From positions 17,485 through 81,484 of the forward strand of contig CAINGK010000185.1 in the NCBI GenBank assembly GCA_903848465.1: 64,000 nucleotides of DNA, in the 5' to 3' direction. This DNA is from an uncultured Verrucomicrobiota bacterium. GTDB taxonomy: Bacteria > Verrucomicrobiota > Verrucomicrobiia > Verrucomicrobiales > Verrucomicrobiaceae. Shown piece after piece: positions 1 through 64,000 of this stretch. How positions within the stretch are numbered: the stretch's first letter is position 1; each line of letters starts with the position of its first letter. Both the position numbers and the translations under genes were made by a program. A model generated the notes under the pieces. It was not told where the DNA came from. It made no database searches and worked only from the letters and a program-made list of their open reading frames with translations.

Positions 1-88
1 GGTGAGTTGGGTATTGGATAACGCATTAAAGTCCGAAATGTTTCGGCGGCTCAAGCCCGTTTAGATCACTCTCCAACCCACCCGCACC

Positions 89-1066
89 ATGCTTCATCGT
101 TCCCTCTTCCTGCTGCTCGTCACTTCACTCGCTGCCGCTGCGGCGACCCCCGTCGTAGAATTCGAGGGCTCCATCGAGCGGCTTGATCCAGCGCTCGATG
201 CGTTGATCGCTCCAGGGGCCAAGATCGAAGAACTGGCCTCAGGCTTCAAGTGGTCGGAAGGACCGGTCTGGCGCGATGGCGGCATTGTCTTCTCCGATGT
301 GCCGCAAAACACCGTCTTCGGCTGGAACGAAGGCGACACCTCCGCCAAGGTGGTGCTGAAGCCCAGCGGCAGCCTCAGTGGCGACGGCCAAGGTTCCAAC
401 GGCTTGCAGGTGGATGCCCAGGGACGTCTGGTGCTCTGCCAGCATGGCGAGCGCCGCATCGCGCGCTTGGAGAAAGACGGCACCTTTACCTCGCTGGCAG
501 ACAAGTTTGAAGGCAAGCGCTTCAGCAGCCCCAACGATCTCGTCATCGCGAAGAACGGCACCCTCTTCTTCACCGATCCGCCCTACGGCCTGAAGAAAGG
601 CGAAGCACCCGAACTCCCGCAGCACGGCGTCTATGCCGTGACGCCCGACGGCAAAGTCTCGCTGGTCATCGCTGACCTGCGTTTCCCGAACGGCATCGCC
701 CTGAGCCCTGATCAAAAGACGCTCTACATCGCGGTGTCAGATCCGCAGAACACCCGCGTCATGGCCTACGAGCTGCAAGACGATGGCACGGCGAAAAACG
801 GTCGCGTCTTCTTCAATGCGCAGCCACTCAAGAGCGCCGAGCGCAAAGGCGGCTGCGATGGCATGAAGGTCGATGCGAACGGCAACATCTGGACCACCGG
901 CCCCGGCGGCGTGCTCGTCATCAGCAAAGACGGCAAACACCTCGGCAGCATCCTTACCGGCCAACCCACCGCCAACTGCGCCTTCGGCGGCCCAGACCGC
1001 AGCACTCTCTACATCACCGCGAACATGTTTCTGGTCCGCGTGAAGACGCTGGCCAAGGGGCTGTGA
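89..1066 (+). CDS. SMP-30/gluconolactonase/LRE family protein, exported
   Basis: 325 aa ORF with signal peptide; motifs SEGPVW, SPNDLV, FTDPPYGL, FPNGIALSPD typical of SMP-30/gluconolactonase beta-propellers. Confidence 0.9.
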   Translation: MLHRSLFLLLVTSLAAAAATPVVEFEGSIERLDPALDALIAPGAKIEELASGFKWSEGPVWRDGGIVFSDVPQNTVFGWNEGDTSAKVVLKPSGSLSGDGQGSNGLQVDAQGRLVLCQHGERRIARLEKDGTFTSLADKFEGKRFSSPNDLVIAKNGTLFFTDPPYGLKKGEAPELPQHGVYAVTPDGKVSLVIADLRFPNGIALSPDQKTLYIAVSDPQNTRVMAYELQDDGTAKNGRVFFNAQPLKSAERKGGCDGMKVDANGNIWTTGPGGVLVISKDGKHLGSILTGQPTANCAFGGPDRSTLYITANMFLVRVKTLAKGL

Positions 1067-1089
1067 GCGTGCTCGCGAGCTATTCATCC

Positions 1090-1480
1090 GGCCACAGGAT
1101 AGAGCCTGCGGGAGTCTTGATATTGGCAAAGGAATGTTGGGCAAAGGAATGTGCCGGAAAGGACATTCCTTTGCCAATTCTCTGCGCTGCTATCAAAGGG
1201 CATGCTTGAGATGTCTTCGTTCACCAAGACCTGCATTGACGGTAGAAAGATTGGGGGTAGAAAGATTTCAGAATCAGAGGTTCGGAAAATTTTTCTACCC
1301 CCAAATTTTTCTACCTTTAATTCCGGCTCATTTCGCCCACCGCCATCACGTGAGTGATACTTTCAGGCCACAGGATAGAGCCCGCGGGCGCTTTGGTTTT
1401 GCAATGGAATGATCAGGCAAAGGAATGTGCCGGAACATTCATTCCCTTGCTCTTCCATTCCTTTGCTAAAATTCAGCGTG
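1090..1480. repeat. Composite hairpin-rich intergenic repeat element
   Basis: Direct repeat GGCCACAGGATAGAGCCYGCGGG at ~1090 and ~1366; perfect 15-nt inverted repeat TTGGCAAAGGAATGT (1123-1137) / ACATTCCTTTGCCAA (1163-1177); imperfect ~28-nt inverted repeat GGTAGAAAGATTGGGGGTAGAAAGATTT (1241-1268) / AAATTTTTCTACCCCCAAATTTTTCTACC (1287-1315). Confidence 0.8.
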
Positions 1481-1539
1481 TCCGCGCTGTCTGCTCCTGT
1501 GCTTCACAGCCAGATGCACACTCATGACGCCGGGTTAAT

Positions 1540-2748
1540 CTAGCTCGAAACGAGCTTCACCAGCGCCAGCACATTCATCACCGCCTTCGGTACAAACGAA
1601 GCTGGTTCCACATACTCGGGCAGCTTGCTGCCATCCGCGCTGCGTTCGGAGCAGTGAGCATTGCCACCGAAAGGCCCCAGACCGTCAAGCGTGGGCGCGA
1701 GGTGCCAGAGGTGGTTGGCATCGCTCAAACCACCGCGTGGTACGGACACGGCGGTGAGATTCATCACGGCAGCGGCTTCATGCCACAGGTGAAAGAGCGC
1801 CTCGGATTCCACGCTGCCAGGCCATGCGGCGGTGTGGCCAGTGCGCTCCGCCGTGAGCTTCGCGCCATTCGCAGCAGTGCCGTTGAGAGTGGTGAAAAAA
1901 TCATCTGCCTGCTGCAGCACCGCAGGCTCGGTGGCGCGGCATTCCCACTCGGCCACCGCTTCATGCGGCACGCGATTGACCACCGTGCCGCCGTGAATCA
2001 TGCCGATGTTCACGGTGCGTTCCACGCTGGCGTTTGTCAGCGCGGCAATGTCCGGCAGCACACAGGCGAGCGCGTCGATGGCATTGACTCCTTCATGGTG
2101 TTTGCTACCAGCATGTGCGGCCTTGCCTTCGGCGCTGAGCCGCCAGGAACTGCGGCCTTTGCGGGAAGTGACAATGTGCCAGCCGCGCTCATCCACCGGA
2201 CCACCTTCAAACACCAGCACCGCGCGCGCTTGGCCGCCGCAGAGGCTGGCAGTGGCGCGGCCAAAATCATCGCCGATGATTTCCTCGGCAGCGTTCGCAG
2301 CCACGAGCCAGTGCGTGCGCTCGAAGACATCAGGGGCGACATCGCGCAGGACTTGCAGCATGAGCCAGATCAAAGCGGTGCCGCCTTTGTTATCGACCGT
2401 GCCCGGTCCATAGATGCGGCCTTCCTCGGGCCGCTCATCCCATTGGAAGTCATTCAGCTTTTCCTCCTCGGGCGGAAACACCGTGTCCGAATGTGTGACG
2501 AGCACGATGGGATCTCCACCCTGACCACGATGCGTGAGAAAAAGATGGTGGCCGGTATCAGCCGTGGTACACGGCACCAGCTCAGCTTCAAACCCCAGCG
2601 GGGCAAACTCTGCTGCGGTCTGTCGCGCGACTTCATCCACACCCGCAGGATTGGTGGTGAAGCTGTTGATGGCGACGAGACGGCGCAGGAAGTCGAGCGC
2701 AGCCGGGAGATGTTTTTCGGCGGAGGATTGCAGAAGAGAAACGTTCAT
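1540..2748 (-). CDS. M20 family metallopeptidase (glutamate carboxypeptidase-like)
   Basis: 402 aa; motifs VLVTHSDTVFP, GPGTVDNKGGTALI, AANAAEEIIG typical of M20 peptidases. Confidence 0.85.
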   Translation of the reverse strand: MNVSLLQSSAEKHLPAALDFLRRLVAINSFTTNPAGVDEVARQTAAEFAPLGFEAELVPCTTADTGHHLFLTHRGQGGDPIVLVTHSDTVFPPEEEKLNDFQWDERPEEGRIYGPGTVDNKGGTALIWLMLQVLRDVAPDVFERTHWLVAANAAEEIIGDDFGRATASLCGGQARAVLVFEGGPVDERGWHIVTSRKGRSSWRLSAEGKAAHAGSKHHEGVNAIDALACVLPDIAALTNASVERTVNIGMIHGGTVVNRVPHEAVAEWECRATEPAVLQQADDFFTTLNGTAANGAKLTAERTGHTAAWPGSVESEALFHLWHEAAAVMNLTAVSVPRGGLSDANHLWHLAPTLDGLGPFGGNAHCSERSADGSKLPEYVEPASFVPKAVMNVLALVKLVSS

Positions 2749-3728
2749 CGGGGGACAGCGCCAATACCGGGACGGTTTGGCATGATGAGGTTGCCAGTGG
2801 CATCATAGGTGATGCCGGTGAAGTCGTCATTGGCGACGTAGAAATGCCCGTCCAGGTCGATCCAGTCGGCCCACGGTGCCAGGTGCGCCGCCGCCGTGGT
2901 GCCCAGGCTGGTTTCGATCATGCAGCCCAGGAGGATTTGCAGACTGTGCTCCCGCGCTGTCGCGATCATCGCCACCGCCGCGTCCAAGCTGCCGCTCTTG
3001 AGCAGCTTGATGTTCACGCCATCCACGAAATCAGCCAGAGCAATCACATCGGCCACCGTCTGCATGCTTTCATCAGCGAAGATCGGCGGCGGATTGCCCG
3101 GCAGCAGCGCCCGCAGTTCTTCCCAGCCATCGACACCAAGGCGGTGGTGGATGGGCTGCTCGATAAGCGTCGGACTGTATTCCGCGAGCTTCTCGATCAT
3201 CAGCGGAGCTTCGGCCATGTCCCAGCCGCCATTCACATCCAGCAGCAGTTTCGCATGAGGTGCCGCATAGCGCGCGACGGAGACGATGGCGATGTCCAGT
3301 CCCAGATCACCAGAACCGAGCTTGAGTTTGAGCACGGGAAACTGCTGCGCAATCTCGCTCACCTTGTCCGCAAAGACGTCGAGATCCTCGGGAATGCTGA
3401 AGGAGCGGCAGCCAGGCGGAGTAGGACGCAAAGGCGCGCCCAGCTTGGACTGCGCGTAAGCCGCCAGGGGCTGGCCCGTCTCGTGGCCGATGATGTCATG
3501 GCGCAGCAGATTGAGCGCCAGGCCAGCGGTGCGCGGCAGCACTTCCGGCAGCACCGCTTGATTGACCACCGCCAGCGTCGCCGCTGGATCTTCACCATAA
3601 TACGGCACAAACGGCGCTTCCGTCACGCGTTCACCGTTCGTGGCGCGCAGCACCTGACGCGTCGCGGAGGTGCCATGGGCGATGCGAAACGGCTCGTTGA
3701 GAAGAAGGGTTTTGATCTCGAAGTGCAA
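2745..3728 (-). CDS. Dipeptide epimerase (mandelate racemase/muconate lactonizing enzyme superfamily)
   Basis: 327 aa; KLKLG, LLLDVNGGWD, IEQP, FADES, NIKLLKSG, LGCMIETSLG motifs of L-Ala-D/L-Glu epimerases; stop overlaps the next gene's start (ATGA). Confidence 0.85.
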   Translation of the reverse strand: MHFEIKTLLLNEPFRIAHGTSATRQVLRATNGERVTEAPFVPYYGEDPAATLAVVNQAVLPEVLPRTAGLALNLLRHDIIGHETGQPLAAYAQSKLGAPLRPTPPGCRSFSIPEDLDVFADKVSEIAQQFPVLKLKLGSGDLGLDIAIVSVARYAAPHAKLLLDVNGGWDMAEAPLMIEKLAEYSPTLIEQPIHHRLGVDGWEELRALLPGNPPPIFADESMQTVADVIALADFVDGVNIKLLKSGSLDAAVAMIATAREHSLQILLGCMIETSLGTTAAAHLAPWADWIDLDGHFYVANDDFTGITYDATGNLIMPNRPGIGAVPR

Positions 3729-3837
3729 GGCGCGCAGTCAAAGGTCAGGTGGCCACAAGGTCAAGGAATCCTGTGTCGATCTTCTCTTTCTGCACTCTGG
3801 GTCTGAGCGCGTGAGCATGCAGTAGGGATTCAAAGAA

Positions 3838-3937
3838 TGCGGCAGGAAGCTCCAGCACCCACTCAGGCGCGGAGCGTCGTGGAGTGCGGTGACAGAGATG
3901 CACGGCGCAAGCCTGCATCGGCGGCACCGCTTTCGAC
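3838..3937 (-). repeat. Dispersed repeat family B, single-arm copy
   Basis: GCGGAGCGTCGTGGAGTGCGGTGACAGAGATGCACGGCGCAAGCCTGCATCGGCGGCACCGCTTTCG is the reverse complement of the right arm of the copies near 31.6 kb and 58.9 kb. Confidence 0.8.
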
Positions 3938-4094
3938 GTGCTGATCGTCTCACTCATACCTCGATTTGTTCGAAGGCGGGAGCCGGTGGACTTCCTCCAG
4001 CCGGTCAGCACACGTGCGCCACGAGACGTTCAAAAGCGGCAGCTTCACCCTTTCAGGGTTGCGCAGCCGCACTCCAACAGCGCTGCCCCACCCC

Positions 4095-6761
4095 TCACTG
4101 CTGCGGCTCTGGCTTCGGATCACGGCTGAACATGCGCATGAAGAAGTTTTTCTTCTTCTGCGGCACCACGACCGGCTCCAGGGCGGGCGGTGCTGGGACT
4201 TGCGGGAAGCGCTGGGCGGCCTGGGCACCTGCCGTCGTGCGGGTGTCTTCACTCAGGGAGGTTGCGAGGACGCTCGACGTGTCCGTCACCACCTGGGGCT
4301 GAATGAACACAATGAGCTCTTTGCGGATGTTGTTTTTGACGTCCGTGCGGAACAGCTTGCCAAGTCCGGGGATTTTACCGAGCAGCGGAATGCCGTTCTG
4401 CGTGAGGTCTTTTTCTTCGCTGATGAGACCACCGAGCACGATGGTGTGGCGGTCAGGGATGGTGACGGAGGTGACGAGCTGCTCCGTGCCAATGATGGGC
4501 ACCAAGTTGGGCTGCACGAGCTGACTGCCCACGACGCTGTCATTGATCTGAGAAACCGTCAGCGTGACTTCACCATCCACATTGATCAGCGGCACGACTT
4601 CCAGCTTCAGCACCACATCGCGATACACGATCTGCGTGGTGGACTGCGGAATGGCACCGGCCACGGAGGAAAACTGCGTCTGCGTGGAAGGAACCGGGAT
4701 CTGCTTGCCGGATGTGATGACGGCCTTCTTGTTGTTGAGCGCAAAGACGGACGGGCGCGAAAGAATTTTGAAATTGGTGTTGGTCTGGAGCGCGTTGAGG
4801 TAGATGCCGAGACCACTGCCCGCAGCGCCATACAGGTTCAGACCCGTGCTGGGGCCGAAGGGGGTAGTGATGTTATTGTTGCGCAGATCCGTGATGGCGC
4901 GCCCCACCCCGCCGGCGGCACCGAGAATATCGGTGCGGTTGGTGATGCTGCTGGCCGAGAAGTTCTTGTTCGTCAGCGCCGAGATGTAATCGATCCCGCT
5001 GCTCATCTGGTCAGTGAGGGTAAGCTCGCCGATGACGGTGGCGAGATAGACCTGGGCGGGCTTGCGGTCGAGCTTGTCGAGCAGTGCATCGACTTTGCCG
5101 ATCTCCTCCTGCCTGCCGATGACGATGATGGAGTTGGACATGGGGTCCGCTACGATGCGTGACTTTCCAACAAGCACCGAGACCGGCGCGTTGTTTTCCG
5201 TGGGGCCGGAGACAATGTCGGCACGGGTTCCTACGGCCGATCCTGCTGTTGCCGTGCTGGTAGTGCTGCCAGTAGCGGGGGCCGCGCTGGCGGTGTCAGA
5301 GCCTGCGGCGGAAGCGGCCGTGTTACCCACCACACCGCCACGGGTGCCCTGCGTGGTTCGTCCGCCGAGGAGCTGGCTGCTGTTGGTAGCCAGCACCTGC
5401 TGGCGCTGCTGCTGGATGGTGCCGCCGCCGGGCAGTTGGGTGGTGCCAGCGCTCACTTCCTGCAGACGGTCCACCAGCGCGCTGAGCACATCAATGGCGG
5501 CAGCATACTTGAGTTTGCGTTCGTAGGGCTCCGTGTTGTCCAGCGGCTTGTCAAATTCAGCAATCAGGCTGGAGACGTAGATGAAGTCCAGCGGCGAGGC
5601 GACGACGAGGATCTGGTTCAGGCGCGTGTCTGCGACCACCTGCGTGCTGGGCTGGGGATTCACCGCATTCTGGTTCTGCGAGGATGAATTGCTTGAGGCG
5701 GCGGCGGAAGCTGGCTTGGGCGGTTCCTTGCTCTCGGCACCTTTGCCGTCGCTAGCGGCGGCACCACGGATGGTGTTCACCCCCTTCGTTTCTTTCTCCT
5801 GAGCCTGAGCCGTCAGTGTGGCTTGAATGATCTGTGAGATCACGGCGGCGTCGGCGAACTTGATGGGGATGAACTTCGTCACGAGCGAGGAGCCGGTGTC
5901 ACCTAGGTCAATCGCTTCACGAATACCGATGAGCTGTTTCACCACCGTGGCACTTTCGGTGATGAGCAGTCCCGGCGGCGCGGACACCGGGGTGATGCGG
6001 CCATACGCGCCCAAACCGACGTGGCCGGAGAGCATGGTTGCGGCGTCCTCGGGGTCCAGGAAGTCCAGCTTCATGAAGTACGACACGATGCTTTCGTTGT
6101 CGGGGATTTCCTTGGCGCTGGTGAAAAACTTCACCCCATGGGAGAACTGCACAGCATTGGCGCTTTGATTGCGTGCTGGCAGGATCTTGGCGCTGGTGCC
6201 ACCGGGTTCGGTGACGATGGCGTAGCCGTTGGCAAGCAATGAGGCCTCAATGAGCTTGATCGCTTCCGTCTTGGGCACCTGCTTGGGGGTGACGAGGCTG
6301 ATGGTGGCTCCTTCAAAGATGTTGGAGTCCTTGATCAGCGTGTAGCCAGTGAGCTTCTCATAGATGGCCAGCAGGTCGGCCACCGGATTGTTGGAAAACT
6401 GCATCATCACGTTGTCGCCAGTGATCTGGAACGCCTCGGCTTCTCCCGGTGCGCCGGGGCCGTCAGCGCCCATGCCCCCAGGCCCACCGAAGCCGCCACG
6501 TCGGCCAAATCCACCGCGACCACCGAAGCGTCCACCATCAGTCGGTGCAGCGGGTGCCGCACCATCGGCGGCAGGTACTGGGGGAGGCGCTACTGCTGCA
6601 GGTGTAGCAGACGCGGCGGCAGCAGGCGACGTTGGGGCAGCCGGTGCTGCCGGAAGAGGTGCCGGCACGGGTGGCGGGGCAGGGGGGACGATGCTCTGGC
6701 CGCGCACGACTGCGGTGATGGCAAACAGAAACGTGGTGAGAACGGGAAGACTACGATGCAT
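4095..6761 (-). CDS. Type II secretion system / type IV pilus secretin (GspD-like)
   Basis: C-terminal secretin domain (VPLINVDGEVTLTVSQINDSVVGSQ, SVTIPDRHTIVLGGLISEEKDLTQNGIPLLGKIPGLGKLF, KKELIVFIQPQVV-like); start chosen at MHRSLPVLTTFLFAITAVVRG (signal peptide). The longer ORF to 7064 runs through the neighbouring gene. Confidence 0.9.
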   Translation of the reverse strand: MHRSLPVLTTFLFAITAVVRGQSIVPPAPPPVPAPLPAAPAAPTSPAAAASATPAAVAPPPVPAADGAAPAAPTDGGRFGGRGGFGRRGGFGGPGGMGADGPGAPGEAEAFQITGDNVMMQFSNNPVADLLAIYEKLTGYTLIKDSNIFEGATISLVTPKQVPKTEAIKLIEASLLANGYAIVTEPGGTSAKILPARNQSANAVQFSHGVKFFTSAKEIPDNESIVSYFMKLDFLDPEDAATMLSGHVGLGAYGRITPVSAPPGLLITESATVVKQLIGIREAIDLGDTGSSLVTKFIPIKFADAAVISQIIQATLTAQAQEKETKGVNTIRGAAASDGKGAESKEPPKPASAAASSNSSSQNQNAVNPQPSTQVVADTRLNQILVVASPLDFIYVSSLIAEFDKPLDNTEPYERKLKYAAAIDVLSALVDRLQEVSAGTTQLPGGGTIQQQRQQVLATNSSQLLGGRTTQGTRGGVVGNTAASAAGSDTASAAPATGSTTSTATAGSAVGTRADIVSGPTENNAPVSVLVGKSRIVADPMSNSIIVIGRQEEIGKVDALLDKLDRKPAQVYLATVIGELTLTDQMSSGIDYISALTNKNFSASSITNRTDILGAAGGVGRAITDLRNNNITTPFGPSTGLNLYGAAGSGLGIYLNALQTNTNFKILSRPSVFALNNKKAVITSGKQIPVPSTQTQFSSVAGAIPQSTTQIVYRDVVLKLEVVPLINVDGEVTLTVSQINDSVVGSQLVQPNLVPIIGTEQLVTSVTIPDRHTIVLGGLISEEKDLTQNGIPLLGKIPGLGKLFRTDVKNNIRKELIVFIQPQVVTDTSSVLATSLSEDTRTTAGAQAAQRFPQVPAPPALEPVVVPQKKKNFFMRMFSRDPKPEPQQ

Positions 6762-6810
6762 GCGAAAGGGATGGGGCGTGATGTGCGGCGGTAGGTCTAA
6801 GAGCGGCGGG

Positions 6811-7602
6811 CTATTTGGCTCCGCCGTCTTCTTTTTGGATTTTCTCAAACATGGTGCGGATAGCGCCACGGCGCTCTTCCTCAGGTGCATTGCGGAACTT
6901 CTCATCGCTGAACTTTTCGCGCATGGCGTCGCGGAATTTCTCCTTGGCCTTGTCGGAGAGTGTGTCGTACTTCTTCCGGTCTTCTTCGCTCGGGCCACGG
7001 TTGCCACGGCTGAAGCGGTCACCGCCGGAGGATTCACTGCGCGAGCCTTTGTCGCCTTTGTCACTCTTGCCTTTCGTCAGGTCGTTCTTGTCCAGCACGC
7101 TATGCCGGATGCTGAAGGTCTCCCCACCGATGGCGATTTTTGCCTGGGCATAATCCAGGTTGGCCGTGGGCCGTGCTTCCATGAGCTTCCATCCTTTGAG
7201 GTTGGGCTCTTCGGTGACGACGAGGGACTGCTTCTCGTTTTTGTCAAAAATGGTCACGACCGGTTTGCCATTGACGTAGGCCATGCCGGTGAGCACGAGG
7301 GAATCGGAAATGCTGACGATGCGCGTGAAGGGCGAATTTTGAATGATGGCGCTCAAGGACGCTGCATCAAAGGGCTGCGGCAGGTCGGGGTCCACCGGCG
7401 CGGCGGGGGCCATGGCGGCGGCGGGAGCCGCCACTGGCGCGGGTGCCAGTGCCAGCGTGGGGTCGAGTTCATCTCCAGGCAGCGGCAGCAGATCGGAGGT
7501 CGTCAGCGGTGGCGCTGCCGGCGCAGCCGCAGGCACGAGGGACTGGGCCTGGAGGCACAGCGCGGCACCTGACATCAGAAGGGCGGCAAGGAAGGCTTTC
7601 AT
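6811..7602 (-). CDS. Hypothetical exported protein of the secretion cluster
   Basis: 263 aa ORF with signal peptide MKAFLAALLMSGAALCLQAQ, lies between secretin and GspM-like genes on the same strand; charged C-terminal tail. Confidence 0.75.
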   Translation of the reverse strand: MKAFLAALLMSGAALCLQAQSLVPAAAPAAPPLTTSDLLPLPGDELDPTLALAPAPVAAPAAAMAPAAPVDPDLPQPFDAASLSAIIQNSPFTRIVSISDSLVLTGMAYVNGKPVVTIFDKNEKQSLVVTEEPNLKGWKLMEARPTANLDYAQAKIAIGGETFSIRHSVLDKNDLTKGKSDKGDKGSRSESSGGDRFSRGNRGPSEEDRKKYDTLSDKAKEKFRDAMREKFSDEKFRNAPEEERRGAIRTMFEKIQKEDGGAK

Positions 7603-7604
7603 GG

Positions 7605-8168
7605 TTAGAGTCCGTTTTCAGGTTTAAACCAGCGTGCCAGTACGAGGTTGCACAATGCTTGCGGGGTCTTTTCCTTGGCCTTGGCGTCGATCTCGAGTTC
7701 AAGCTGCTTGATGGCTTGAAATTTTTCTGGCGACTGCAAGCTGGCCAGCCAGCCCAGCAATGTGGTTTGATCACCGCGCAGCCGCACTTCGACGGCCACT
7801 TCACGGTACACCGCAGCGTTCGTCTTGCTGTCGGCGGCATCCGGCAGGAGCTGTTGCTTCTGCACCTGCAGTTGGTAATCCAGCGCGACGTTCTGGATTT
7901 CTTCGAGCAGCTTGGCCTGAGCGGTGCCGAGGCTCTCCGTGGTGGGCATGTTCTTCTCCATCCACGCGGAGCGCTTGTCCCAGAACTCGCGGTCGTCCAT
8001 CCAATGGCTGTTTTCCTTTTTCTCATTCTCCAGTCCACTGATCCGCGCCAGCACCGCTGTGCGGCGGTCCAGAAACTGCTTGAGCATGATGAACGTCGCC
8101 ATCAGCAGCAGCGCGCCGATGCAGGCACCGAGCAGTTTCTTTTCACGTTGGGTCAGGGCGAGGGCCAT
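7605..8168 (-). CDS. GspM/PilO-like inner membrane assembly protein
   Basis: 187 aa; short N-terminal cytoplasmic part, one TM (LLGACIGALLLMATFIML), coiled coil then ferredoxin-like periplasmic region; gene context. Confidence 0.6.
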   Translation of the reverse strand: MALALTQREKKLLGACIGALLLMATFIMLKQFLDRRTAVLARISGLENEKKENSHWMDDREFWDKRSAWMEKNMPTTESLGTAQAKLLEEIQNVALDYQLQVQKQQLLPDAADSKTNAAVYREVAVEVRLRGDQTTLLGWLASLQSPEKFQAIKQLELEIDAKAKEKTPQALCNLVLARWFKPENGL

Positions 8169-8179
8169 TCAGGTAGAGG

Positions 8180-9280
8180 TTAGCGGATTTTGTCGGCATC
8201 CAGGTACTCGCGCAGTGCCTTGGCGTACTCGCCCAGTTGTTCATAGCGCAGGGCGATGTAGCCGTAGCAGTACTTTTTGCTTTCAAGGGCATCGGCCTCG
8301 ACTTTTTTGAGCGAGTTGCGGAATTGGAGTACCACGGTTTCCGCCTTGGCTTTGACTTCGGCGGGGGATACACGGGGTTTGTTGACCAGTTCGCGCAGTG
8401 AAGTCATGGCGGAATTGGTGGATGGGTTTTTTCTCCATCCCTTATCGTCACGCTTCAGCACGGCATGGACGGAGGTCACTAGCGCATCCGCATCTTCCAG
8501 CTTCTTGGACTGCTGCGCGAACTTGGCCCACTCAATGGCCTCCCATTGCGACACGCTGTCCAGCCGGTAGCCGAACAACCGGATGGACGATTTGATCTGG
8601 GAACCCGCATTGTTTGCCGAGGCGGAGTCCGATTGGTCCGACATGCTGACGGTGACGCTTTCAGTGTCCACCCCCAGCACCTTCCAGCTCGCCGTACTTA
8701 GGATCGGGCTGCCGCTGTTGCCATGAAACGTGGGGGCGTCGTGCTCGATTTTGACGGGTCCGATAGCCACGATTTTCCCTTCGGTTTGCAGGATGGTCCC
8801 GCCTCCCAGGCTGTTGCCAGGTATCAGGATGGGATCGCCGGTTTTGTTGGCGGTGTTGACGCTGCCTTCGCTTTCAAAATACGCGCTAGGCACCGCCGCC
8901 AGCTTCAGCAGCGCGATGTCGGCATCATGCGCGCCAAATAGGCCCGTGATCTGGACATCCGTCCCCCCCATGCTCTTGGCCTTGATGCTCGTCTGCCCGC
9001 TGATCACATGCATGTTGGTGACCAGGAACACGTTGTCCTTGATCTTGGCAAAGAAACCCGTGCCGCTGCCTTTGTCTCCAGTGATGACCACCATCGCGTC
9101 CTTTTTATCCGCAGGCAGCTTGTCCACATAGTCGCTGCTCGTGGCCTCACGGTTGGTTGCAGGTGCCTGCGCAAAGGCACTACCACTAGCACAGAGCAGG
9201 AGGCACAGCACCCTCTGGAGCCATGGACGGGAGGAGTTGCAGCGGCGGGTGGATGATGACTTCATAGCGTGGATAAACAT
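8180..9280 (-). CDS. Trypsin-like serine peptidase, exported
   Basis: Triad motifs TNMHV (His), DADIALLK (Asp), HGNSGSPI (Ser); signal peptide. Confidence 0.85.
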   Translation of the reverse strand: MFIHAMKSSSTRRCNSSRPWLQRVLCLLLCASGSAFAQAPATNREATSSDYVDKLPADKKDAMVVITGDKGSGTGFFAKIKDNVFLVTNMHVISGQTSIKAKSMGGTDVQITGLFGAHDADIALLKLAAVPSAYFESEGSVNTANKTGDPILIPGNSLGGGTILQTEGKIVAIGPVKIEHDAPTFHGNSGSPILSTASWKVLGVDTESVTVSMSDQSDSASANNAGSQIKSSIRLFGYRLDSVSQWEAIEWAKFAQQSKKLEDADALVTSVHAVLKRDDKGWRKNPSTNSAMTSLRELVNKPRVSPAEVKAKAETVVLQFRNSLKKVEADALESKKYCYGYIALRYEQLGEYAKALREYLDADKIR

Positions 9281-9292
9281 TCGTGAGGAAAA

Positions 9293-10510
9293 CTAGCGTA
9301 GCTTACCCTGGGCCCGGAAGGAGGCGATGGTGCCTTTGACTTCGGGCCGGGGATTGGTCCATTCATACCGGCTGAGGACGCGGTTCTTTTTGAAATCTTC
9401 AATGAACTGAAATGCGAGCTGTGCATCCCGTGCTTCACCTCGGAGGTCGATCTCATTGCCCTTCACTTCGAATTTGCGGATGACGATGCCGCTCGCGGGC
9501 ATGATGCGGTTGATCTCCCCCAGCAGATACAGCGGGTAGCGCTGCGGCTCGATGGCTGGGGCGAGCACTTTCCAGCGTTCATTGGCCTTGCGCACCGCGG
9601 ACGCTGGCTCGCTCGTCGCGTCCACCTCGGCTTCCAGCTTCTCAGCACGCTGTTCTTGGAAATGCAGATAGGCAAAGCCGAGGAATGCCAGCGAGGCGTA
9701 CAGCAGTCCACCCAGCACGAGCACACGGATGAGCTTGGAGCGCTGGTTGCTGGCACCGAGCGCCGTGCGTACCTCAGATGGCAGCAGCCGGGTCCAGGTG
9801 CGTGTCTCCAGGGCAGAATTGGGCGGCAGATCTGCCAGAATGCGCACTGGCAGGTCCAGAACAGAGCTGAGCCGGGTGCTGAGGCCACGGTCAAAGTTGG
9901 CACCCACCAGCGCCACGCCTTCGATCGTGTCGCTGCCGAGTTCGGATTCCAGCGTCAGCCGTGCTAGGGTGATCTCCAGCGTCAGCGCCTCCTCGGTGGC
10001 GGGCGCTTTGGCAAAGATGTGGCTGTGGTATAGCTTGCTCTGATGACTCGCGGCCAGCACCAGATCGCCCTGCTCCTCGATGATGACTAGGTGTCCCGCA
10101 GGAAGCTGCGCGAGCCTCAGCGCCGCCGTGTAATCACTGGCGTGCGAGGCGGCCAGCGCTTCCGGGAATGGATCCGCCAGAACATCCACGCTGATGATGA
10201 CATGCCCGCCCTGCTGGCCGAGCAGATGCCAGCGGTAATTTCTGCCCATGGCGTCCTGCTCCAGCTTGAAGCCTCGGCGTTCGAGCTGGGTGGCGATGAT
10301 CTGCTCCAGCAGCTCGGTATCGGTCTGCGGCAGGATCAGGCCCAGAGTACGGCACGCAGAGGCAGGCAGGCCGATGAGCAACGGCTTGCTCACATGTTTG
10401 GCCTCAGCCGGGCTTTCCACCGTCTCAGCACTGGAGGTCGCTCGCGGCTTCCACACGCGCCAAGAGGCATCAGGGGCGGGGAGCAACAGAGTGGTGGCGG
10501 CGAGGGACAT
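9293..10510 (-). CDS. GspL/PilM-PilN-like secretion/pilus assembly protein
   Basis: C-terminal TM (VLVLGGLLYASLAFLGFAYL) followed by coiled coil and PilN-like fold; N-terminal actin-like region; start chosen at MSLAATTLLLPAP. Confidence 0.6.
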   Translation of the reverse strand: MSLAATTLLLPAPDASWRVWKPRATSSAETVESPAEAKHVSKPLLIGLPASACRTLGLILPQTDTELLEQIIATQLERRGFKLEQDAMGRNYRWHLLGQQGGHVIISVDVLADPFPEALAASHASDYTAALRLAQLPAGHLVIIEEQGDLVLAASHQSKLYHSHIFAKAPATEEALTLEITLARLTLESELGSDTIEGVALVGANFDRGLSTRLSSVLDLPVRILADLPPNSALETRTWTRLLPSEVRTALGASNQRSKLIRVLVLGGLLYASLAFLGFAYLHFQEQRAEKLEAEVDATSEPASAVRKANERWKVLAPAIEPQRYPLYLLGEINRIMPASGIVIRKFEVKGNEIDLRGEARDAQLAFQFIEDFKKNRVLSRYEWTNPRPEVKGTIASFRAQGKLR

Positions 10511-10872
10511 GCGTGAAGAGCCTTTTAGAACGTGTGGCGGCGTGGGAAGTTGCGGCGTGGAATGACGAAAGTCGAATGCCGGGGGATGCCGCACTTGTCG
10601 AGCCGTTTTTAAGGAGCCGGTTCAGTTTGAAATGGGAACAACCAGAGCGCCCAACTATTTAGCAATCATTCACCGCAGACGCTCTTGAAAGTATCCTGCT
10701 CTTTAATAAAACCTGTTACGGGTTCTTGCGCCGGTTTCATACTTCAAGAATCAAAAATCGATGGTTCGACAATCCTCTGGCGGCAGCGAGTCGTGGGCAT
10801 GCGCGATTGACGATTGATGAGCAAGGATTGCTGATTGCTGAGGTTTCAAGCCCGCTGCTCCACCCCACCACG

Positions 10873-10903
10873 AAAAAGCCCCGCCAGGGACACTGACGGG
10901 GCT
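10873..10903 (-). terminator. Rho-independent terminator for the 10937..11506 gene
   Basis: Minus strand reads AGCCCCGTCAGTGTCCCTGGCGGGGCTTTTTCG: GC-rich stem followed by a T run. Confidence 0.8.
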
Positions 10904-10936
10904 GAAATCGGGGAGAGTGGCTTGGCGGTCTGAAAA

Positions 10937-11506
10937 TCAGGCGGCGGCTTCGGCGGCACCTTTGTGGCCGAGCTGCTTCACGGCGAGATTGAGCTGATCG
11001 TATTCGATCGGCTTCTTGATCACCGTCACCGGTCCATGGGAGAGGATGCGGCTGAGGATTTCGCTGTCGGGGTAGCCGGTGATCACCACGATGGGGAGGT
11101 CCGGGTAAAGGGCCTTGAGCTGCGAATACACTTCGTCTCCAGGAACGTCCGGCAGCTTGAGGTCGAGGAAGACGAAGTCAAACTTCTGCTTCTTCGCCAT
11201 GGCGATGGCTTCCGCACCGGTGCCGACGACGAGGCGTCCGAAACCGGCCTTTTTGAGGAATTGCTTGAAGAGCGCCTGCAGGGCGGGATCGTCATCGACC
11301 ACCATGACCGTGGGCTGTCCGGCCTCGTCTTCCTTGCGCAGCACGTCGCGGTCCAGCAAGCTGCGCTTGATGCGCCAGCGGCCACCAATTTGAACCGCAG
11401 GCAATTGGCCGCGCTGGACGAGGTAATAGACGGTGGGAAGAGGGATGCGGAGATATTCCGCCGTCTCTTTCACGGTCATGAGTTCGGGTGCTGCTAGATC
11501 GGCCAT
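10937..11506 (-). CDS. HTH (excisionase/MerR-like) - receiver domain regulator
   Basis: N-term MTVKETAEYLRIPLPTVYYLVQRGQLPAVQIGGRWRI (HTH_17) then REC domain (VMVVDDDPALQALF, FVFLDLKLPDVPGDEV, VVITGYPDSE, KKPI); start chosen at MADLAAPELM. Confidence 0.85.
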   Translation of the reverse strand: MADLAAPELMTVKETAEYLRIPLPTVYYLVQRGQLPAVQIGGRWRIKRSLLDRDVLRKEDEAGQPTVMVVDDDPALQALFKQFLKKAGFGRLVVGTGAEAIAMAKKQKFDFVFLDLKLPDVPGDEVYSQLKALYPDLPIVVITGYPDSEILSRILSHGPVTVIKKPIEYDQLNLAVKQLGHKGAAEAAA

Positions 11507-11985
11507 AAAATGTGTGAGTGGGTCTTGTTGCCTGCAATCAACTGTAAAAGTCGAATTTGAGTCGCGTTGCGAAGTTGTTAACAATGCTAGTTGATAATTT
11601 CTATTATTACAAGGTAATTTTCGGTCTTCAGCTAAATGTGTGGTTCGGGATAATTGGTAGATTTGCGAATTGTTGCCACAATTGCAAATCAAAAGTGTGT
11701 GCTGACTAAAAAACTTCGGAAATCCTGAAGAATTTCATACAATTGCTATCAAGCCACAACAAACGGAACGGAATAGAACCAGTCCAGTTTTCGGCCTTAA
11801 TTTTCATGGCTGCTACGATGAGTCTTTGGAATGCAATGGATTACGCAACCCATGGAGAGAGGGCTTCATTGCAGTGGTTGTGTGGGGCAATAATTGCCAA
11901 TCATGGCAAACATCCGCCTGGGTTTTTATTGCAGCGGTTCTGTGTCTTACAACACCGATTTGCCAAGTCGCCGCGCTTGGCCTAG

Positions 11986-13425
11986 ATGAATCCTTCCATG
12001 TCTGATTCCATTCCCAATGTCCTTGCCGAACGTTACGCCACCGCCTCCATGCGCGCCCTTTGGTCGCCCGAGGGAAAAGTCAGACTGGAGCGCGATTACT
12101 GGATCGCTGTACTCAAAGGACAGCGCGATCTCGGCATCGGCGTGCCGGACGGTGTGATCGAAGCCTATGAGAAGGTGAAAGACCAGGTGAATGTGGCCGC
12201 CATCATGGAGCGCGAGCGCGTGACGCGGCACGATGTGAAGGCACGCATCGAAGAGTTCTGCGATCTCGCGGGTCACGAACATCTTCATAAAGGCATGACC
12301 AGCCGCGACCTGACTGAGAACGTGGAGCAATTGCAGGTCTTCCGTTCGCTTCTTGAGATTCGGTCTAAATGCGTGGCCGCTCTCGCAGGCCTCGCACGCC
12401 GTGCCGCCGAGACGCGCGACATTCCGCTGACGGCACGCACGCACAACGTCGCCGCGCAGGTCACCACCCTGGGCAAGCGCCTCGCCATGTTCGGTGAGGA
12501 GCTGCTCGTGGCCTTTGGCGATCTGCAGCATCTCATCGCCAGCTATCCGGCGCGTGGGCTGAAAGGCGCCGTGGGCACCCGCCTGGACCAGATCACCCTC
12601 TTTAATGGAGACGCAACCAAGGCCGCTGCACTGGAAAGCAGCATCCTGCACCATCTCGGCATGCCTGCGGCCTTCAATGCCGTGGGGCAGGTCTATCCGC
12701 GCAGTCTCGATCTCCAGGTCGTCGCCTCGCTCTGCCAGCTTGCCAGCGGCCCTTCCAGCTTTGCCCGCACGCTGCGCCTCATGGCCGGGCAGGAGCTGGC
12801 CAGCGAAGGCTTCGCCAAAGGGCAGGTAGGCTCCTCCGCCATGCCTCACAAGATGAACAGCCGCTCCTGCGAACGCATCAACGGCCTGCACGTCATTCTC
12901 AAAGGCTACCTCACCATGGCCTCCGGTCTGGCGGGTGACCAGTGGAACGAAGGCGATGTGTCCTGCTCCGTCGTGCGCCGCGTCATGCTGCCAGATGCTT
13001 TCCTCGCCATGGACGGCCTGCTGGAGACGCTGCTCACCGTGCTCAATCAGATGGAAGTCTTTGAAGCCGTCGTGGAGCAGGAGCTCATGCGCTACCTGCC
13101 TTTCCTCCTCACCACCACCGTCATGATGGAAGCCGTCAAAGCCGGTGCCGGCCGCGAGACCGCCCACGAAGTGATCAAAGAGCACGCCGTGCAGGTGGCC
13201 AAGGACATGCGCACCGGCAAAGTGCGCGAGAACGATCTCCTCGCCCGCCTCGTGGAAGACGTGCGCCTCACCCTCACCGCCGCAGACATGCAGCGCCTCG
13301 TCGAAGCCGGCAAAGCCAACGCCGGCGACGCCCCCCAGCAGGTGGACGCTTTCTGCGAGCACGTGGCCGCGATTAAGAAAGAGTTTCCGCACGCGGCGAA
13401 GTATGAGCCGGGGGTGATTTTGTAG
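11986..13425 (+). CDS. purB: Adenylosuccinate lyase
   Basis: 479 aa; RYATASMRALWSPEGKVRLERDYWIAVLKGQRDLG, HKGMTSRDLTENVE, GSSAMPHKMNSRSCERINGL signature. Confidence 0.93.
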   Translation: MNPSMSDSIPNVLAERYATASMRALWSPEGKVRLERDYWIAVLKGQRDLGIGVPDGVIEAYEKVKDQVNVAAIMERERVTRHDVKARIEEFCDLAGHEHLHKGMTSRDLTENVEQLQVFRSLLEIRSKCVAALAGLARRAAETRDIPLTARTHNVAAQVTTLGKRLAMFGEELLVAFGDLQHLIASYPARGLKGAVGTRLDQITLFNGDATKAAALESSILHHLGMPAAFNAVGQVYPRSLDLQVVASLCQLASGPSSFARTLRLMAGQELASEGFAKGQVGSSAMPHKMNSRSCERINGLHVILKGYLTMASGLAGDQWNEGDVSCSVVRRVMLPDAFLAMDGLLETLLTVLNQMEVFEAVVEQELMRYLPFLLTTTVMMEAVKAGAGRETAHEVIKEHAVQVAKDMRTGKVRENDLLARLVEDVRLTLTAADMQRLVEAGKANAGDAPQQVDAFCEHVAAIKKEFPHAAKYEPGVIL

Positions 13426-13478
13426 TCGAAGGTCGATCAAATCAGGCGATCCTTTTCAAATAGGAGATCATTAAACAC

Positions 13479-13919
13479 ATGGGACTTCTTTATTCGGTTG
13501 TTACACTGGATGCAGAATGCGCCGAGTGGCTTGATGATGAGGGTGTTTCGCATCCTCAGCCGGTTCCTGATCCCAGATTCCCAACGCCGCGCGAAGTTGC
13601 CGTGGCTTTGCAGGAGCTTTCCGGTTACTCAGTCGAACTTGATGCCGATCAGTCTTCTGGAGAATGGCTGGCACATATTGCTTCGCTTTCGTCCCCCGAA
13701 ATGTGGGCATCTCTGCGAGTTCGTGATTACGGCTCCGATGATGTGCCTCATAAAATTTATTTCCCAAAAGGCTGGCCCGAGGTCGTCTTTGCGGTCGTCA
13801 GATGCCTCACGTCTTGTTGCGGCCCGTTGGTGGTCGTGGATGACAGCAGCATGCGACCTGTGGTAGTGTGTGCGACCGACTCCGTAGAAGATCTCCTTCT
13901 GAGATATGGGGAGGTTTGA
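13479..13919 (+). CDS. Hypothetical protein
   Basis: 146 aa ORF, no recognised family. Confidence 0.6.
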   Translation: MGLLYSVVTLDAECAEWLDDEGVSHPQPVPDPRFPTPREVAVALQELSGYSVELDADQSSGEWLAHIASLSSPEMWASLRVRDYGSDDVPHKIYFPKGWPEVVFAVVRCLTSCCGPLVVVDDSSMRPVVVCATDSVEDLLLRYGEV

Positions 13920-13959
13920 ATGTCCGGAACCACTGGATCGACACCTTCATAAATCTCCC

Positions 13960-14370
13960 ATGGAATCTACCGAGGAAACCGAAATCAAAACCAGTGAACT
14001 CAGCTTTTGCTGGGTTGACGGCTACTACGACGGCATCCTCTCGGGGTTCGCAGTCTGGCGAGAACGACTCTGCTATTTTTCGATTTGCGACGACAGCGCC
14101 ACTCCGCGGAAGTTCACGCTTCATAGCCTCAGCGACGATGAGGCTGAGAACGCCGTTCGAGATAACAATGAGTTCAAGGCGATCAATGGCGATCATAACG
14201 ACCTCCTTCCCGACGGCTCCTTTGCTGGAGGATCAAGTAGTACAACGTGGGACCAGGTGGTAGTCGCAGGTGAGGCGATTACCGCCGCCATGGCCGCCGG
14301 AACATACCAACCTCCTGTCTCGTATCACAGTAACCCCGTCATCGGATGGTTTGCATCAACGAAGCTCTGA
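13960..14370 (+). CDS. Hypothetical protein
   Basis: ORF 13906..14370; likely start MESTEETEIKTSELSFCWVDGYYDG; acidic small protein. Confidence 0.55.
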   Translation: MESTEETEIKTSELSFCWVDGYYDGILSGFAVWRERLCYFSICDDSATPRKFTLHSLSDDEAENAVRDNNEFKAINGDHNDLLPDGSFAGGSSSTTWDQVVVAGEAITAAMAAGTYQPPVSYHSNPVIGWFASTKL

Positions 14371-14408
14371 GCACTTGCTAAAAGCTGGCTTTTTTTACCG
14401 CCTGAACC

Positions 14409-14684
14409 GTGAACGACGTTCCTGCACAGCAACTCCTGAAGATCTGGCGGCTTCGGCTGAGCATGGCCGAGCGTGGGGTGCTAAGCCCTCCGCCGATTCT
14501 CATGCCCCACGTGCGCCAGCTGGTGGCGGGCTTGGCTGCCCTTGATCCAGCCACGGCGGTGAGGCTGGAAAGGCATGGAAATCAGATGCGATTCTTGGCC
14601 GCAGAAACGGGGGACGTCATCGGTGCTTTTCCTTTGTTTGGACCGCCTTCTGACGATGATCATTTCGATGCACATGGATGCTGA
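14409..14684 (+). CDS. Small hypothetical protein
   Basis: 91 aa ORF with GTG start; same strand as neighbours. Confidence 0.4.
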   Translation: MNDVPAQQLLKIWRLRLSMAERGVLSPPPILMPHVRQLVAGLAALDPATAVRLERHGNQMRFLAAETGDVIGAFPLFGPPSDDDHFDAHGC

Positions 14685-14693
14685 ATCCTGCAC

Positions 14694-14798
14694 AATCATG
14701 CAAATCTTGTTAATCCTGTCCAAACAGGCCTCCTGATACCTGGCACCTCCCTATTTTTATCACTCTGATTCAGACAGGATTTACAGGATGGCATGATT
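14694..14798. repeat. Imperfect long palindromic intergenic element
   Basis: AATCATGCAAATCTTGTTAATCCTGTC (14694-14720) versus reverse complement of GACAGGATTTACAGGATGGCATGATT (14773-14798), separated by ~52 nt. Confidence 0.75.
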
Positions 14799-14839
14799 AA
14801 CAGTATTATCCCAGGCACCCATCCTTTTCTGCCACGCTC

Positions 14840-15196
14840 ATGAAACCCGCCTTCCACTCCATCACTCCCCTGATTCCCACCTGCGGCAGCCTGGCGGAGT
14901 CGCTCAGCTTCTACACCGATCACATGGGCTTCTCCATTCTCTGGCAGGGCGAGGGCATGGCCGGCATCGAGCGCGACGGCGTCTCCCTCAACCTCGTCGA
15001 GAACGACAACCAGAACTGGGCGGACAACGCGAGCTTCAGCATTGGCATCTCCGATCTTGAGGCCCTCTACGATGAGTATCGGGCGATCCCGGCCAAGGTC
15101 GGTCCGCTCGAACTCAAACCGTGGGGGCGGCGCGAGTTTCATCTCATCGTGCCGTCAGGTGTGTGCTTCCAGTTTTACCAGCGTGCAGCAGCCTGA
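14840..15196 (+). CDS. VOC/glyoxalase-bleomycin resistance family protein, copy 1
   Basis: 118 aa; SLSFYTDHMGFSILWQ, DGVSLNLVEND, REFHLIVPSGVCFQFYQ. Confidence 0.85.
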   Translation: MKPAFHSITPLIPTCGSLAESLSFYTDHMGFSILWQGEGMAGIERDGVSLNLVENDNQNWADNASFSIGISDLEALYDEYRAIPAKVGPLELKPWGRREFHLIVPSGVCFQFYQRAAA

Positions 15197-15578
15197 CCTC
15201 GTGCTGCTGGCATAGCCGCCGCCGAGGAAACCACTCACAAAAACGAAATCGGCTGGTGCTGGACAACTCGGACAAATTTAGTCTTATTCACGCCCTCAAC
15301 AGAAGTGCTGCTCATTAACTAACCGGCTAACGTGGGGAGATATTTTGCGCGAGCCGGACCTTGTCTTCAAAAGTCGTGAGGTCATGGTCGTCAGCAAAGA
15401 TCTCGATTGGAGATTAGACTACAGGCTGGGGAGCGTGGCGCGCTTCGGGCGGTGGTCCCAAGCTGCTCAAGAAACCTCGGCAATTCTATCCCAACCACCG
15501 TAGCTCCATCATGTGGAACCCAGGCGGTTAGGCATCCATAGTTGAGCGACTCCGACGCTACACCTTTAAACTACGCTC

Positions 15579-15935
15579 ATGAAACCCGCCTTCCACTCCA
15601 TCACTCCCCTGATTCCCACCGGCGGCAGCCTGGCGGAGGCGCTCAGCTTCTACACAGACCACATGGGCTTTTCCATTCTCTGGCAGGGCGAGGGCATGGC
15701 CGGCATCGAGCGCGATGGCGTGTCCCTCAACCTCGTCGAGAACGACAACCAGAACTGGGCGGACAACGCGAGCTTCAGCATTGGCGTCTCCGACCTTGAG
15801 GCCCTCCACGATGAGTATCGGGCGATCCCGACCAAGGTCGGTCTTCTCGAACTCAAACCTTGGGGACGGCGCGAGTTTCATCTCATCGTGCCGTCAGGCG
15901 TGTGCTTCCAGTTTTACCAGCGCGCAGCCGCCTGA
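15579..15935 (+). CDS. VOC/glyoxalase-bleomycin resistance family protein, copy 2
   Basis: Differs from copy 1 at 6 of 118 residues by direct comparison. Confidence 0.85.
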   Translation: MKPAFHSITPLIPTGGSLAEALSFYTDHMGFSILWQGEGMAGIERDGVSLNLVENDNQNWADNASFSIGVSDLEALHDEYRAIPTKVGLLELKPWGRREFHLIVPSGVCFQFYQRAAA

Positions 15936-16034
15936 CCCTGTGCAGCAGGCAGAGCCGCCGCCGAAGAATTTGGGGAAGTTTCTCCCGACGATGAGCCGGG
16001 AAGTGGTGCAGGCATTCCCGCCCATCCCCCCACC

Positions 16035-16892
16035 TCACTTCGCATGCGGCAGGTCCCAGGCCTTCAGCCACTGTACCCCCGTGCGCTTGAAGCCCGCCTT
16101 GAGCAGGCGTTCCTCCATGTCTCCCAGATGGGCCGCGCCATAGAAAATGGCCAGACGCTTTTTCCCAGCGGCAAGTTCCTGGTCCATGACTTTGAGCGCC
16201 ACCTTGTTGCGCTCGCCCACCAGCACGGTGCCGCCGCCGGTTTCCATGCCGGCCATGATGTCCTCCACGCTGTCGAACTCCTGCGCGAGCATGCGCTTCA
16301 GTTCCGTGCTGCTGTCCTTCATGGTCAGAATCTTCAGCAGCATCACCATCCCAGCGGCATCAGAGTTGGTGCCGCGCTTCTCGTTCACGTCCTGCTGCGC
16401 CTGGGCCGCCTTTAGGTAGAGCGAGAAGAAGCTCTCCTGCTTCTGCGTCTGCGTTTGGGTAAACTGGGACATGTCCATGTCCGCATGCACAAAGTTCTTC
16501 GCCGTGTAGTCAATGCCTTCGAGCTGGCCGTGCAGTTTCAGTGCGTTACGCATCATGCCTTGCAACTGGCCCACCCACTGCAGCTTCTCCGCCGCCTTCT
16601 TGACCTCGGGCTTGTTCCGTTCCTCGAAGGACGGGCCGACGAGCTCGTACAGCACCGCCTCATAGCCTTTGAAGCGCAGGTTCAGCCCATCGAAGTACGC
16701 CTTATCGGCGATGTGGATGGCCCCCACAAGGTCCACCTTCGCCTTCTGCGGGGATTCATAGCTCACCACCGCCGTTTGCAGGCTGTCGCTCTGCGCCTCT
16801 TCTACAAAGCGGATGAACTTCGTCGGCTCTGCCGCTGCTGCGGACAGCACGGCAAGGGCCAGCGTGGCAGGCAGCAGCAGCAATCGTTTCAT
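16035..16892 (-). CDS. TraB/GumN-like exported protein
   Basis: Signal peptide MKRLLLLPATLALAVLSAAAAEP; VDLVGAIHIADKAYFDGLN and LAIFYGAAHLGDMEERL resemble paired motifs of TraB/TIKI-like proteins. Confidence 0.6.
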   Translation of the reverse strand: MKRLLLLPATLALAVLSAAAAEPTKFIRFVEEAQSDSLQTAVVSYESPQKAKVDLVGAIHIADKAYFDGLNLRFKGYEAVLYELVGPSFEERNKPEVKKAAEKLQWVGQLQGMMRNALKLHGQLEGIDYTAKNFVHADMDMSQFTQTQTQKQESFFSLYLKAAQAQQDVNEKRGTNSDAAGMVMLLKILTMKDSSTELKRMLAQEFDSVEDIMAGMETGGGTVLVGERNKVALKVMDQELAAGKKRLAIFYGAAHLGDMEERLLKAGFKRTGVQWLKAWDLPHAK

Positions 16893-16908
16893 CGGAAGTC
16901 TCCTCGGT

Positions 16909-17700
16909 TCAGCCTTCAGTCTTGAAGATGCGTGCAAAGAAGGCCTTCATCTCCTCCCAGGAGGCCTTGTCGGCGGCTTCATTGTAGGCCGCTCCTTTGC
17001 TGTTGTCATTCCCTGCGGCCTTCTGCGTGAAGGCATGCACCGCACCGGGATAGCTCACCAGCTTGTAGTCCACCTTGGCATCCTGCATTTCCTTCTCAAA
17101 GGCGGCGATGTCCGGTGCCTTCACAAAGGGATCGTCCGCGCCATGCAGCGCCAGCACCTTGCCCTTGATGTTTCGACCATCCGCAGGTGTCGGGGAATCA
17201 AGCCCGCCATGGAAACTCACCACGCCTTTGATCAGCGCACCGCTGCGGGCCAGCTCGATCACTCCCGTGCCGCCAAAGCAGTAGCCGATGGCCGCGACTT
17301 TGGACACATCGGTCTGCGAATCTTTGTCCAGCACCTCCAGCGCGGACAGCATGCGCTCGCGGTACAGCTTGCGGTTGGTCTTGTACTTCCCGGCCTCCTG
17401 TCCCGCCGCCGGCGGCTGCGGGCGGACGCCTTTGCCATAGATGTCAGCAGCGAAGACGTTGTAGCCCAGCTCGGCCAGCATGCGTGCGCGCATCTTCTCG
17501 TTGTCACTGAGGCCGGTCCACTGGTGAATGATCAGCACGGCGGGCAGTTTGCCGGTCTTCGCGGTATCGACGACGTGCAGGCCTTCGCAGACCGTGTCAC
17601 CGGATTTGTATTCGACGACGGTTTCTTTGATCTCGGCTTGCAGCAGCGGGGTAGAAAGTAGCAGGGCGGAGATGAAAAGCAGGGTTGGGTTGGTTTTCAT
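16909..17700 (-). CDS. Dienelactone hydrolase family protein, exported
   Basis: 263 aa; VLIIHQWTGLSDNEKMRARMLAELGYNVFAADIYGKG, AAIGYCFGG nucleophile elbow, GAVHAFT. Confidence 0.9.
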   Translation of the reverse strand: MKTNPTLLFISALLLSTPLLQAEIKETVVEYKSGDTVCEGLHVVDTAKTGKLPAVLIIHQWTGLSDNEKMRARMLAELGYNVFAADIYGKGVRPQPPAAGQEAGKYKTNRKLYRERMLSALEVLDKDSQTDVSKVAAIGYCFGGTGVIELARSGALIKGVVSFHGGLDSPTPADGRNIKGKVLALHGADDPFVKAPDIAAFEKEMQDAKVDYKLVSYPGAVHAFTQKAAGNDNSKGAAYNEAADKASWEEMKAFFARIFKTEG

Positions 17701-17772
17701 GGTTGTCGGGCAGTGTACACAGAAGGCAGCGAAATTTCCAATAGCTTTCCCAGCGGAACTCGCCGGATGATT

Positions 17773-18450
17773 CTACTTGAGTTCCTGGATGCGGATGTTT
17801 TTCCACATCACTTCCTTGCCCACGGCCTCGGCCTTTTTGCCGATGCCATGCACCTGCAAGGCGATGACGCCCTCGGCGGTCATCTCATCGGTGAGATCTG
17901 CCGCCGGGACGCCATTGAGGAAGGTCTTGATGCTGCTGCCACGGCACTCGATGCGCACCTGGTTCCATTCGCCCTGCTTGAAGGCCTTGCGGGCGGCTTC
18001 GTTGTTCTTCAGGTCAAACAGCCAGCCGCGCCGGCCTTCGTCATACACGCCGCCCGTCCAGGCACGCGTGCTTGGGTCAATCTCAAACTGGTAGCCATGC
18101 ACCCGGTCAGCCGGAAACTTCTTCTTTTTCCCGGCGATCTCCACCTCCGTCTCCTGCGTGTAGTAGTTGCTGCGGAATTGAATCCCGGAGTTCATCGACG
18201 GATCGACCTTGAACTCAAGCTCTAGGATGAAGTTCGCGTACTTTTTCGTCGTACACAGGAACGAGTTCCCGGTGTCCGGCACCGTCTTGCCCACCACCGC
18301 ACCATTCTCCACCCGATACTCCGCCTTGCCGCTGTGCTGTTCCCAGCCCGTCAGCGTTTTACCATCAAACAGCGGGACAAACGCCTCCTCGGCAGGCAGG
18401 GCGTTGGCGAAGGAAACAAAGGCGGCAAGGGCAAGCAGACGGTGGGTCAT
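17773..18450 (-). CDS. DUF1080 (3-keto-disaccharide hydrolase) family protein, exported
   Basis: FVPLFDGKTLTGWEQHSGKAEYRVENGAVVGKT, NFILELEFKVDPSMNSGIQFRS. Confidence 0.9.
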   Translation of the reverse strand: MTHRLLALAAFVSFANALPAEEAFVPLFDGKTLTGWEQHSGKAEYRVENGAVVGKTVPDTGNSFLCTTKKYANFILELEFKVDPSMNSGIQFRSNYYTQETEVEIAGKKKKFPADRVHGYQFEIDPSTRAWTGGVYDEGRRGWLFDLKNNEAARKAFKQGEWNQVRIECRGSSIKTFLNGVPAADLTDEMTAEGVIALQVHGIGKKAEAVGKEVMWKNIRIQELK

Positions 18451-18671
18451 AGGGCGGTGGTAAACGGGCCGCTAGGCGGGTGTCTTTCGTCTCTCGTACA
18501 TCGAGAATCGTCACATTCCGTATCCGTCCAGCCGCTGCATATAAGATCGTATTTATTTGCTTGAGCGTTTAATCTGTTCCTGTGTTTGAGTGATTTAAAG
18601 TGTTTGGCTCATCCGTTGTCGCTGCGGCGGAATCCAGCACTCAAATAATCAGCCGTAAGCCCAAGCCAGTG

Positions 18672-21600
18672 ATGAAAAACCAACGCGCCACATCCCTACA
18701 GATCCGGCTGGCGAGCCTGACGATTTTGGGGCTGTTAATTGCTCTGGCGTCGGCGGCTTACTTCAGCGGGCGGCAGGTGAGTCGTGATAGCGACTTGATC
18801 GCCCAGGACGCGGTTCCAGGTACCATCAACGCGCACTACATGCGCATGGCCATGTCCCGCAGCCTCACCTTTGTTTTGGGGGCGGCCTCGGCCAAGACGA
18901 CCGAGTTCCGAGACGCGAGCCTGAAAGCGGTCAGCGAGGCTGATGTCGCCTTTGCCGATGCTCTCAAGAATTACGAGGCGACTATCAAGATCAATCCGCA
19001 AAAGGACCGGGCGCTGTTTGAGCGGGTGAAAAAGGACTATGCGGCTTTTTACCAGAAGCGGATGGCTTATGAGGCCCTGATTTTGGCCGGAGACCGTGAC
19101 GGCAGCGCAGCCTTCCTCGAGCGCGAACTGGTGCCAGCTTACCTGCCAGTGCTCCAATCCGCCGAGGAACTGCTCAAATACAATCACGGCAACAATATCT
19201 TCCTCTCCAACTCGATCCGCAGCAGTGTCCATTTGCTCTACTGGGCGCTGGCGGTCGTGATGGTGCTGGCCATTGTTTGCGCGCTGGTGCTGGTTTCCAA
19301 TCTGGCCATCCGCCGCCGGGAACTGGCGGAATTGCAGCAGAGCGAGGGAAAATTCTCGAAGGCTTTCCAGTCCAATCCCAGCGGCATCGCCATCACCGAA
19401 ATCGAAACGGGGCGCTACATCGAAGTGAACGCGAGCTTCTGCCGGATTTTGGGCTATCCGCCGGCAGAGGTCATCGGCTACACCACCCTGGATAAGGGGA
19501 TCTGGAGCAGCGCGGAAGAGAGCAGCCGGGTCCTACAGCCGCTCCTCAGCGGCGGTACTCTACAGCGTCAGGAGATTCAGACGCGCACCCGCCACGGCGT
19601 CCGCAAGACTTGATCTCTCAATGCCGAACTCATCGAACTGGGCGGCAGGCGGTGCATGGTGACCATGATTGAAGACACCACCGAGCGTCGGCGCTTGGAA
19701 CAAAAACAGGTGGAACTGGCGGCCATCGTCGAATCCTCTGAAGACGCCATCATCGGCAAATCGCTGGACGGTATCATCACCAGTTGGAACCGTGGAGCTG
19801 AAAAGATCTTCGGCTACACCTCGGTGGAAGCCGTCGGTCAGCCCTTGCTGATGATCTTTCCACCCGAAAGACAGCATGAGGAGTCGGAAATCCTGGCCCG
19901 GATTTCGCGTGGTGAAACGGTTGAACATTTCAATTCAGAGCGCATCTGCAAAGATGGACGAAGGATCATTATCTCCGCCACCATCTCCCCGCTGAAGGAC
20001 GGAAATGGAAAGGTGACCGGAGCCTCGAAGATCGCGCGCAACATCACCGAACAAAAGCGCTCTGAAGAGGCCCTGGCCAGGAGCGAGGGGTTGTTGCGCC
20101 GTTTCATCAAGCACACGCCTGCGGCCGTCGCGGTGGTGGACATGGATCTGCGCTACCTGCAAATCAGTGAGCGTTGGATCACCGACTATCACCTTGAAGG
20201 AAAGGAAGTCATCGGGCGCTTGCATTACGAGGTGTTTCCAGAGATTCCCGAGCGCTGGAAGGACATCCACCGCCGCGCCTTGACCGGGCAGCCCCAAAGC
20301 TCTGACGAGGACATGTTCTTGCGTCCCGATGGTAGTGAAGAATGGCTTAAATGGGAAATCCAGCCGTGGCACTCGACGGGCCAAGAGATCGGCGGCGTGA
20401 TCTTTTTCACCCAGGTGATTACCGAGAGAAAGCGCAACGAGATCAAGCTGCGGGAAAGCGAAGAGCGCATCCGCATCCTCGGAGACAACCTGCCCAGCGG
20501 CATGATATATCAAATAGACAGTGGCGCAGACGGCCTGCAACGGCGCTTCACCTACGTCAGTGCCGGCGTGGAAAAGCTGCACGAAGTCACCGCCGCAGCA
20601 GTCCAGCAGGACGCACGGGTGATCTACGGGCAGGTTGTCGAGGCTGACCGGGCGCTCGTGGCCGCGCGTGAGGCCGATGCGCTTGCCTGCATGAAACCCT
20701 TTGTAGCTGAGCTGCGCATGCAACTGCCCTCTGGTGCCATCCGCTGGAGCCTCTTCACCTCCGCACCGCGCCGCGTGGCCAATGGGCATGTGCTCTGGGA
20801 CGGCATTGAGCTCGACATCACCGCGCAGAAACAGGCTGAGGAAGTCCTGCGGAAAAAGCAGGCCCAGCTCGTGCTGGCGATGGACATCGCCAAACTCGCC
20901 CACTGGGAGTACGACGTGGAGAAGAACTTCGTCACCGGCGACGAGCACATTTTCCAGTTGCTTGGCACCACTTCGGCACAGGAAGGCATGCTGTCCATGA
21001 CCCCGGAGGATTACATTCGGAAATTTGTACACCCAGAGGATGCTGGAGTCGTGGCCAGTGAATTGGCCCTCGGGATCGCGTCAGACGATCCCAATTTCGC
21101 GCGGGAGTTTGAGCATCGCATCATTCGCAGGGACGGAGCCGAGCGCGTGATGCTGGTGCGCTACCGAATCCACATGGATGCGAAAGGCCAGATTGGCAAA
21201 GTCCTCGGCACCAACCAAGACATCACCGAACAAAAGCAGACCGAGCTGCGCATCCGGCACCTGAACCGCGTTTATGAGGTGCTGAGCGACATCAATCAGA
21301 CCATCGTGCGCGAGAAGGAGCCGCAGGCGATGCTGGCGAAGTCATGCCAAATTGCCGTAGAAAAGGGCGGCTTCCGCATGGCCTGGGTGGGCATGCACGA
21401 CGCTGCGGCCCAGAAGGTGCTGCCGGTGGCCTCTGCGGGCGTGGTGGAGGGGTACATGGATCTGATCAACCTTGATCTGCGTGATGAGACGCGGAGCAGC
21501 GGCCCCTCGGGACGCTGCTTCCTGACCGGTGCGCATGTCACTTGCAGCGACATCGCGCACGCCCCATTCCCAGCGGTGCTGCGCTCTGGGGCCCTGCAGC

Positions 21601-23318
21601 GCGGCTACCGCTCATCCGCCAGTTTTCCGCTCAAAGTCGAGGGCAAGGTCATCGGCGTTCTCTGCCTTTATTCGGGCCAGGTCGGATTCTTCGATGAGGA
21701 GGAACTGCGCTTGCTGGATGAACTGGCGCAGGACATCGGCTTTGCCCTGGAGGTCAGCGCAGGCGAGCTTAAACGCCGGCAGGCAGAGCAGGAGCTGCGC
21801 TGGCGCACCGCCTTCTTTGAAGCCCAGGTGCATTCCGCGATTGACGGCATCCTCGTGGTGGACAGCACGGGGAAGAAGCTGCTCCAGAACCGGCGCATGA
21901 CCGAGATGTGGAAAATACCGCTGCATATTGCCGACGACCCTGAAGACTCCCCGCAACTCCAGTTCGTCCTCGGCCGGGTCCGGGAGCCGGAAGTCTTTAT
22001 CCAAAATACCGCTCACCTCAACGCCCATCCAGACGAATCCAGCAGCGAAGTCATTGAACTGGTGGATGGCACCATCCTGGAGCGCTACTCCGCGCCCGTG
22101 CGTGGCAGTGATGGCACCTACTACGGACGGGTGTGGACCTTCCACGACATCACCGAACGCAAGAAGATGGAACAGCAGTTCCTCAGGGCGCAGCGCATGG
22201 AAAGCATCGGCACCCTCGCCAGTGGCGTGGCGCACGATCTGAACAACATCCTCACGCCCATCATGATGTCTGCTCCCGTGCTGCGCATGCGGATTTCCGA
22301 CGAAAGTCGCGGCAAGATCCTCGACACCATCGAGGCGAGCGCGGCGCGTGGCGCGCAGATCGTCAAACAGGTGCTCACCTTTAGCCGTGGCCTCGAAGGC
22401 GAAATGCTGCCGCTGCACGTCGAGACCGTGGTCAATGAGATGGAGCAGATGATCCGCAGTACTTTTCCAAAGGACATCACCGTCGAATGTGTGATCGCGC
22501 CCCGCTTGTGGCTGGTGCTCGGAGATGCCACGCAACTTCACCAGGTCCTGCTCAACCTCTGCGTGAATGCGCGTGACGCCATGCCCAATGGCGGCACGCT
22601 GCGGCTGAACGCCGCCAACCTCGACATCGACGCCAGCTACGCGAGCACGCTGCCCGAGTCCACACCCGGCCAGCATGTGCTGCTGGAAGTGAGCGACACC
22701 GGCAGCGGCATTCCGCCGGAAATCCTGGAGCGCATTTTCGACCCATTCTTCACCACCAAGGGGGTCGGCAAGGGCACCGGCCTTGGCCTCTCCACGGTCC
22801 ACGGCATCGTCAAGAGCCATGGCGGCTTCCTCAAGGTCGCAAGCGACCTCGGCAAGGGCACCACCTTCAAAGTTTATCTTCCGGTCGCCCCAGATCAGGT
22901 GGCAGTTGCCGCCGCCACCGCACCTTCACCTCCTCCCACCGGCCGCGGGGAGCTCGTGCTCGTGGTGGACGACGAAGCCGCGGTCATCAACGCGGCGCAA
23001 ACGGTGCTAGAGGCGAATGGCTACCGGGTCATGCTCGCCGCGGATGCCACCGAAGCCCTTGTCAAGTTCACCGAGAATTCACGCGACATTGCCCTCGTGT
23101 TGACTGACATCGTGATGCCCGTCATGGATGGTGTGCTGTTTCTGCGCACGCTGCGGAAGATAAACCCCAACATCCCCGTGATTGCGTCCACCGGACACAG
23201 CGAGCAGAAACAAGTCGCCACCATGCGCGAGCTCGGAATTGAATCAGTCCTACACAAACCGTACGACGCTGGCACACTTCTGCGCACCATACATGCCGCG
23301 TTGACTTCGAATCCGTGA
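18672..23318 (+). pseudogene. Hybrid sensor histidine kinase (4HB-like sensor, multiple PAS, GAF, HisKA, HATPase, REC) interrupted by one in-frame TGA at 19611-19613
   Basis: ORFs 18600..19613 and 19656..23318 are in the same frame; the intervening frame reads GVRKT*SLNAELIELGGRRCMVTMIEDTTERRRLE, a continuous PAS C-terminus. HisKA SGVAHDLNNILTPI, HATPase GSGIPPEILERIFDPFFTTKGVGKGTGLGLSTVHGIV, REC VLTDIVMPVMDGV. Confidence 0.85.
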
Positions 23319-23411
23319 GTTGCGAAAAAGCTGGCCAATCCACTGCCTGCTGAAAACACTTTGCCGTGTGGAGGTCGTGGTGCATCTCTCCGCACTCATC
23401 CCAACCTCTGA

Positions 23412-25091
23412 ATGAAGCGCTACTCCCTCGGCATCGACTACGGCACCAACTCCTGCCGCTCTCTCCTCATCGACCTCGACAACGGTGCCGAAGTCGGCTC
23501 CACCGTCTTCAATTACCCCAGCGGCGAGATGGGCATCCTGCTCGATCCCAAAGACCCGCACGTCGCGCGCCAGAATCCGCAGGATTACCTCGATGGCCTC
23601 GCCGCCGTGGTGCGCGGTGCCTTGCAGCAGGCGCAGGCCAACGTCCCCGGCTTTGATCCCGCGCAGGTCGTCGGCATCGGCATCGACACCACCGGCAGCA
23701 CCCCCATTCCCGTGAACCAGGCGGGCACGCCGCTCGGCCTGCTGCCCGAGTTCAAAGACAACCTCAACGCCATGGTCTGGCTCTGGAAAGACCACACCGG
23801 CTACGCCGAAGCGGCAGAGATCACCCAACTCGCCCACGAGATGCGGCCCCACATCATCGCCAAATGCGGCGGCATCTACTCCAGCGAGTGGTGGTGGAGC
23901 AAAATCCTGCGCCTCCGCCGTGTGGACGCCCAGGTCTTCGCGGCGGCCTACAGCTTCGTCGAGCACTGCGACTGGATTCCCGCCGTGCTCACCGGCAACA
24001 CCGATCCCCTCACGCTCAAGCGCGGCGTGTGCAGCGCCGGGCACAAGGCCATGTTCAGCACCGAATGGGGTGGCCTGCCAGACAAGGAGTTCCTCGCCAA
24101 ACTCGATCCCGCGCTCGCCGATCTGCGTGACCGCCTCTACTCCGAAGCCCACACCTCCGATGTGAAGGCTGGCGATCTTTGCGCCGAATGGTCCCAGCGC
24201 CTCGGCCTCAAAGCAGGCATTGCCGTCAGCGTCGGTGCCTTTGATGCGCACATGGGCGCGGTCGGCGCAGGCATCAAAGAAGGCACACTGGTCAAAATCC
24301 TCGGCACCAGCACCTGCGATCTCATGATTGCTCCTACCAGTAAACCGCTGGCAGACATCCCCGGCGTCTGCGGCATCGTGAACGGTTCCGTCCTCCCCGG
24401 CTTCTACGGCATCGAGGCCGGACAGAGCGCCGTGGGCGACATCTTCCTCTGGTTCGTCAACCACCTCGTGCCCGACAGCTACGGCGCGACCGTGGGCGAG
24501 AAATTCGTCAACATGGAAAAGGCCATGCTCGGCAAAAAGCCCGGCTCCACCGGCCTGCTCGCGCTCGATTGGAACAACGGCAATCGCACCATCCTCGTCG
24601 ATGTCCGCCTCACCGGCCTGCTGCTCGGCCAGACCCTCCACACCGAGGCGCACGAAATCTACCGCGCCTACATCGAGGCCACCGCCTTCGGCGCGCTCAC
24701 CATCATCAAGCGCGTGGAAGAATACGGCGTCAAAATTGAGGAGGTCATCAACACCGGCGGTCTCTCCATCAAAAACGCCACCCTCATGCAGTGCTACGCC
24801 GACATCATCGGCAAGCCCATGAAAGTCAGCCAGAGTGAGCAGACCTGCGCTCTCGGCGCCGCCATCTTCGGAGCCGCGGCCGCCGGGGCAGGGGACATCG
24901 GCACCCTCCAGACCCAAGTCACCGCCACCCGCGAAAAGGTCTATTATCCCATCCCCGAGAACCAGGCCGTCTATGCCGAACTCTACGCCCTCTACCGCAC
25001 CCTCCACGACGCCTTCGGCACCACCGAATGGAGCGGCAAGATCAACCACGTCATGAAGCAGCTTCTGGATATCCGCGCACGGCAGAGCTAA
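23412..25091 (+). CDS. araB: Ribulokinase
   Basis: 559 aa FGGY kinase; YSLGIDYGTNSCRSLLIDLDNG, GIGIDTTGSTPIPVN, KILGTSTCDLMIAP, GLSIKNATLMQCYADIIGKPM. Confidence 0.9.
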   Translation: MKRYSLGIDYGTNSCRSLLIDLDNGAEVGSTVFNYPSGEMGILLDPKDPHVARQNPQDYLDGLAAVVRGALQQAQANVPGFDPAQVVGIGIDTTGSTPIPVNQAGTPLGLLPEFKDNLNAMVWLWKDHTGYAEAAEITQLAHEMRPHIIAKCGGIYSSEWWWSKILRLRRVDAQVFAAAYSFVEHCDWIPAVLTGNTDPLTLKRGVCSAGHKAMFSTEWGGLPDKEFLAKLDPALADLRDRLYSEAHTSDVKAGDLCAEWSQRLGLKAGIAVSVGAFDAHMGAVGAGIKEGTLVKILGTSTCDLMIAPTSKPLADIPGVCGIVNGSVLPGFYGIEAGQSAVGDIFLWFVNHLVPDSYGATVGEKFVNMEKAMLGKKPGSTGLLALDWNNGNRTILVDVRLTGLLLGQTLHTEAHEIYRAYIEATAFGALTIIKRVEEYGVKIEEVINTGGLSIKNATLMQCYADIIGKPMKVSQSEQTCALGAAIFGAAAAGAGDIGTLQTQVTATREKVYYPIPENQAVYAELYALYRTLHDAFGTTEWSGKINHVMKQLLDIRARQS

Positions 25092-25107
25092 TGAATGAAG
25101 ACAAGTA

Positions 25108-25470
25108 ATGATTCTCCTTGCTGAAAAAACAGGATTGTCCCCGCCTATTGGCTTCATTCTCGGCGGATTGATAATCGTCTTTGGATGCTGGGTTGGCTAT
25201 TCCACGCTGACCCGGTGGAAGTGGTTTCGCAATCGCCACTCTTTGCTTACTCGCTGGGGTAATACGGGCATCCCAGCCAGTCGCATCACAGTCTTGTATT
25301 TTGCAATAACAGGGATGTTTATTGGCTTCGCGATGATCGGCAGTGCGATGCATTGGGAACTGCCCCAAGATTCCGGCTGTTTTATCATTGGAGTTATCCT
25401 CTGGATGATCGCTGGCCCGTTGATCTTCGTGAGAGATTGCGGTCTCTATATTGACAACAAAGACGATTGA
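25108..25470 (+). CDS. Small membrane protein, hypothetical
   Basis: 120 aa with three predicted hydrophobic segments. Confidence 0.55.
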   Translation: MILLAEKTGLSPPIGFILGGLIIVFGCWVGYSTLTRWKWFRNRHSLLTRWGNTGIPASRITVLYFAITGMFIGFAMIGSAMHWELPQDSGCFIIGVILWMIAGPLIFVRDCGLYIDNKDD

Positions 25471-25528
25471 GGCTGCGAACGTCAACCCGCGACTTGTCAT
25501 TTTCTGCGAATCCGGTTAGACTCCCCTC

Positions 25529-26104
25529 GTGGAAACAGAAACCCTGGCCCGTAAACTTGGCACCACGACGCACCTTTCTCCTCTGCTGATGAAGGCTCGC
25601 CGTTTGGGGTTTTCTACGTCTGAATCCCTGGAAAGCCTGGCTGTCAGACGTGGCTGCCGATATTATGACAGTCAGGGTGAATTGAATCGGCTGGTGGAAG
25701 AACCGGCAGAGTATCGAGTCATGCATCGAGCGCGCGAGGAGACGCTGGCCAATGAAGAATTGGCGGTGGCGCTGCTGTCCATAGTCCTGCCAAAATCACA
25801 ATGGCGGCTGCGGCTTGGGGCTGCGATGCTGGCAGCAACAGGTAACTCGCCCGCACGTATCGCCAATCTCGCGATTCAAGAACGCTCCGAGCAAGTGGTG
25901 AGCTACATCGCGCAGTGCGGGCGCCAGGTGGAGCCGGAAAATGACTTCTGGGACAAGCTGTTGGCCCTTCTTCCCAATCCGACCTACCAGCCCGCCCCGG
26001 ACGTGCTGCCTCACATCACCCGTTTTGTGGCCATGACCGGTGTCACGCGAAAAGGTCAGGAAACTATCATGCAATGGATTCGGCCCACTCGTGCCGCTGC
26101 ATGA
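25529..26104 (+). CDS. Hypothetical protein, possible partner of downstream nucleotidyltransferase-like protein
   Basis: 191 aa ORF (GTG start); 4-nt ATGA overlap with the next gene. Confidence 0.65.
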   Translation: METETLARKLGTTTHLSPLLMKARRLGFSTSESLESLAVRRGCRYYDSQGELNRLVEEPAEYRVMHRAREETLANEELAVALLSIVLPKSQWRLRLGAAMLAATGNSPARIANLAIQERSEQVVSYIAQCGRQVEPENDFWDKLLALLPNPTYQPAPDVLPHITRFVAMTGVTRKGQETIMQWIRPTRAAA

Positions 26105-26676
26105 GTGCTATGACAGACAATCCTGCGGAAGTCGTTTCGACGCTGGATGGCCAGCTTGACCATGAGGTTTCTCTGGTGGTTTTTGGCCGAGGCGCACTTT
26201 GTCTCGGTTATTCGAACCCACCTCAGGAGTATTTCACAACTCAGGATGTCGATGGCATCATTCGCATGAGTCAGCTCGAATCCTTGGTCAATGACGAGCG
26301 CTTTTGGGACGCCGTTGACCAGACCAACATGTTGTTGGAACCCAAAGGCCTGTACATCACGCATTTGTTTCAAGCCGATCAGGTCTTTCTTCGTCCCGAC
26401 TGGGAGAATTTCATCCAGCCCGTGATGCGCCCTCCTACCCGCTATCTGAAGCTCTTTCGTCCTCACACCATCGACCTCATTTTGACCAAGATGATGCGTG
26501 GCAACGACCCGCAAGACATGCTGGATGTGGAGTTCCTGATCCGGCACGATGGCATCACCAGCGCACAAATGGAGCCCGCCTTTCGCGACGTGTGCATGCC
26601 GGACATTCAGGAACTCCGTGATGCCTTCGAGCGCGCCCTGCCGGTGGTGCGGAAGCTGCTTGCTTCGCGCGTATAA
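26101..26676 (+). CDS. Nucleotidyltransferase-like protein (DUF6036/AbiEii-type)
   Basis: LVVFGRGALCLGY...TTQDVDGIIR..., DLILTKMMRGNDPQDMLDVEFL resembles DUF6036/nucleotidyl transferase fold. Confidence 0.6.
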   Translation: MSAMTDNPAEVVSTLDGQLDHEVSLVVFGRGALCLGYSNPPQEYFTTQDVDGIIRMSQLESLVNDERFWDAVDQTNMLLEPKGLYITHLFQADQVFLRPDWENFIQPVMRPPTRYLKLFRPHTIDLILTKMMRGNDPQDMLDVEFLIRHDGITSAQMEPAFRDVCMPDIQELRDAFERALPVVRKLLASRV

Positions 26677-26837
26677 CGCCAAGGAGCGCGGGCCTCCGAG
26701 CCCGCAGCAGTCGCGAAAACACGTTTTGCTCACGCATAAGCCTGAATCCCCTTTGCCCTTCGGCCAAACACCGCCGCACAAATTCCTCTCTCCTCCACCG
26801 CAAGCTCCGCCCCATTCCCGCCGTTTGGTTTCTCTGC

Positions 26838-28151
26838 ATGATCTCCCTTCGCACCCTTTCCCTGCTCCTCGCTCTCACTCCTGCGCTCCTCCCTGCCGAA
26901 GACTGGCCGCAGTGGCGCGGACCGCGGCTCGATGGCACCTCCAAAGACACCGGCTTCCCGATCTCCGCAGATGGCACGGTGACGTGGCGCGCGGAGCTGC
27001 CCGGCAGCGGGCATGCCTCCCCCATCGTTTGGCAGGATCGCCTCTTCATCGTCACCGCGCTGGCGGAGAATCAGGAGCGCGTACTGGTGTCCTTGGACCG
27101 TGCCTCGGGGAAAATCCTCTGGCAGACCACCGTGGTCAAAGCGCCCATCGAGAGCATCCACAAGCTCAACAGCCAGGCCTCCAGCACCCCCGCCACCGAT
27201 GGCGAGCGCGTCTTCACCGCCTTCCTCGACAACTCCGAAACGGACGCCACCCGCGCCATCAATGCCGGCAAGGTCGGCAAGGTCTTCGGCAAAGGCGAAG
27301 TCCCCAAGGGCACCGTGGTCATCTCCGCGCATGATTTCAGCGGCAAACAAATTTGGCAGGTGCGCCCCGGTCTCTTCTCCAGCAAGCACGGCTTCTGCGC
27401 CAGCCCCATCGTCTTCGAAGACAAGGTCATCGTGAACTGCGACCACGACGGCGACGGCTACATCGTCGCCCTCGCCCGCACCGATGGCAAGGAACTCTGG
27501 CGCATCGACCGCCCCAACAAAACCCGCAGCTACTGCGTGCCGCTCATTCGCGACATCGGCGGCCGCACGCAGATGGTGCTCTCCGGCACCATGTGCGTCG
27601 CCAGTTACGATCCCCGCACCGGCAAGCTGCTGTGGATCATGGACGGCCCCACCGAGCAGTTCGTCGCCTCCATCGTTTACAGCGAACAGTCCGGCCTCCT
27701 CTACATGACCGGCGGCTTCCCCGAGCACCACCTCCTCGCCATCAAGCCCGACGGCAGCGGCAACGTCACCAATACCCACATCGTCTGGCGCACCAACAAA
27801 GGCGTTTCCTACGTGCCCTCGCCTCTGATCGAAGGCAGCCACCTCCTCAACGTCTCCGACTCCGGCGTCGCCCACTGCTTCGATGCCAAATCCGGCACCA
27901 TCGAATGGGAAGAGCGCATGCGCGAGCACCACGCCTCCCTCACCAGCGCCGAAGGCCACGTCTATTTCGTCAACGACTTCGGCATCCTCCGCACCGTGCA
28001 GCCAGACACCACCTACAAGCTGCTCGCCGAAAGCGACCTCAAGGAAAAAGTCTTCGCCTCCCCCGCACTCAGCGAAGGCCAAATCTTCATCCGCACCGAC
28101 AAAAGCCTCATCTGTCTCGGCAAACGCGTTGCGAAGACGGCGGCGCGGTGA
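26838..28151 (+). CDS. PQQ-binding-like beta-propeller protein, exported
   Basis: DWPQWRGPRLDGTSKDTGFP, repeated propeller strands (LDRASGKILWQT, ARTDGKELWRI, FDAKSGTIEWEE). Confidence 0.9.
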   Translation: MISLRTLSLLLALTPALLPAEDWPQWRGPRLDGTSKDTGFPISADGTVTWRAELPGSGHASPIVWQDRLFIVTALAENQERVLVSLDRASGKILWQTTVVKAPIESIHKLNSQASSTPATDGERVFTAFLDNSETDATRAINAGKVGKVFGKGEVPKGTVVISAHDFSGKQIWQVRPGLFSSKHGFCASPIVFEDKVIVNCDHDGDGYIVALARTDGKELWRIDRPNKTRSYCVPLIRDIGGRTQMVLSGTMCVASYDPRTGKLLWIMDGPTEQFVASIVYSEQSGLLYMTGGFPEHHLLAIKPDGSGNVTNTHIVWRTNKGVSYVPSPLIEGSHLLNVSDSGVAHCFDAKSGTIEWEERMREHHASLTSAEGHVYFVNDFGILRTVQPDTTYKLLAESDLKEKVFASPALSEGQIFIRTDKSLICLGKRVAKTAAR

Positions 28152-28336
28152 GTGGGGAATAGTTATACCGCTTTCAACAGTAACCCCTCTCAAAAAAGTG
28201 GGTGATACGCGCCCGCTTATCGACCACGGCAAGGACGGCGCACCTTTTTGGGAGCCTGCATCGTGATAGACCCGACATCACGGACCCGCACAGCGGTTCC
28301 CTAGCAGCCCTGAGGTGCCGCGCCACGCAGGGCGGG

Positions 28337-28361
28337 TAGGGATGCGCTGTGCGCGTCCCTA
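28337..28361. repeat. Hairpin element TAGGGATGCGC-TGT-GCGCGTCCCTA
   Basis: 11-bp stem with one G.T pair and a 3-nt loop in intergenic DNA. Confidence 0.6.
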
Positions 28362-28565
28362 GAATCCTTCGTCCCAGCGCGGGCTGCCACCTCAACGTTC
28401 TCCACCTTTCCAAACACTGCCGCCTCTGATGCGTGCGATACTACCGTGCGCGCGCCCCTGACCCGTCCAGCCTGCCTCAAAACCCCTGATTTTTTCTGCG
28501 CAAACGGCTTCCCAGCGGCGGTTCTTGTCTGTAGTATTTGACAAACCTTCCAACGCGCTCACCCC

Positions 28566-31325
28566 ATGGTCAAAGACCTCTCCACCCTCACCGCTTTCAT
28601 TGATGGCGATGCCCTTCAGTTCAATGAAGGCGATACGCTGCTGAATTTCATCGACCGCCATCGCGGACGCGGGCATGTGCCCACGCTGTGTGATGCACCG
28701 CAGCTTGAGCCGTATGGCGCTTGCCGCGTCTGTTCGGTTGAAGTCGCGCTGCAGGCCGATGGGCCGCGCCGCGTGGTGGCCTCCTGCCACACGCCTTTGA
28801 CGGCGGGCATGCATGTCTTCACCGAATCGCCGAAAGTGCGCAAGCTGCGCAAGAACATCGTGGAACTGGTGCTGACAGACCACCCGCTGGACTGCCTGAC
28901 CTGCGAGGTGAGCGGCAACTGCGAACTGCAAACCGTCGCGGCCAAAGTGGGCATCCGTGGCGTGCGCTACCCAGCAGGGGCGAACCATCTGGACCGCAAG
29001 AAGGACCACTCTCACGCCTACATGACTTCCGAGCTGGCCAAGTGCATCAACTGCGCCCGCTGCGTGCGTGCCTGCGATGAAATCCAGGGGCAGCACGTGC
29101 TTTCCATGCATGGCCGTGGCTTCAACGCGAAGATCATCAAAGGGCTGGATGAATCCTTTGCCGACTCCGAGTGCGTCTCCTGCGGTGCCTGCTCCCAGGC
29201 CTGCCCGACCTCGGCCATCAGCGATGTGTTCTTCTCCAAGTCCATCGAAGCGACCAAGAAGACCCGCACCATCTGCACCTACTGCGGCGTTGGCTGCAAT
29301 CTCAATGTGGCTACCAAGGGCGATGCAGTGCTCAGCATTCAGGCCCCGGTCGATGCCGAGGTGAACCACGCGCACACCTGCCTCAAGGGCCGCTTTGCCT
29401 TCAAGTTCTACAACCACAAAGACCGCCTGCGCACCCCGCTCATCAAGCAGCCAGACGGCCAGTTCAAAATATCCACCTGGGACGAAGCTTACGATCACAT
29501 CTTTGCCAATCTCACCCGCATCAAAAACGATCACGGCGGGCAGGCAGTGGCGGGCATCTCCTCCGCACGCTGCACCAATGAGGAAAACTACCTCATGCAG
29601 AAATTCATCCGTGGCGTCATGGGCACCAACAACATCGACTGCTGCGCCCGCGTCTGCCATTCACCCACGGCCTGGGGCATGCAGAAGAGCTTCGGCACCG
29701 GCGCGGCCACGAATTCGTATGAGGACATCGAGCACACGCGCTGCGTCATGGTCATTGGTGCGAATCCGACCGAAGGCCACCCCGTCACCGGTGCGCGCCT
29801 GAAGCAGCACATCATGAAAGGCACGCCGCTCATCGTGATCGACCCGCGCAAGATCGAACTCGTGCCCTATGCGAAACATCACCTGCAACTCCGCCCCGGC
29901 ACCAACGTGGCGCTGCTCAACATGTTTGCCCGCTGCATTCTCGATGCCGGTCTAGTGAAGACCGAATTCGTCAAGAAGCGCTGTGAAAACTGGGAGGAAT
30001 TTGAAACCGGCCTGCGTGCGCTCGACTTGGACGCGCTGCAAAAAATCACCGGCGTCAGCATCGACCTCGTGCGCGCCGCCGCCATCGAATACGCCTCCGC
30101 TGAAGCCGCGATGAGCTTCCATGGCCTCGGTGTCACCGAGCACGAGCAGGGCGCAAAGACCGTCATGCTCATCTCCAATCTCGCCATGATGACCGGCAAC
30201 ATCGGTCGTCCCGGCGTGGGCGTGAACCCGCTGCGCGGCCAGAACAATGTGCAGGGTGCTGCGGACATGGGCTGCCAGCCGCATCAAGGAGCGGGTTATT
30301 TCGAGATGGCCGACGTGGAAGTGCAGCAACGCTACGCCGACTTCTACGGCGTGCCTAGCCCGAGCGAACCCGGCTGGAAAATCCCGCAGATGTTTGATGC
30401 CGCCGTCGAAGGCAAGCTGAAGGCCCTCTGGCTCATGGGCGAGGACGTGGTGCAGACTGACCCCGACGCGCATCATGTGCGCCATGCCATGGAGAGCCTC
30501 GAATTCCTCGTCGTGCAGGAAATTTTCATGACCGAAACGGCCAAGTATGCCGATGTCATCCTGCCCGCCTCCTCCTTCCTGGAAAAGAGCGGCACCTTCA
30601 CCAATGCCGAACGCCGCATGCAGCGCGTGAACGCCGCCGTGAAGCCGCTCGCTGGCACCAAGCCCGATGGGCAGATCATGTGCGAAATCTTGCAGCGCTT
30701 CGGCTTCCCGCAGCCCGACTACACGCCCGATGGCGTGCTCGCCGAGATCGCTCAAATTGTGCCCTTCTTCAAAGGTGCGACCTGGGAAAACCTCGGCATC
30801 AACGGCAAGCAGTGGCCCGTCAAAGAAGGCGGTGTGGACACGCAGATCATGCACCAGGAGCAGTTCACCCGTGGCAAAGGCCACTTCCATTTCTTCCCCT
30901 GGGTGGAGTCCACCGAGCTGAAGACCAACGGCCAGGAGTTCCCCTTCATCCTCACCACCGGACGCATCCTGGAGCACTACAACTGCGGCACCATGACCCG
31001 CCGCACCGGCAACAGCGACATCGTCACCCAGGACCTCCTCTCCATCAATCCTGATGACGCCAAACGCAAAGGCATCCGCACCGGCGACATCACCCGCCTC
31101 TCCAGCGCCCGTGGCGAGGTCGAGCTGGAAGCCCGCGTCACCGATGAAGTGAAGCCCGGCATCCTCTACACCACCTTCCACTTCCCCGACGCCATGGTCA
31201 ACAACGTCACCGGCCAAGGCTGCGACGGCGACACCATGTGCCCCGAGTACAAAGTCATCGCCGCCGACGTCGAACTCGTCCGCGCCGGCAAGCCCAAGAA
31301 AAAGCGGATGATGGAGATGGTGTGA
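28566..31325 (+). CDS. fdhF: Formate dehydrogenase alpha subunit (molybdopterin oxidoreductase with N-terminal 2Fe-2S and ferredoxin domains)
   Basis: 919 aa; CDAPQLEPYGACRVCSVEV, CINCARCVRACDEIQG, CTYCGVGCNLNV, NNIDCCARVCHSPTAWGM (Cys at the position occupied by Sec in E. coli FdhF). Confidence 0.9.
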   Translation: MVKDLSTLTAFIDGDALQFNEGDTLLNFIDRHRGRGHVPTLCDAPQLEPYGACRVCSVEVALQADGPRRVVASCHTPLTAGMHVFTESPKVRKLRKNIVELVLTDHPLDCLTCEVSGNCELQTVAAKVGIRGVRYPAGANHLDRKKDHSHAYMTSELAKCINCARCVRACDEIQGQHVLSMHGRGFNAKIIKGLDESFADSECVSCGACSQACPTSAISDVFFSKSIEATKKTRTICTYCGVGCNLNVATKGDAVLSIQAPVDAEVNHAHTCLKGRFAFKFYNHKDRLRTPLIKQPDGQFKISTWDEAYDHIFANLTRIKNDHGGQAVAGISSARCTNEENYLMQKFIRGVMGTNNIDCCARVCHSPTAWGMQKSFGTGAATNSYEDIEHTRCVMVIGANPTEGHPVTGARLKQHIMKGTPLIVIDPRKIELVPYAKHHLQLRPGTNVALLNMFARCILDAGLVKTEFVKKRCENWEEFETGLRALDLDALQKITGVSIDLVRAAAIEYASAEAAMSFHGLGVTEHEQGAKTVMLISNLAMMTGNIGRPGVGVNPLRGQNNVQGAADMGCQPHQGAGYFEMADVEVQQRYADFYGVPSPSEPGWKIPQMFDAAVEGKLKALWLMGEDVVQTDPDAHHVRHAMESLEFLVVQEIFMTETAKYADVILPASSFLEKSGTFTNAERRMQRVNAAVKPLAGTKPDGQIMCEILQRFGFPQPDYTPDGVLAEIAQIVPFFKGATWENLGINGKQWPVKEGGVDTQIMHQEQFTRGKGHFHFFPWVESTELKTNGQEFPFILTTGRILEHYNCGTMTRRTGNSDIVTQDLLSINPDDAKRKGIRTGDITRLSSARGEVELEARVTDEVKPGILYTTFHFPDAMVNNVTGQGCDGDTMCPEYKVIAADVELVRAGKPKKKRMMEMV

Positions 31326-31337
31326 GCCTCTGGAGTA

Positions 31338-31359
31338 CGATGGTCACTCCTGACCGTCG
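31338..31359 (+). repeat. Dispersed hairpin repeat family A, copy 1
   Basis: CGATGGTCA-CTCC-TGACCGTCG, 9-bp stem, 10-20 nt after the fdh stop codon. Confidence 0.8.
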
Positions 31360-31432
31360 ATCAGCGCACCCTTTCCACCCCGGCCAACCCCACGCCCTTA
31401 GCCGCAACCATGCACTAGGGAGCAAAAGAGCG

Positions 31433-31640
31433 CCGCAGGAAGCTCCAACGCCCACGCGAGCGCGGAGCGTCTTGGACTGCGTGCGGCAAGCCTAGGCGCG
31501 ACGCCGCTTTCGCAGGCCGGACGGCAAGATGGAACGGAAGTGCTAACTTCACCCCGCGAAAGCGGTGCCGCCGATGCAGGCTTGCGCCGTGCATCTCTGT
31601 CGCCGCACTCCAAGACGCTCCGCGCTTGCGTTCGCGCTGG
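31433..31640 (+). repeat. Dispersed repeat family B, full-length long inverted repeat
   Basis: Left arm GAGCGCGGAGCGTCTTGGACTGCG...GCAAGCCT...CCGCTTTCGC, right arm GCGAAAGCGG...AGGCTTGC...CGCACTCCAAGACGCTCCGCGC; related copies at 3.84-3.94 kb and 58.80-59.01 kb. Confidence 0.8.
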
Positions 31641-31735
31641 ACCAAACATGACCAACAAGGCTAATGAAACGCAAGACGCCCCACCTCAACTGAGCGCCAT
31701 TCGCGCCTGGCCTTTGATCCCCCATTCCACGAGCC

Positions 31736-33220
31736 TCAATCCTCCCGAAACTCCGGCACTCTTCTCGCCTGCATCATCAACTCAAACGCATGCCCCAGCG
31801 CCAGGATGCGTGTATCCGCATGCGCCGTCCCCATGAAGGAAAAGCCCACGGGTAGTCCCTCCACCATACCCAGCGGCACGGTGAGATGGGGATAACCCGC
31901 AACGGCGGCCGGAGTGCTGGCCACGCGCTCATCCGTGTCGCCAAGCGCCAGATCAATCCTGCCCACGGGATCATTGGTGGGGCAGATCAAAGCATCGAGC
32001 TGGTGCGCTTGCAGCGCGGCCTCGATGCCCTCCGGTCCGGCAAGCCGACGCGCGTTCTCACGGGCAGCTGCACCAGCGGCGATGATCTCTGGCGTTCTCA
32101 TCTGTTCAGCCCGCTCAAAGAATTCCTGGCCAAAGTGCGACATCTCCTCGGTACGATGCTGCTCATTGAAGGCGATGAGTTCCGCCAGCGAGCGTACCTC
32201 GCCACCGCGCTGTTCGAGATAGGCATTCAAATCCACGCGCAGCTCGATCAGCATGGCTTGCCACGCGAGCGCACCGGCTTTGCCCATGTTCGGCAACTCC
32301 ACCGGATCGACAATGATCGCCCCCGCCGCGCGCAACTTCTCCAGCGCCGTTTCAAACAGCGCCAGCACCTGCGGATGTTTGCCACATTCACCGCGCACCA
32401 CGCCGAGGCGTGCGCCTTTGAGTGCTTCCGGTTGCAAATCGACGCTGAAATTCCCTGCGAGCACCTGCATCAGCAGGGCGGCATCGCGCACGGTGAGCGT
32501 CATAGGACCTGCTGTGTCCTGCCAGTGGGTAATAGGAATGATGCCGCTGCCGCTGATGAGGCCCACGGTGGGTTTGAAACCCACGATGCCGCAGGCGCTC
32601 GCGGGGCTGACGATGGAGCCGTTCGTCTCCGTGCCGATGGCTGCCGGTGCCAAGCCTGCGGCCACAGCAGCGGCAGAGCCGGAGCTGGACCCGCTGGCGC
32701 TGTGCGTGAGCCGGTGCGGATTGCGCGTGAGACCACCACGCGCGCTCCAGCCGCTGGTGGAATTGGGCGAGCGAATGTTCGCCCACTCACTGAGATTGCT
32801 TTTGCCAAGAATGACGGCACCCGCCTCGCGCAAGCGACTCACGAGCGCGGCATCCCGCTGCGGCTTATGCCCACGCAGGGCCAGCGAGCCAGCGGTGGTC
32901 TGCATGGCATCCGCCGTTTCGATGTTGTCCTTGATCAGGATCGGCAGCCCGTGCAACGCGCCAGGTGGGCAAGCAGCGGCGAGAGTCCGCACCGCAGGGT
33001 TTAACTCCAGCACCGCATTCACGCGCGGGCCGGATTTATCAATCTGCGCGATGCGTTCGAGGCAATGCTCCACCAGCAGCAACGGCGTGGTCTGCCCCGC
33101 CTTCAGCATCGCCGCGAGATCGGTAAGAGTCGCAAAGGGCAGGGGAGCACGGTGCTGCGGCGCACACGCCGCCGGACACAGCGCTACGGCGGCAGATTGG
33201 AGCAGGCGGCGGCGGTTCAT
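31736..33220 (-). CDS. Amidase (amidase signature family, GatA-like)
   Basis: 494 aa; ILIKDNIETADAMQTTAGSLAL, SASGSSSGSAAAVAAGLAPAAIGTETNGSIVSPAS. Confidence 0.92.
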   Translation of the reverse strand: MNRRRLLQSAAVALCPAACAPQHRAPLPFATLTDLAAMLKAGQTTPLLLVEHCLERIAQIDKSGPRVNAVLELNPAVRTLAAACPPGALHGLPILIKDNIETADAMQTTAGSLALRGHKPQRDAALVSRLREAGAVILGKSNLSEWANIRSPNSTSGWSARGGLTRNPHRLTHSASGSSSGSAAAVAAGLAPAAIGTETNGSIVSPASACGIVGFKPTVGLISGSGIIPITHWQDTAGPMTLTVRDAALLMQVLAGNFSVDLQPEALKGARLGVVRGECGKHPQVLALFETALEKLRAAGAIIVDPVELPNMGKAGALAWQAMLIELRVDLNAYLEQRGGEVRSLAELIAFNEQHRTEEMSHFGQEFFERAEQMRTPEIIAAGAAARENARRLAGPEGIEAALQAHQLDALICPTNDPVGRIDLALGDTDERVASTPAAVAGYPHLTVPLGMVEGLPVGFSFMGTAHADTRILALGHAFELMMQARRVPEFRED

Positions 33221-33232
33221 TCGTGGCAGGGG

Positions 33233-34435
33233 CTAAGCTCCAGCGTAACGCCCCATAAACAAGATCAAGCCGGTGGCATCATGCTGCAGCACCCAGATGA
33301 AAGGATGGTTGGCAATGAAGCTGACCTTGCGGCGTCTGGGCGTACCAGGAGGTGCGGCGCCGAACGGATCTGCTGGGGCACTGGTGGCGGCAGAAGCTTC
33401 TGCGCCGAGTTCGTTGACCTCGATCATCGCTTCGTGTGAGACGTCGCTGATGAAATAGCCGCCGCTGGGCAGTCCCTTGGAAAGATCGGCCGTGACTGGC
33501 TCAAACAAGCGCTTCACTCCCAGTCCCTGCCAGAACCCTTTGAGACTGAGCTGCGTGCTGTAGCCAAACTTCGGCAGCACCAGATTCACGTCGCAGTCGG
33601 CGAGTCCGTTGCCTATCGCGCCCCAGCGCTCCTGCGTGAGCCCCGTTTCAATGTTCTTTCGGGCTTCTTCGTTGCGCGGCAGCAGCACCAGCAGACGGAC
33701 CTCATGGTCAGTCATAGGCATATCGAGATACTGCCAAGACTCAGCTTCGGCGTAGCCAAAGGCTCCCAGCGGCATGTGCATCATCGGCAGCAGGATGGCC
33801 CCCTGCTCAGGTGTCTGGAAGGCGCGTTGTTGGGTGAGTTTGGGCACAAAGGGATGCTGCCAGCGGCCTTTCAAATAGAGGGTGTTCACCGCGATGACGG
33901 AGTGCGCCGGATCTGAAAAAGAGGCTGGTCCGACAATCTGGGCAATGCGGCCCCGGGTCTTTTCGCGCACCCAGCGATTCACCGCTGCGGCGCAGGCGGT
34001 GGGACTGTCGGCGGGCAGCTTTTGCAGCGTCGCCCCGAAGGTGGCCTGGGCGGAGGTGAGGAAATCCGGTGCAAAGCTGGCCGGGCTTGCCGCCCACAGT
34101 GAGTGGGTCATTTCCATGGTCACGGAGCCGCGCTTCACCGTGCCAGCCAGCGAGGCGCGCAGGGCTTCGAGATCGGCGATCTCCTTGGCGGCACCGACGG
34201 TCTGATGGGCGAGCGCTGCGAGTTCCGTCTGAGTTTCGCCATTCGCCGCCGTCATGAGGAGTGCGGCGATCTGATGGGAACTGAAGGGCGAAAAGCAGAA
34301 GTTTCCCGGCGTTGCCTGACGGAAAAATTGAAACAACTCCAGTGCATGGGCATTGGCCGCCTTGGCTGCCATCTGCGGCTGCTGTGCAGGGCAGTTCAAT
34401 GCCAAAAGCAGGCTCAGAACAAAGAGGCGCATCAC
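33233..34435 (-). CDS. Serpin family protein (serine protease inhibitor), exported
   Basis: NFCFSPFSSHQIAALLMTAANGETQTEL, VNTLYLKGRWQHPF, hinge EVNELGAEASAAT, ANHPFIWVLQHDATGLILFMGR. Confidence 0.92.
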   Translation of the reverse strand: MMRLFVLSLLLALNCPAQQPQMAAKAANAHALELFQFFRQATPGNFCFSPFSSHQIAALLMTAANGETQTELAALAHQTVGAAKEIADLEALRASLAGTVKRGSVTMEMTHSLWAASPASFAPDFLTSAQATFGATLQKLPADSPTACAAAVNRWVREKTRGRIAQIVGPASFSDPAHSVIAVNTLYLKGRWQHPFVPKLTQQRAFQTPEQGAILLPMMHMPLGAFGYAEAESWQYLDMPMTDHEVRLLVLLPRNEEARKNIETGLTQERWGAIGNGLADCDVNLVLPKFGYSTQLSLKGFWQGLGVKRLFEPVTADLSKGLPSGGYFISDVSHEAMIEVNELGAEASAATSAPADPFGAAPPGTPRRRKVSFIANHPFIWVLQHDATGLILFMGRYAGA

Positions 34436-34570
34436 CGAATCCTACTTCGGACCCTCGGTTTGCAGCAAGAGCGGAATGCTCAATGGACGAGAATTCACGC
34501 CCCATCAAAAGCACCTTTCTCACTTTTATGATTGTCACTTGGAAGCCGACATGATAAAAACTTCGCCTTC

Positions 34571-35098
34571 GTGAAATTTCCCGTCTTTCGTTTGGTCGCT
34601 GTTTTCCTTGTTTCTGCCGCTGCTTTAAAGGCGGAAGAACCCATGCTGCCGCAGGCTTTGAATAGCGGCGCGGCGAGTCATGCCGACGGGCCGCGTGGCT
34701 TTCTCAAGCCGTCCAAGTCGATCAAGCCCCCGGTCAGTACCGTGGCGGCAGTTCCTGCGCCTACCATCGTGCAGGCAGCCACCGCAGACACGCGCCTGCG
34801 CCGTCTCGTGGTAGTCTCAGGCACGATGACGCCGGAGGCCATCCGCGATACCATTCTCGCCTGCGGCCAGACCCGCACCCCCGTGACCACGGCTGGCGGG
34901 GTCAGTGCGCCCGCGCCCATGCTGTCGGATCTCGCCGGATTGTTTGGCTCCACTGTGACTGAGGACACCAAGAAGAAGGTCTTGGAAACCGTGCGCAAAG
35001 GCATGGGATCATCCGCTAAGCCGCTCCAGCGCGTGGAAGTGGTCGGTTGGCTGCCCAGTGAAGGCGTCATGGCCGTGGCGGTTTACCCGGAAAGCTGA
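34571..35098 (+). CDS. Hypothetical exported protein
   Basis: GTG start VKFPVFRLVAVFLVSAAALKAEE signal peptide within ORF 34532..35098. Confidence 0.6.
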   Translation: MKFPVFRLVAVFLVSAAALKAEEPMLPQALNSGAASHADGPRGFLKPSKSIKPPVSTVAAVPAPTIVQAATADTRLRRLVVVSGTMTPEAIRDTILACGQTRTPVTTAGGVSAPAPMLSDLAGLFGSTVTEDTKKKVLETVRKGMGSSAKPLQRVEVVGWLPSEGVMAVAVYPES

Positions 35099-35109
35099 AC
35101 ACGCTTTCC

Positions 35110-35631
35110 ATGAAACGTGCCCCAGTCGCCAAGCCTAGTCCTGTAGCCAAGCCTACCCCAGAACTCCCCCTCGTTCCGGCGGCACCTGCCATTCCCCGCA
35201 TCCTGCTGGCAGAGGAAAGTCTGCCCTACCGGCGCGTGATCCGCGAGGCATTGATGGCTTTCCGCGTGTGCGAGGTGGATGACGCCCCCAGCGGCGAGCG
35301 CGCCTTTGAGATGGCGCTGCGGCGTGAATACTCGCTGTTTTTGTTTTCGCTGCCCCTGCCAGACATGACGGGAGACATGCTCGACCGCCTGCTCAGCAAG
35401 GCCTACCCCATGGTGCATGCCGGCGTGCATGCCTCACCGCCCGTCATCTTCCTCATTCAGCCGTCGGATACCCAGCGCTTCCATGAACTGCAGCGCGATG
35501 TGCGCGTGCGTGGCAGCATCCCGCTGCCCCCCAAACTCGATGTGCTGCTGGCCGTGACGGCCTCATTGCTGCCCGAGCGCCAGGGCGGCCTCGCCTTTCC
35601 ACCCCTCTCATCGCCGCCCCATGTTCCCTGA
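35110..35631 (+). CDS. Degenerate (pseudo-)receiver domain protein
   Basis: ILLAEESLPYRRVIREAL...YSLFLFSLPLPDMTGDML resembles REC but the phosphoacceptor Asp position is Ser. Confidence 0.6.
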   Translation: MKRAPVAKPSPVAKPTPELPLVPAAPAIPRILLAEESLPYRRVIREALMAFRVCEVDDAPSGERAFEMALRREYSLFLFSLPLPDMTGDMLDRLLSKAYPMVHAGVHASPPVIFLIQPSDTQRFHELQRDVRVRGSIPLPPKLDVLLAVTASLLPERQGGLAFPPLSSPPHVP

Positions 35632-36298
35632 TCCCCAGCGCCGCAGTGTCAAAATTTGTGGCATCACCCAGCCTGCGCAGGCCGCAGTGCTGTTCGCGCT
35701 CGGTGCGGATGCCGTCGGCATCAATCTCTGGCCCAAATCCAAGCGCCACATGCCGCTGGAGGTCGCGGTCAGTTCATTGCAAGCGGTGGCAGCTAAGAAC
35801 GCTCTCGTCGCCGTGCTGGTCAATCCAGACGCCACACTGCTCGACTCCACAATCTCCAGCGGTTTGTTTCAGGCCCTGCAACTCCACGGCGATGAAACAC
35901 CGGCCGACGTGGAGCGCCTCATGCAGCGCGGCATCCACGTCATCAAAGCCCTCCAGGTGCGCGATGCCGCCTCACTCGCGCAGATCGGCGATTTCCCCTG
36001 CGAGTCGATCCTCCTCGACGCCTACAATCCCGGCACCTACGGCGGCGGCGGGCATGCCTTTCCGTGGGAGCTGGCCGTGCGCGCCAAAGAAATGTTTCCC
36101 GCCAAGCACATCCTGCTCTCCGGCGGACTGACCCCTGACAACGTCCGTCAGGCCGTGCAGCAGACCCAGCCCCTCGCAGTCGATGTCGCCAGCGGGGTCG
36201 AGTCGCTGCCTGGAAGCAAGGACCTGCTACAAGTCGCGAAGTTAATTGCCGAAGCACGCGGTGGGTGGGCGGCGGCGCAAAGTAGTCCCGAGCTTTAG
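35621..36298 (+). CDS. trpF: Phosphoribosylanthranilate isomerase
   Basis: VKICGITQPAQAAVLFALGADAVGINLWPKSKR, LQLHGDETP, LLSGGLTPDNVRQAV, DVASGVES. Confidence 0.93.
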   Translation: MFPDPQRRSVKICGITQPAQAAVLFALGADAVGINLWPKSKRHMPLEVAVSSLQAVAAKNALVAVLVNPDATLLDSTISSGLFQALQLHGDETPADVERLMQRGIHVIKALQVRDAASLAQIGDFPCESILLDAYNPGTYGGGGHAFPWELAVRAKEMFPAKHILLSGGLTPDNVRQAVQQTQPLAVDVASGVESLPGSKDLLQVAKLIAEARGGWAAAQSSPEL

Positions 36299-36432
36299 CT
36301 CGTTCTGGAGGCCTACGAAGGCCACTCAGCACGAAATTGGTCGCACCATGCCCAAGCGGCCACGAAGCAAACAGCAATCCCTTGTGCTGCCCCGGTCATT
36401 CGTCATTCTACCTTCGTCATTCGTCATTTTTT

Positions 36433-36807
36433 ATGCAGCCCGACCCCTTCCGCCTTCGTCTCTCCGCCCTCGTGGGCTTCCTCTCCATTGCCCTGGGCGC
36501 ATCCGGCGCGCACGGGTCCATCCATGACAAACTCGTGGCCACCGGGCAGCTCGCCCATTGGGAAACCGCCGTGCAGTACCATCTGCCCCACGCCGTCGTG
36601 CTGCTACTGCTGACGTTGCTAGCCAGCAGCAAACCGCTCATGGTCTGGGCCTGGCGCATGTTTTTCGTCGGCATCCTGCTCTTCAGCGGCTCGCTTTATG
36701 TGCTCGCCTACACCAGTACGAAATGGCTTGGAGCCATCACCCCGCTGGGCGGATTGAGCTTCATGATCGGCTGGGTACTCATCGCAATGTCCGCGAAGGG
36801 AAAATAA
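36433..36807 (+). CDS. DUF423 family membrane protein
   Basis: SALVGFLSIALGASGAHG...AVQYHLPHAVVLLLLTLL...ITPLGGLSFMIGWVLIAMSA. Confidence 0.88.
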   Translation: MQPDPFRLRLSALVGFLSIALGASGAHGSIHDKLVATGQLAHWETAVQYHLPHAVVLLLLTLLASSKPLMVWAWRMFFVGILLFSGSLYVLAYTSTKWLGAITPLGGLSFMIGWVLIAMSAKGK

Positions 36808-36891
36808 GTCGTCACAGCAATCTTCACGACACGCGAAAAACACGTTGCGCCATGATGGGAGCTTGCTCCTATACCGGCCCTTCAAGTCAGA

Positions 36892-36964
36892 GGCTCGGTA
36901 GCTCAGTCGGTAGAGCAGGGGATTGAAAATCCCCGTGTCGGCGGTTCGATTCCGTCCCGAGCCA
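36892..36964 (+). tRNA. tRNA-Phe (anticodon GAA)
   Basis: Complete cloverleaf: acceptor GGCTCGG/CCGAGCC, D arm GCTCAGTCGGTAGAGC, anticodon arm GGGGA-TTGAAAA-TCCCC, T arm GGCGG-TTCGATT-CCGTC; CCA not encoded (ACCT follows). Confidence 0.97.
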
Positions 36965-37044
36965 CCTCTTGCGTTAAATGCATTGAGGTTGAAGGTTTTG
37001 ACCGCTGTTCAGCGGGATTTTGAGTTTTGGGTTCAGCGGTAAGT

Positions 37045-37275
37045 TCAGGAGAGTTGAATGTTTGCGATTTTCTTTTTTGGGTGGGTCGGTTCGAAAATGA
37101 GTCCTCCGGGGCGGACCTGCCAGGACATTGCCACATAGCCCATTTCATCTGTAATTTCAGCCCTGACGGTTGGATTGGTTGCGGCGTGCAAGGCAGCTCA
37201 CAAGTGATCCATGAGGGCACGCGATTTTTGTGTGGCGTCATCGACGTTGGTGAGTGTTTCTTGGTCAAGGCTCAT
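37045..37275 (-). pseudogene. Small coding frame with one in-frame TGA, downstream of and overlapping the ArdC/ImmA-like gene
   Basis: Minus strand: MSLDQETLTNVDDATQKSRALMDHL*AALHAATNPTVRAEITDEMGYVAMSWQVRPGGLIFEPTHPKKKIANIQLS*; start overlaps the upstream stop as ATGA. Confidence 0.5.
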
Positions 37276-38147
37276 GATTTGGTGAGTGACTTGGATTGCC
37301 GTTTTTTTGCTCTTAACCGGGCTGGCAGTTGACCCTTGGCCATTTCCTCAATGGCTCCTGCGGCCACGAGAATGGCATCCAGGCTGAACACGGGCAGGGC
37401 AGTGCCATCTTGAAGGTGACTCGATAAATAACTGGCGGAAGCAGGCATGACACGAAAGCGCTGGCATACGAGCCACGCCACCGCCTCGGCTTCCAGTTCT
37501 CTCGTTTTGAGGTCGAGAGTCGCCGGGCGTTCTGGCCACCATTCATCCTTGAGTCGTCCCAGATGCCCGCAGAAAAGATGTCCAAGTTCGTGGGCTATCG
37601 TGGCGAATTGCTGTGTGCGGGTATGAGTGGTGTTGAGGCTGATTTGGTAGCCAGTTTTGGTTCGTTGAATTGCTCCCGCCAGATTTGGGTGCAGCAGGTG
37701 GTTCTCGATGGTAATTCCCGCTCTCGTACACAGCCGGCGCAAACGGCTGAATGTTAATTCCGTCACCTCTCCATGCACGTCAAAGCTGCTTTTCATGGCC
37801 TCCAAGATTTCGCGGGGCAGTTCGCCACCTTCGGTGTCAGTGACGTCAAAAACGAACAGCACTGGACGCATGGGGGCAAGGATAACCAAAGGCCGAGCAC
37901 CAGCCTTGAGCGTGCGCTTGAGTTTCTGCCATTTCTCGGGAGGTGCCACAAAGAGCGCTTTTGAGTTCTGAATGTGCAACAGCAGGCAGTTGAAGGGAGA
38001 GTATGCTGGAAGGCGACGTGTGAATTCCAGCAAGGCCCTAAAACCAGCGCTAGTGGCGTAATTCAGAGCGCTGCGGATAAGCTGGTCGATGGCAGCAACT
38101 TTCGTATCCTCATCGGCTGTGGTAAATGGCAGTTCCGCTTGTTTCAT
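37272..38147 (-). CDS. ArdC/ImmA-IrrE-like metallopeptidase
   Basis: 291 aa; N-terminal YSPFNCLLLHIQNSKALFVAPPEKWQKLKRTLKAGARPLVILAPM...FDVTDTEG resembles the ArdC N-terminal domain; FATIAHELGHLFCGHLG is the HExxH zinc motif. Confidence 0.8.
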   Translation of the reverse strand: MKQAELPFTTADEDTKVAAIDQLIRSALNYATSAGFRALLEFTRRLPAYSPFNCLLLHIQNSKALFVAPPEKWQKLKRTLKAGARPLVILAPMRPVLFVFDVTDTEGGELPREILEAMKSSFDVHGEVTELTFSRLRRLCTRAGITIENHLLHPNLAGAIQRTKTGYQISLNTTHTRTQQFATIAHELGHLFCGHLGRLKDEWWPERPATLDLKTRELEAEAVAWLVCQRFRVMPASASYLSSHLQDGTALPVFSLDAILVAAGAIEEMAKGQLPARLRAKKRQSKSLTKS

Positions 38148-38510
38148 GGTGCTTGTTGGAATTTATCAGCGGCTTCTGCTGCGCGGTTGAAGGGATGCAG
38201 GATGTTGGTGGCCGATTCGACGAGCAGCAGCCAACCGATGGAAAACTTCGCATCGGTTTCAGAGGTGGTTTGCAATGACTGAACGACCGCATTCATCTCC
38301 AGGATGGTTTCCCATAACGATCCTTTGAACACGATTGTGGATGTCCGCTGGTGATGGTTCCATCACTTCAGACAACTCGAATATTTCTGAGATGACGTCG
38401 TGCTTGGTGGAAATTAGGCTATCACACAGCGCCGTAATTTGGGCATTCGCGCCCTCAGGCAGCGTGAGATTGGGCAACTCGGTCTGAATATAAACGGCGT
38501 TGCTCATCAT
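38144..38510 (-). pseudogene. Small hypothetical gene, apparently split by a +1 frameshift
   Basis: Two overlapping frames: MMSNAVYIQTELPNLTLPEGANAQITALCDS...PSPADIHN and IVFKGSLWETILEMNAVVQSLQTTSETDAKFSIGWLLLVESATNILHPFNRAAEAADKFQQAP; the second ends in an ATGA overlap with the ArdC-like start. Confidence 0.45.
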
Positions 38511-38655
38511 AATCCCCCAGGAAGATCACTTTGTGCCCTTCGGAGTGGCGGAAGCTTCCGCTGTGAGGCTGGTAGCCCAGTTTTTTGAGCAGGGCTGTGA
38601 GTTTGTCGTTCTGTCCGTGGATGTCGCCGATCAGGTCATAGGATTGTGGTTTCAT
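38508..38655 (-). pseudogene. Metallophosphoesterase N-terminal fragment
   Basis: MKPQSYDLIGDIHGQNDKLTALLKKLGYQPHSGSFRHSEGHKVIFLGDY matches the N-terminus of calcineurin-like phosphoesterases (GDIHG, GDY) then stops making sense at D..E. Confidence 0.75.
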
Positions 38656-38731
38656 TGCACCGCCATCATCGCCCGAAACATACGCATCGACCATGTGGCA
38701 AAATGGTGTATATATTACTTAAAAGTAAGTT

Positions 38732-39661
38732 ATGAGTGACGCCCTCCCACCTCTGAATGGTCTTTCCCTGGATCGTTTGCGCAACTTTCTGGCCTTTGCG
38801 GACAAAGGTTCTATCGCCAAAGCAGCCCCTGGCAGCCTCACTCGCCAAGCTCTCATCAGCAGGCAGATCGGGGAGTTGGAACAATACTTCGCCACCGAAC
38901 TCACCGTGCGACGCGGGAAAACTCTGGCGCTTTCCGAAGCTGGTGAAAATTTGGCGAATCTCGTGAGGTCGCAATTTCAGGACCTGGAGGAGTTTCAAAA
39001 GAAGCTGCGCGGCCAGTGCAGGACCTTCAGCATCGGGGCCGGCGCGAGCGTGCTGGAATGGTTGGTGGTGCCCTGCGTGTCCAAGATTCGGAGCCTGCTT
39101 GGCGACTCCGCCCTGCGGCTTTCCTCACAGCGCAGCAGAGAACTCGTGGAGAGCATTCGGGATGGGCAACTCGATTTTGTCATCGTCCGCGATGACGCCA
39201 TTTCGGAGGAATTGCGTCTCAAATCGAGTTTGCCGCTGTGCAAGCGCGTGTTGTTCACTCTGTGCGCTTCTCGCAAACTGCTTGGCCGCAAACCCACCAC
39301 TGCCCTCAGTGATCCTACTGAGTGGCAATCACTGCCCTTCGCGGCCAGTGGCGGGGGCGGTCAGTTGGATGCAACCTTTCGAGCGGCCATGACCGCCGCC
39401 GTGGGAGACTTTCATCCGGTGGTCGAGTGTGATTCGATGCTGCAGGTGCGCGAGTTGATCGTGCAGGGCGTCTGCGCGGGACTGCTGCCCTCCTTTGGAA
39501 CTCATGGGCTGGATGAGCACGATGTCGTGATGCGCGAGTTTGCTCCCATGAAGGACTTCGGGCGCTCTCTGGTCCTGCACTGGAATGAACGCCAGATGCG
39601 CCGGCGCGGGGTAGGGGAGTCTGTGATCAAGGGAATCGCCAAGGCGCTGGGGAAGTCCTGA
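38732..39661 (+). CDS. LysR family transcriptional regulator
   Basis: N-terminal winged HTH LDRLRNFLAFADKGSIAKAAPGSLTRQALISRQIGELEQYFATELTVRRGKTLALSEAGENL plus substrate-binding-like C-terminus. Confidence 0.85.
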   Translation: MSDALPPLNGLSLDRLRNFLAFADKGSIAKAAPGSLTRQALISRQIGELEQYFATELTVRRGKTLALSEAGENLANLVRSQFQDLEEFQKKLRGQCRTFSIGAGASVLEWLVVPCVSKIRSLLGDSALRLSSQRSRELVESIRDGQLDFVIVRDDAISEELRLKSSLPLCKRVLFTLCASRKLLGRKPTTALSDPTEWQSLPFAASGGGGQLDATFRAAMTAAVGDFHPVVECDSMLQVRELIVQGVCAGLLPSFGTHGLDEHDVVMREFAPMKDFGRSLVLHWNERQMRRRGVGESVIKGIAKALGKS

Positions 39662-39939
39662 ATTAAACGCCTGGGGTAGTTTGCAAAGCGGCGTGTCCAC
39701 GAAGAAGTTTTGCACGAATTGAACCCGGGTTCCAGAGATGGGCGGCGTTTTTGATCCTATTGGAGTGGTGGAACTGGGGAAGACTTTAACTGTGGCGATG
39801 TTCGTTTTTGCCCTTTCATAACCCGGTGCTGAGGCAGATTTGTGCGGTTGGCTTTCGAGGCCTGTGTGGCGGTAGTTTTTAAACTGAATGCTTGGCAACT
39901 CAGAGCTTTTTGGAATTAAATTCTGATATGATTGAAAAA

Positions 39940-42900
39940 ATGCGCTCCATCGCCTTAGGATTTGTCTGGCTAGCCTGTGCCACGCTACGATCGCAGGATT
40001 TATCGGCGACTCTTTCCAGCATCGCGTCGGGTGCAGGCGCGCCGAAGGTGGTGTCGAAGGCGCTGGTGCCGTGGCTGGATGAGGCGGGCTTTGACCGCCT
40101 GAAGGAGGCGCTGGATGCCACCGCGCAGGCAAAGAAGCGCGGTGCGCCAGAATGGATGGCTATGGCCTGCGTGGAGGAGCATTTGCAGCGCCCGACGCAG
40201 GCGCTGTCGGCGTGGAAAAAAGCCTGCGCCAACCCGCAGAACACCTCGGCGCTGATGCAATTGGGGATGGCGCATGCGCTGGCGCGGCTGCGGCAGTTTG
40301 ATGAGGCGGTGAAGGTGCTGGAGGAGATGGATGCGACCAAGGCAGACGCGCACAGCGTGCAGGAGGCCGTCTTGCTGCTGCACAGCCTGGCCTCCGAGGG
40401 CGGGCAGCGTTCAGACAGGCAGACACTGCCGCAGCGCATGGCGGAGAAAAGACCCGACGATGCGGAACTCAAGCTGCTGTTGGCACGACTGGCGATGGAA
40501 CGAGGTTCCTCACCGGAGACGATACGCAGCGCCAAAGAAGCCCTGAGCCAAGCGAAGGATGCGCCGGCCAAGCTGGCCTGGCTGCTGGTGGTACTCGACA
40601 ATGAATTGCAGCAGGGCAAAAATCTGGAGGCCACGAAGGAAGCGCTGCAAGGTCTGGCGGAGACCCCGCCGAATTCGGAGGACGAATGGCAACTGCTGGG
40701 GCGGCTGACCCGTGCGCTGCAGATGAGAAATCGCAACCCGACCAAGGCGAACATGCTCACCGAGGCGGAGGTGGCCGAGCAGTTTAAAGACCGGCCCGCC
40801 GTGGTGCGCCGCATGGCTGCCTCCCTGCGTGCGGCCGGTGCCACGCCCGCCGCGCAAAAAGTGCTCGGCCTGCTGAAGGAAGACGCTGCGGCAAAGAAGC
40901 TGATCACTGACTGGCAGGAGGAGGACGGGAGCGAACCACAACCGACCGAGCGCCAGCGCATGGCCGCTGTGAGCAAGGTCGCAGACGCCGAAAAAATAGC
41001 GGTAGTTCCAGCCTGGCAGGAGGAAGTGCAGAAACTGGACGGCGAAGCCCGCTTGAAAAAACTGCTCGAATTATGGAAGGCGGACCCACGGGATCAGGCG
41101 GCGGCCTTGCAACTGATCGATCACTTCCTCGCGAACTACAACAACAGAAGGGAGGCGGAGATGCAACAGGTGGTCATACAAACGCATTTTGCATGCGCGG
41201 ACAGCATCGCTCGGCAGACCTGGTGGCGACAGCTCGCCCGGAAGCGCTCACTCAGTGGTTATCAGGCGATGCAATGGTGTCAGTCCATGCGATGGGACAT
41301 GGGCGAAAAAGCCGACTGCTGGGAAGCGCTGGCACTCACTCAGCGGGATTCCTTCCTGTCGCCCTTGCGTGAGGCGGTACGCCTAGCGCCCGATAACGAA
41401 AGAACGAAAATGGATCTGGCCAGGACGCTTTGGCGCAATGGCTACTTGGCAGACTCACTGCGCCAGCTTGACGGGATGACGACCCCCCATGGGCAGGCGG
41501 CTGCGCGTTTGGAGATTGCAGTCATGGATCTGTTCAAGGGGCGGCCGCATGCGGCGACACGTACGATGTTTGAACTAGCGGGCCATGAAGCTCTGGGTGA
41601 AGACATGGCAACGACGCTGAGCGCCGGGCTGATGGCGTGGCGCGAGTGGGCGGATGCTGTAGATTTTTTGGCCTCACAACGACAGCGGTTTCCTGCAAAT
41701 TACCGACTGGCGGCTCTTCACGGACTGGCGCTGCAAGGCGCTGGTGAGCAAAACAAGGCGGGCGAGGTGTTCCTGAAGATGGGCGAATTTGTGCAGGAAA
41801 TCTCGCCGACGCCGGACGACGAATTTTATGAGGAAGTAGAACGAAGCATGCGAAGAGGTCCCCGAGCTTACGCCTCTGGGGATGGCCTGCTGGAATGGAT
41901 GCAACTGCAGGAGGCCGTCAGCAACATGCAGCAGGAAGCCCTGACGATGAAGCAATGGATCGCGCAGCAGCAGTACAGACTGGCCGGTTATTCCCGCCCC
42001 CTGCTGACACTGCAGACGGTATCCCAAGCCGCAGCCTGGGGCATGGCGCATCTGTTTGCCATGGTGGCCGAGCAGCCCGAAGCGGAGCGCCAGGCATGGG
42101 TGGAGAAGGCGCGCACGTCAAAACTGCCGATGCCGGAGCTGCTCGTGGCAGGCAAAATCATCCAGGAGAAAGACCAGCGTTCACGGCTGACACTTGACCC
42201 AGCATGGATCGAAAAACATCTGGATCTGCCCTGGGTCGGACCGCTCTGGCTGCAACAGGCCGCTACGCAACAACCGCCCAAATCCGTCGAGGTGGCGCTG
42301 GCATTGAAGGTGTCACGAGCCACTTTGGAAACCCATGTCTTCACCGCGCTGAGAGCGGCACTGCTGGCCTGGCGTGTCACGCCGCAGGACCCCGCCGTGC
42401 TTGATGCCGTGATGACGGCGTTGGCTCACGGCAAGCCGGAGGACGCAGCCGAGTTGATCGCTCAAACGAGATCTGACCTGGGACAGATCCCGTTGGAGGC
42501 ACGGCGCAAAGCGGCACCCCAGTTGATCGAGGTGCTAATTTCCCTATCGCAAAAAATCACTGACGATCCAGACCGCCATCGAGTACATCAGGAACTGATA
42601 CAGGGCGCACTGTGGCTGGGTGCATGGGAGGCAGCGGCGCAGCAGGCTGAAGCGGCGCTGGCCTCCAGACCAGCCTCACTGGCCGGAGACGCGGCGGATG
42701 CAACCCATTCCCTGAAAGCGCAGGCCGAGAGACGACTGACATATCCCACTGCCGTTCTGTCATGGCCGCCCCAGAATGGCAGTGAATTCTGGCCCTATTT
42801 TTCCATGGCTTCAAAGGACGGGGAAGAAGCTGTGATTATTAAGGCGGAGGAGAAAGCCGCATTCCTAGCTGCTGGATCGAAGATCCAGGACTGGCGCTTG

Positions 42901-45900
42901 AAATTGCAGTGGCATCTGCTTGGCGGCGACCAACCCGGTGCGAAAAAGGTGGTGTCAGCATGGCTTCAGGCGCAGCCGGTGAATCGTGACGCGGTGCTCA
43001 CAGCCGCCGGGCTGGCTGTAGCGGAGCAGGATCTGCCACGTGCGCTGGACCTTCTGCATGCACGAATGCAGGCGCAAAAGATACCCGAGGAACGGCTGGT
43101 GGCGCAGATCGACTACCTGCTGGCTGGCACTTATCATGGTGAACGCCCTTCCTTGCGTGAAAGCATGTCCCGGCGTGGAATCCAGACCACTGAGCAGCTC
43201 ACACCTCCTCCAGCGGCTCATCTCAAACGGCTGCGAAAAATCGCAGAAGACCTGCTCCCCCGGCTGCAAAAAATACCGCAGAGTTATCGCTCGCTGTGGG
43301 CGGCGATATACAAGGGACTGGGGCTACAGGCAGAAGCGGACACTCTGCGTGACAAGCCAAGACAGCAGCAAGAACCTCAAGCGGTACTCTGGAGCGGCAT
43401 GGACAGTGCGTATGTGAACCTCCTGGAACGCTCTATAGGCGAACGGGAGACCTCGGCATCCCCCAACGACATCTTATGGCTGCTTGAGCCCCAACAAGCC
43501 TCACCTACAGCACCGGCGGTGGAAGTGCTGGTGCGCTTTCTGCGGCACGAGGCGGACAAGCGGTTCTTCGGTTTGCAGGGAGACGATGGTCAGCTTGAAC
43601 AATGGCAGCGCATCATCCGGAAGAATGACCTAGCCAAGAGCGTGCTGGCGGCAGTCGATCCAGGCAAATCCCCCACCTGGCGGCGGCTGGCACAGGCGGT
43701 GCATGCGGCAGAGGCCTGCGAGGCCTGGGGGCAGGTGGTTGCCTGGGGTGCTGAGGCGCTCAAGCTGGATGCTGGCAGCCAAACCCTGAAGCTGGCCTTG
43801 GCCGCAGCACGGCTGCGGTCCAGCGGCGACCCCACAGCAATGGTAGAAGCATTCAAAGCACTGCCCCCCGCTGAAGCCTATCGCAACTTGAGCGCCCTGC
43901 TAAAAACGGCCCTGAAGACGGCGGACTTCGCTCAACGGCTGAAACTGGCCGAGGCGGTGGTGCGGCTGGCCGGGCAGCAACCAGCCATCATGTCACCCAC
44001 GGAGGAAGCCCGAGGTGAGGCGGTGACTGACACGTTTGCGCTGATTTCCGATGCCGTGAATGACCGTGAAGGGCGCAGCGTGGCCCCTGCGATCTACGGA
44101 GAATTAGCCCCTCGTCAGAATGCCAATCCCAAACAGCAGCCCTCGACCAACCCTGCCACCGCCGATCAACTGGAAACGCGAAAAAAACGGTTCGCAGAGT
44201 TATGCGACCTGTCCCTGAAACATCCAGAGTGGATGCGCGAGACGCTGCGCCGACTGGTCACACGCCATCTGGTGGACGGGCAGCCGGAAGCATCGGTGCT
44301 GGTGGAATACATCAAGCAGGGGCTGGCCGCACAGCCGCAGCAAAAGCAGTCTTACTTCAATGCGTTTGCAGGCTTGGGACTGAACCTCAAAGACGGGAGC
44401 ATGCGGCTCCGGCTGGCACGGCTGGCCTTGCAGCAGCTCGACACCATCTATGACGACCCCAAGCGCCAGATCCACCAGGACTCAGAGTCGAGCAATTTGG
44501 TTCAACTCATCGGCGGTGAGATTCTCGGAGCGAAGCATCCGCCTCTCTGGGCCTTGTGGGAATGCCCGCTGGACGCGATCACCGGCCAGTACCAGCACAC
44601 GCCGGAACAACTGGCGCTGAACAAAGAGCGCCGTGAACTGATGGATCAGTTGTGGCAGGCCTCGGAATCGCTGCCACAGTTGCGCCGGCAGTTGTTTCCC
44701 ACCTGGGCAGGATACCGGCTGCACTTCGTGGACAAGATGGATGAAGTGCTCGCGGTGGCGCGCACCCTGAACGATGCGCCCAATGCTCGCTCCCTGCTGC
44801 GTGATTTTGTGGACAAGGCGGTGCAGTCCTATGAAAACCCACACCATGTTCTTGCCGCAGAGCTGGTAGAGGCGCTGCTGCATGACCAGTCGTCCAATCT
44901 CAAGCCCGAGGAGATGGCGGAACCGGTCAGCCAAATCATCCGCGTCCTGACCCTGGGACGCAATAACCAGGCGGACCCGATGCCCCCGCTCTCCGCCACA
45001 CCCGAGGAGGCGGAAAAACTCCTCAGCCTGGACCTGCAGCAAAGACGGCGTGCCGTGCTCTCACGGCTCACGGAGCTGCTGGGCAAAGACTACGCCACCA
45101 CACCCGAATTGATTTTTGCCCAGTTTGAAGAGGCGCTGCGGCAGAACAAGGACGTGAAGAAAATCACACGGGACATCGTCAAACAGTCTGAACGCCAGCC
45201 GCAGCAGATGCGGCAGGCGCTGGTGGCGTTTATCCAAGCTGGCAATGGCAAGCATCTGAGCCGTGGCCAAACGAACGGCTACAGCGGCGGTGTCTGGCAG
45301 CTTGACCTGAGGCTACGCTGGTTCTCCGCCACGCTCGAACTGGGCAAACAGTTGATGAAAACCGATGCCAAGGAGGGTGAGTCCCGGTTCGAATGGCTGC
45401 AATACTGGATCATGGACCTGATCCAGCCCAACCTGCTGGCGGAGCCACCCGTGCCCCCGCCAAATGGGATGGAACCCGGGCATGGCGGAGTCTATGGCAG
45501 CACGGCGCTGCAATATGCCAAACAGCCGCTGCTCAAGAAACGTGACGAACTGCTCCTGACCGGCGTGGAGCTGGCGATGCAGCAGAGCGAACTCTGGTTG
45601 GATGAATTCCATGCCTATACGGCCCTCCAGATGGTACGCATGCCTCCTGGATCCCGGCAGATCATGGCCGTGCTGGACAAGCATTGTGCCAGCCGCCCGG
45701 AGCAGTATGTCACCGCCTTGAGGAAATGGACCGACAACGGTGCCTTCAAGTCCCTGGAGGCCCGACTGGCAGGCGCGGACATCATATTGAAGGCACTCGA
45801 TGCCTGGCCCAAGAACCAGGTGGCCGGTGATTTCCACCAGCCCATCGAAGATTGGCGGCGGGTGGTGCTGGGAGTTCACTGGTCGGGGAACGTACAGGAG

Positions 45901-48900
45901 GTCCCGCTGGTGCCGGACATGCCCTGGATGAGGGGCTACAATGCCTCATCGAATGACTGGGCGCTCAAACAACCGGGCGCGCGGGAGCGTCACGCGGCCT
46001 GGGTGCGTGTGGTGAACAAGGCGATGACGATTCAAGGCATGTCTGGTGCCGCCTTCAAAGATGCCGCTCAACTGCATGTGGCGAAAGAGCCGGAGAAAAT
46101 CATCGCGTCCGCCAGGAAATTCGCTCTCGAAGACTGGCACCGTGCCCAGTCCGATCTGGTGCAGCTCTTTGGCAACGAGGAAAGAAATGCCTCGATCGAA
46201 CGACGTGTGCAATGGGGCAAGCTGGTGATGAAACTGCTGCCGCTGGCTGCCGCCTTGGAGAAATATGCCCCGCAGGAATCCTACAAACCGACCTGGGTGG
46301 CGAACACGCTGAAGTACTTGCAGCAGTCGCCGTCGGACTCCTCAGGAGCCTTTCGGGCACCGCCACCCACGGTGGAAATTTTGGCTGAGCGGGAGACTTT
46401 GATCCAACAACTGGGAACCATGATCCTCGATGATCCAGGCATGGCGGTGGAAGGCTTGGTGAGTTTTGCCCACCAGCAGTTTGCCAAAGGAGCCACCCCT
46501 GAGGCAACGCTGGCGCTCGCCCGCAAAAGCATGAAGCATGATGCCGTGCAGTTGGGCCGGCAATTGAGTGAGTGGTGTTCCCAGGCGCTGACGCAAAAGG
46601 ATGTCACGAATGCTGAACGTCTCTGGTTCCTGCAGGTGCTGCTGCCGCTGGCGGAAGAATGGCCTCAGGAGACCTCCTCATGGCTGAATGGGGCGTCCTT
46701 GGTGATGAGTCAACTGGTGACCTCAGGCGTGACCACAGAATCGGTCAAACCGCTAGCGGACCGCCTTATGGACGCAGCCATGAAGCTGCCTCCCAACGGC
46801 CGAGTGCTGGTCAACTATGCTCGGTTGACTTGCTCCACGAAAGAAGGACAGCAGCAGCTCGCAGGGCGGCTGAACAAACTTCTAGCCACAGACCGCCAAC
46901 AGGCTGCCGCATGGATGAACGATTGGTGGAAGGCGGCTGGGCCAGGGGTGGCCATGCAGGTGGCGCAGCTCGCGCTGGACCTGCTGAAAGCCTGGCCGGC
47001 AGATGCTGATCCCAAGGAGCTGGAGTGGGGCGAAAGCTATGTGAAGACCTTTTCCGCGACTGCCAGAGCTCCCTACTTCAATGGAGGGTATCCCATGAAC
47101 AATGGCCAGAACCGGCGTATACCGCCCCCAGCCCCGAGTCTTGATGCCGACTTACGCCGTCTGCAACAAGAGGCTCTACAGGAACTGCGACGGCGCAAAG
47201 TGGACCAGCCCTGGATGCTGCCCCTGGAACTCCGCCTGGCAGGACACCCCACCCTGGAGCCCAAAACTCGCACCGATGGCCTGCGCACGTTTTTTGCCGG
47301 ACCAATGCTGACTCAAACGCTGGCCTACTGCACGGAAGTCACGGGCATTGACCTCGCCTTGGAAACAAGACGACACCCCACCGACATGGGCGGGCCGGTG
47401 TTCCCCGGCCAACAATTGCCGCCCCATGGTGATGCGAGTGAAATCCTGGATGTCACGCGCTGTCTGCTGACTGCTGCGCAGCAGGCTTGGCTGGGTGAAA
47501 CGGTGCTGAAACCCTTGCGGGAGAAATCCATCGAGCAACTCCCCCTTCTCATCAGCATGGCAGCCCGACGCAGCGAAGCCATGCGCCGCACGCCTTCCTC
47601 CTTCCACTTCGCTCCGCCGGGCGTGCTGGAGTCCCAGGGCACCGAGGCTCAGACGCTGCTGGATGCGTGGGATGCGATGACCGCCAAAGAGCCGAAGTCT
47701 GTCGTGACTCCCAAGGAACTGCCGCGTGAACTGCTGGCGCGTCTCAAGGCGGGGGAAAAGCCCGCTGTGCTGGTGGATGTCATCTGGAAGATGCTCTAAG
47801 AAGATCCTGCCGCTACCACGGCGGCGCTCAAGCTGTGGGCTCAAAGCTTGGATGACCACCAACAGCCGTTGCCGGTGTTTTTGGAAATGGGCCAGCTTGC
47901 CGCGCTGCTGGCGGAACGCTGGACAACGGCACAGCCTGTGCCCGAATGGCTGGTGGCGCTGATTCTGCGCTGGAATGAAGGTGCCTGGGCAGATCCCGCA
48001 GCCGCGAAAAGTGGCGCGCCAGCCCCAGGGGCCATGGCACGCGGTTTTCCACCCGGCTTTCCGCGCGGTGGTCCTCCCGGCTTCCGCGGCACACCACCGC
48101 GCACCCTACCGCCAGGGGAAATCGCCCAATATAAAATAGCGGAGAAACAGGTGAAGCCGCGTTTGGTCGCCGCGTTGCGCCGTTTTCCCGGCTGTACGGA
48201 TGTCGGCTTTTTTCAGGCGCTGGTGGCGGTGAATCAACTCGGCGAGGGCCTACCGCCGCAGGAACTCTCCCGTTTGGCACTGGCCCATCTTCAAGCCAGG
48301 CCGCACTCGATCCGGCGCATTATTCTGCCTTCCGCACCCGACAGCACCCCCGAGCGGTGGCAGGCCGCGCCGGTGTGGCAGGACGCGGTGGCCTTCCTCC
48401 TCGACCAAGCTCAGCAACGCGGGGAGCATGGTGAGCTGCCACAGGAGCAGAGCCAAATCATCCGCGCGGCGATCGAACCGGAAGCGAGAGGGTTTTATGA
48501 TGCCTTGGAAACGCTCGCCACTTGCACGGTGGCGGATTTTCCCAAGGCAGCAGCGGCGCTCGTGCTGGCCAACCCCGATTCACGGACGGCAAGCTGCGCG
48601 CTGTGGATACTTCGGTGTGCGGCGCATAAAAAGGCCCACATTCCAGCAGCGCTCTGGGTGGAAATCACGCGTATGAAGGAGAGTTTCAACGGTCGCAGCA
48701 ATCCAAACAACCAGCTTCCCATCGCACTCGCTTGGTTGCGTCAGCGAGCCAGCCAGAAAAAGAGCAACCCGCCGCAGGATGTTCGCGACCTGCTGCGCGT
48801 GTTGCTGGGCAGTGAGTACAGCCGGGAAAAAATGCAGGCTGCGCTGAAACACCCCTCGCGAATGACCTGGAGCGGCGCGTGGGAGGGCTGGCCGCTGGAA

Positions 48901-51900
48901 GGTGGTGGCATGCCCTACCAGGAGTGTCGGTGGGCCTACTACCTCATGGAAACCATGACCGCTGCCCCCGAGCTGTTCCCGACGAATCTTGAACTGGCTC
49001 ATGAATCGGGGCTGGCGCAGCACCCTGGGGTGCTGGCCTGGCTGATGATGGGATCACGCACCAGGGCCTGGTATCCAGGGTATGAAGGGCTCTGGCAGGA
49101 CTGGCTGGCGAAGAGCACGCTGCTCGATGACGAGGCGGTGCCTGACGCACGCTGGCTGCTGCCCCACGACGGGCTGGCTCCGGTGTGGGAGTTTGCCAAA
49201 GCTTGCGGCCTAGACTCACACTTCAAAACAGCGGCCTCCGCCTGGCTGCAGGAGCAGCAGACCAAGCAGCCCACCGTAGGCCGGGCGCTGCTGCTGCTGG
49301 CCTGCCAGCGCGGGTACAATGAGGACATTCCCGTGGCGGCCATTGAAGCCGCACTGGCTCCCTGCCGCGCCCAGTTGCAGAAAGCCTCAACGACCCGTCG
49401 CGCCGCGCTGACAGCCGCGCTGGGGGCATTGCAGCCAAGCCTGGAAGTGGCGGTGCAAGCGGCACCGCCCCAGAGCGTCTTGCATCTTTTGCCACCGGCC
49501 CCGGTGCCCCCCGAGCTGGAAGCTCTGGCACGGCGCTGGCTGTCAGGCGCTGGCATTCCCGCCTCCGATCCGACAAAGGATGTGCAGCAGCGACTTCAAC
49601 CGCTGGCAGCTATGATTCTGCGCCTGCTACAGGCAGGATACAAGCAGACGCCCGCCGTGATGGCGGCCGGCGTGAAAGCACTGGCTGCCGAAAAATGGGA
49701 ACTGCCGAATGTTGCGCCGCACCTGAGCACCGAGGTCTGGCTCCAGGAACATCTGGGGTTGGTGCTGCTGAATGCTGCAGGCGATATGTCCGGCTCCCGT
49801 TCAAACGGCAGAGTGACCGTCATCAGCGAAAGCAATGACGACAGCCGACGTCATCTGAAACTGCTGGTCCTCCGTTTTCTGCTGCAAAACTCCCGGCAGT
49901 TTACCAGCACACTGCTCTGCTCCAATTGGACCTCGATGGCCGACAACCTCTTCGGTGGAGCAAAGAAGACGGTCATGAATGGGGCGCAGCTCTCGGCTCT
50001 CTTCATGGGCATGCTGCCACCCAAGGATCATGGCGAGGCGCTGCTGGCGCTGAAAATTCTGGAACTCTATCCACCAAGCATGCCAGACTTGAAGCAACTG
50101 GCCGAGACCGCCAAGGAGCGCCTGCCTGGTAGCACGCTGGCCTGGGCCAGTCAGGGTGTCTTGCAATCGAGAAAAGCCACGCTCACTGGCACCCGTGCCC
50201 CTGTGCTGACGTTACCCATCGATTTCTACAATGATGAGTTCACTGCTAATGCAGCATTGCTTACAGCGATCTATCAGTCCAGCGCCCCTCCTCCTGCGCC
50301 ACTCCGTGTCCGTGCTCTGCAGGCATTGGCATTGCAGCCGTTGATCAACAGTCGCGATTTCCTGGAAGATCGGCTGGTTAATCACCCCTTGAAATGGCTG
50401 AATGAGGTTGAGGTCGATGCGCCGCTTAGCGCGGCGGCAGATGAAGCTGCTGCGGCGCTCACTCTTTGGATGCATCAGGACAACACTTATCATTTGGGCT
50501 GGTCCGCAGGATCTGAAGTCGGCCTCGGTCAGCGAGTCATCCGGCCGCTGCTGGCCGCGCTGCAACGTGCAGGCAGGCAGGAGCGCCGCGTGGAGCTGAT
50601 GCAGGCCGCCGCCGCCAAATCGCGGCTGCCGCTGGAGGTTCTGTTGGAGGAATGGCGTGCCGCCGCCAATGTGCCGCAGGCCGTGCGAGACTCGCTGCCG
50701 CTCTACTTCCATGAGAAGATGGATGAGCCTCAGACCTCGTGGGAATATGACGCCAAAGATCTGCCGCAGCTCACCCGCCAAGACGAGCCCTGGCTGGCCA
50801 GCCTCAGCCACGCTGCGGATGATCCACTGCCAAAACTCACCGCCAGCCTGGTGCTGGCCGCACTCCCGGATGCCACCGCTGACGCGCCAAAGGTGCCGCG
50901 AGCCGAGCGCGTCAAACAGTGCCTGGCGCTGCTGGATCTCAGCAAGCCCAATGAGGTGACCGCCTTGAACCGCTTCCTACGTGTGCCTGGTTACGCCGAG
51001 GATTTCCTGGCCGAACTGCTGCCACTGTTGCGCCAGCATCCCATCATTCTTGAATGGCAGGCGGGCATGCGATTGCCGGCGGAAATTCGGCGCAGCTCGG
51101 AGGCCTATCGGGACGCCCGGCGGCGCGCTAGAACCCTCACCCTGTGGGCTGCGGCTGAAGCTCTGCATGCCGCCAATCGCCAGCCATGGACTCAATTGAC
51201 TGCGGCAATCGTCAAGGCCTGCGCCGCCGAAGACGCCCTGGAAAGCACCGATCCCTATATGGCCAGAATGCGCCCTCCCGGCTTTAAATCGCCGCGCCTC
51301 TGGGAAATACACCCCTGCCAGACTGCTGGCCTCATCATCGACCACTACCTGGCGCAGAAGACTCTGCCACCTGCAGTGCTGCTGTCCATGTGGGATGAAT
51401 TGCGCGCCGTCATCACGGACATTCAGAGCGATGATGCTGGGACGGCGCTCGGAGTGCGTCTGGCACTCGCTATTGGCACGCCCAAAGGTGCCGAGTCTGC
51501 ACGCAAGCGCTTGAGCGGACTGACTTGCAATGTGCAAACCCTGCCGCGCGTGCTCGAATCGGCTGGCCTTTGCGGCTTGAATGCGCCTGAAAAATGGCGG
51601 GTTCTAAATGAGATCGCGCAGAACAGAATGGTGCGCTCCACCCTCCTGGCCACAGCCGTCAAAACGGGCTTTGTCACACCCGCCGAACTCTCCGGCATGA
51701 TCGGCCAACTGCCGCCAGCGGACAGTGCCGACTGGGCCGCCGCCGCAACCGACTGGCTTGATGCGACCGATGCCCGCACCGAATGCACCGCCTTCATCCG
51801 CAAGCTAGCCACCCTAGACTCCACCAAGCTGTCCCCATTAACCTGGCACTTGATGCTACAGCATGCCACAGCCCATGAAGCACCAGATCTTGCGGCGCTG

Positions 51901-51960
51901 CTGCAAACCCACTGGGAGAAAGCGGTAGCGGCAGCGGCCAGCAAAGCGGTTGGGGGATGA
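39940..51960 (+). pseudogene. Giant exported alpha-solenoid/TPR-like protein gene (~4,000 codons) interrupted by one in-frame TAA at 47797-47799
   Basis: ORFs 39892..47799 (2635 aa) and 47848..51960 (1370 aa) share a frame; intervening codons read KML*EDPAATTAALKLWAQSLDDHQQPLPVFLEMGQ with no second stop; signal peptide MRSIALGFVWLACATLRSQ; TPR-like helical pairs throughout. Confidence 0.8.
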
Positions 51961-52257
51961 GAGGTTTGGGGCTGAAAGGTAGCTTAATAGTAAATGCGGA
52001 TTGCAATTCGCACCCTGCTTCCAAAGACGCGTTAACCCCGAACTCTGAAGTCAAAGATAGCATTTTTTGGTGCTGAAGTGGTGGTTGCGCTCGGGGGGGG
52101 GGCAGTTGAAGAGTTTGAGGACCGACGATGCGACCTTACATTCTGGCCCGGTCAAAAAGGAGGGCAAAGTCTCCCGGACGCCCCCCCGACTGACGGGCGA
52201 GCCGGTCCCTGTTGAAAATGAAGCAAATCCGCAATTAACACTGTTCTAAAGAAGAGG

Positions 52258-52724
52258 GTGGAGTGGGGCGTGATCACCACATGCCAGCGCCACACTCTGA
52301 ACCTCCTTTGGCTGTCGCAGTCCCGCTCGTGGATCCGCCATCAGATTCCACTGCTGGGCAGCATCATCGCTGGCAGGGCGGAACTACAAGAGGGGCGGGT
52401 GTGGACGGCTGCATCGACATCGACCCCACCATCCTCCGACTGCCCAAAAACGCCCGCACCTTTTCCCTGAAGGTCCGGGGCGACTCCATGCGCAATGCGG
52501 CCATTCTGGAGGGCGACATCGTCATCGTGGAGTTCCGCGAGGCGAAGCATGGCGATATTGTGGCAGTGCTTATTGACGGGGAGACGACCCTGAAACGGTT
52601 CATCGTGCAAAACGGAGTGTCTTTTCTGCGTGCCTCGAACCCGAAGTACCCTGATCTCATTCCAGCGCAGGAGCTGGTCATCCAGGAGGGGCTCATCGCC
52701 CTGCTGCGGCTTTCCAAGAGTTGA
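52258..52724 (+). pseudogene. LexA/UmuD-like S24 peptidase, apparent frameshift near 52398-52404
   Basis: Frame 1: QIPLLGSIIAGRAELQEGRV (LexA cleavage region); frame 3: VDGCIDIDPTILRLPKNARTFSLKVRGDSMRNAAILEGDIVIVEFREAKHGDIVAVLIDGETTLKRF (catalytic Ser/Lys). Removing 2 nt (GT) from GGGTGTGGAC joins them. Confidence 0.75.
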
Positions 52725-52886
52725 TGTGCCATGATTCTGCAATTCGATGCGGATGTGAATGGTGCCACTATTGGGGATGCTATTGCCTGAGCGCTTTTGG
52801 CCTTGAACTGCCGGCGGAGGAGTCGGTATTGGCGACACCCTGCTCAGCGCAGCGCCACTAGGCCCCGGACGCGGTATAGCTCAGCC

Positions 52887-54650
52887 TCAACCCGCTCCCT
52901 CGCTATGTTCAAAAGTAAGCGCCGTCAATTCGCGGTAGTAGGCAGAGCTTTGCAGCAGTTCCGCATGGGTGCCAGAGGCAAGGATGCGGCCGTGATGCAG
53001 CACGTAGATAACGTCCGCCGCCACGATGGTGCTGAGCCGGTGGGCGATGATGAGGCTGGTGCGGTTGGCGCGCAGTTTGCCGAGCGCGGCCTGGATGAGT
53101 TGCTCGGATTTCACGTCGATGGCGGAGGTGGCTTCATCCAGCAGCAGCACGGGGGCGTCTTTGAGGAAGGCGCGGGCGAGGGCGAGGCGCTGGCGCTCGC
53201 CACCGCTGAGGAGCACACCGCGCTCGCCCACTTCGGCATCCAGTCCCTCGGGAATGCGCTGCACGAAGTCTTCGGCGCAGGCCTGGCGCAGCGCGGTCCA
53301 GAGTTCCTCATCCGTGGCGCTGGGTTTGCCCATGCGGAGGTTGTCGCGCACGGTGCTGGCAAAGAGAAAGGCCTCCTGCGTGACGTAGGCCAGGGACTGG
53401 CGCAGGCAGCGCAGGCTGAGGTTTTGAATGGGCGTGCCATCGAGCGTGATGGCACCACTCTGCGGATCGTAGAAACGCGTCAGCAGTTGGAAGAGCGTGC
53501 TCTTGCCTGAACCGGTGGCTCCGACGATGGCGATGGTTTGGTACCGCGCGGCGCGCAGCGTGATGTCCTGCAGCACGGGTTTGTCGGCGCGATAGCTGAA
53601 GCTGACCGCCTTGAATTCGATCTCGCCCCGCACGGAGTCGAGGGTCTGGCCCGCATTCAGGTCCTCTGCGGTCTCGCGGTCGAGGATGGCAAAGACGCGC
53701 TTGGCGGCAGAGAGGCCGTTGAGCAGCGTTTGATTCACGCCGTGCAGACGGGAGATGGGCTCGTAGAGGAAGCCGACTAGGAGCAGGAATTCCATGAGTT
53801 GGCCGGGTGTCATGGCACCCTGCACACACCACCAGGAACCGGCGGCGAGCAGCAGCACCAGGCCCCCGTTCCCGAGCAAGGTCATGGACGGCGCATAAAA
53901 GGCCCAGGCCGCCATGAGACGCGTCTGCTTGTCCTGGAGTGCCTGGCTGGCGGCAAGGAATTTACCCTGCCGCATCTCTTCGGCGGTGTAGCTCTTGATC
54001 TGGCGGATGCCGGTGATGGTATCGTGCAGCGTGGAATTGAGCGCACTGGTGGCCTCTCGCGCAGCAGTGGCGCGAGGGGAGACCCAGCGCGAATAAATCC
54101 AGCCACCGGCGGCGATGAACGGCGTGGGTGCCAGGACGATGAGCGCGAGCTTCGCATCCGCCACGAGCATGACGATGGCGGTGATAAGGATCTGCAGCAG
54201 CGCGGTCAGCCCCTGCTCGATGCCCTCCAGGATCACCCGCTGGGTGGCAGGTACGTCATCGGCCAGTTTGGTGAGGATGTCGCCGGTGCTTTGGTGGTCA
54301 AACCAGCGCAGCGGCAGCAGTTCGATTTTCTGGTGCAACTGACTGCGCAGATCGGTGATCATGCGCTGCTCAAAAGTGCAGTTCACCCGCGTGCGGCAGT
54401 AGAACAAGCCCTCGCGCAAAGTGAAGGCCAGCAGCGCGAGGCCACCGGCACGCCAGATGAGATCGCTGCGCTTCTCCGGGATGATTTCATCCATGAACCA
54501 GCGCACGACGCCAGGAAAGACGAAGATGAGCGAGGTGCCAGCGGCAGCGAGTGCAAACTGCCACGCAGCGATACGCCAGTGCCCGCGTGCGAACAGGAGC
54601 AGGCGGCGCAGCGCAGCGCTGTTGGTCATTGGCTCGGGCGGGTCGTCCAT
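52887..54650 (-). CDS. ABC transporter, fused permease/ATPase (MsbA-like)
   Basis: 587 aa; Walker A GATGSGKSTL, signature LLSGGERQRLALARAF, Walker B PVLLLDEATSAID. Confidence 0.93.
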   Translation of the reverse strand: MDDPPEPMTNSAALRRLLLFARGHWRIAAWQFALAAAGTSLIFVFPGVVRWFMDEIIPEKRSDLIWRAGGLALLAFTLREGLFYCRTRVNCTFEQRMITDLRSQLHQKIELLPLRWFDHQSTGDILTKLADDVPATQRVILEGIEQGLTALLQILITAIVMLVADAKLALIVLAPTPFIAAGGWIYSRWVSPRATAAREATSALNSTLHDTITGIRQIKSYTAEEMRQGKFLAASQALQDKQTRLMAAWAFYAPSMTLLGNGGLVLLLAAGSWWCVQGAMTPGQLMEFLLLVGFLYEPISRLHGVNQTLLNGLSAAKRVFAILDRETAEDLNAGQTLDSVRGEIEFKAVSFSYRADKPVLQDITLRAARYQTIAIVGATGSGKSTLFQLLTRFYDPQSGAITLDGTPIQNLSLRCLRQSLAYVTQEAFLFASTVRDNLRMGKPSATDEELWTALRQACAEDFVQRIPEGLDAEVGERGVLLSGGERQRLALARAFLKDAPVLLLDEATSAIDVKSEQLIQAALGKLRANRTSLIIAHRLSTIVAADVIYVLHHGRILASGTHAELLQSSAYYRELTALTFEHSEGAG

Positions 54651-54753
54651 GGATGTGAACTAGACGAGCGAGCCAGGCCTGCGATTCAACCGAATATGGA
54701 GTGGCGACGAGTTGTCGCCATTCCATGCGGCAAGCGGGACGCTTGCACTACGG

Positions 54754-56055
54754 TCAACCCACCAGATGCACCTGCGGCATCGGCACGACGAATTTGCCGC
54801 CACGGGCGAGGAAGTCCGTCTCGCGCTTGAGGAACTCCGGCATGAAGTGCCAGGGCAGCACGAGGTAGTAGTCGGGCTTGGCGGCGCGAGATTCCTCTTC
54901 GGAGATGATCTTGATGTGCGTGCCGATGGTGTAGCTGCCCCACTTGATCGGGTTGCGGTCAGCGATGGCGGAAACGAGGTCGGACGTGACGTTGCAGAAC
55001 TGCAGCGTGGTGCTGCCCTTGGTGGAGGCACCGTAGCCGTGGACGACTTTGCCCTCGGCCTTGGCCTTGTTGAGGAAGGCGGTGAGGTCGGTGCGGATGC
55101 GCTCGATGTTGTCGCGGAAAACGGCGTAAGGCGCGTCGGAGTCCAGGGCCATCTCGAACTCGCGGATGCGCAGTTCCTGCACGCGGGCGGCGGCTTCAGC
55201 GGAAGGCTTGACCTGCCCAGCGTTGGCCACCACGAGGCGGAAGCTGCCGCCGTTCACGTCATTGAGATGCACGTCGATGACTTCAAGGCCGTGATCGCCA
55301 AAAAGGCGCTCCAGCACGGCCAGGGAGTAGTACTCCAAGTGCTCGTGGCAGATGGTGTCGAAGCTGTTGATGTCCAGCATCGCAGGCAGATAGCTCTGCT
55401 CCAGAATCCAGATGCCGTCGGTGGCCAGGACATCGGCGATGTCCTGCACAAAGGCGTGGGGGTTCTCCAGGTCATAGAACATGGAGATGCTGGTCACGAC
55501 ACGGGCCTTTTCCGTGGTGTGTACGCTCTTGAAAGCGCGGGCGGTGAAGAAGTCGTTCACCACTTCAAAGCCTTTGGCGCGCGCTTTGAGGGCCACGTCC
55601 GAAGGGTCAATGCCGATGTGGCGCAGTCCCTGGGTCTGGTAGCTGGAGAGCAGCGTGCCGTCATTGCAGCCGATGTCGAGCACGATGTCCTTGGCGCGCA
55701 GAGAAACGGTCTGCTCCACGAGCTGGGTGATGCCCGTGAGGTTGTCGATCATCGACTGATTGATGCCGGACTCGTAGTAGTAGCGGTGGTAGAGCACCTT
55801 CGGCGGCACCGAGTGGCGCATTTGCACCAGACCGCAGGCGTTTTCATCCTGGGAGGGGTCGCAGCGCACGAGGTCGAGTGGGACTTTGCGCTTGATGAGC
55901 GCGCTGCCATCAGCGCTCGCGAGCACGCCACCGATGAATTGATCCCCAAGGCTGACCACGGGCGTCAGGCTGCGTGAGCCGCAGATGCGACAGGTATTGC
56001 GGGTGATGAGTACGGGGCGGAAAGCTTGGATGGCCATGGGTTCCTCAATTGGCAT
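54754..56055 (-). CDS. Class I SAM-dependent methyltransferase with N-terminal zinc-binding domain (NDP-sugar C-methyltransferase type)
   Basis: CRICGSRSLTPVVSLGDQ, VLDIGCNDGTLLSSYQTQGLRHIGIDPS, FDTICHEHLEYYSL. Confidence 0.88.
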   Translation of the reverse strand: MPIEEPMAIQAFRPVLITRNTCRICGSRSLTPVVSLGDQFIGGVLASADGSALIKRKVPLDLVRCDPSQDENACGLVQMRHSVPPKVLYHRYYYESGINQSMIDNLTGITQLVEQTVSLRAKDIVLDIGCNDGTLLSSYQTQGLRHIGIDPSDVALKARAKGFEVVNDFFTARAFKSVHTTEKARVVTSISMFYDLENPHAFVQDIADVLATDGIWILEQSYLPAMLDINSFDTICHEHLEYYSLAVLERLFGDHGLEVIDVHLNDVNGGSFRLVVANAGQVKPSAEAAARVQELRIREFEMALDSDAPYAVFRDNIERIRTDLTAFLNKAKAEGKVVHGYGASTKGSTTLQFCNVTSDLVSAIADRNPIKWGSYTIGTHIKIISEEESRAAKPDYYLVLPWHFMPEFLKRETDFLARGGKFVVPMPQVHLVG

Positions 56056-56095
56056 TGTTGTGCTGGCGTGTCCAGCTAGACTTCATGCCGCGAGA

Positions 56096-57040
56096 TCACA
56101 CACGGGCAGTGGCCCGGTTGTCAAGAAACCACTGGTAGGTGTGGGACACACCGGCGCGGAAGTCGGTCCTGGCTTTCCAGCCCAAGCTCTCCATGCGGCT
56201 CACGTCCAGCAGGCGGCGCGGATTTCCGTCTGGCTGCGTGGTGTCCCAGTGGATTTCGCCTTGGTAGCCCACGATGTCACGGATCATCTCCGCCGCCTCG
56301 CGGATGCTGATCTCCCAGCCGCAGCCGACGTTGATGATGTCGGGGCTGCTGTAATTTTCGAGCAGGAAGGCGCAGGCGGAGGCAAGATCGTCCACAAACA
56401 AGAATTCGCGCGTCGGTGTGCCGCTGCCCCAGAGGGTGACGTCTGGCTTGTGGTGCAGTTTGGCCTCGTGAAAGCGGCGGATCAGCGAGGGCAGCACATG
56501 CGAATGCTCAGGGTCAAAGTTGTCATAAGGGCCATAGAGATTGGCTGGCATGGCGCAGATGAAGTCCCGGCCATGCTGGTGGCGGTAGCCCTGGCAGAGC
56601 TTGATCCCCGCGATCTTGGCGACCCCATACGGCGCATTGGTTTCCTCCATCGGCCCGCTCATGAGGCTGTCCTCGCGGATGGGCATTTCCACCACCTTGG
56701 GGTAGATGCAGGTACTGCCAAGAAAGAGCAGCTTCTTCGTGTCAAAGCGATGCGCCGCCGACAGCACGCTGTTTTGGATCTGCAGGTTATTGAGCAGGAA
56801 ATCGACCGGATGGGTGTAGCTGGCCTTGATCCCACCCACCGTGGCCGCCGCAAGGATGACCTGATCCGGCCTTTCCGCCGCAAAAAAGGCGTCCGTGGCA
56901 TGCGGGTCGCGCAGATCCAGCTCCGCCTTCGTGCGGGTGATGATCTGCCATTCGGGCTTGTTTGCATAATGACGCAACAACGCGCGTCCAACGAGACCCT
57001 GATGACCGGTGATGAAAAGTTTGCCGCCTGATGAAGCCAT
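56096..57040 (-). CDS. fcl: GDP-L-fucose synthase
   Basis: LFITGHQGLVGRALLRHY, LGSTCIYPKVVEMPIREDSLMSGPMEETNAPYGVAKIAGIKLCQGYRHQ, PTREFLFVDDLASAC; start chosen at MASSGGKLF. Confidence 0.9.
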   Translation of the reverse strand: MASSGGKLFITGHQGLVGRALLRHYANKPEWQIITRTKAELDLRDPHATDAFFAAERPDQVILAAATVGGIKASYTHPVDFLLNNLQIQNSVLSAAHRFDTKKLLFLGSTCIYPKVVEMPIREDSLMSGPMEETNAPYGVAKIAGIKLCQGYRHQHGRDFICAMPANLYGPYDNFDPEHSHVLPSLIRRFHEAKLHHKPDVTLWGSGTPTREFLFVDDLASACAFLLENYSSPDIINVGCGWEISIREAAEMIRDIVGYQGEIHWDTTQPDGNPRRLLDVSRMESLGWKARTDFRAGVSHTYQWFLDNRATARV

Positions 57041-57126
57041 GCCTTCATGCCTAGCGGAGGAGTCCGCAGTGTCCAGCAAAGCTTCATTTTCCAACGCATG
57101 AGAGCGGGAGGGCAGGGGAAGGTGTA

Positions 57127-57148
57127 CGATGGACACTCCTGTCCGTCG
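57127..57148 (+). repeat. Dispersed hairpin repeat family A, copy 2
   Basis: CGATGGACA-CTCC-TGTCCGTCG. Confidence 0.8.
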
Positions 57149-57266
57149 GTCAGCGCGCCCACTCCACCCAGGCCTCAAGCGCCATGTCCCTTTGAAAACA
57201 ACTTGGCAGAAATCAAACGAAAGCCTTAACGTTACACGTTCTTCTCATTCCGCCGCAAGACGCGCC

Positions 57267-57767
57267 ATGACCGTCCCCTCCAAAACCTTCGTCGTCATGC
57301 TCTGTGCGATTCTCGGCATGACGATTGCAGGCGTTCAGACCATTCCTGGCTGGATCAAGTCCAAGTATGCGACTGCCAGTAGCGATGAACTCAACGCCAT
57401 GGTCCGCATCGCCCAGGCCGATACGTTCTGTTTTGGCGGCACCGGCATTGCGGCGGCATCATCTCCGGCGGACATCATGTTTGAACACGTTTTTTTCAGC
57501 CCGAAGGCAGCCGACTTGTTCGCCTGGGCCTTTGAGCACGGCACCCCACAGGGGCAGATGTTTGCACTGCTAGGACTTCGCCACCTGGCCCCCCAACGGT
57601 GCCAGTCATTGGCCGCTCGCCTTTCTCCTTCGTCCGAAGTTCGGATCGCGTCCGGTTGCATCTTCGGCAAATTATCTGCGAGGGAGGCTTTTATTCATCA
57701 AATTGAATCGGGTGCCTATGATGTCATGGTTCAAAGAATGAAGGTTCACGCCTCCCTCGACAAATAG
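57267..57767 (+). CDS. Hypothetical protein with N-terminal membrane/signal segment
   Basis: MTVPSKTFVVMLCAILGMTIAGVQTIPGWI; 166 aa. Confidence 0.5.
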   Translation: MTVPSKTFVVMLCAILGMTIAGVQTIPGWIKSKYATASSDELNAMVRIAQADTFCFGGTGIAAASSPADIMFEHVFFSPKAADLFAWAFEHGTPQGQMFALLGLRHLAPQRCQSLAARLSPSSEVRIASGCIFGKLSAREAFIHQIESGAYDVMVQRMKVHASLDK

Positions 57768-57794
57768 GCCGACGCTTGCTATAATACACCCAAC

Positions 57795-58091
57795 ATGAGT
57801 TCCACAGTCGAACGTATCCGCCAGGAGATTGACCAGCTTGCCCCTGATGAAGTTCTGGAGCTTTTTACTGATCTTCAGCAGGAATACCCGTTGCGGCTTC
57901 TTCAGGTCGAAGAGACAGCGCCAGACCTTACCAACATCGGTGCGGCGGACAAGTTCAAGCTCGAAGCGCTCCGCCGGGACATCCAGGAAGCGGCTGATTC
58001 GCTGGATCGAGGCGAAGGCATTCAAATCAATTGGGACGCTAAACTCGCACGCCGACACCAGGAATACGCTGCTCGTCAGGCCGCCAGATAA
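57795..58091 (+). CDS. Antitoxin (addiction module, ParD-like position)
   Basis: 98 aa, helical, C-terminal INWDAKLARRHQEYAARQ; 6 nt upstream of a ParE-like toxin. Confidence 0.65.
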   Translation: MSSTVERIRQEIDQLAPDEVLELFTDLQQEYPLRLLQVEETAPDLTNIGAADKFKLEALRRDIQEAADSLDRGEGIQINWDAKLARRHQEYAARQAAR

Positions 58092-58097
58092 AGCCCC

Positions 58098-58394
58098 ATG
58101 GTGAACGTCACCTACTCAAAGCTGGCTGACCGCGACCTGGACGAGATTTGGGACTACATTGCCCAGGACAGTGTTCTCCAAGCCGACAGGCTCTGGCAGC
58201 GCATGCGCGACAAGCTGGAATACCTCGGCAAGTGGAAGACCATCGGACGTCCACGTCCTGAACTCTCGAAAGGCTGTCGCAGCTATCCCTTTGGCAACTA
58301 CTGCTTCTACTTCCGCCCCATCGATTCCGGCATTGAGGCGTTGAGAATCCTGCATTCCGCCCGCGATCTCGATCAGATCACATTCTCCAAGTAA
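58098..58394 (+). CDS. ParE/RelE-family toxin
   Basis: YSKLADRDLDEIWDYIAQDSVLQADRLWQRM...GRPRPELSKGCRSYPFGNYCFYFRPIDSGIEALRILHSARDL. Confidence 0.88.
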   Translation: MVNVTYSKLADRDLDEIWDYIAQDSVLQADRLWQRMRDKLEYLGKWKTIGRPRPELSKGCRSYPFGNYCFYFRPIDSGIEALRILHSARDLDQITFSK

Positions 58395-58395
58395 C

Positions 58396-58445
58396 CGGAG
58401 GATAGGCGTCCCCGCCTGTCTCACGGATCGAGGCGTCCCGCCTTT
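58396..58445 (+). repeat. Dispersed repeat family C, half-length copy
   Basis: CGGAGGATAGGCGTCCCCGCCTGTCTCACGGATCGAGGCGTCCCGCCTTT; three mismatches to the copy at 59186. Confidence 0.8.
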
Positions 58446-58798
58446 AAAATAAAAAATGCCTGGCATTTAGTAGGAGGTTATGACGCAGTTACGCAAGTAT
58501 GCGTCCTTCCTCCCACCGCTCTCATAAGCCCTGAATGGGCGGCATAACGTAGCCCCGGGCAAGCGAGCCTCAGCGAGCGCCGCCCGGGGTTAGCTCCACC
58601 AGCGCCGGGAAGCAAACCCACGTCCTCCGCTATACGCCAAGCTAACCAGCAGCGTCTGCATGGAACCCCGCCGCGCGTCACCCGTGTCCAAACGCCCGAT
58701 GGCCTCCGAAATCCATGAGCAACTTCCTTTACTGAGCCGCAACCATGCAGTCGAAACCTCTGCACGATACAGGCTCAAACTCACACGCAGATGGATAT

Positions 58799-59008
58799 TC
58801 GCGACAGGAAGCCCCAGCGCCCACGCGAGCGCGAAGCGTCTTGGAGTGCGTGCGGCAAGCCAAGGCGCGACGCCGCTTTCGCAGGCTGCTGGGTGGGCTT
58901 AGGCCACAGAACCTCCTACACCTCGCGAAAGCGGTGCCGTCGAGGCAGGCTTGCGCCTTGCCTCTCTGTCACCGCACTCCAAGACGCTGTCGCGTTCGCG
59001 CGGGCACC
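58799..59008 (+). repeat. Dispersed repeat family B, full-length long inverted repeat
   Basis: Arms GCGAGCGCGAAGCGTCTTGGAGTGCG...CGCTTTCGC and GCGAAAGCG...CGCACTCCAAGACGCT. Confidence 0.8.
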
Positions 59009-59185
59009 GTGACGGTCATGCGTCGCCACGGTTTTCGTTCACAATGTCGCTCAAATCACGCTCCGGCACCGCAGTCAGAGGCGCAAACCGGCGGGCGAAC
59101 AGATCGCTTCGACTAATGGCTACTGGAGTACGTGGAGATGGCACCACATCATCATCGAGCAAGCAGGGGAAAGCCGCACGCTGTT

Positions 59186-59293
59186 CGGAGGATAGGTGTC
59201 CCCGCCTGTCTGACGGATCGAGGCGTCCCGTCTTTGATCCGAATCCGAAGGCTGGAAGCCTCGATCCGCTGACAGCCCAGAGGGCTATCCTCC
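59186..59293 (+). repeat. Dispersed repeat family C, full-length hairpin copy
   Basis: GGAGGATAG...CTATCCTCC termini and perfect internal inverted repeat CGGATCGAGGC / GCCTCGATCCG. Confidence 0.8.
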
Positions 59294-59301
59294 AGCCACC
59301 C

Positions 59302-59859
59302 TCAGATCATCCCCAGCTTCATCTTCCCCTCGATGCTGATCATCCCCTGATTCCACGCAGGGTCCCAGACGAGTTCCACGGCGGCATCGTCCATGTCTTC
59401 GATGGTCATGATGCGGCTCTGCGCATCGGCGGCAATCGTGGGGCCCATGCCGCAGCCGGGGGCGGTGAGGGTCATCTTCACCACGGCTTTGTTCTTGCCT
59501 TCCGCATCGGCTTCGACCTTGCAGTCATAGACGAGGCCGAGATCGACGATGTTGACCGGGATTTCCGGGTCATAGACATTTTTGAGCTGGTTCCACACCT
59601 GGCCTTCGAGATCGCTGACATCGCCAGGGATGTTCGAGGAGCTGCTGTCCTGCTCCTTCTTGCTCGCTTCGGGGTCGATGCCCAGGGCATCCACATCGCC
59701 AGCCTGAATGCGGGCCAGGCCGAAGTCCGTGGCCACAGTGTAGGTGCCGCCGAGCGACTGGGTGATGATGACCTTCATGCCGAGCGGCAGTTTGATCAGA
59801 TCGCCACTGGGAATCTGGACGGCTTCGACTTCGCGTTTGAGTTCAAGGGAGGAGTGCAT
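59302..59859 (-). CDS. sufT: SufT-like Fe-S assembly protein (DUF59/MIP18 family)
   Basis: WNQLKNVYDPEIPVNIVDLGLVYDCKVE...MTLTAPGCGMGPTIAADAQSRI...VELVWDPAWNQGMIS. Confidence 0.88.
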   Translation of the reverse strand: MHSSLELKREVEAVQIPSGDLIKLPLGMKVIITQSLGGTYTVATDFGLARIQAGDVDALGIDPEASKKEQDSSSSNIPGDVSDLEGQVWNQLKNVYDPEIPVNIVDLGLVYDCKVEADAEGKNKAVVKMTLTAPGCGMGPTIAADAQSRIMTIEDMDDAAVELVWDPAWNQGMISIEGKMKLGMI

Positions 59860-60031
59860 GGGGGAAAAGGAGGAATGACGAATTTAGAATATCGAATGAC
59901 GGAAACAAAAGAGGAAGATAGGTGAAGCTGAAGGCTGCAGCCCTCGGGAAATCGGCGCTCTGGCAGGGGCAACAACGGTCAACCACCGTCAACGATGGTT
60001 CAGCCCTTGTAAACTCTGGAAGGTCAGGAGG

Positions 60032-60517
60032 CTAAGTGGTCAGTACGATTTTGATTTTGCCCTGCGTCTTGCCAGCAGCGCTGAGCGCATCGGCCAGGGT
60101 GCCGGATTGATCGGACACGAGGGGGGCAGGGGAGGCAGCGCCTGCGGGTTTGTTTTCGGCTTCCAGCGCAGCACGCAGCGCACCTTCGACCATCTGGCCG
60201 CAGTGGATCTTCATGGGCGGCAGCGGGCCGAGCGGCTTGCTGAGTTCCTCGGCAGACATGGACAGCGCTTCCTCCTTCGTTTTGCCGCGAATCAATTCCG
60301 TGGCGATGCTGGCCACGGCGATGGCCGTCTGGCAGCCGAAGCTCTGAAAGCTGGCCTTGTCGATGACCTTCTTGCCGTCCTTCTCTTTGTATTTGATCCA
60401 CAGCCGCACCATGTCGCCGCAGTCAGGACTGCCGACGGTGCCCACGGCATCGGCGTCGGGCATTTCGCCGAGGTTCTGGGTGTCCGTGAGGGCTTGCTGG
60501 AGTGCGGCTTCGTCCAT
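60032..60517 (-). CDS. NifU/IscU-like iron-sulfur scaffold protein
   Basis: GSPDCGDMVRLWIKY...DKASFQSFGCQTAIAVASIATELIRGKT...KIHCGQMVEGALRAAL. Confidence 0.88.
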   Translation of the reverse strand: MDEAALQQALTDTQNLGEMPDADAVGTVGSPDCGDMVRLWIKYKEKDGKKVIDKASFQSFGCQTAIAVASIATELIRGKTKEEALSMSAEELSKPLGPLPPMKIHCGQMVEGALRAALEAENKPAGAASPAPLVSDQSGTLADALSAAGKTQGKIKIVLTT

Positions 60518-60672
60518 GGTCGTGGTTCAATGTCGGCTGTTAAATATCGAACGTCGGATGAGGTGCTTCGGAGACTCGTCCTCGTCCTCCTACTCGTTCT
60601 CGTCCTCGATCCTTCAGCGTCATTTCAAATTTCAGGTGTCTAGTTGGCTGGAATGGTTTCTTCTCGGTTTCA

Positions 60673-61236
60673 TCAATCTTCGATTTCGATACGATAGCGC
60701 GGCAGGCTTGGATCAATCTCACTGCTGTAGGCATCGATCCCGCCGGTGAGGCATTTCGTTTCGCCAAAGCCATGGCCGATGAAGTAAGCCGCCGCATCCA
60801 GCGAGCGTGAGCCCGTGTGGTCATAGAGCACCACGGTCTGCGTCTTGTCACCGCTGGTGAAGATTTCCTGCACCAGCTCCTGCGTCAGCAGCCGCGCACC
60901 GGGCAGCTTCACCGCCTCATGCTCCTCCCGCGTGCGCACGTCCAGCAGCACAAGATCCGGCTTATTGCGCAGCAGCACTTCCAGATCGTGCGGGGAGATT
61001 TGCAGCGAGGCATCACCCTGGTGGCTTTCTTGAATGTGCGCCACGGCTTCCCCCACGGGGATGTTTTCATTCCGCTCGCACACCTGCGCCAGCGTCTCAG
61101 CGGGCTGAAAGCCACAACTGCGACAGCCGCCGATGTGGTAGCGCGCAAACAACGCCCGCTGCGCCCCAGGGTAGGCCTGGAGCACCTGGCTCATGGTCAT
61201 GTCGCCGGAGAGCGGCGGAAGTTCAGCAGTGGGCAT
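60673..61236 (-). CDS. Rhodanese-like domain protein with N-terminal DUF1858-like region
   Basis: MSQVLQAYPGAQRALFARYHIGGCRSCGFQPAETLAQVC then rhodanese LVLLDVRTREEHEAVKLPGARLL; start chosen at MPTAELPPL. Confidence 0.75.
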   Translation of the reverse strand: MPTAELPPLSGDMTMSQVLQAYPGAQRALFARYHIGGCRSCGFQPAETLAQVCERNENIPVGEAVAHIQESHQGDASLQISPHDLEVLLRNKPDLVLLDVRTREEHEAVKLPGARLLTQELVQEIFTSGDKTQTVVLYDHTGSRSLDAAAYFIGHGFGETKCLTGGIDAYSSEIDPSLPRYRIEIED

Positions 61237-61382
61237 GGTGGGGATACGATCAGTCAAAGCACAGCGGCGCAGAAACCGGGAGTACCTGGGGTCCAGCCCT
61301 GCCATCCTGAGCGCGTGAACGAATGCCATAACGGCAAAACCACCCAATGCAAGCGGCAGGGCGGCGGACGGACGGCCATCCG

Positions 61383-62954
61383 CTACTCCTTCGCTTTCTC
61401 CCCGCCCTTGGCCTCCTCCGCATCATGGCCCCAGGGATGCTCCAGCAGCCAGGTGAGTGCCTTGCGGGCGTCGGCCCCCTTCTGCTTGCCGATCCACGTG
61501 CGCATCACATCCGGCTGCATGACCGCCCAAACACGGAGAGCGCAAAAGGTGCGGTCTGTCATGCCGCCCTCGTATTGGTACTTGTCATCGCCACCCAAAA
61601 AAAGCAGCACCTCATTTCTCGGCGGCCAGTCCTGCTGCATCAGAGTGCGGAAGCCGTAGCGCGCCGCCTCGCCGACATCCACGTCTTGCCACTGTTCCAT
61701 GATCATTGTGCATGCCTCCTCGAAGATTTGGCCGCGCATTTTTTTGGGCAGCCGATGGAGGTCGAAAGAATGGATAAAGCCCAGTCCAGCATGGGATCTG
61801 TTCCTTGGGGTGCTACCAAAACCATACACTGCGGTCATGGCCACATCTTGAATCATATCAATATCATTGGCGCGAATGGCACATTCCATGGCCAGTTCAG
61901 GATTCCACGGAGCAAGGACATGCAGGCGGTCTGCCATCTCTTTCGGGCTAATGGTCGAAATCCAGCGGTCGCGCGTGGCATTGTCCACCTGGGACATCAT
62001 GATGCACCGGGCCAGCCATGCTGTCTCGGGCATCGTCTGTTCCACCGAGTCAGACCATGCCAGGAGAGACTTGGAATCCGACTGGGACCACAACAGCAGA
62101 AGGTCTCTGGAAGCGGATGTGTTTTGTTCGGGTGTCGAAGCCACAGGACCTGCGGTCCAGTGTCGATGCAGGAGACGCTGCATGATCTCGGGCCCCTCCT
62201 CAGGATGCTCAAAAAGCCAGCGCCGCAGATGAACCTCAAAGGCGGCGGTGTTCATTTCCTCATACGAACTCATCACCCCTTGCCGAATCTGGTCATACGA
62301 TCCGGCGCACAACATGCCCGTCAGCCTTTGCTCATCACTGGAATAGGCGGCAGCTCTCGTTCCGGGCCAACATTGAAACTTCTCAAACCAAAGGTCAGCA
62401 AAGGCTTTCAGTAGGCGTAGTTTTTCCGTTTGTGGAATCTCGGATGCCTCCACGCCGATGGGAAAGGTCAGCAGCGCATGACGGCCCAGCCAGTAGCGGG
62501 ATGCACGCAGTGCGGCGCGGTCCTGCACTTGGATTTTGGGCCGGTCGTTCCATGAATCGTAGGTCAGCACTCCTTCCTCGAAACCCACGAGCCGGGCCAG
62601 CACCTGCACCCGCTCCCACGCCTCCTGCGGATCGCGCTGCGCCCAGATGCGTAGCATCAGCGCCACGAGTTCATTCGGCGTCTGCGTTCCCTCCAGCACC
62701 AGCGCTACATCGAATGCAGCCGCAAAATGCAGCATCGGCACTTGGCGCAGATACTCCGCCAGCACAGGATAGCGGATGGCGGCATTCGGTTCACGAAAGA
62801 TGCGCTCAACAATCTTCGGCACCTCATTCAACTCCGTGTCTTTCCATGGCAGCGAATGGAGCGGCTGAAAATCCAGCGGCTTCCAGTTCAGACGCAGGGT
62901 CTGCGCCTGCGCCCATGGCAGCAGGAGGAGCCAGCAGGCAGCGACCAGTTTCAT
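61383..62954 (-). CDS. Hypothetical exported protein
   Basis: 523 aa with signal peptide MKLVAACWLLLLPWAQAQ, helical-repeat-like. Confidence 0.65.
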   Translation of the reverse strand: MKLVAACWLLLLPWAQAQTLRLNWKPLDFQPLHSLPWKDTELNEVPKIVERIFREPNAAIRYPVLAEYLRQVPMLHFAAAFDVALVLEGTQTPNELVALMLRIWAQRDPQEAWERVQVLARLVGFEEGVLTYDSWNDRPKIQVQDRAALRASRYWLGRHALLTFPIGVEASEIPQTEKLRLLKAFADLWFEKFQCWPGTRAAAYSSDEQRLTGMLCAGSYDQIRQGVMSSYEEMNTAAFEVHLRRWLFEHPEEGPEIMQRLLHRHWTAGPVASTPEQNTSASRDLLLLWSQSDSKSLLAWSDSVEQTMPETAWLARCIMMSQVDNATRDRWISTISPKEMADRLHVLAPWNPELAMECAIRANDIDMIQDVAMTAVYGFGSTPRNRSHAGLGFIHSFDLHRLPKKMRGQIFEEACTMIMEQWQDVDVGEAARYGFRTLMQQDWPPRNEVLLFLGGDDKYQYEGGMTDRTFCALRVWAVMQPDVMRTWIGKQKGADARKALTWLLEHPWGHDAEEAKGGEKAKE

Positions 62955-63053
62955 TCGAGAGATATTAAAAAATGCAGCCTCAATGTCACCAGAAGAATCC
63001 GCTCGTCATTCACGATTTCTGCACAGACACTCTTCGAGCATCTGTGCCGTCGC

Positions 63054-63434
63054 TCAATGTACCAGGGCTGCCCACGCCTTGCGTTCGGCCCAGAGCAGGA
63101 AGACGGCAAGCAGGCTGATGCCGATGAGCATGGGCTGGAAGATGCCATCCCCTGCCACGAAGTGGTGGAAGGCAAGGATGTTCAGGATGATCGGGCCGAG
63201 GAACAGAAGACCGAGATTTCGCGTCTTGGGAACCAGGAGGAAGAGGCCGCCCAGCAGTTCGAACACCTTCACAAATTTCATGTAACCTGTGGGGCCGAAG
63301 GCTGCCATGAAGTGGGAGATGGGCGTGTCCTTGGGAAGTTCCGGCATGGGAGCGAGATTGAACAGGACGGTAATGGCGGACATCACGAACAGAAGTCCGA
63401 GCAGGATGGAGGCGACGAGTGGGGCGTGTTTCAT
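63054..63434 (-). CDS. DoxX-like family membrane protein
   Basis: 126 aa, four TM segments; SAITVLFNLAPMPELP, YMKFVKVFELLGGLFLLVPKTRNLGLLFLGPIILNILAFH. Confidence 0.8.
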   Translation of the reverse strand: MKHAPLVASILLGLLFVMSAITVLFNLAPMPELPKDTPISHFMAAFGPTGYMKFVKVFELLGGLFLLVPKTRNLGLLFLGPIILNILAFHHFVAGDGIFQPMLIGISLLAVFLLWAERKAWAALVH

Positions 63435-63482
63435 AGGAGCTGTGGGGTGGTAAATGACGACTGACGAAGAATTCAGGCTGGC

Positions 63483-63630
63483 TTAGTCGAGAAAGGCGGC
63501 GAGGCGATCAAAGTTCTCCTCGTTGGCCGGAATGCAAATGGGCTTGAAGCGCTCGCAGATTTTTTCACTGGGAAACCCGATGCGCCAGGTCAGGCGCGTG
63601 CCGCCCTCAGCATCCGCCAGTGTGAAGTAC
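63483..63630 (-). pseudogene. SRPBCC/AHSA1-like C-terminal fragment joined to repeat DNA
   Basis: YFTLADAEGGTRLTWRIGFPSEKICERFKPICIPANEENFDRLAAFLD; upstream codons (63631 onward) are repeat-derived. Confidence 0.5.
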
Positions 63631-63651
63631 GATGGGCACTCCTGCCCGTCG
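63630..63651 (+). repeat. Dispersed hairpin repeat family A, copy 3
   Basis: CGATGGGCA-CTCC-TGCCCGTCG. Confidence 0.8.
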
Positions 63652-63700
63652 ATCAGCGCGCTCTTTCCTCCCCAGCCCTCAAGCGCCCTGCCCCAACGGA

Positions 63701-63886
63701 GATGGGTGTGGCGACAGCCCGCCCGTCTGCGAGCGTATGCAGACGCCGCATCGCGCGTTGCCTCCCAGAGTCGGGCGGTTTGGCGGAGGGGGCTTTGGTG
63801 GATGAGAAAGCACCGCTCGCCAAACACGCCCAACCTCCGCCCGGACTCGCGCCGCCGTGGCCGTAAGATGGGTGTGGCGACAGCCC
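63701..63886. repeat. Direct-repeat-bounded intergenic block
   Basis: GATGGGTGTGGCGACAGCCC at 63701-63720 and again at 63867-63886 (166-nt period). Confidence 0.8.
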
Positions 63887-64000
63887 TGGTCTTTATACAC
63901 TTTTTTCGCACGGAATTGTTGTTTTGGATTTCGGAAGGCTGCTTGGGTCGAAAACCGCGCGGCGACATTTGTTTTGTCGCAATGGAGGTGTCAAGCCTCG

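Follow-up and report, generated by a model that had tools for sequence, protein, structure and literature searches.

The window, a 64,000-nucleotide stretch of the genome of an uncultured Verrucomicrobiota bacterium, carries on its plus strand one giant coding region that fills positions 39940 to 51960. It lies on a contig (C185) of a 6.05-Mb assembly in 237 contigs. The coding span given in the preliminary description was borne out, with homologues along its full length, but the single frame of about 4,000 codons was not, since in this assembly a TAA at codon 2620 splits it into 2,619 codons and a same-frame remnant of 1,386 codons (Table 1). Frame 1 of the plus strand is open from 39892 to 47799 (2,635 codons counted from the first start codon) and from 47848 to 51960 (1,370 codons), and the two parts are separated by that one TAA. 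In random DNA of the same base composition, a stop would be expected about every 35 codons, as estimated from composition. Judged from the sequences, the giant open frame is far beyond chance, and relatives at 30 to 65% identity also keep it. The initiator is likely the ATG at 39940 or the ATG at 39928 (MIEKMRS); the latter is perhaps the start because one orthologue has a valine codon in place of the ATG at 39940. The remnant, ORF2, has a TTG as its first start codon, with no ribosome-binding site visible, and its base composition is still coding-like. Promoter and terminator scans around the giant gene returned weak consensus matches only. Integration of a genomic island at the nearby tRNA-Phe gene was considered and rejected; no att-like direct copy of the tRNA end was seen downstream.

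Table 1. Features of the giant gene, in window positions
Feature	Position	Strand	Basis
Signal peptide MRSIALGFVWLACATLRS, predicted cleavage before Q19	39940..39993	+	Sequence, hydropathy
ORF1, 2,619-aa open part of the giant gene	39940..47799	+	ORF calls and homologues; alternative start 39928
N-terminal TPR-like solenoid (predicted), residues 4-1435	39949..44244	+	hhalign, reversed controls, AlphaFold2 tile 1-1150
Sole beta hairpin of the N-terminal model, residues 738-752	42151..42195	+	AlphaFold2 tile
Codon 1715, approximate end point of the closest orthologues (G012, G022)	45082..45084	+	Alignment
In-frame TAA stop, codon 2620	47797..47799	+	Frame reading; sense codon in G031, G028 and G207
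ORF2, 1,386-codon same-frame C-terminal remnant, HEAT-like helical (predicted)	47800..51960	+	Frame, homologues, AlphaFold2 tile
Pro/Gly-rich insertion, missing in G028 and G031	48010..48117	+	Alignment

Homologues show how the two open parts belong together. Among the samples searched, the strict family (family A; E < 1e-29) is present in eight genomes, all in the window's own Prosthecobacter-type genus. Two of its members, G031 (3,750 aa) and G028 (~3,820 to 3,885 aa), are colinear with the window protein over its whole length, including residues 1716 to 4006, and cover both ORFs in a single open frame at ~30 to 38% identity. A third, from G207, has a contig-limited frame of 1,601 aa that also crosses the stop position. 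Three homologues thus stay open where the window gene is interrupted, so that ORF1 and ORF2 are parts of one gene, and the alternative of two unrelated genes is ruled out. Other members are shorter. The proteins of the closest orthologues, G012 (64% identity) and G022 (61%), stop at residue ~1715, and no sequence matching residues beyond that point was found in either genome. Those of G023 and G020 end at ~2560 to 2580. The G020 gene begins at the equivalent of residue ~1300 and has a frameshift, and its N-terminally shortened product apparently has a signal peptide of its own. Because members end at either of these positions or run through, C-terminal length varies within family A. Outside the family, the C-terminal module was not found as a standalone unit in 384 genomes of the class, save for a marginal match at 1e-3.

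The predicted product begins with a signal peptide, as the preliminary description had it, and a glutamine at or adjoining the predicted cleavage site recurs in most orthologues and in the more distant giants described below. Beyond the signal peptide, no hydrophobic 19-mer exceeds the threshold, that is, none has the length and strength of a membrane helix. Searches of Pfam, NCBIfam, and PADLOC gave no match above cut-off for the giant product, in agreement with the claim that no catalytic domain is recognisable; no carbohydrate-binding, protease, adhesion, transmembrane, or sorting domain was found in it, nor any solved structure related to it by sequence. Matches to Pfam TPR models are confined to the first ~140 residues and all fall below the curated cut-offs (best, TPR_19, 17 bits versus 25). 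A MamA-like identity (NF040959; 22 bits versus a cut-off of 200) and a PrsT identity (9.5 versus 312) were considered and set aside as sub-threshold, generic TPR matches, and a role in anti-phage defence was also rejected, the window proteins having no PADLOC match.

AlphaFold2 models were made of tiles at both ends of the protein, with the stretch from 1151 to 2820 lying outside them. Residues 1 to 1150 (mean pLDDT 65) and residues 2821 to 4006 (mean pLDDT 60), each modelled from an alignment of three to four sequences, are both nearly all alpha-helical at low to moderate confidence. In Foldseek, the first tile resembled generic TPR scaffolds (Ski3, IFT-A, and a Campylobacter periplasmic flagellar scaffold) and the second HEAT/karyopherin/mTOR-like solenoids. 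The TM-scores were low in both cases, as would be expected for flexible solenoids modelled at modest confidence. The models suggest, with low to moderate confidence, an N terminus that is TPR-like and a C terminus that is HEAT/karyopherin-like. TPR-like helical pairs had been proposed from end to end; the helical character extends to both tiles, but the Pfam matches stay sub-threshold near the N terminus and the C-terminal tile is HEAT-like. The Pro/Gly-rich linkers that were said to break the repeats are present, one of them as the insertion in Table 1. The last 1,186 residues are predicted to be helical, with no C-terminal outer-membrane beta-barrel. The proposal of an exported alpha-solenoid therefore stands for the fold class and the export signal, though not for a single uninterrupted gene.

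A second set of giants, which share an N-terminal YHxMLLKRPQAG motif, came to light through weak matches to family A. These KRPQAG giants form one family over most of their length (pairwise hhalign E < 1e-90) of exported TPR proteins of 2,600 to 3,900 aa, and they occur phylum-wide: a profile of the first 417 residues, searched against a phylum-wide sample of 388 genomes, picks out members in 21 of them, almost always in frames of 2,100 to 3,900 codons. Unlike the window protein, these sister giants pass the Pfam TPR cut-off (TPR_14, 67 versus 23.5). In hhalign, family A is colinear with subfamily C of the sister giants over residues 4 to 1435 (E 3.7e-25, probability 99.7%) and also matches subfamily B (E 1.5e-17), whereas reversed controls were negative (E > 0.04). 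The family-A N termini of G207 and G028 match the sister-family profile at 7.6e-26 and 1.8e-11, respectively. Residues ~1450 to 4006 have no significant hhalign match to the sister giants, and the C-terminal halves differ. The N-terminal match could partly reflect a common TPR character, but descent is favoured over generic likeness because of the colinearity, a common W-L-[D/E] N-terminal cap, and the negative reversed controls. This ancestry, together with the fold class, is very probable. No description of this giant TPR family or its operon in Verrucomicrobia was found in the literature searched, in which the family appears to be undescribed.

The genes that cluster around the sister giants suggest a cellular context. 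A protein of ~550 aa with no Pfam match is encoded beside sister giants in 14 genomes, which come from several taxonomic families; 13 of these genomes also have MoxR in the neighbourhood, 12 have DUF58, and 12 have a BatA-type VWA protein. A VWA/GATase1-like protein of ~835 aa is present in 9 of the 14, with some of the fetched loci ending before its position. Pfam confirmed the neighbours as AAA_3 (5e-64), DUF58 (1.5e-33), BatA (7e-12), VWA (6e-27), and GATase1_like (6e-20). By its predicted gene content, this set, which accompanies most of the sister giants, matches the Bat (Bacteroides aerotolerance) or RL3499-RL3502 operon type. Subfamily C giants, like family A, are without a MoxR/DUF58/VWA neighbourhood. 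Within family A, MoxR/VWA neighbours were found neither at the window gene nor at the five further loci whose flanks are visible (G012, G022, G028, G031, and G020). A conserved operon partner for family A was sought and rejected, G028 and G031 sharing just an apt-like gene, a glnD-like gene, and one further gene. Family A is regarded as an orphan unit because its neighbours differ from locus to locus. The window genome yielded neither a sister giant, with no match to the ~417-residue N-terminal profile at 1e-5, nor the operon; it does contain several distant DUF58/MoxR/VWA loci.

The best explanation, to which we give a probability of roughly 0.5, is that the window holds a truncated paralogue, now an orphan, of a giant TPR scaffold that acts in the periplasm as part of a MoxR/VWA envelope system. 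For the sister giants encoded in operons, a periplasmic scaffold role in such a system is about evenly balanced between true and false. Linkage points to this role, although genes that lie together need not encode proteins that bind each other, and the partnership with MoxR and VWA proteins is presumptive. For the window orphan the same role is less probable; the earlier guess of a periplasmic function gains indirect support from the position of the sister giants beside MoxR-DUF58-BatA-VWA genes, but the window gene has no such neighbours. The original product would have been a continuous alpha-solenoid of ~4,000 residues with a Sec-type signal peptide, TPR-like in about its first third and HEAT-like toward its end. 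In the periplasm it may have formed an extended scaffold, or docking arm, on which VWA proteins and client proteins of the envelope are brought together; the MoxR ATPase would remodel the membrane complex from the cytoplasm, with support of envelope integrity or stress tolerance as the putative outcome. In the window lineage the gene would have left the operon and would now be losing its C terminus, so that a scaffold of 2,619 residues is to be expected as its product. Any function that the gene retains as an orphan would, like the envelope role itself, be a matter of conjecture.

The divergence of the window protein bears on how its stop codon is to be read. The identity between the window protein and two outgroups, divided by the identity between the outgroups themselves, is 0.92 before residue 1715, 0.72 for residues 1716 to 2619, and 0.75 for ORF2. 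The drop after residue 1715 is significant (bootstrap 95% interval of the difference, 0.12 to 0.26), whereas divergence does not change at the stop itself and ORF2 is not more diverged than residues 1716 to 2619. By this measure, the C-terminal part seems to be under looser constraint in the window lineage, and the stop would be either recent or an error. It is possible, though not probable, that translation ends here at a natural module boundary of a variable-length solenoid, this allele making a working 2,619-aa protein and leaving ORF2 unused. The shorter family members and the faster divergence past residue 1715 agree with such an end; however, a long-established stop is unlikely because ORF2 is still open over 1,386 codons, coding-like, and not extra-diverged, and one of the genes ending at ~2560 to 2580, that of G020, is itself frame-shifted. 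A stop introduced in sequencing or assembly, or one carried only by a rare strain, with the population gene intact and encoding ~4,006 aa, would fit the absence of decay in ORF2 relative to the stretch before the stop; the assembly is fragmented, and one single-base change suffices. This reading is also tentative, as shortening elsewhere in family A makes a genuine stop plausible. That the gene is a decaying pseudogene, functionless in the window lineage, is unlikely: the in-frame stop, the quicker evolution past residue 1715, the loss of the whole C-terminal part in the closest relatives, and the patchy presence without conserved neighbours agree with decay, but the first 1,715 residues are 61 to 64% identical to those of two other species, with no frameshift and with the signal peptide kept.

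Other explanations concern the role of the giants rather than the stop. Surface or secreted weapons or adhesins have been proposed for the giants of Omnitrophota (as summarised in PMC12057145), and the window giant is likewise exported, very large, and from the PVC superphylum. We consider such a role very unlikely here, given that the product has none of the carbohydrate-binding, protease, adhesion, transmembrane, or sorting domains sought above and that the sister family adjoins MoxR/VWA genes and not secretion genes. It is most improbable that the giants belong to a MoxR-vWA conflict (immunity) system. Systems of this kind are on record (in the account of PMC7159879), and the MoxR of the operon matches bpMoxR, but weakly (2e-11) and far less well than ordinary MoxR AAA_3; the giant is also exported and without an effector domain, and the PADLOC result speaks against this reading as well.

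The window gene is a genuine gene for a giant exported solenoid, interrupted in this assembly, and its chief value lies in the wider giant family to which it leads. A working proposal, at somewhat less than even odds, is that Verrucomicrobiota possess a Bat-type MoxR/VWA envelope machine with a single giant periplasmic solenoid of 2,600 to 4,000 residues, which may span the periplasm, and that orphan copies, the window gene among them, have escaped the operon and differ in length because C-terminal modules were lost. MoxR-DUF58-VWA operons are widespread, and a giant solenoid found with them phylum-wide would offer a concrete handle on where the complex acts. The range of lengths, from 1,700 to 4,000 residues, illustrates the evolutionary shortening of a repeat scaffold.

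Among known systems, periplasmic TPR scaffolds such as the Campylobacter flagellar protein, PrsT of the XrtA system, and BcsC/PelB share with the window giant the character of exported TPR solenoids. The fold match is generic, however, the PrsT score falls short of its cut-off as given above, and BcsC/PelB-type exporters differ in having a beta-barrel C terminus. The Rhizobium leguminosarum genes RL3499-RL3502 (cmdA-D) are said to have a MoxR/DUF58/BatA-type gene content. According to work cited in PMC5700661, mutants in these genes have envelope defects, and this species also has a TPR protein with a reported envelope role. The likeness to the sister set is one of operon type, and no giant is known there. 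Giant proteins are already known from PVC bacteria (PMC12057145, PMC11573180), but those of Omnitrophota have transmembrane helices, carbohydrate-active domains, and tens of thousands of residues (PMC12057145), whereas the window giant is a plain helical repeat with neither feature. Bat operons encode VWA and TPR proteins that have been proposed to assemble into a complex in the periplasm, MoxR being close by, and a role in oxidative stress was unconfirmed in Leptospira (PMC3557215); BB0173 of Borrelia has its VWA domain on the periplasmic side (PMC5700661). The sister giants differ from known Bat TPR proteins in being far larger, at 2,600 to 4,000 aa, and in the addition of the unnamed ~550-aa protein to their gene set. 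The window gene lies outside any such operon, whereas the sister giants are, as in Bat operons, exported TPR proteins encoded together with MoxR, DUF58, and BatA/VWA genes.

The two 118-aa open reading frames that lie in tandem in the window are near-identical and apparently arose by a recent duplication. A tRNA-Phe gene is followed by a gene encoding an M78/IrrE-type peptidase in a stretch of reduced GC content, and a search of this region for an att-like repeat found none.

Additional features of the window
Feature	Position	Remarks
118-aa ORF, first copy	14840-15196	MKPAFHSITPLIPT... (given for both copies)
118-aa ORF, second copy	15579-15935	
Amidase-family gene	31736-33220	Adjoins serpin gene
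Bacterial serpin gene	33233-34435	Pfam Serpin, 6.6e-73
tRNA-Phe, then M78/IrrE-type peptidase gene	36892-38147	Reduced GC

In other genomes, the neighborhoods of the giant exported TPR genes included a hybrid histidine kinase of ~1,710 aa with an SBP-PAS-GAF architecture, which was found near subfamily B giants in three genomes (loci L046, L048, and L053), and, near the giant in three genomes (L087, L089, and L091), a sigma-factor-like gene together with genes encoding proteins of ~840 to 1,080 aa and ~1,650 to 1,970 aa. Giant genes also occurred as pairs lying close together on a single contig (locus L052; contigs G147:C27 and G430:C14). One MAG contig (L079) is titled Akkermansia muciniphila yet was placed in the Prosthecobacter-type genus of the window, and its title is probably a wrong label. 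Besides several further MoxR/DUF58 loci, the window's own genome contained a separate cluster (L116) with MoxR, DUF58, and VWA candidates that resembles the Bat operon type.
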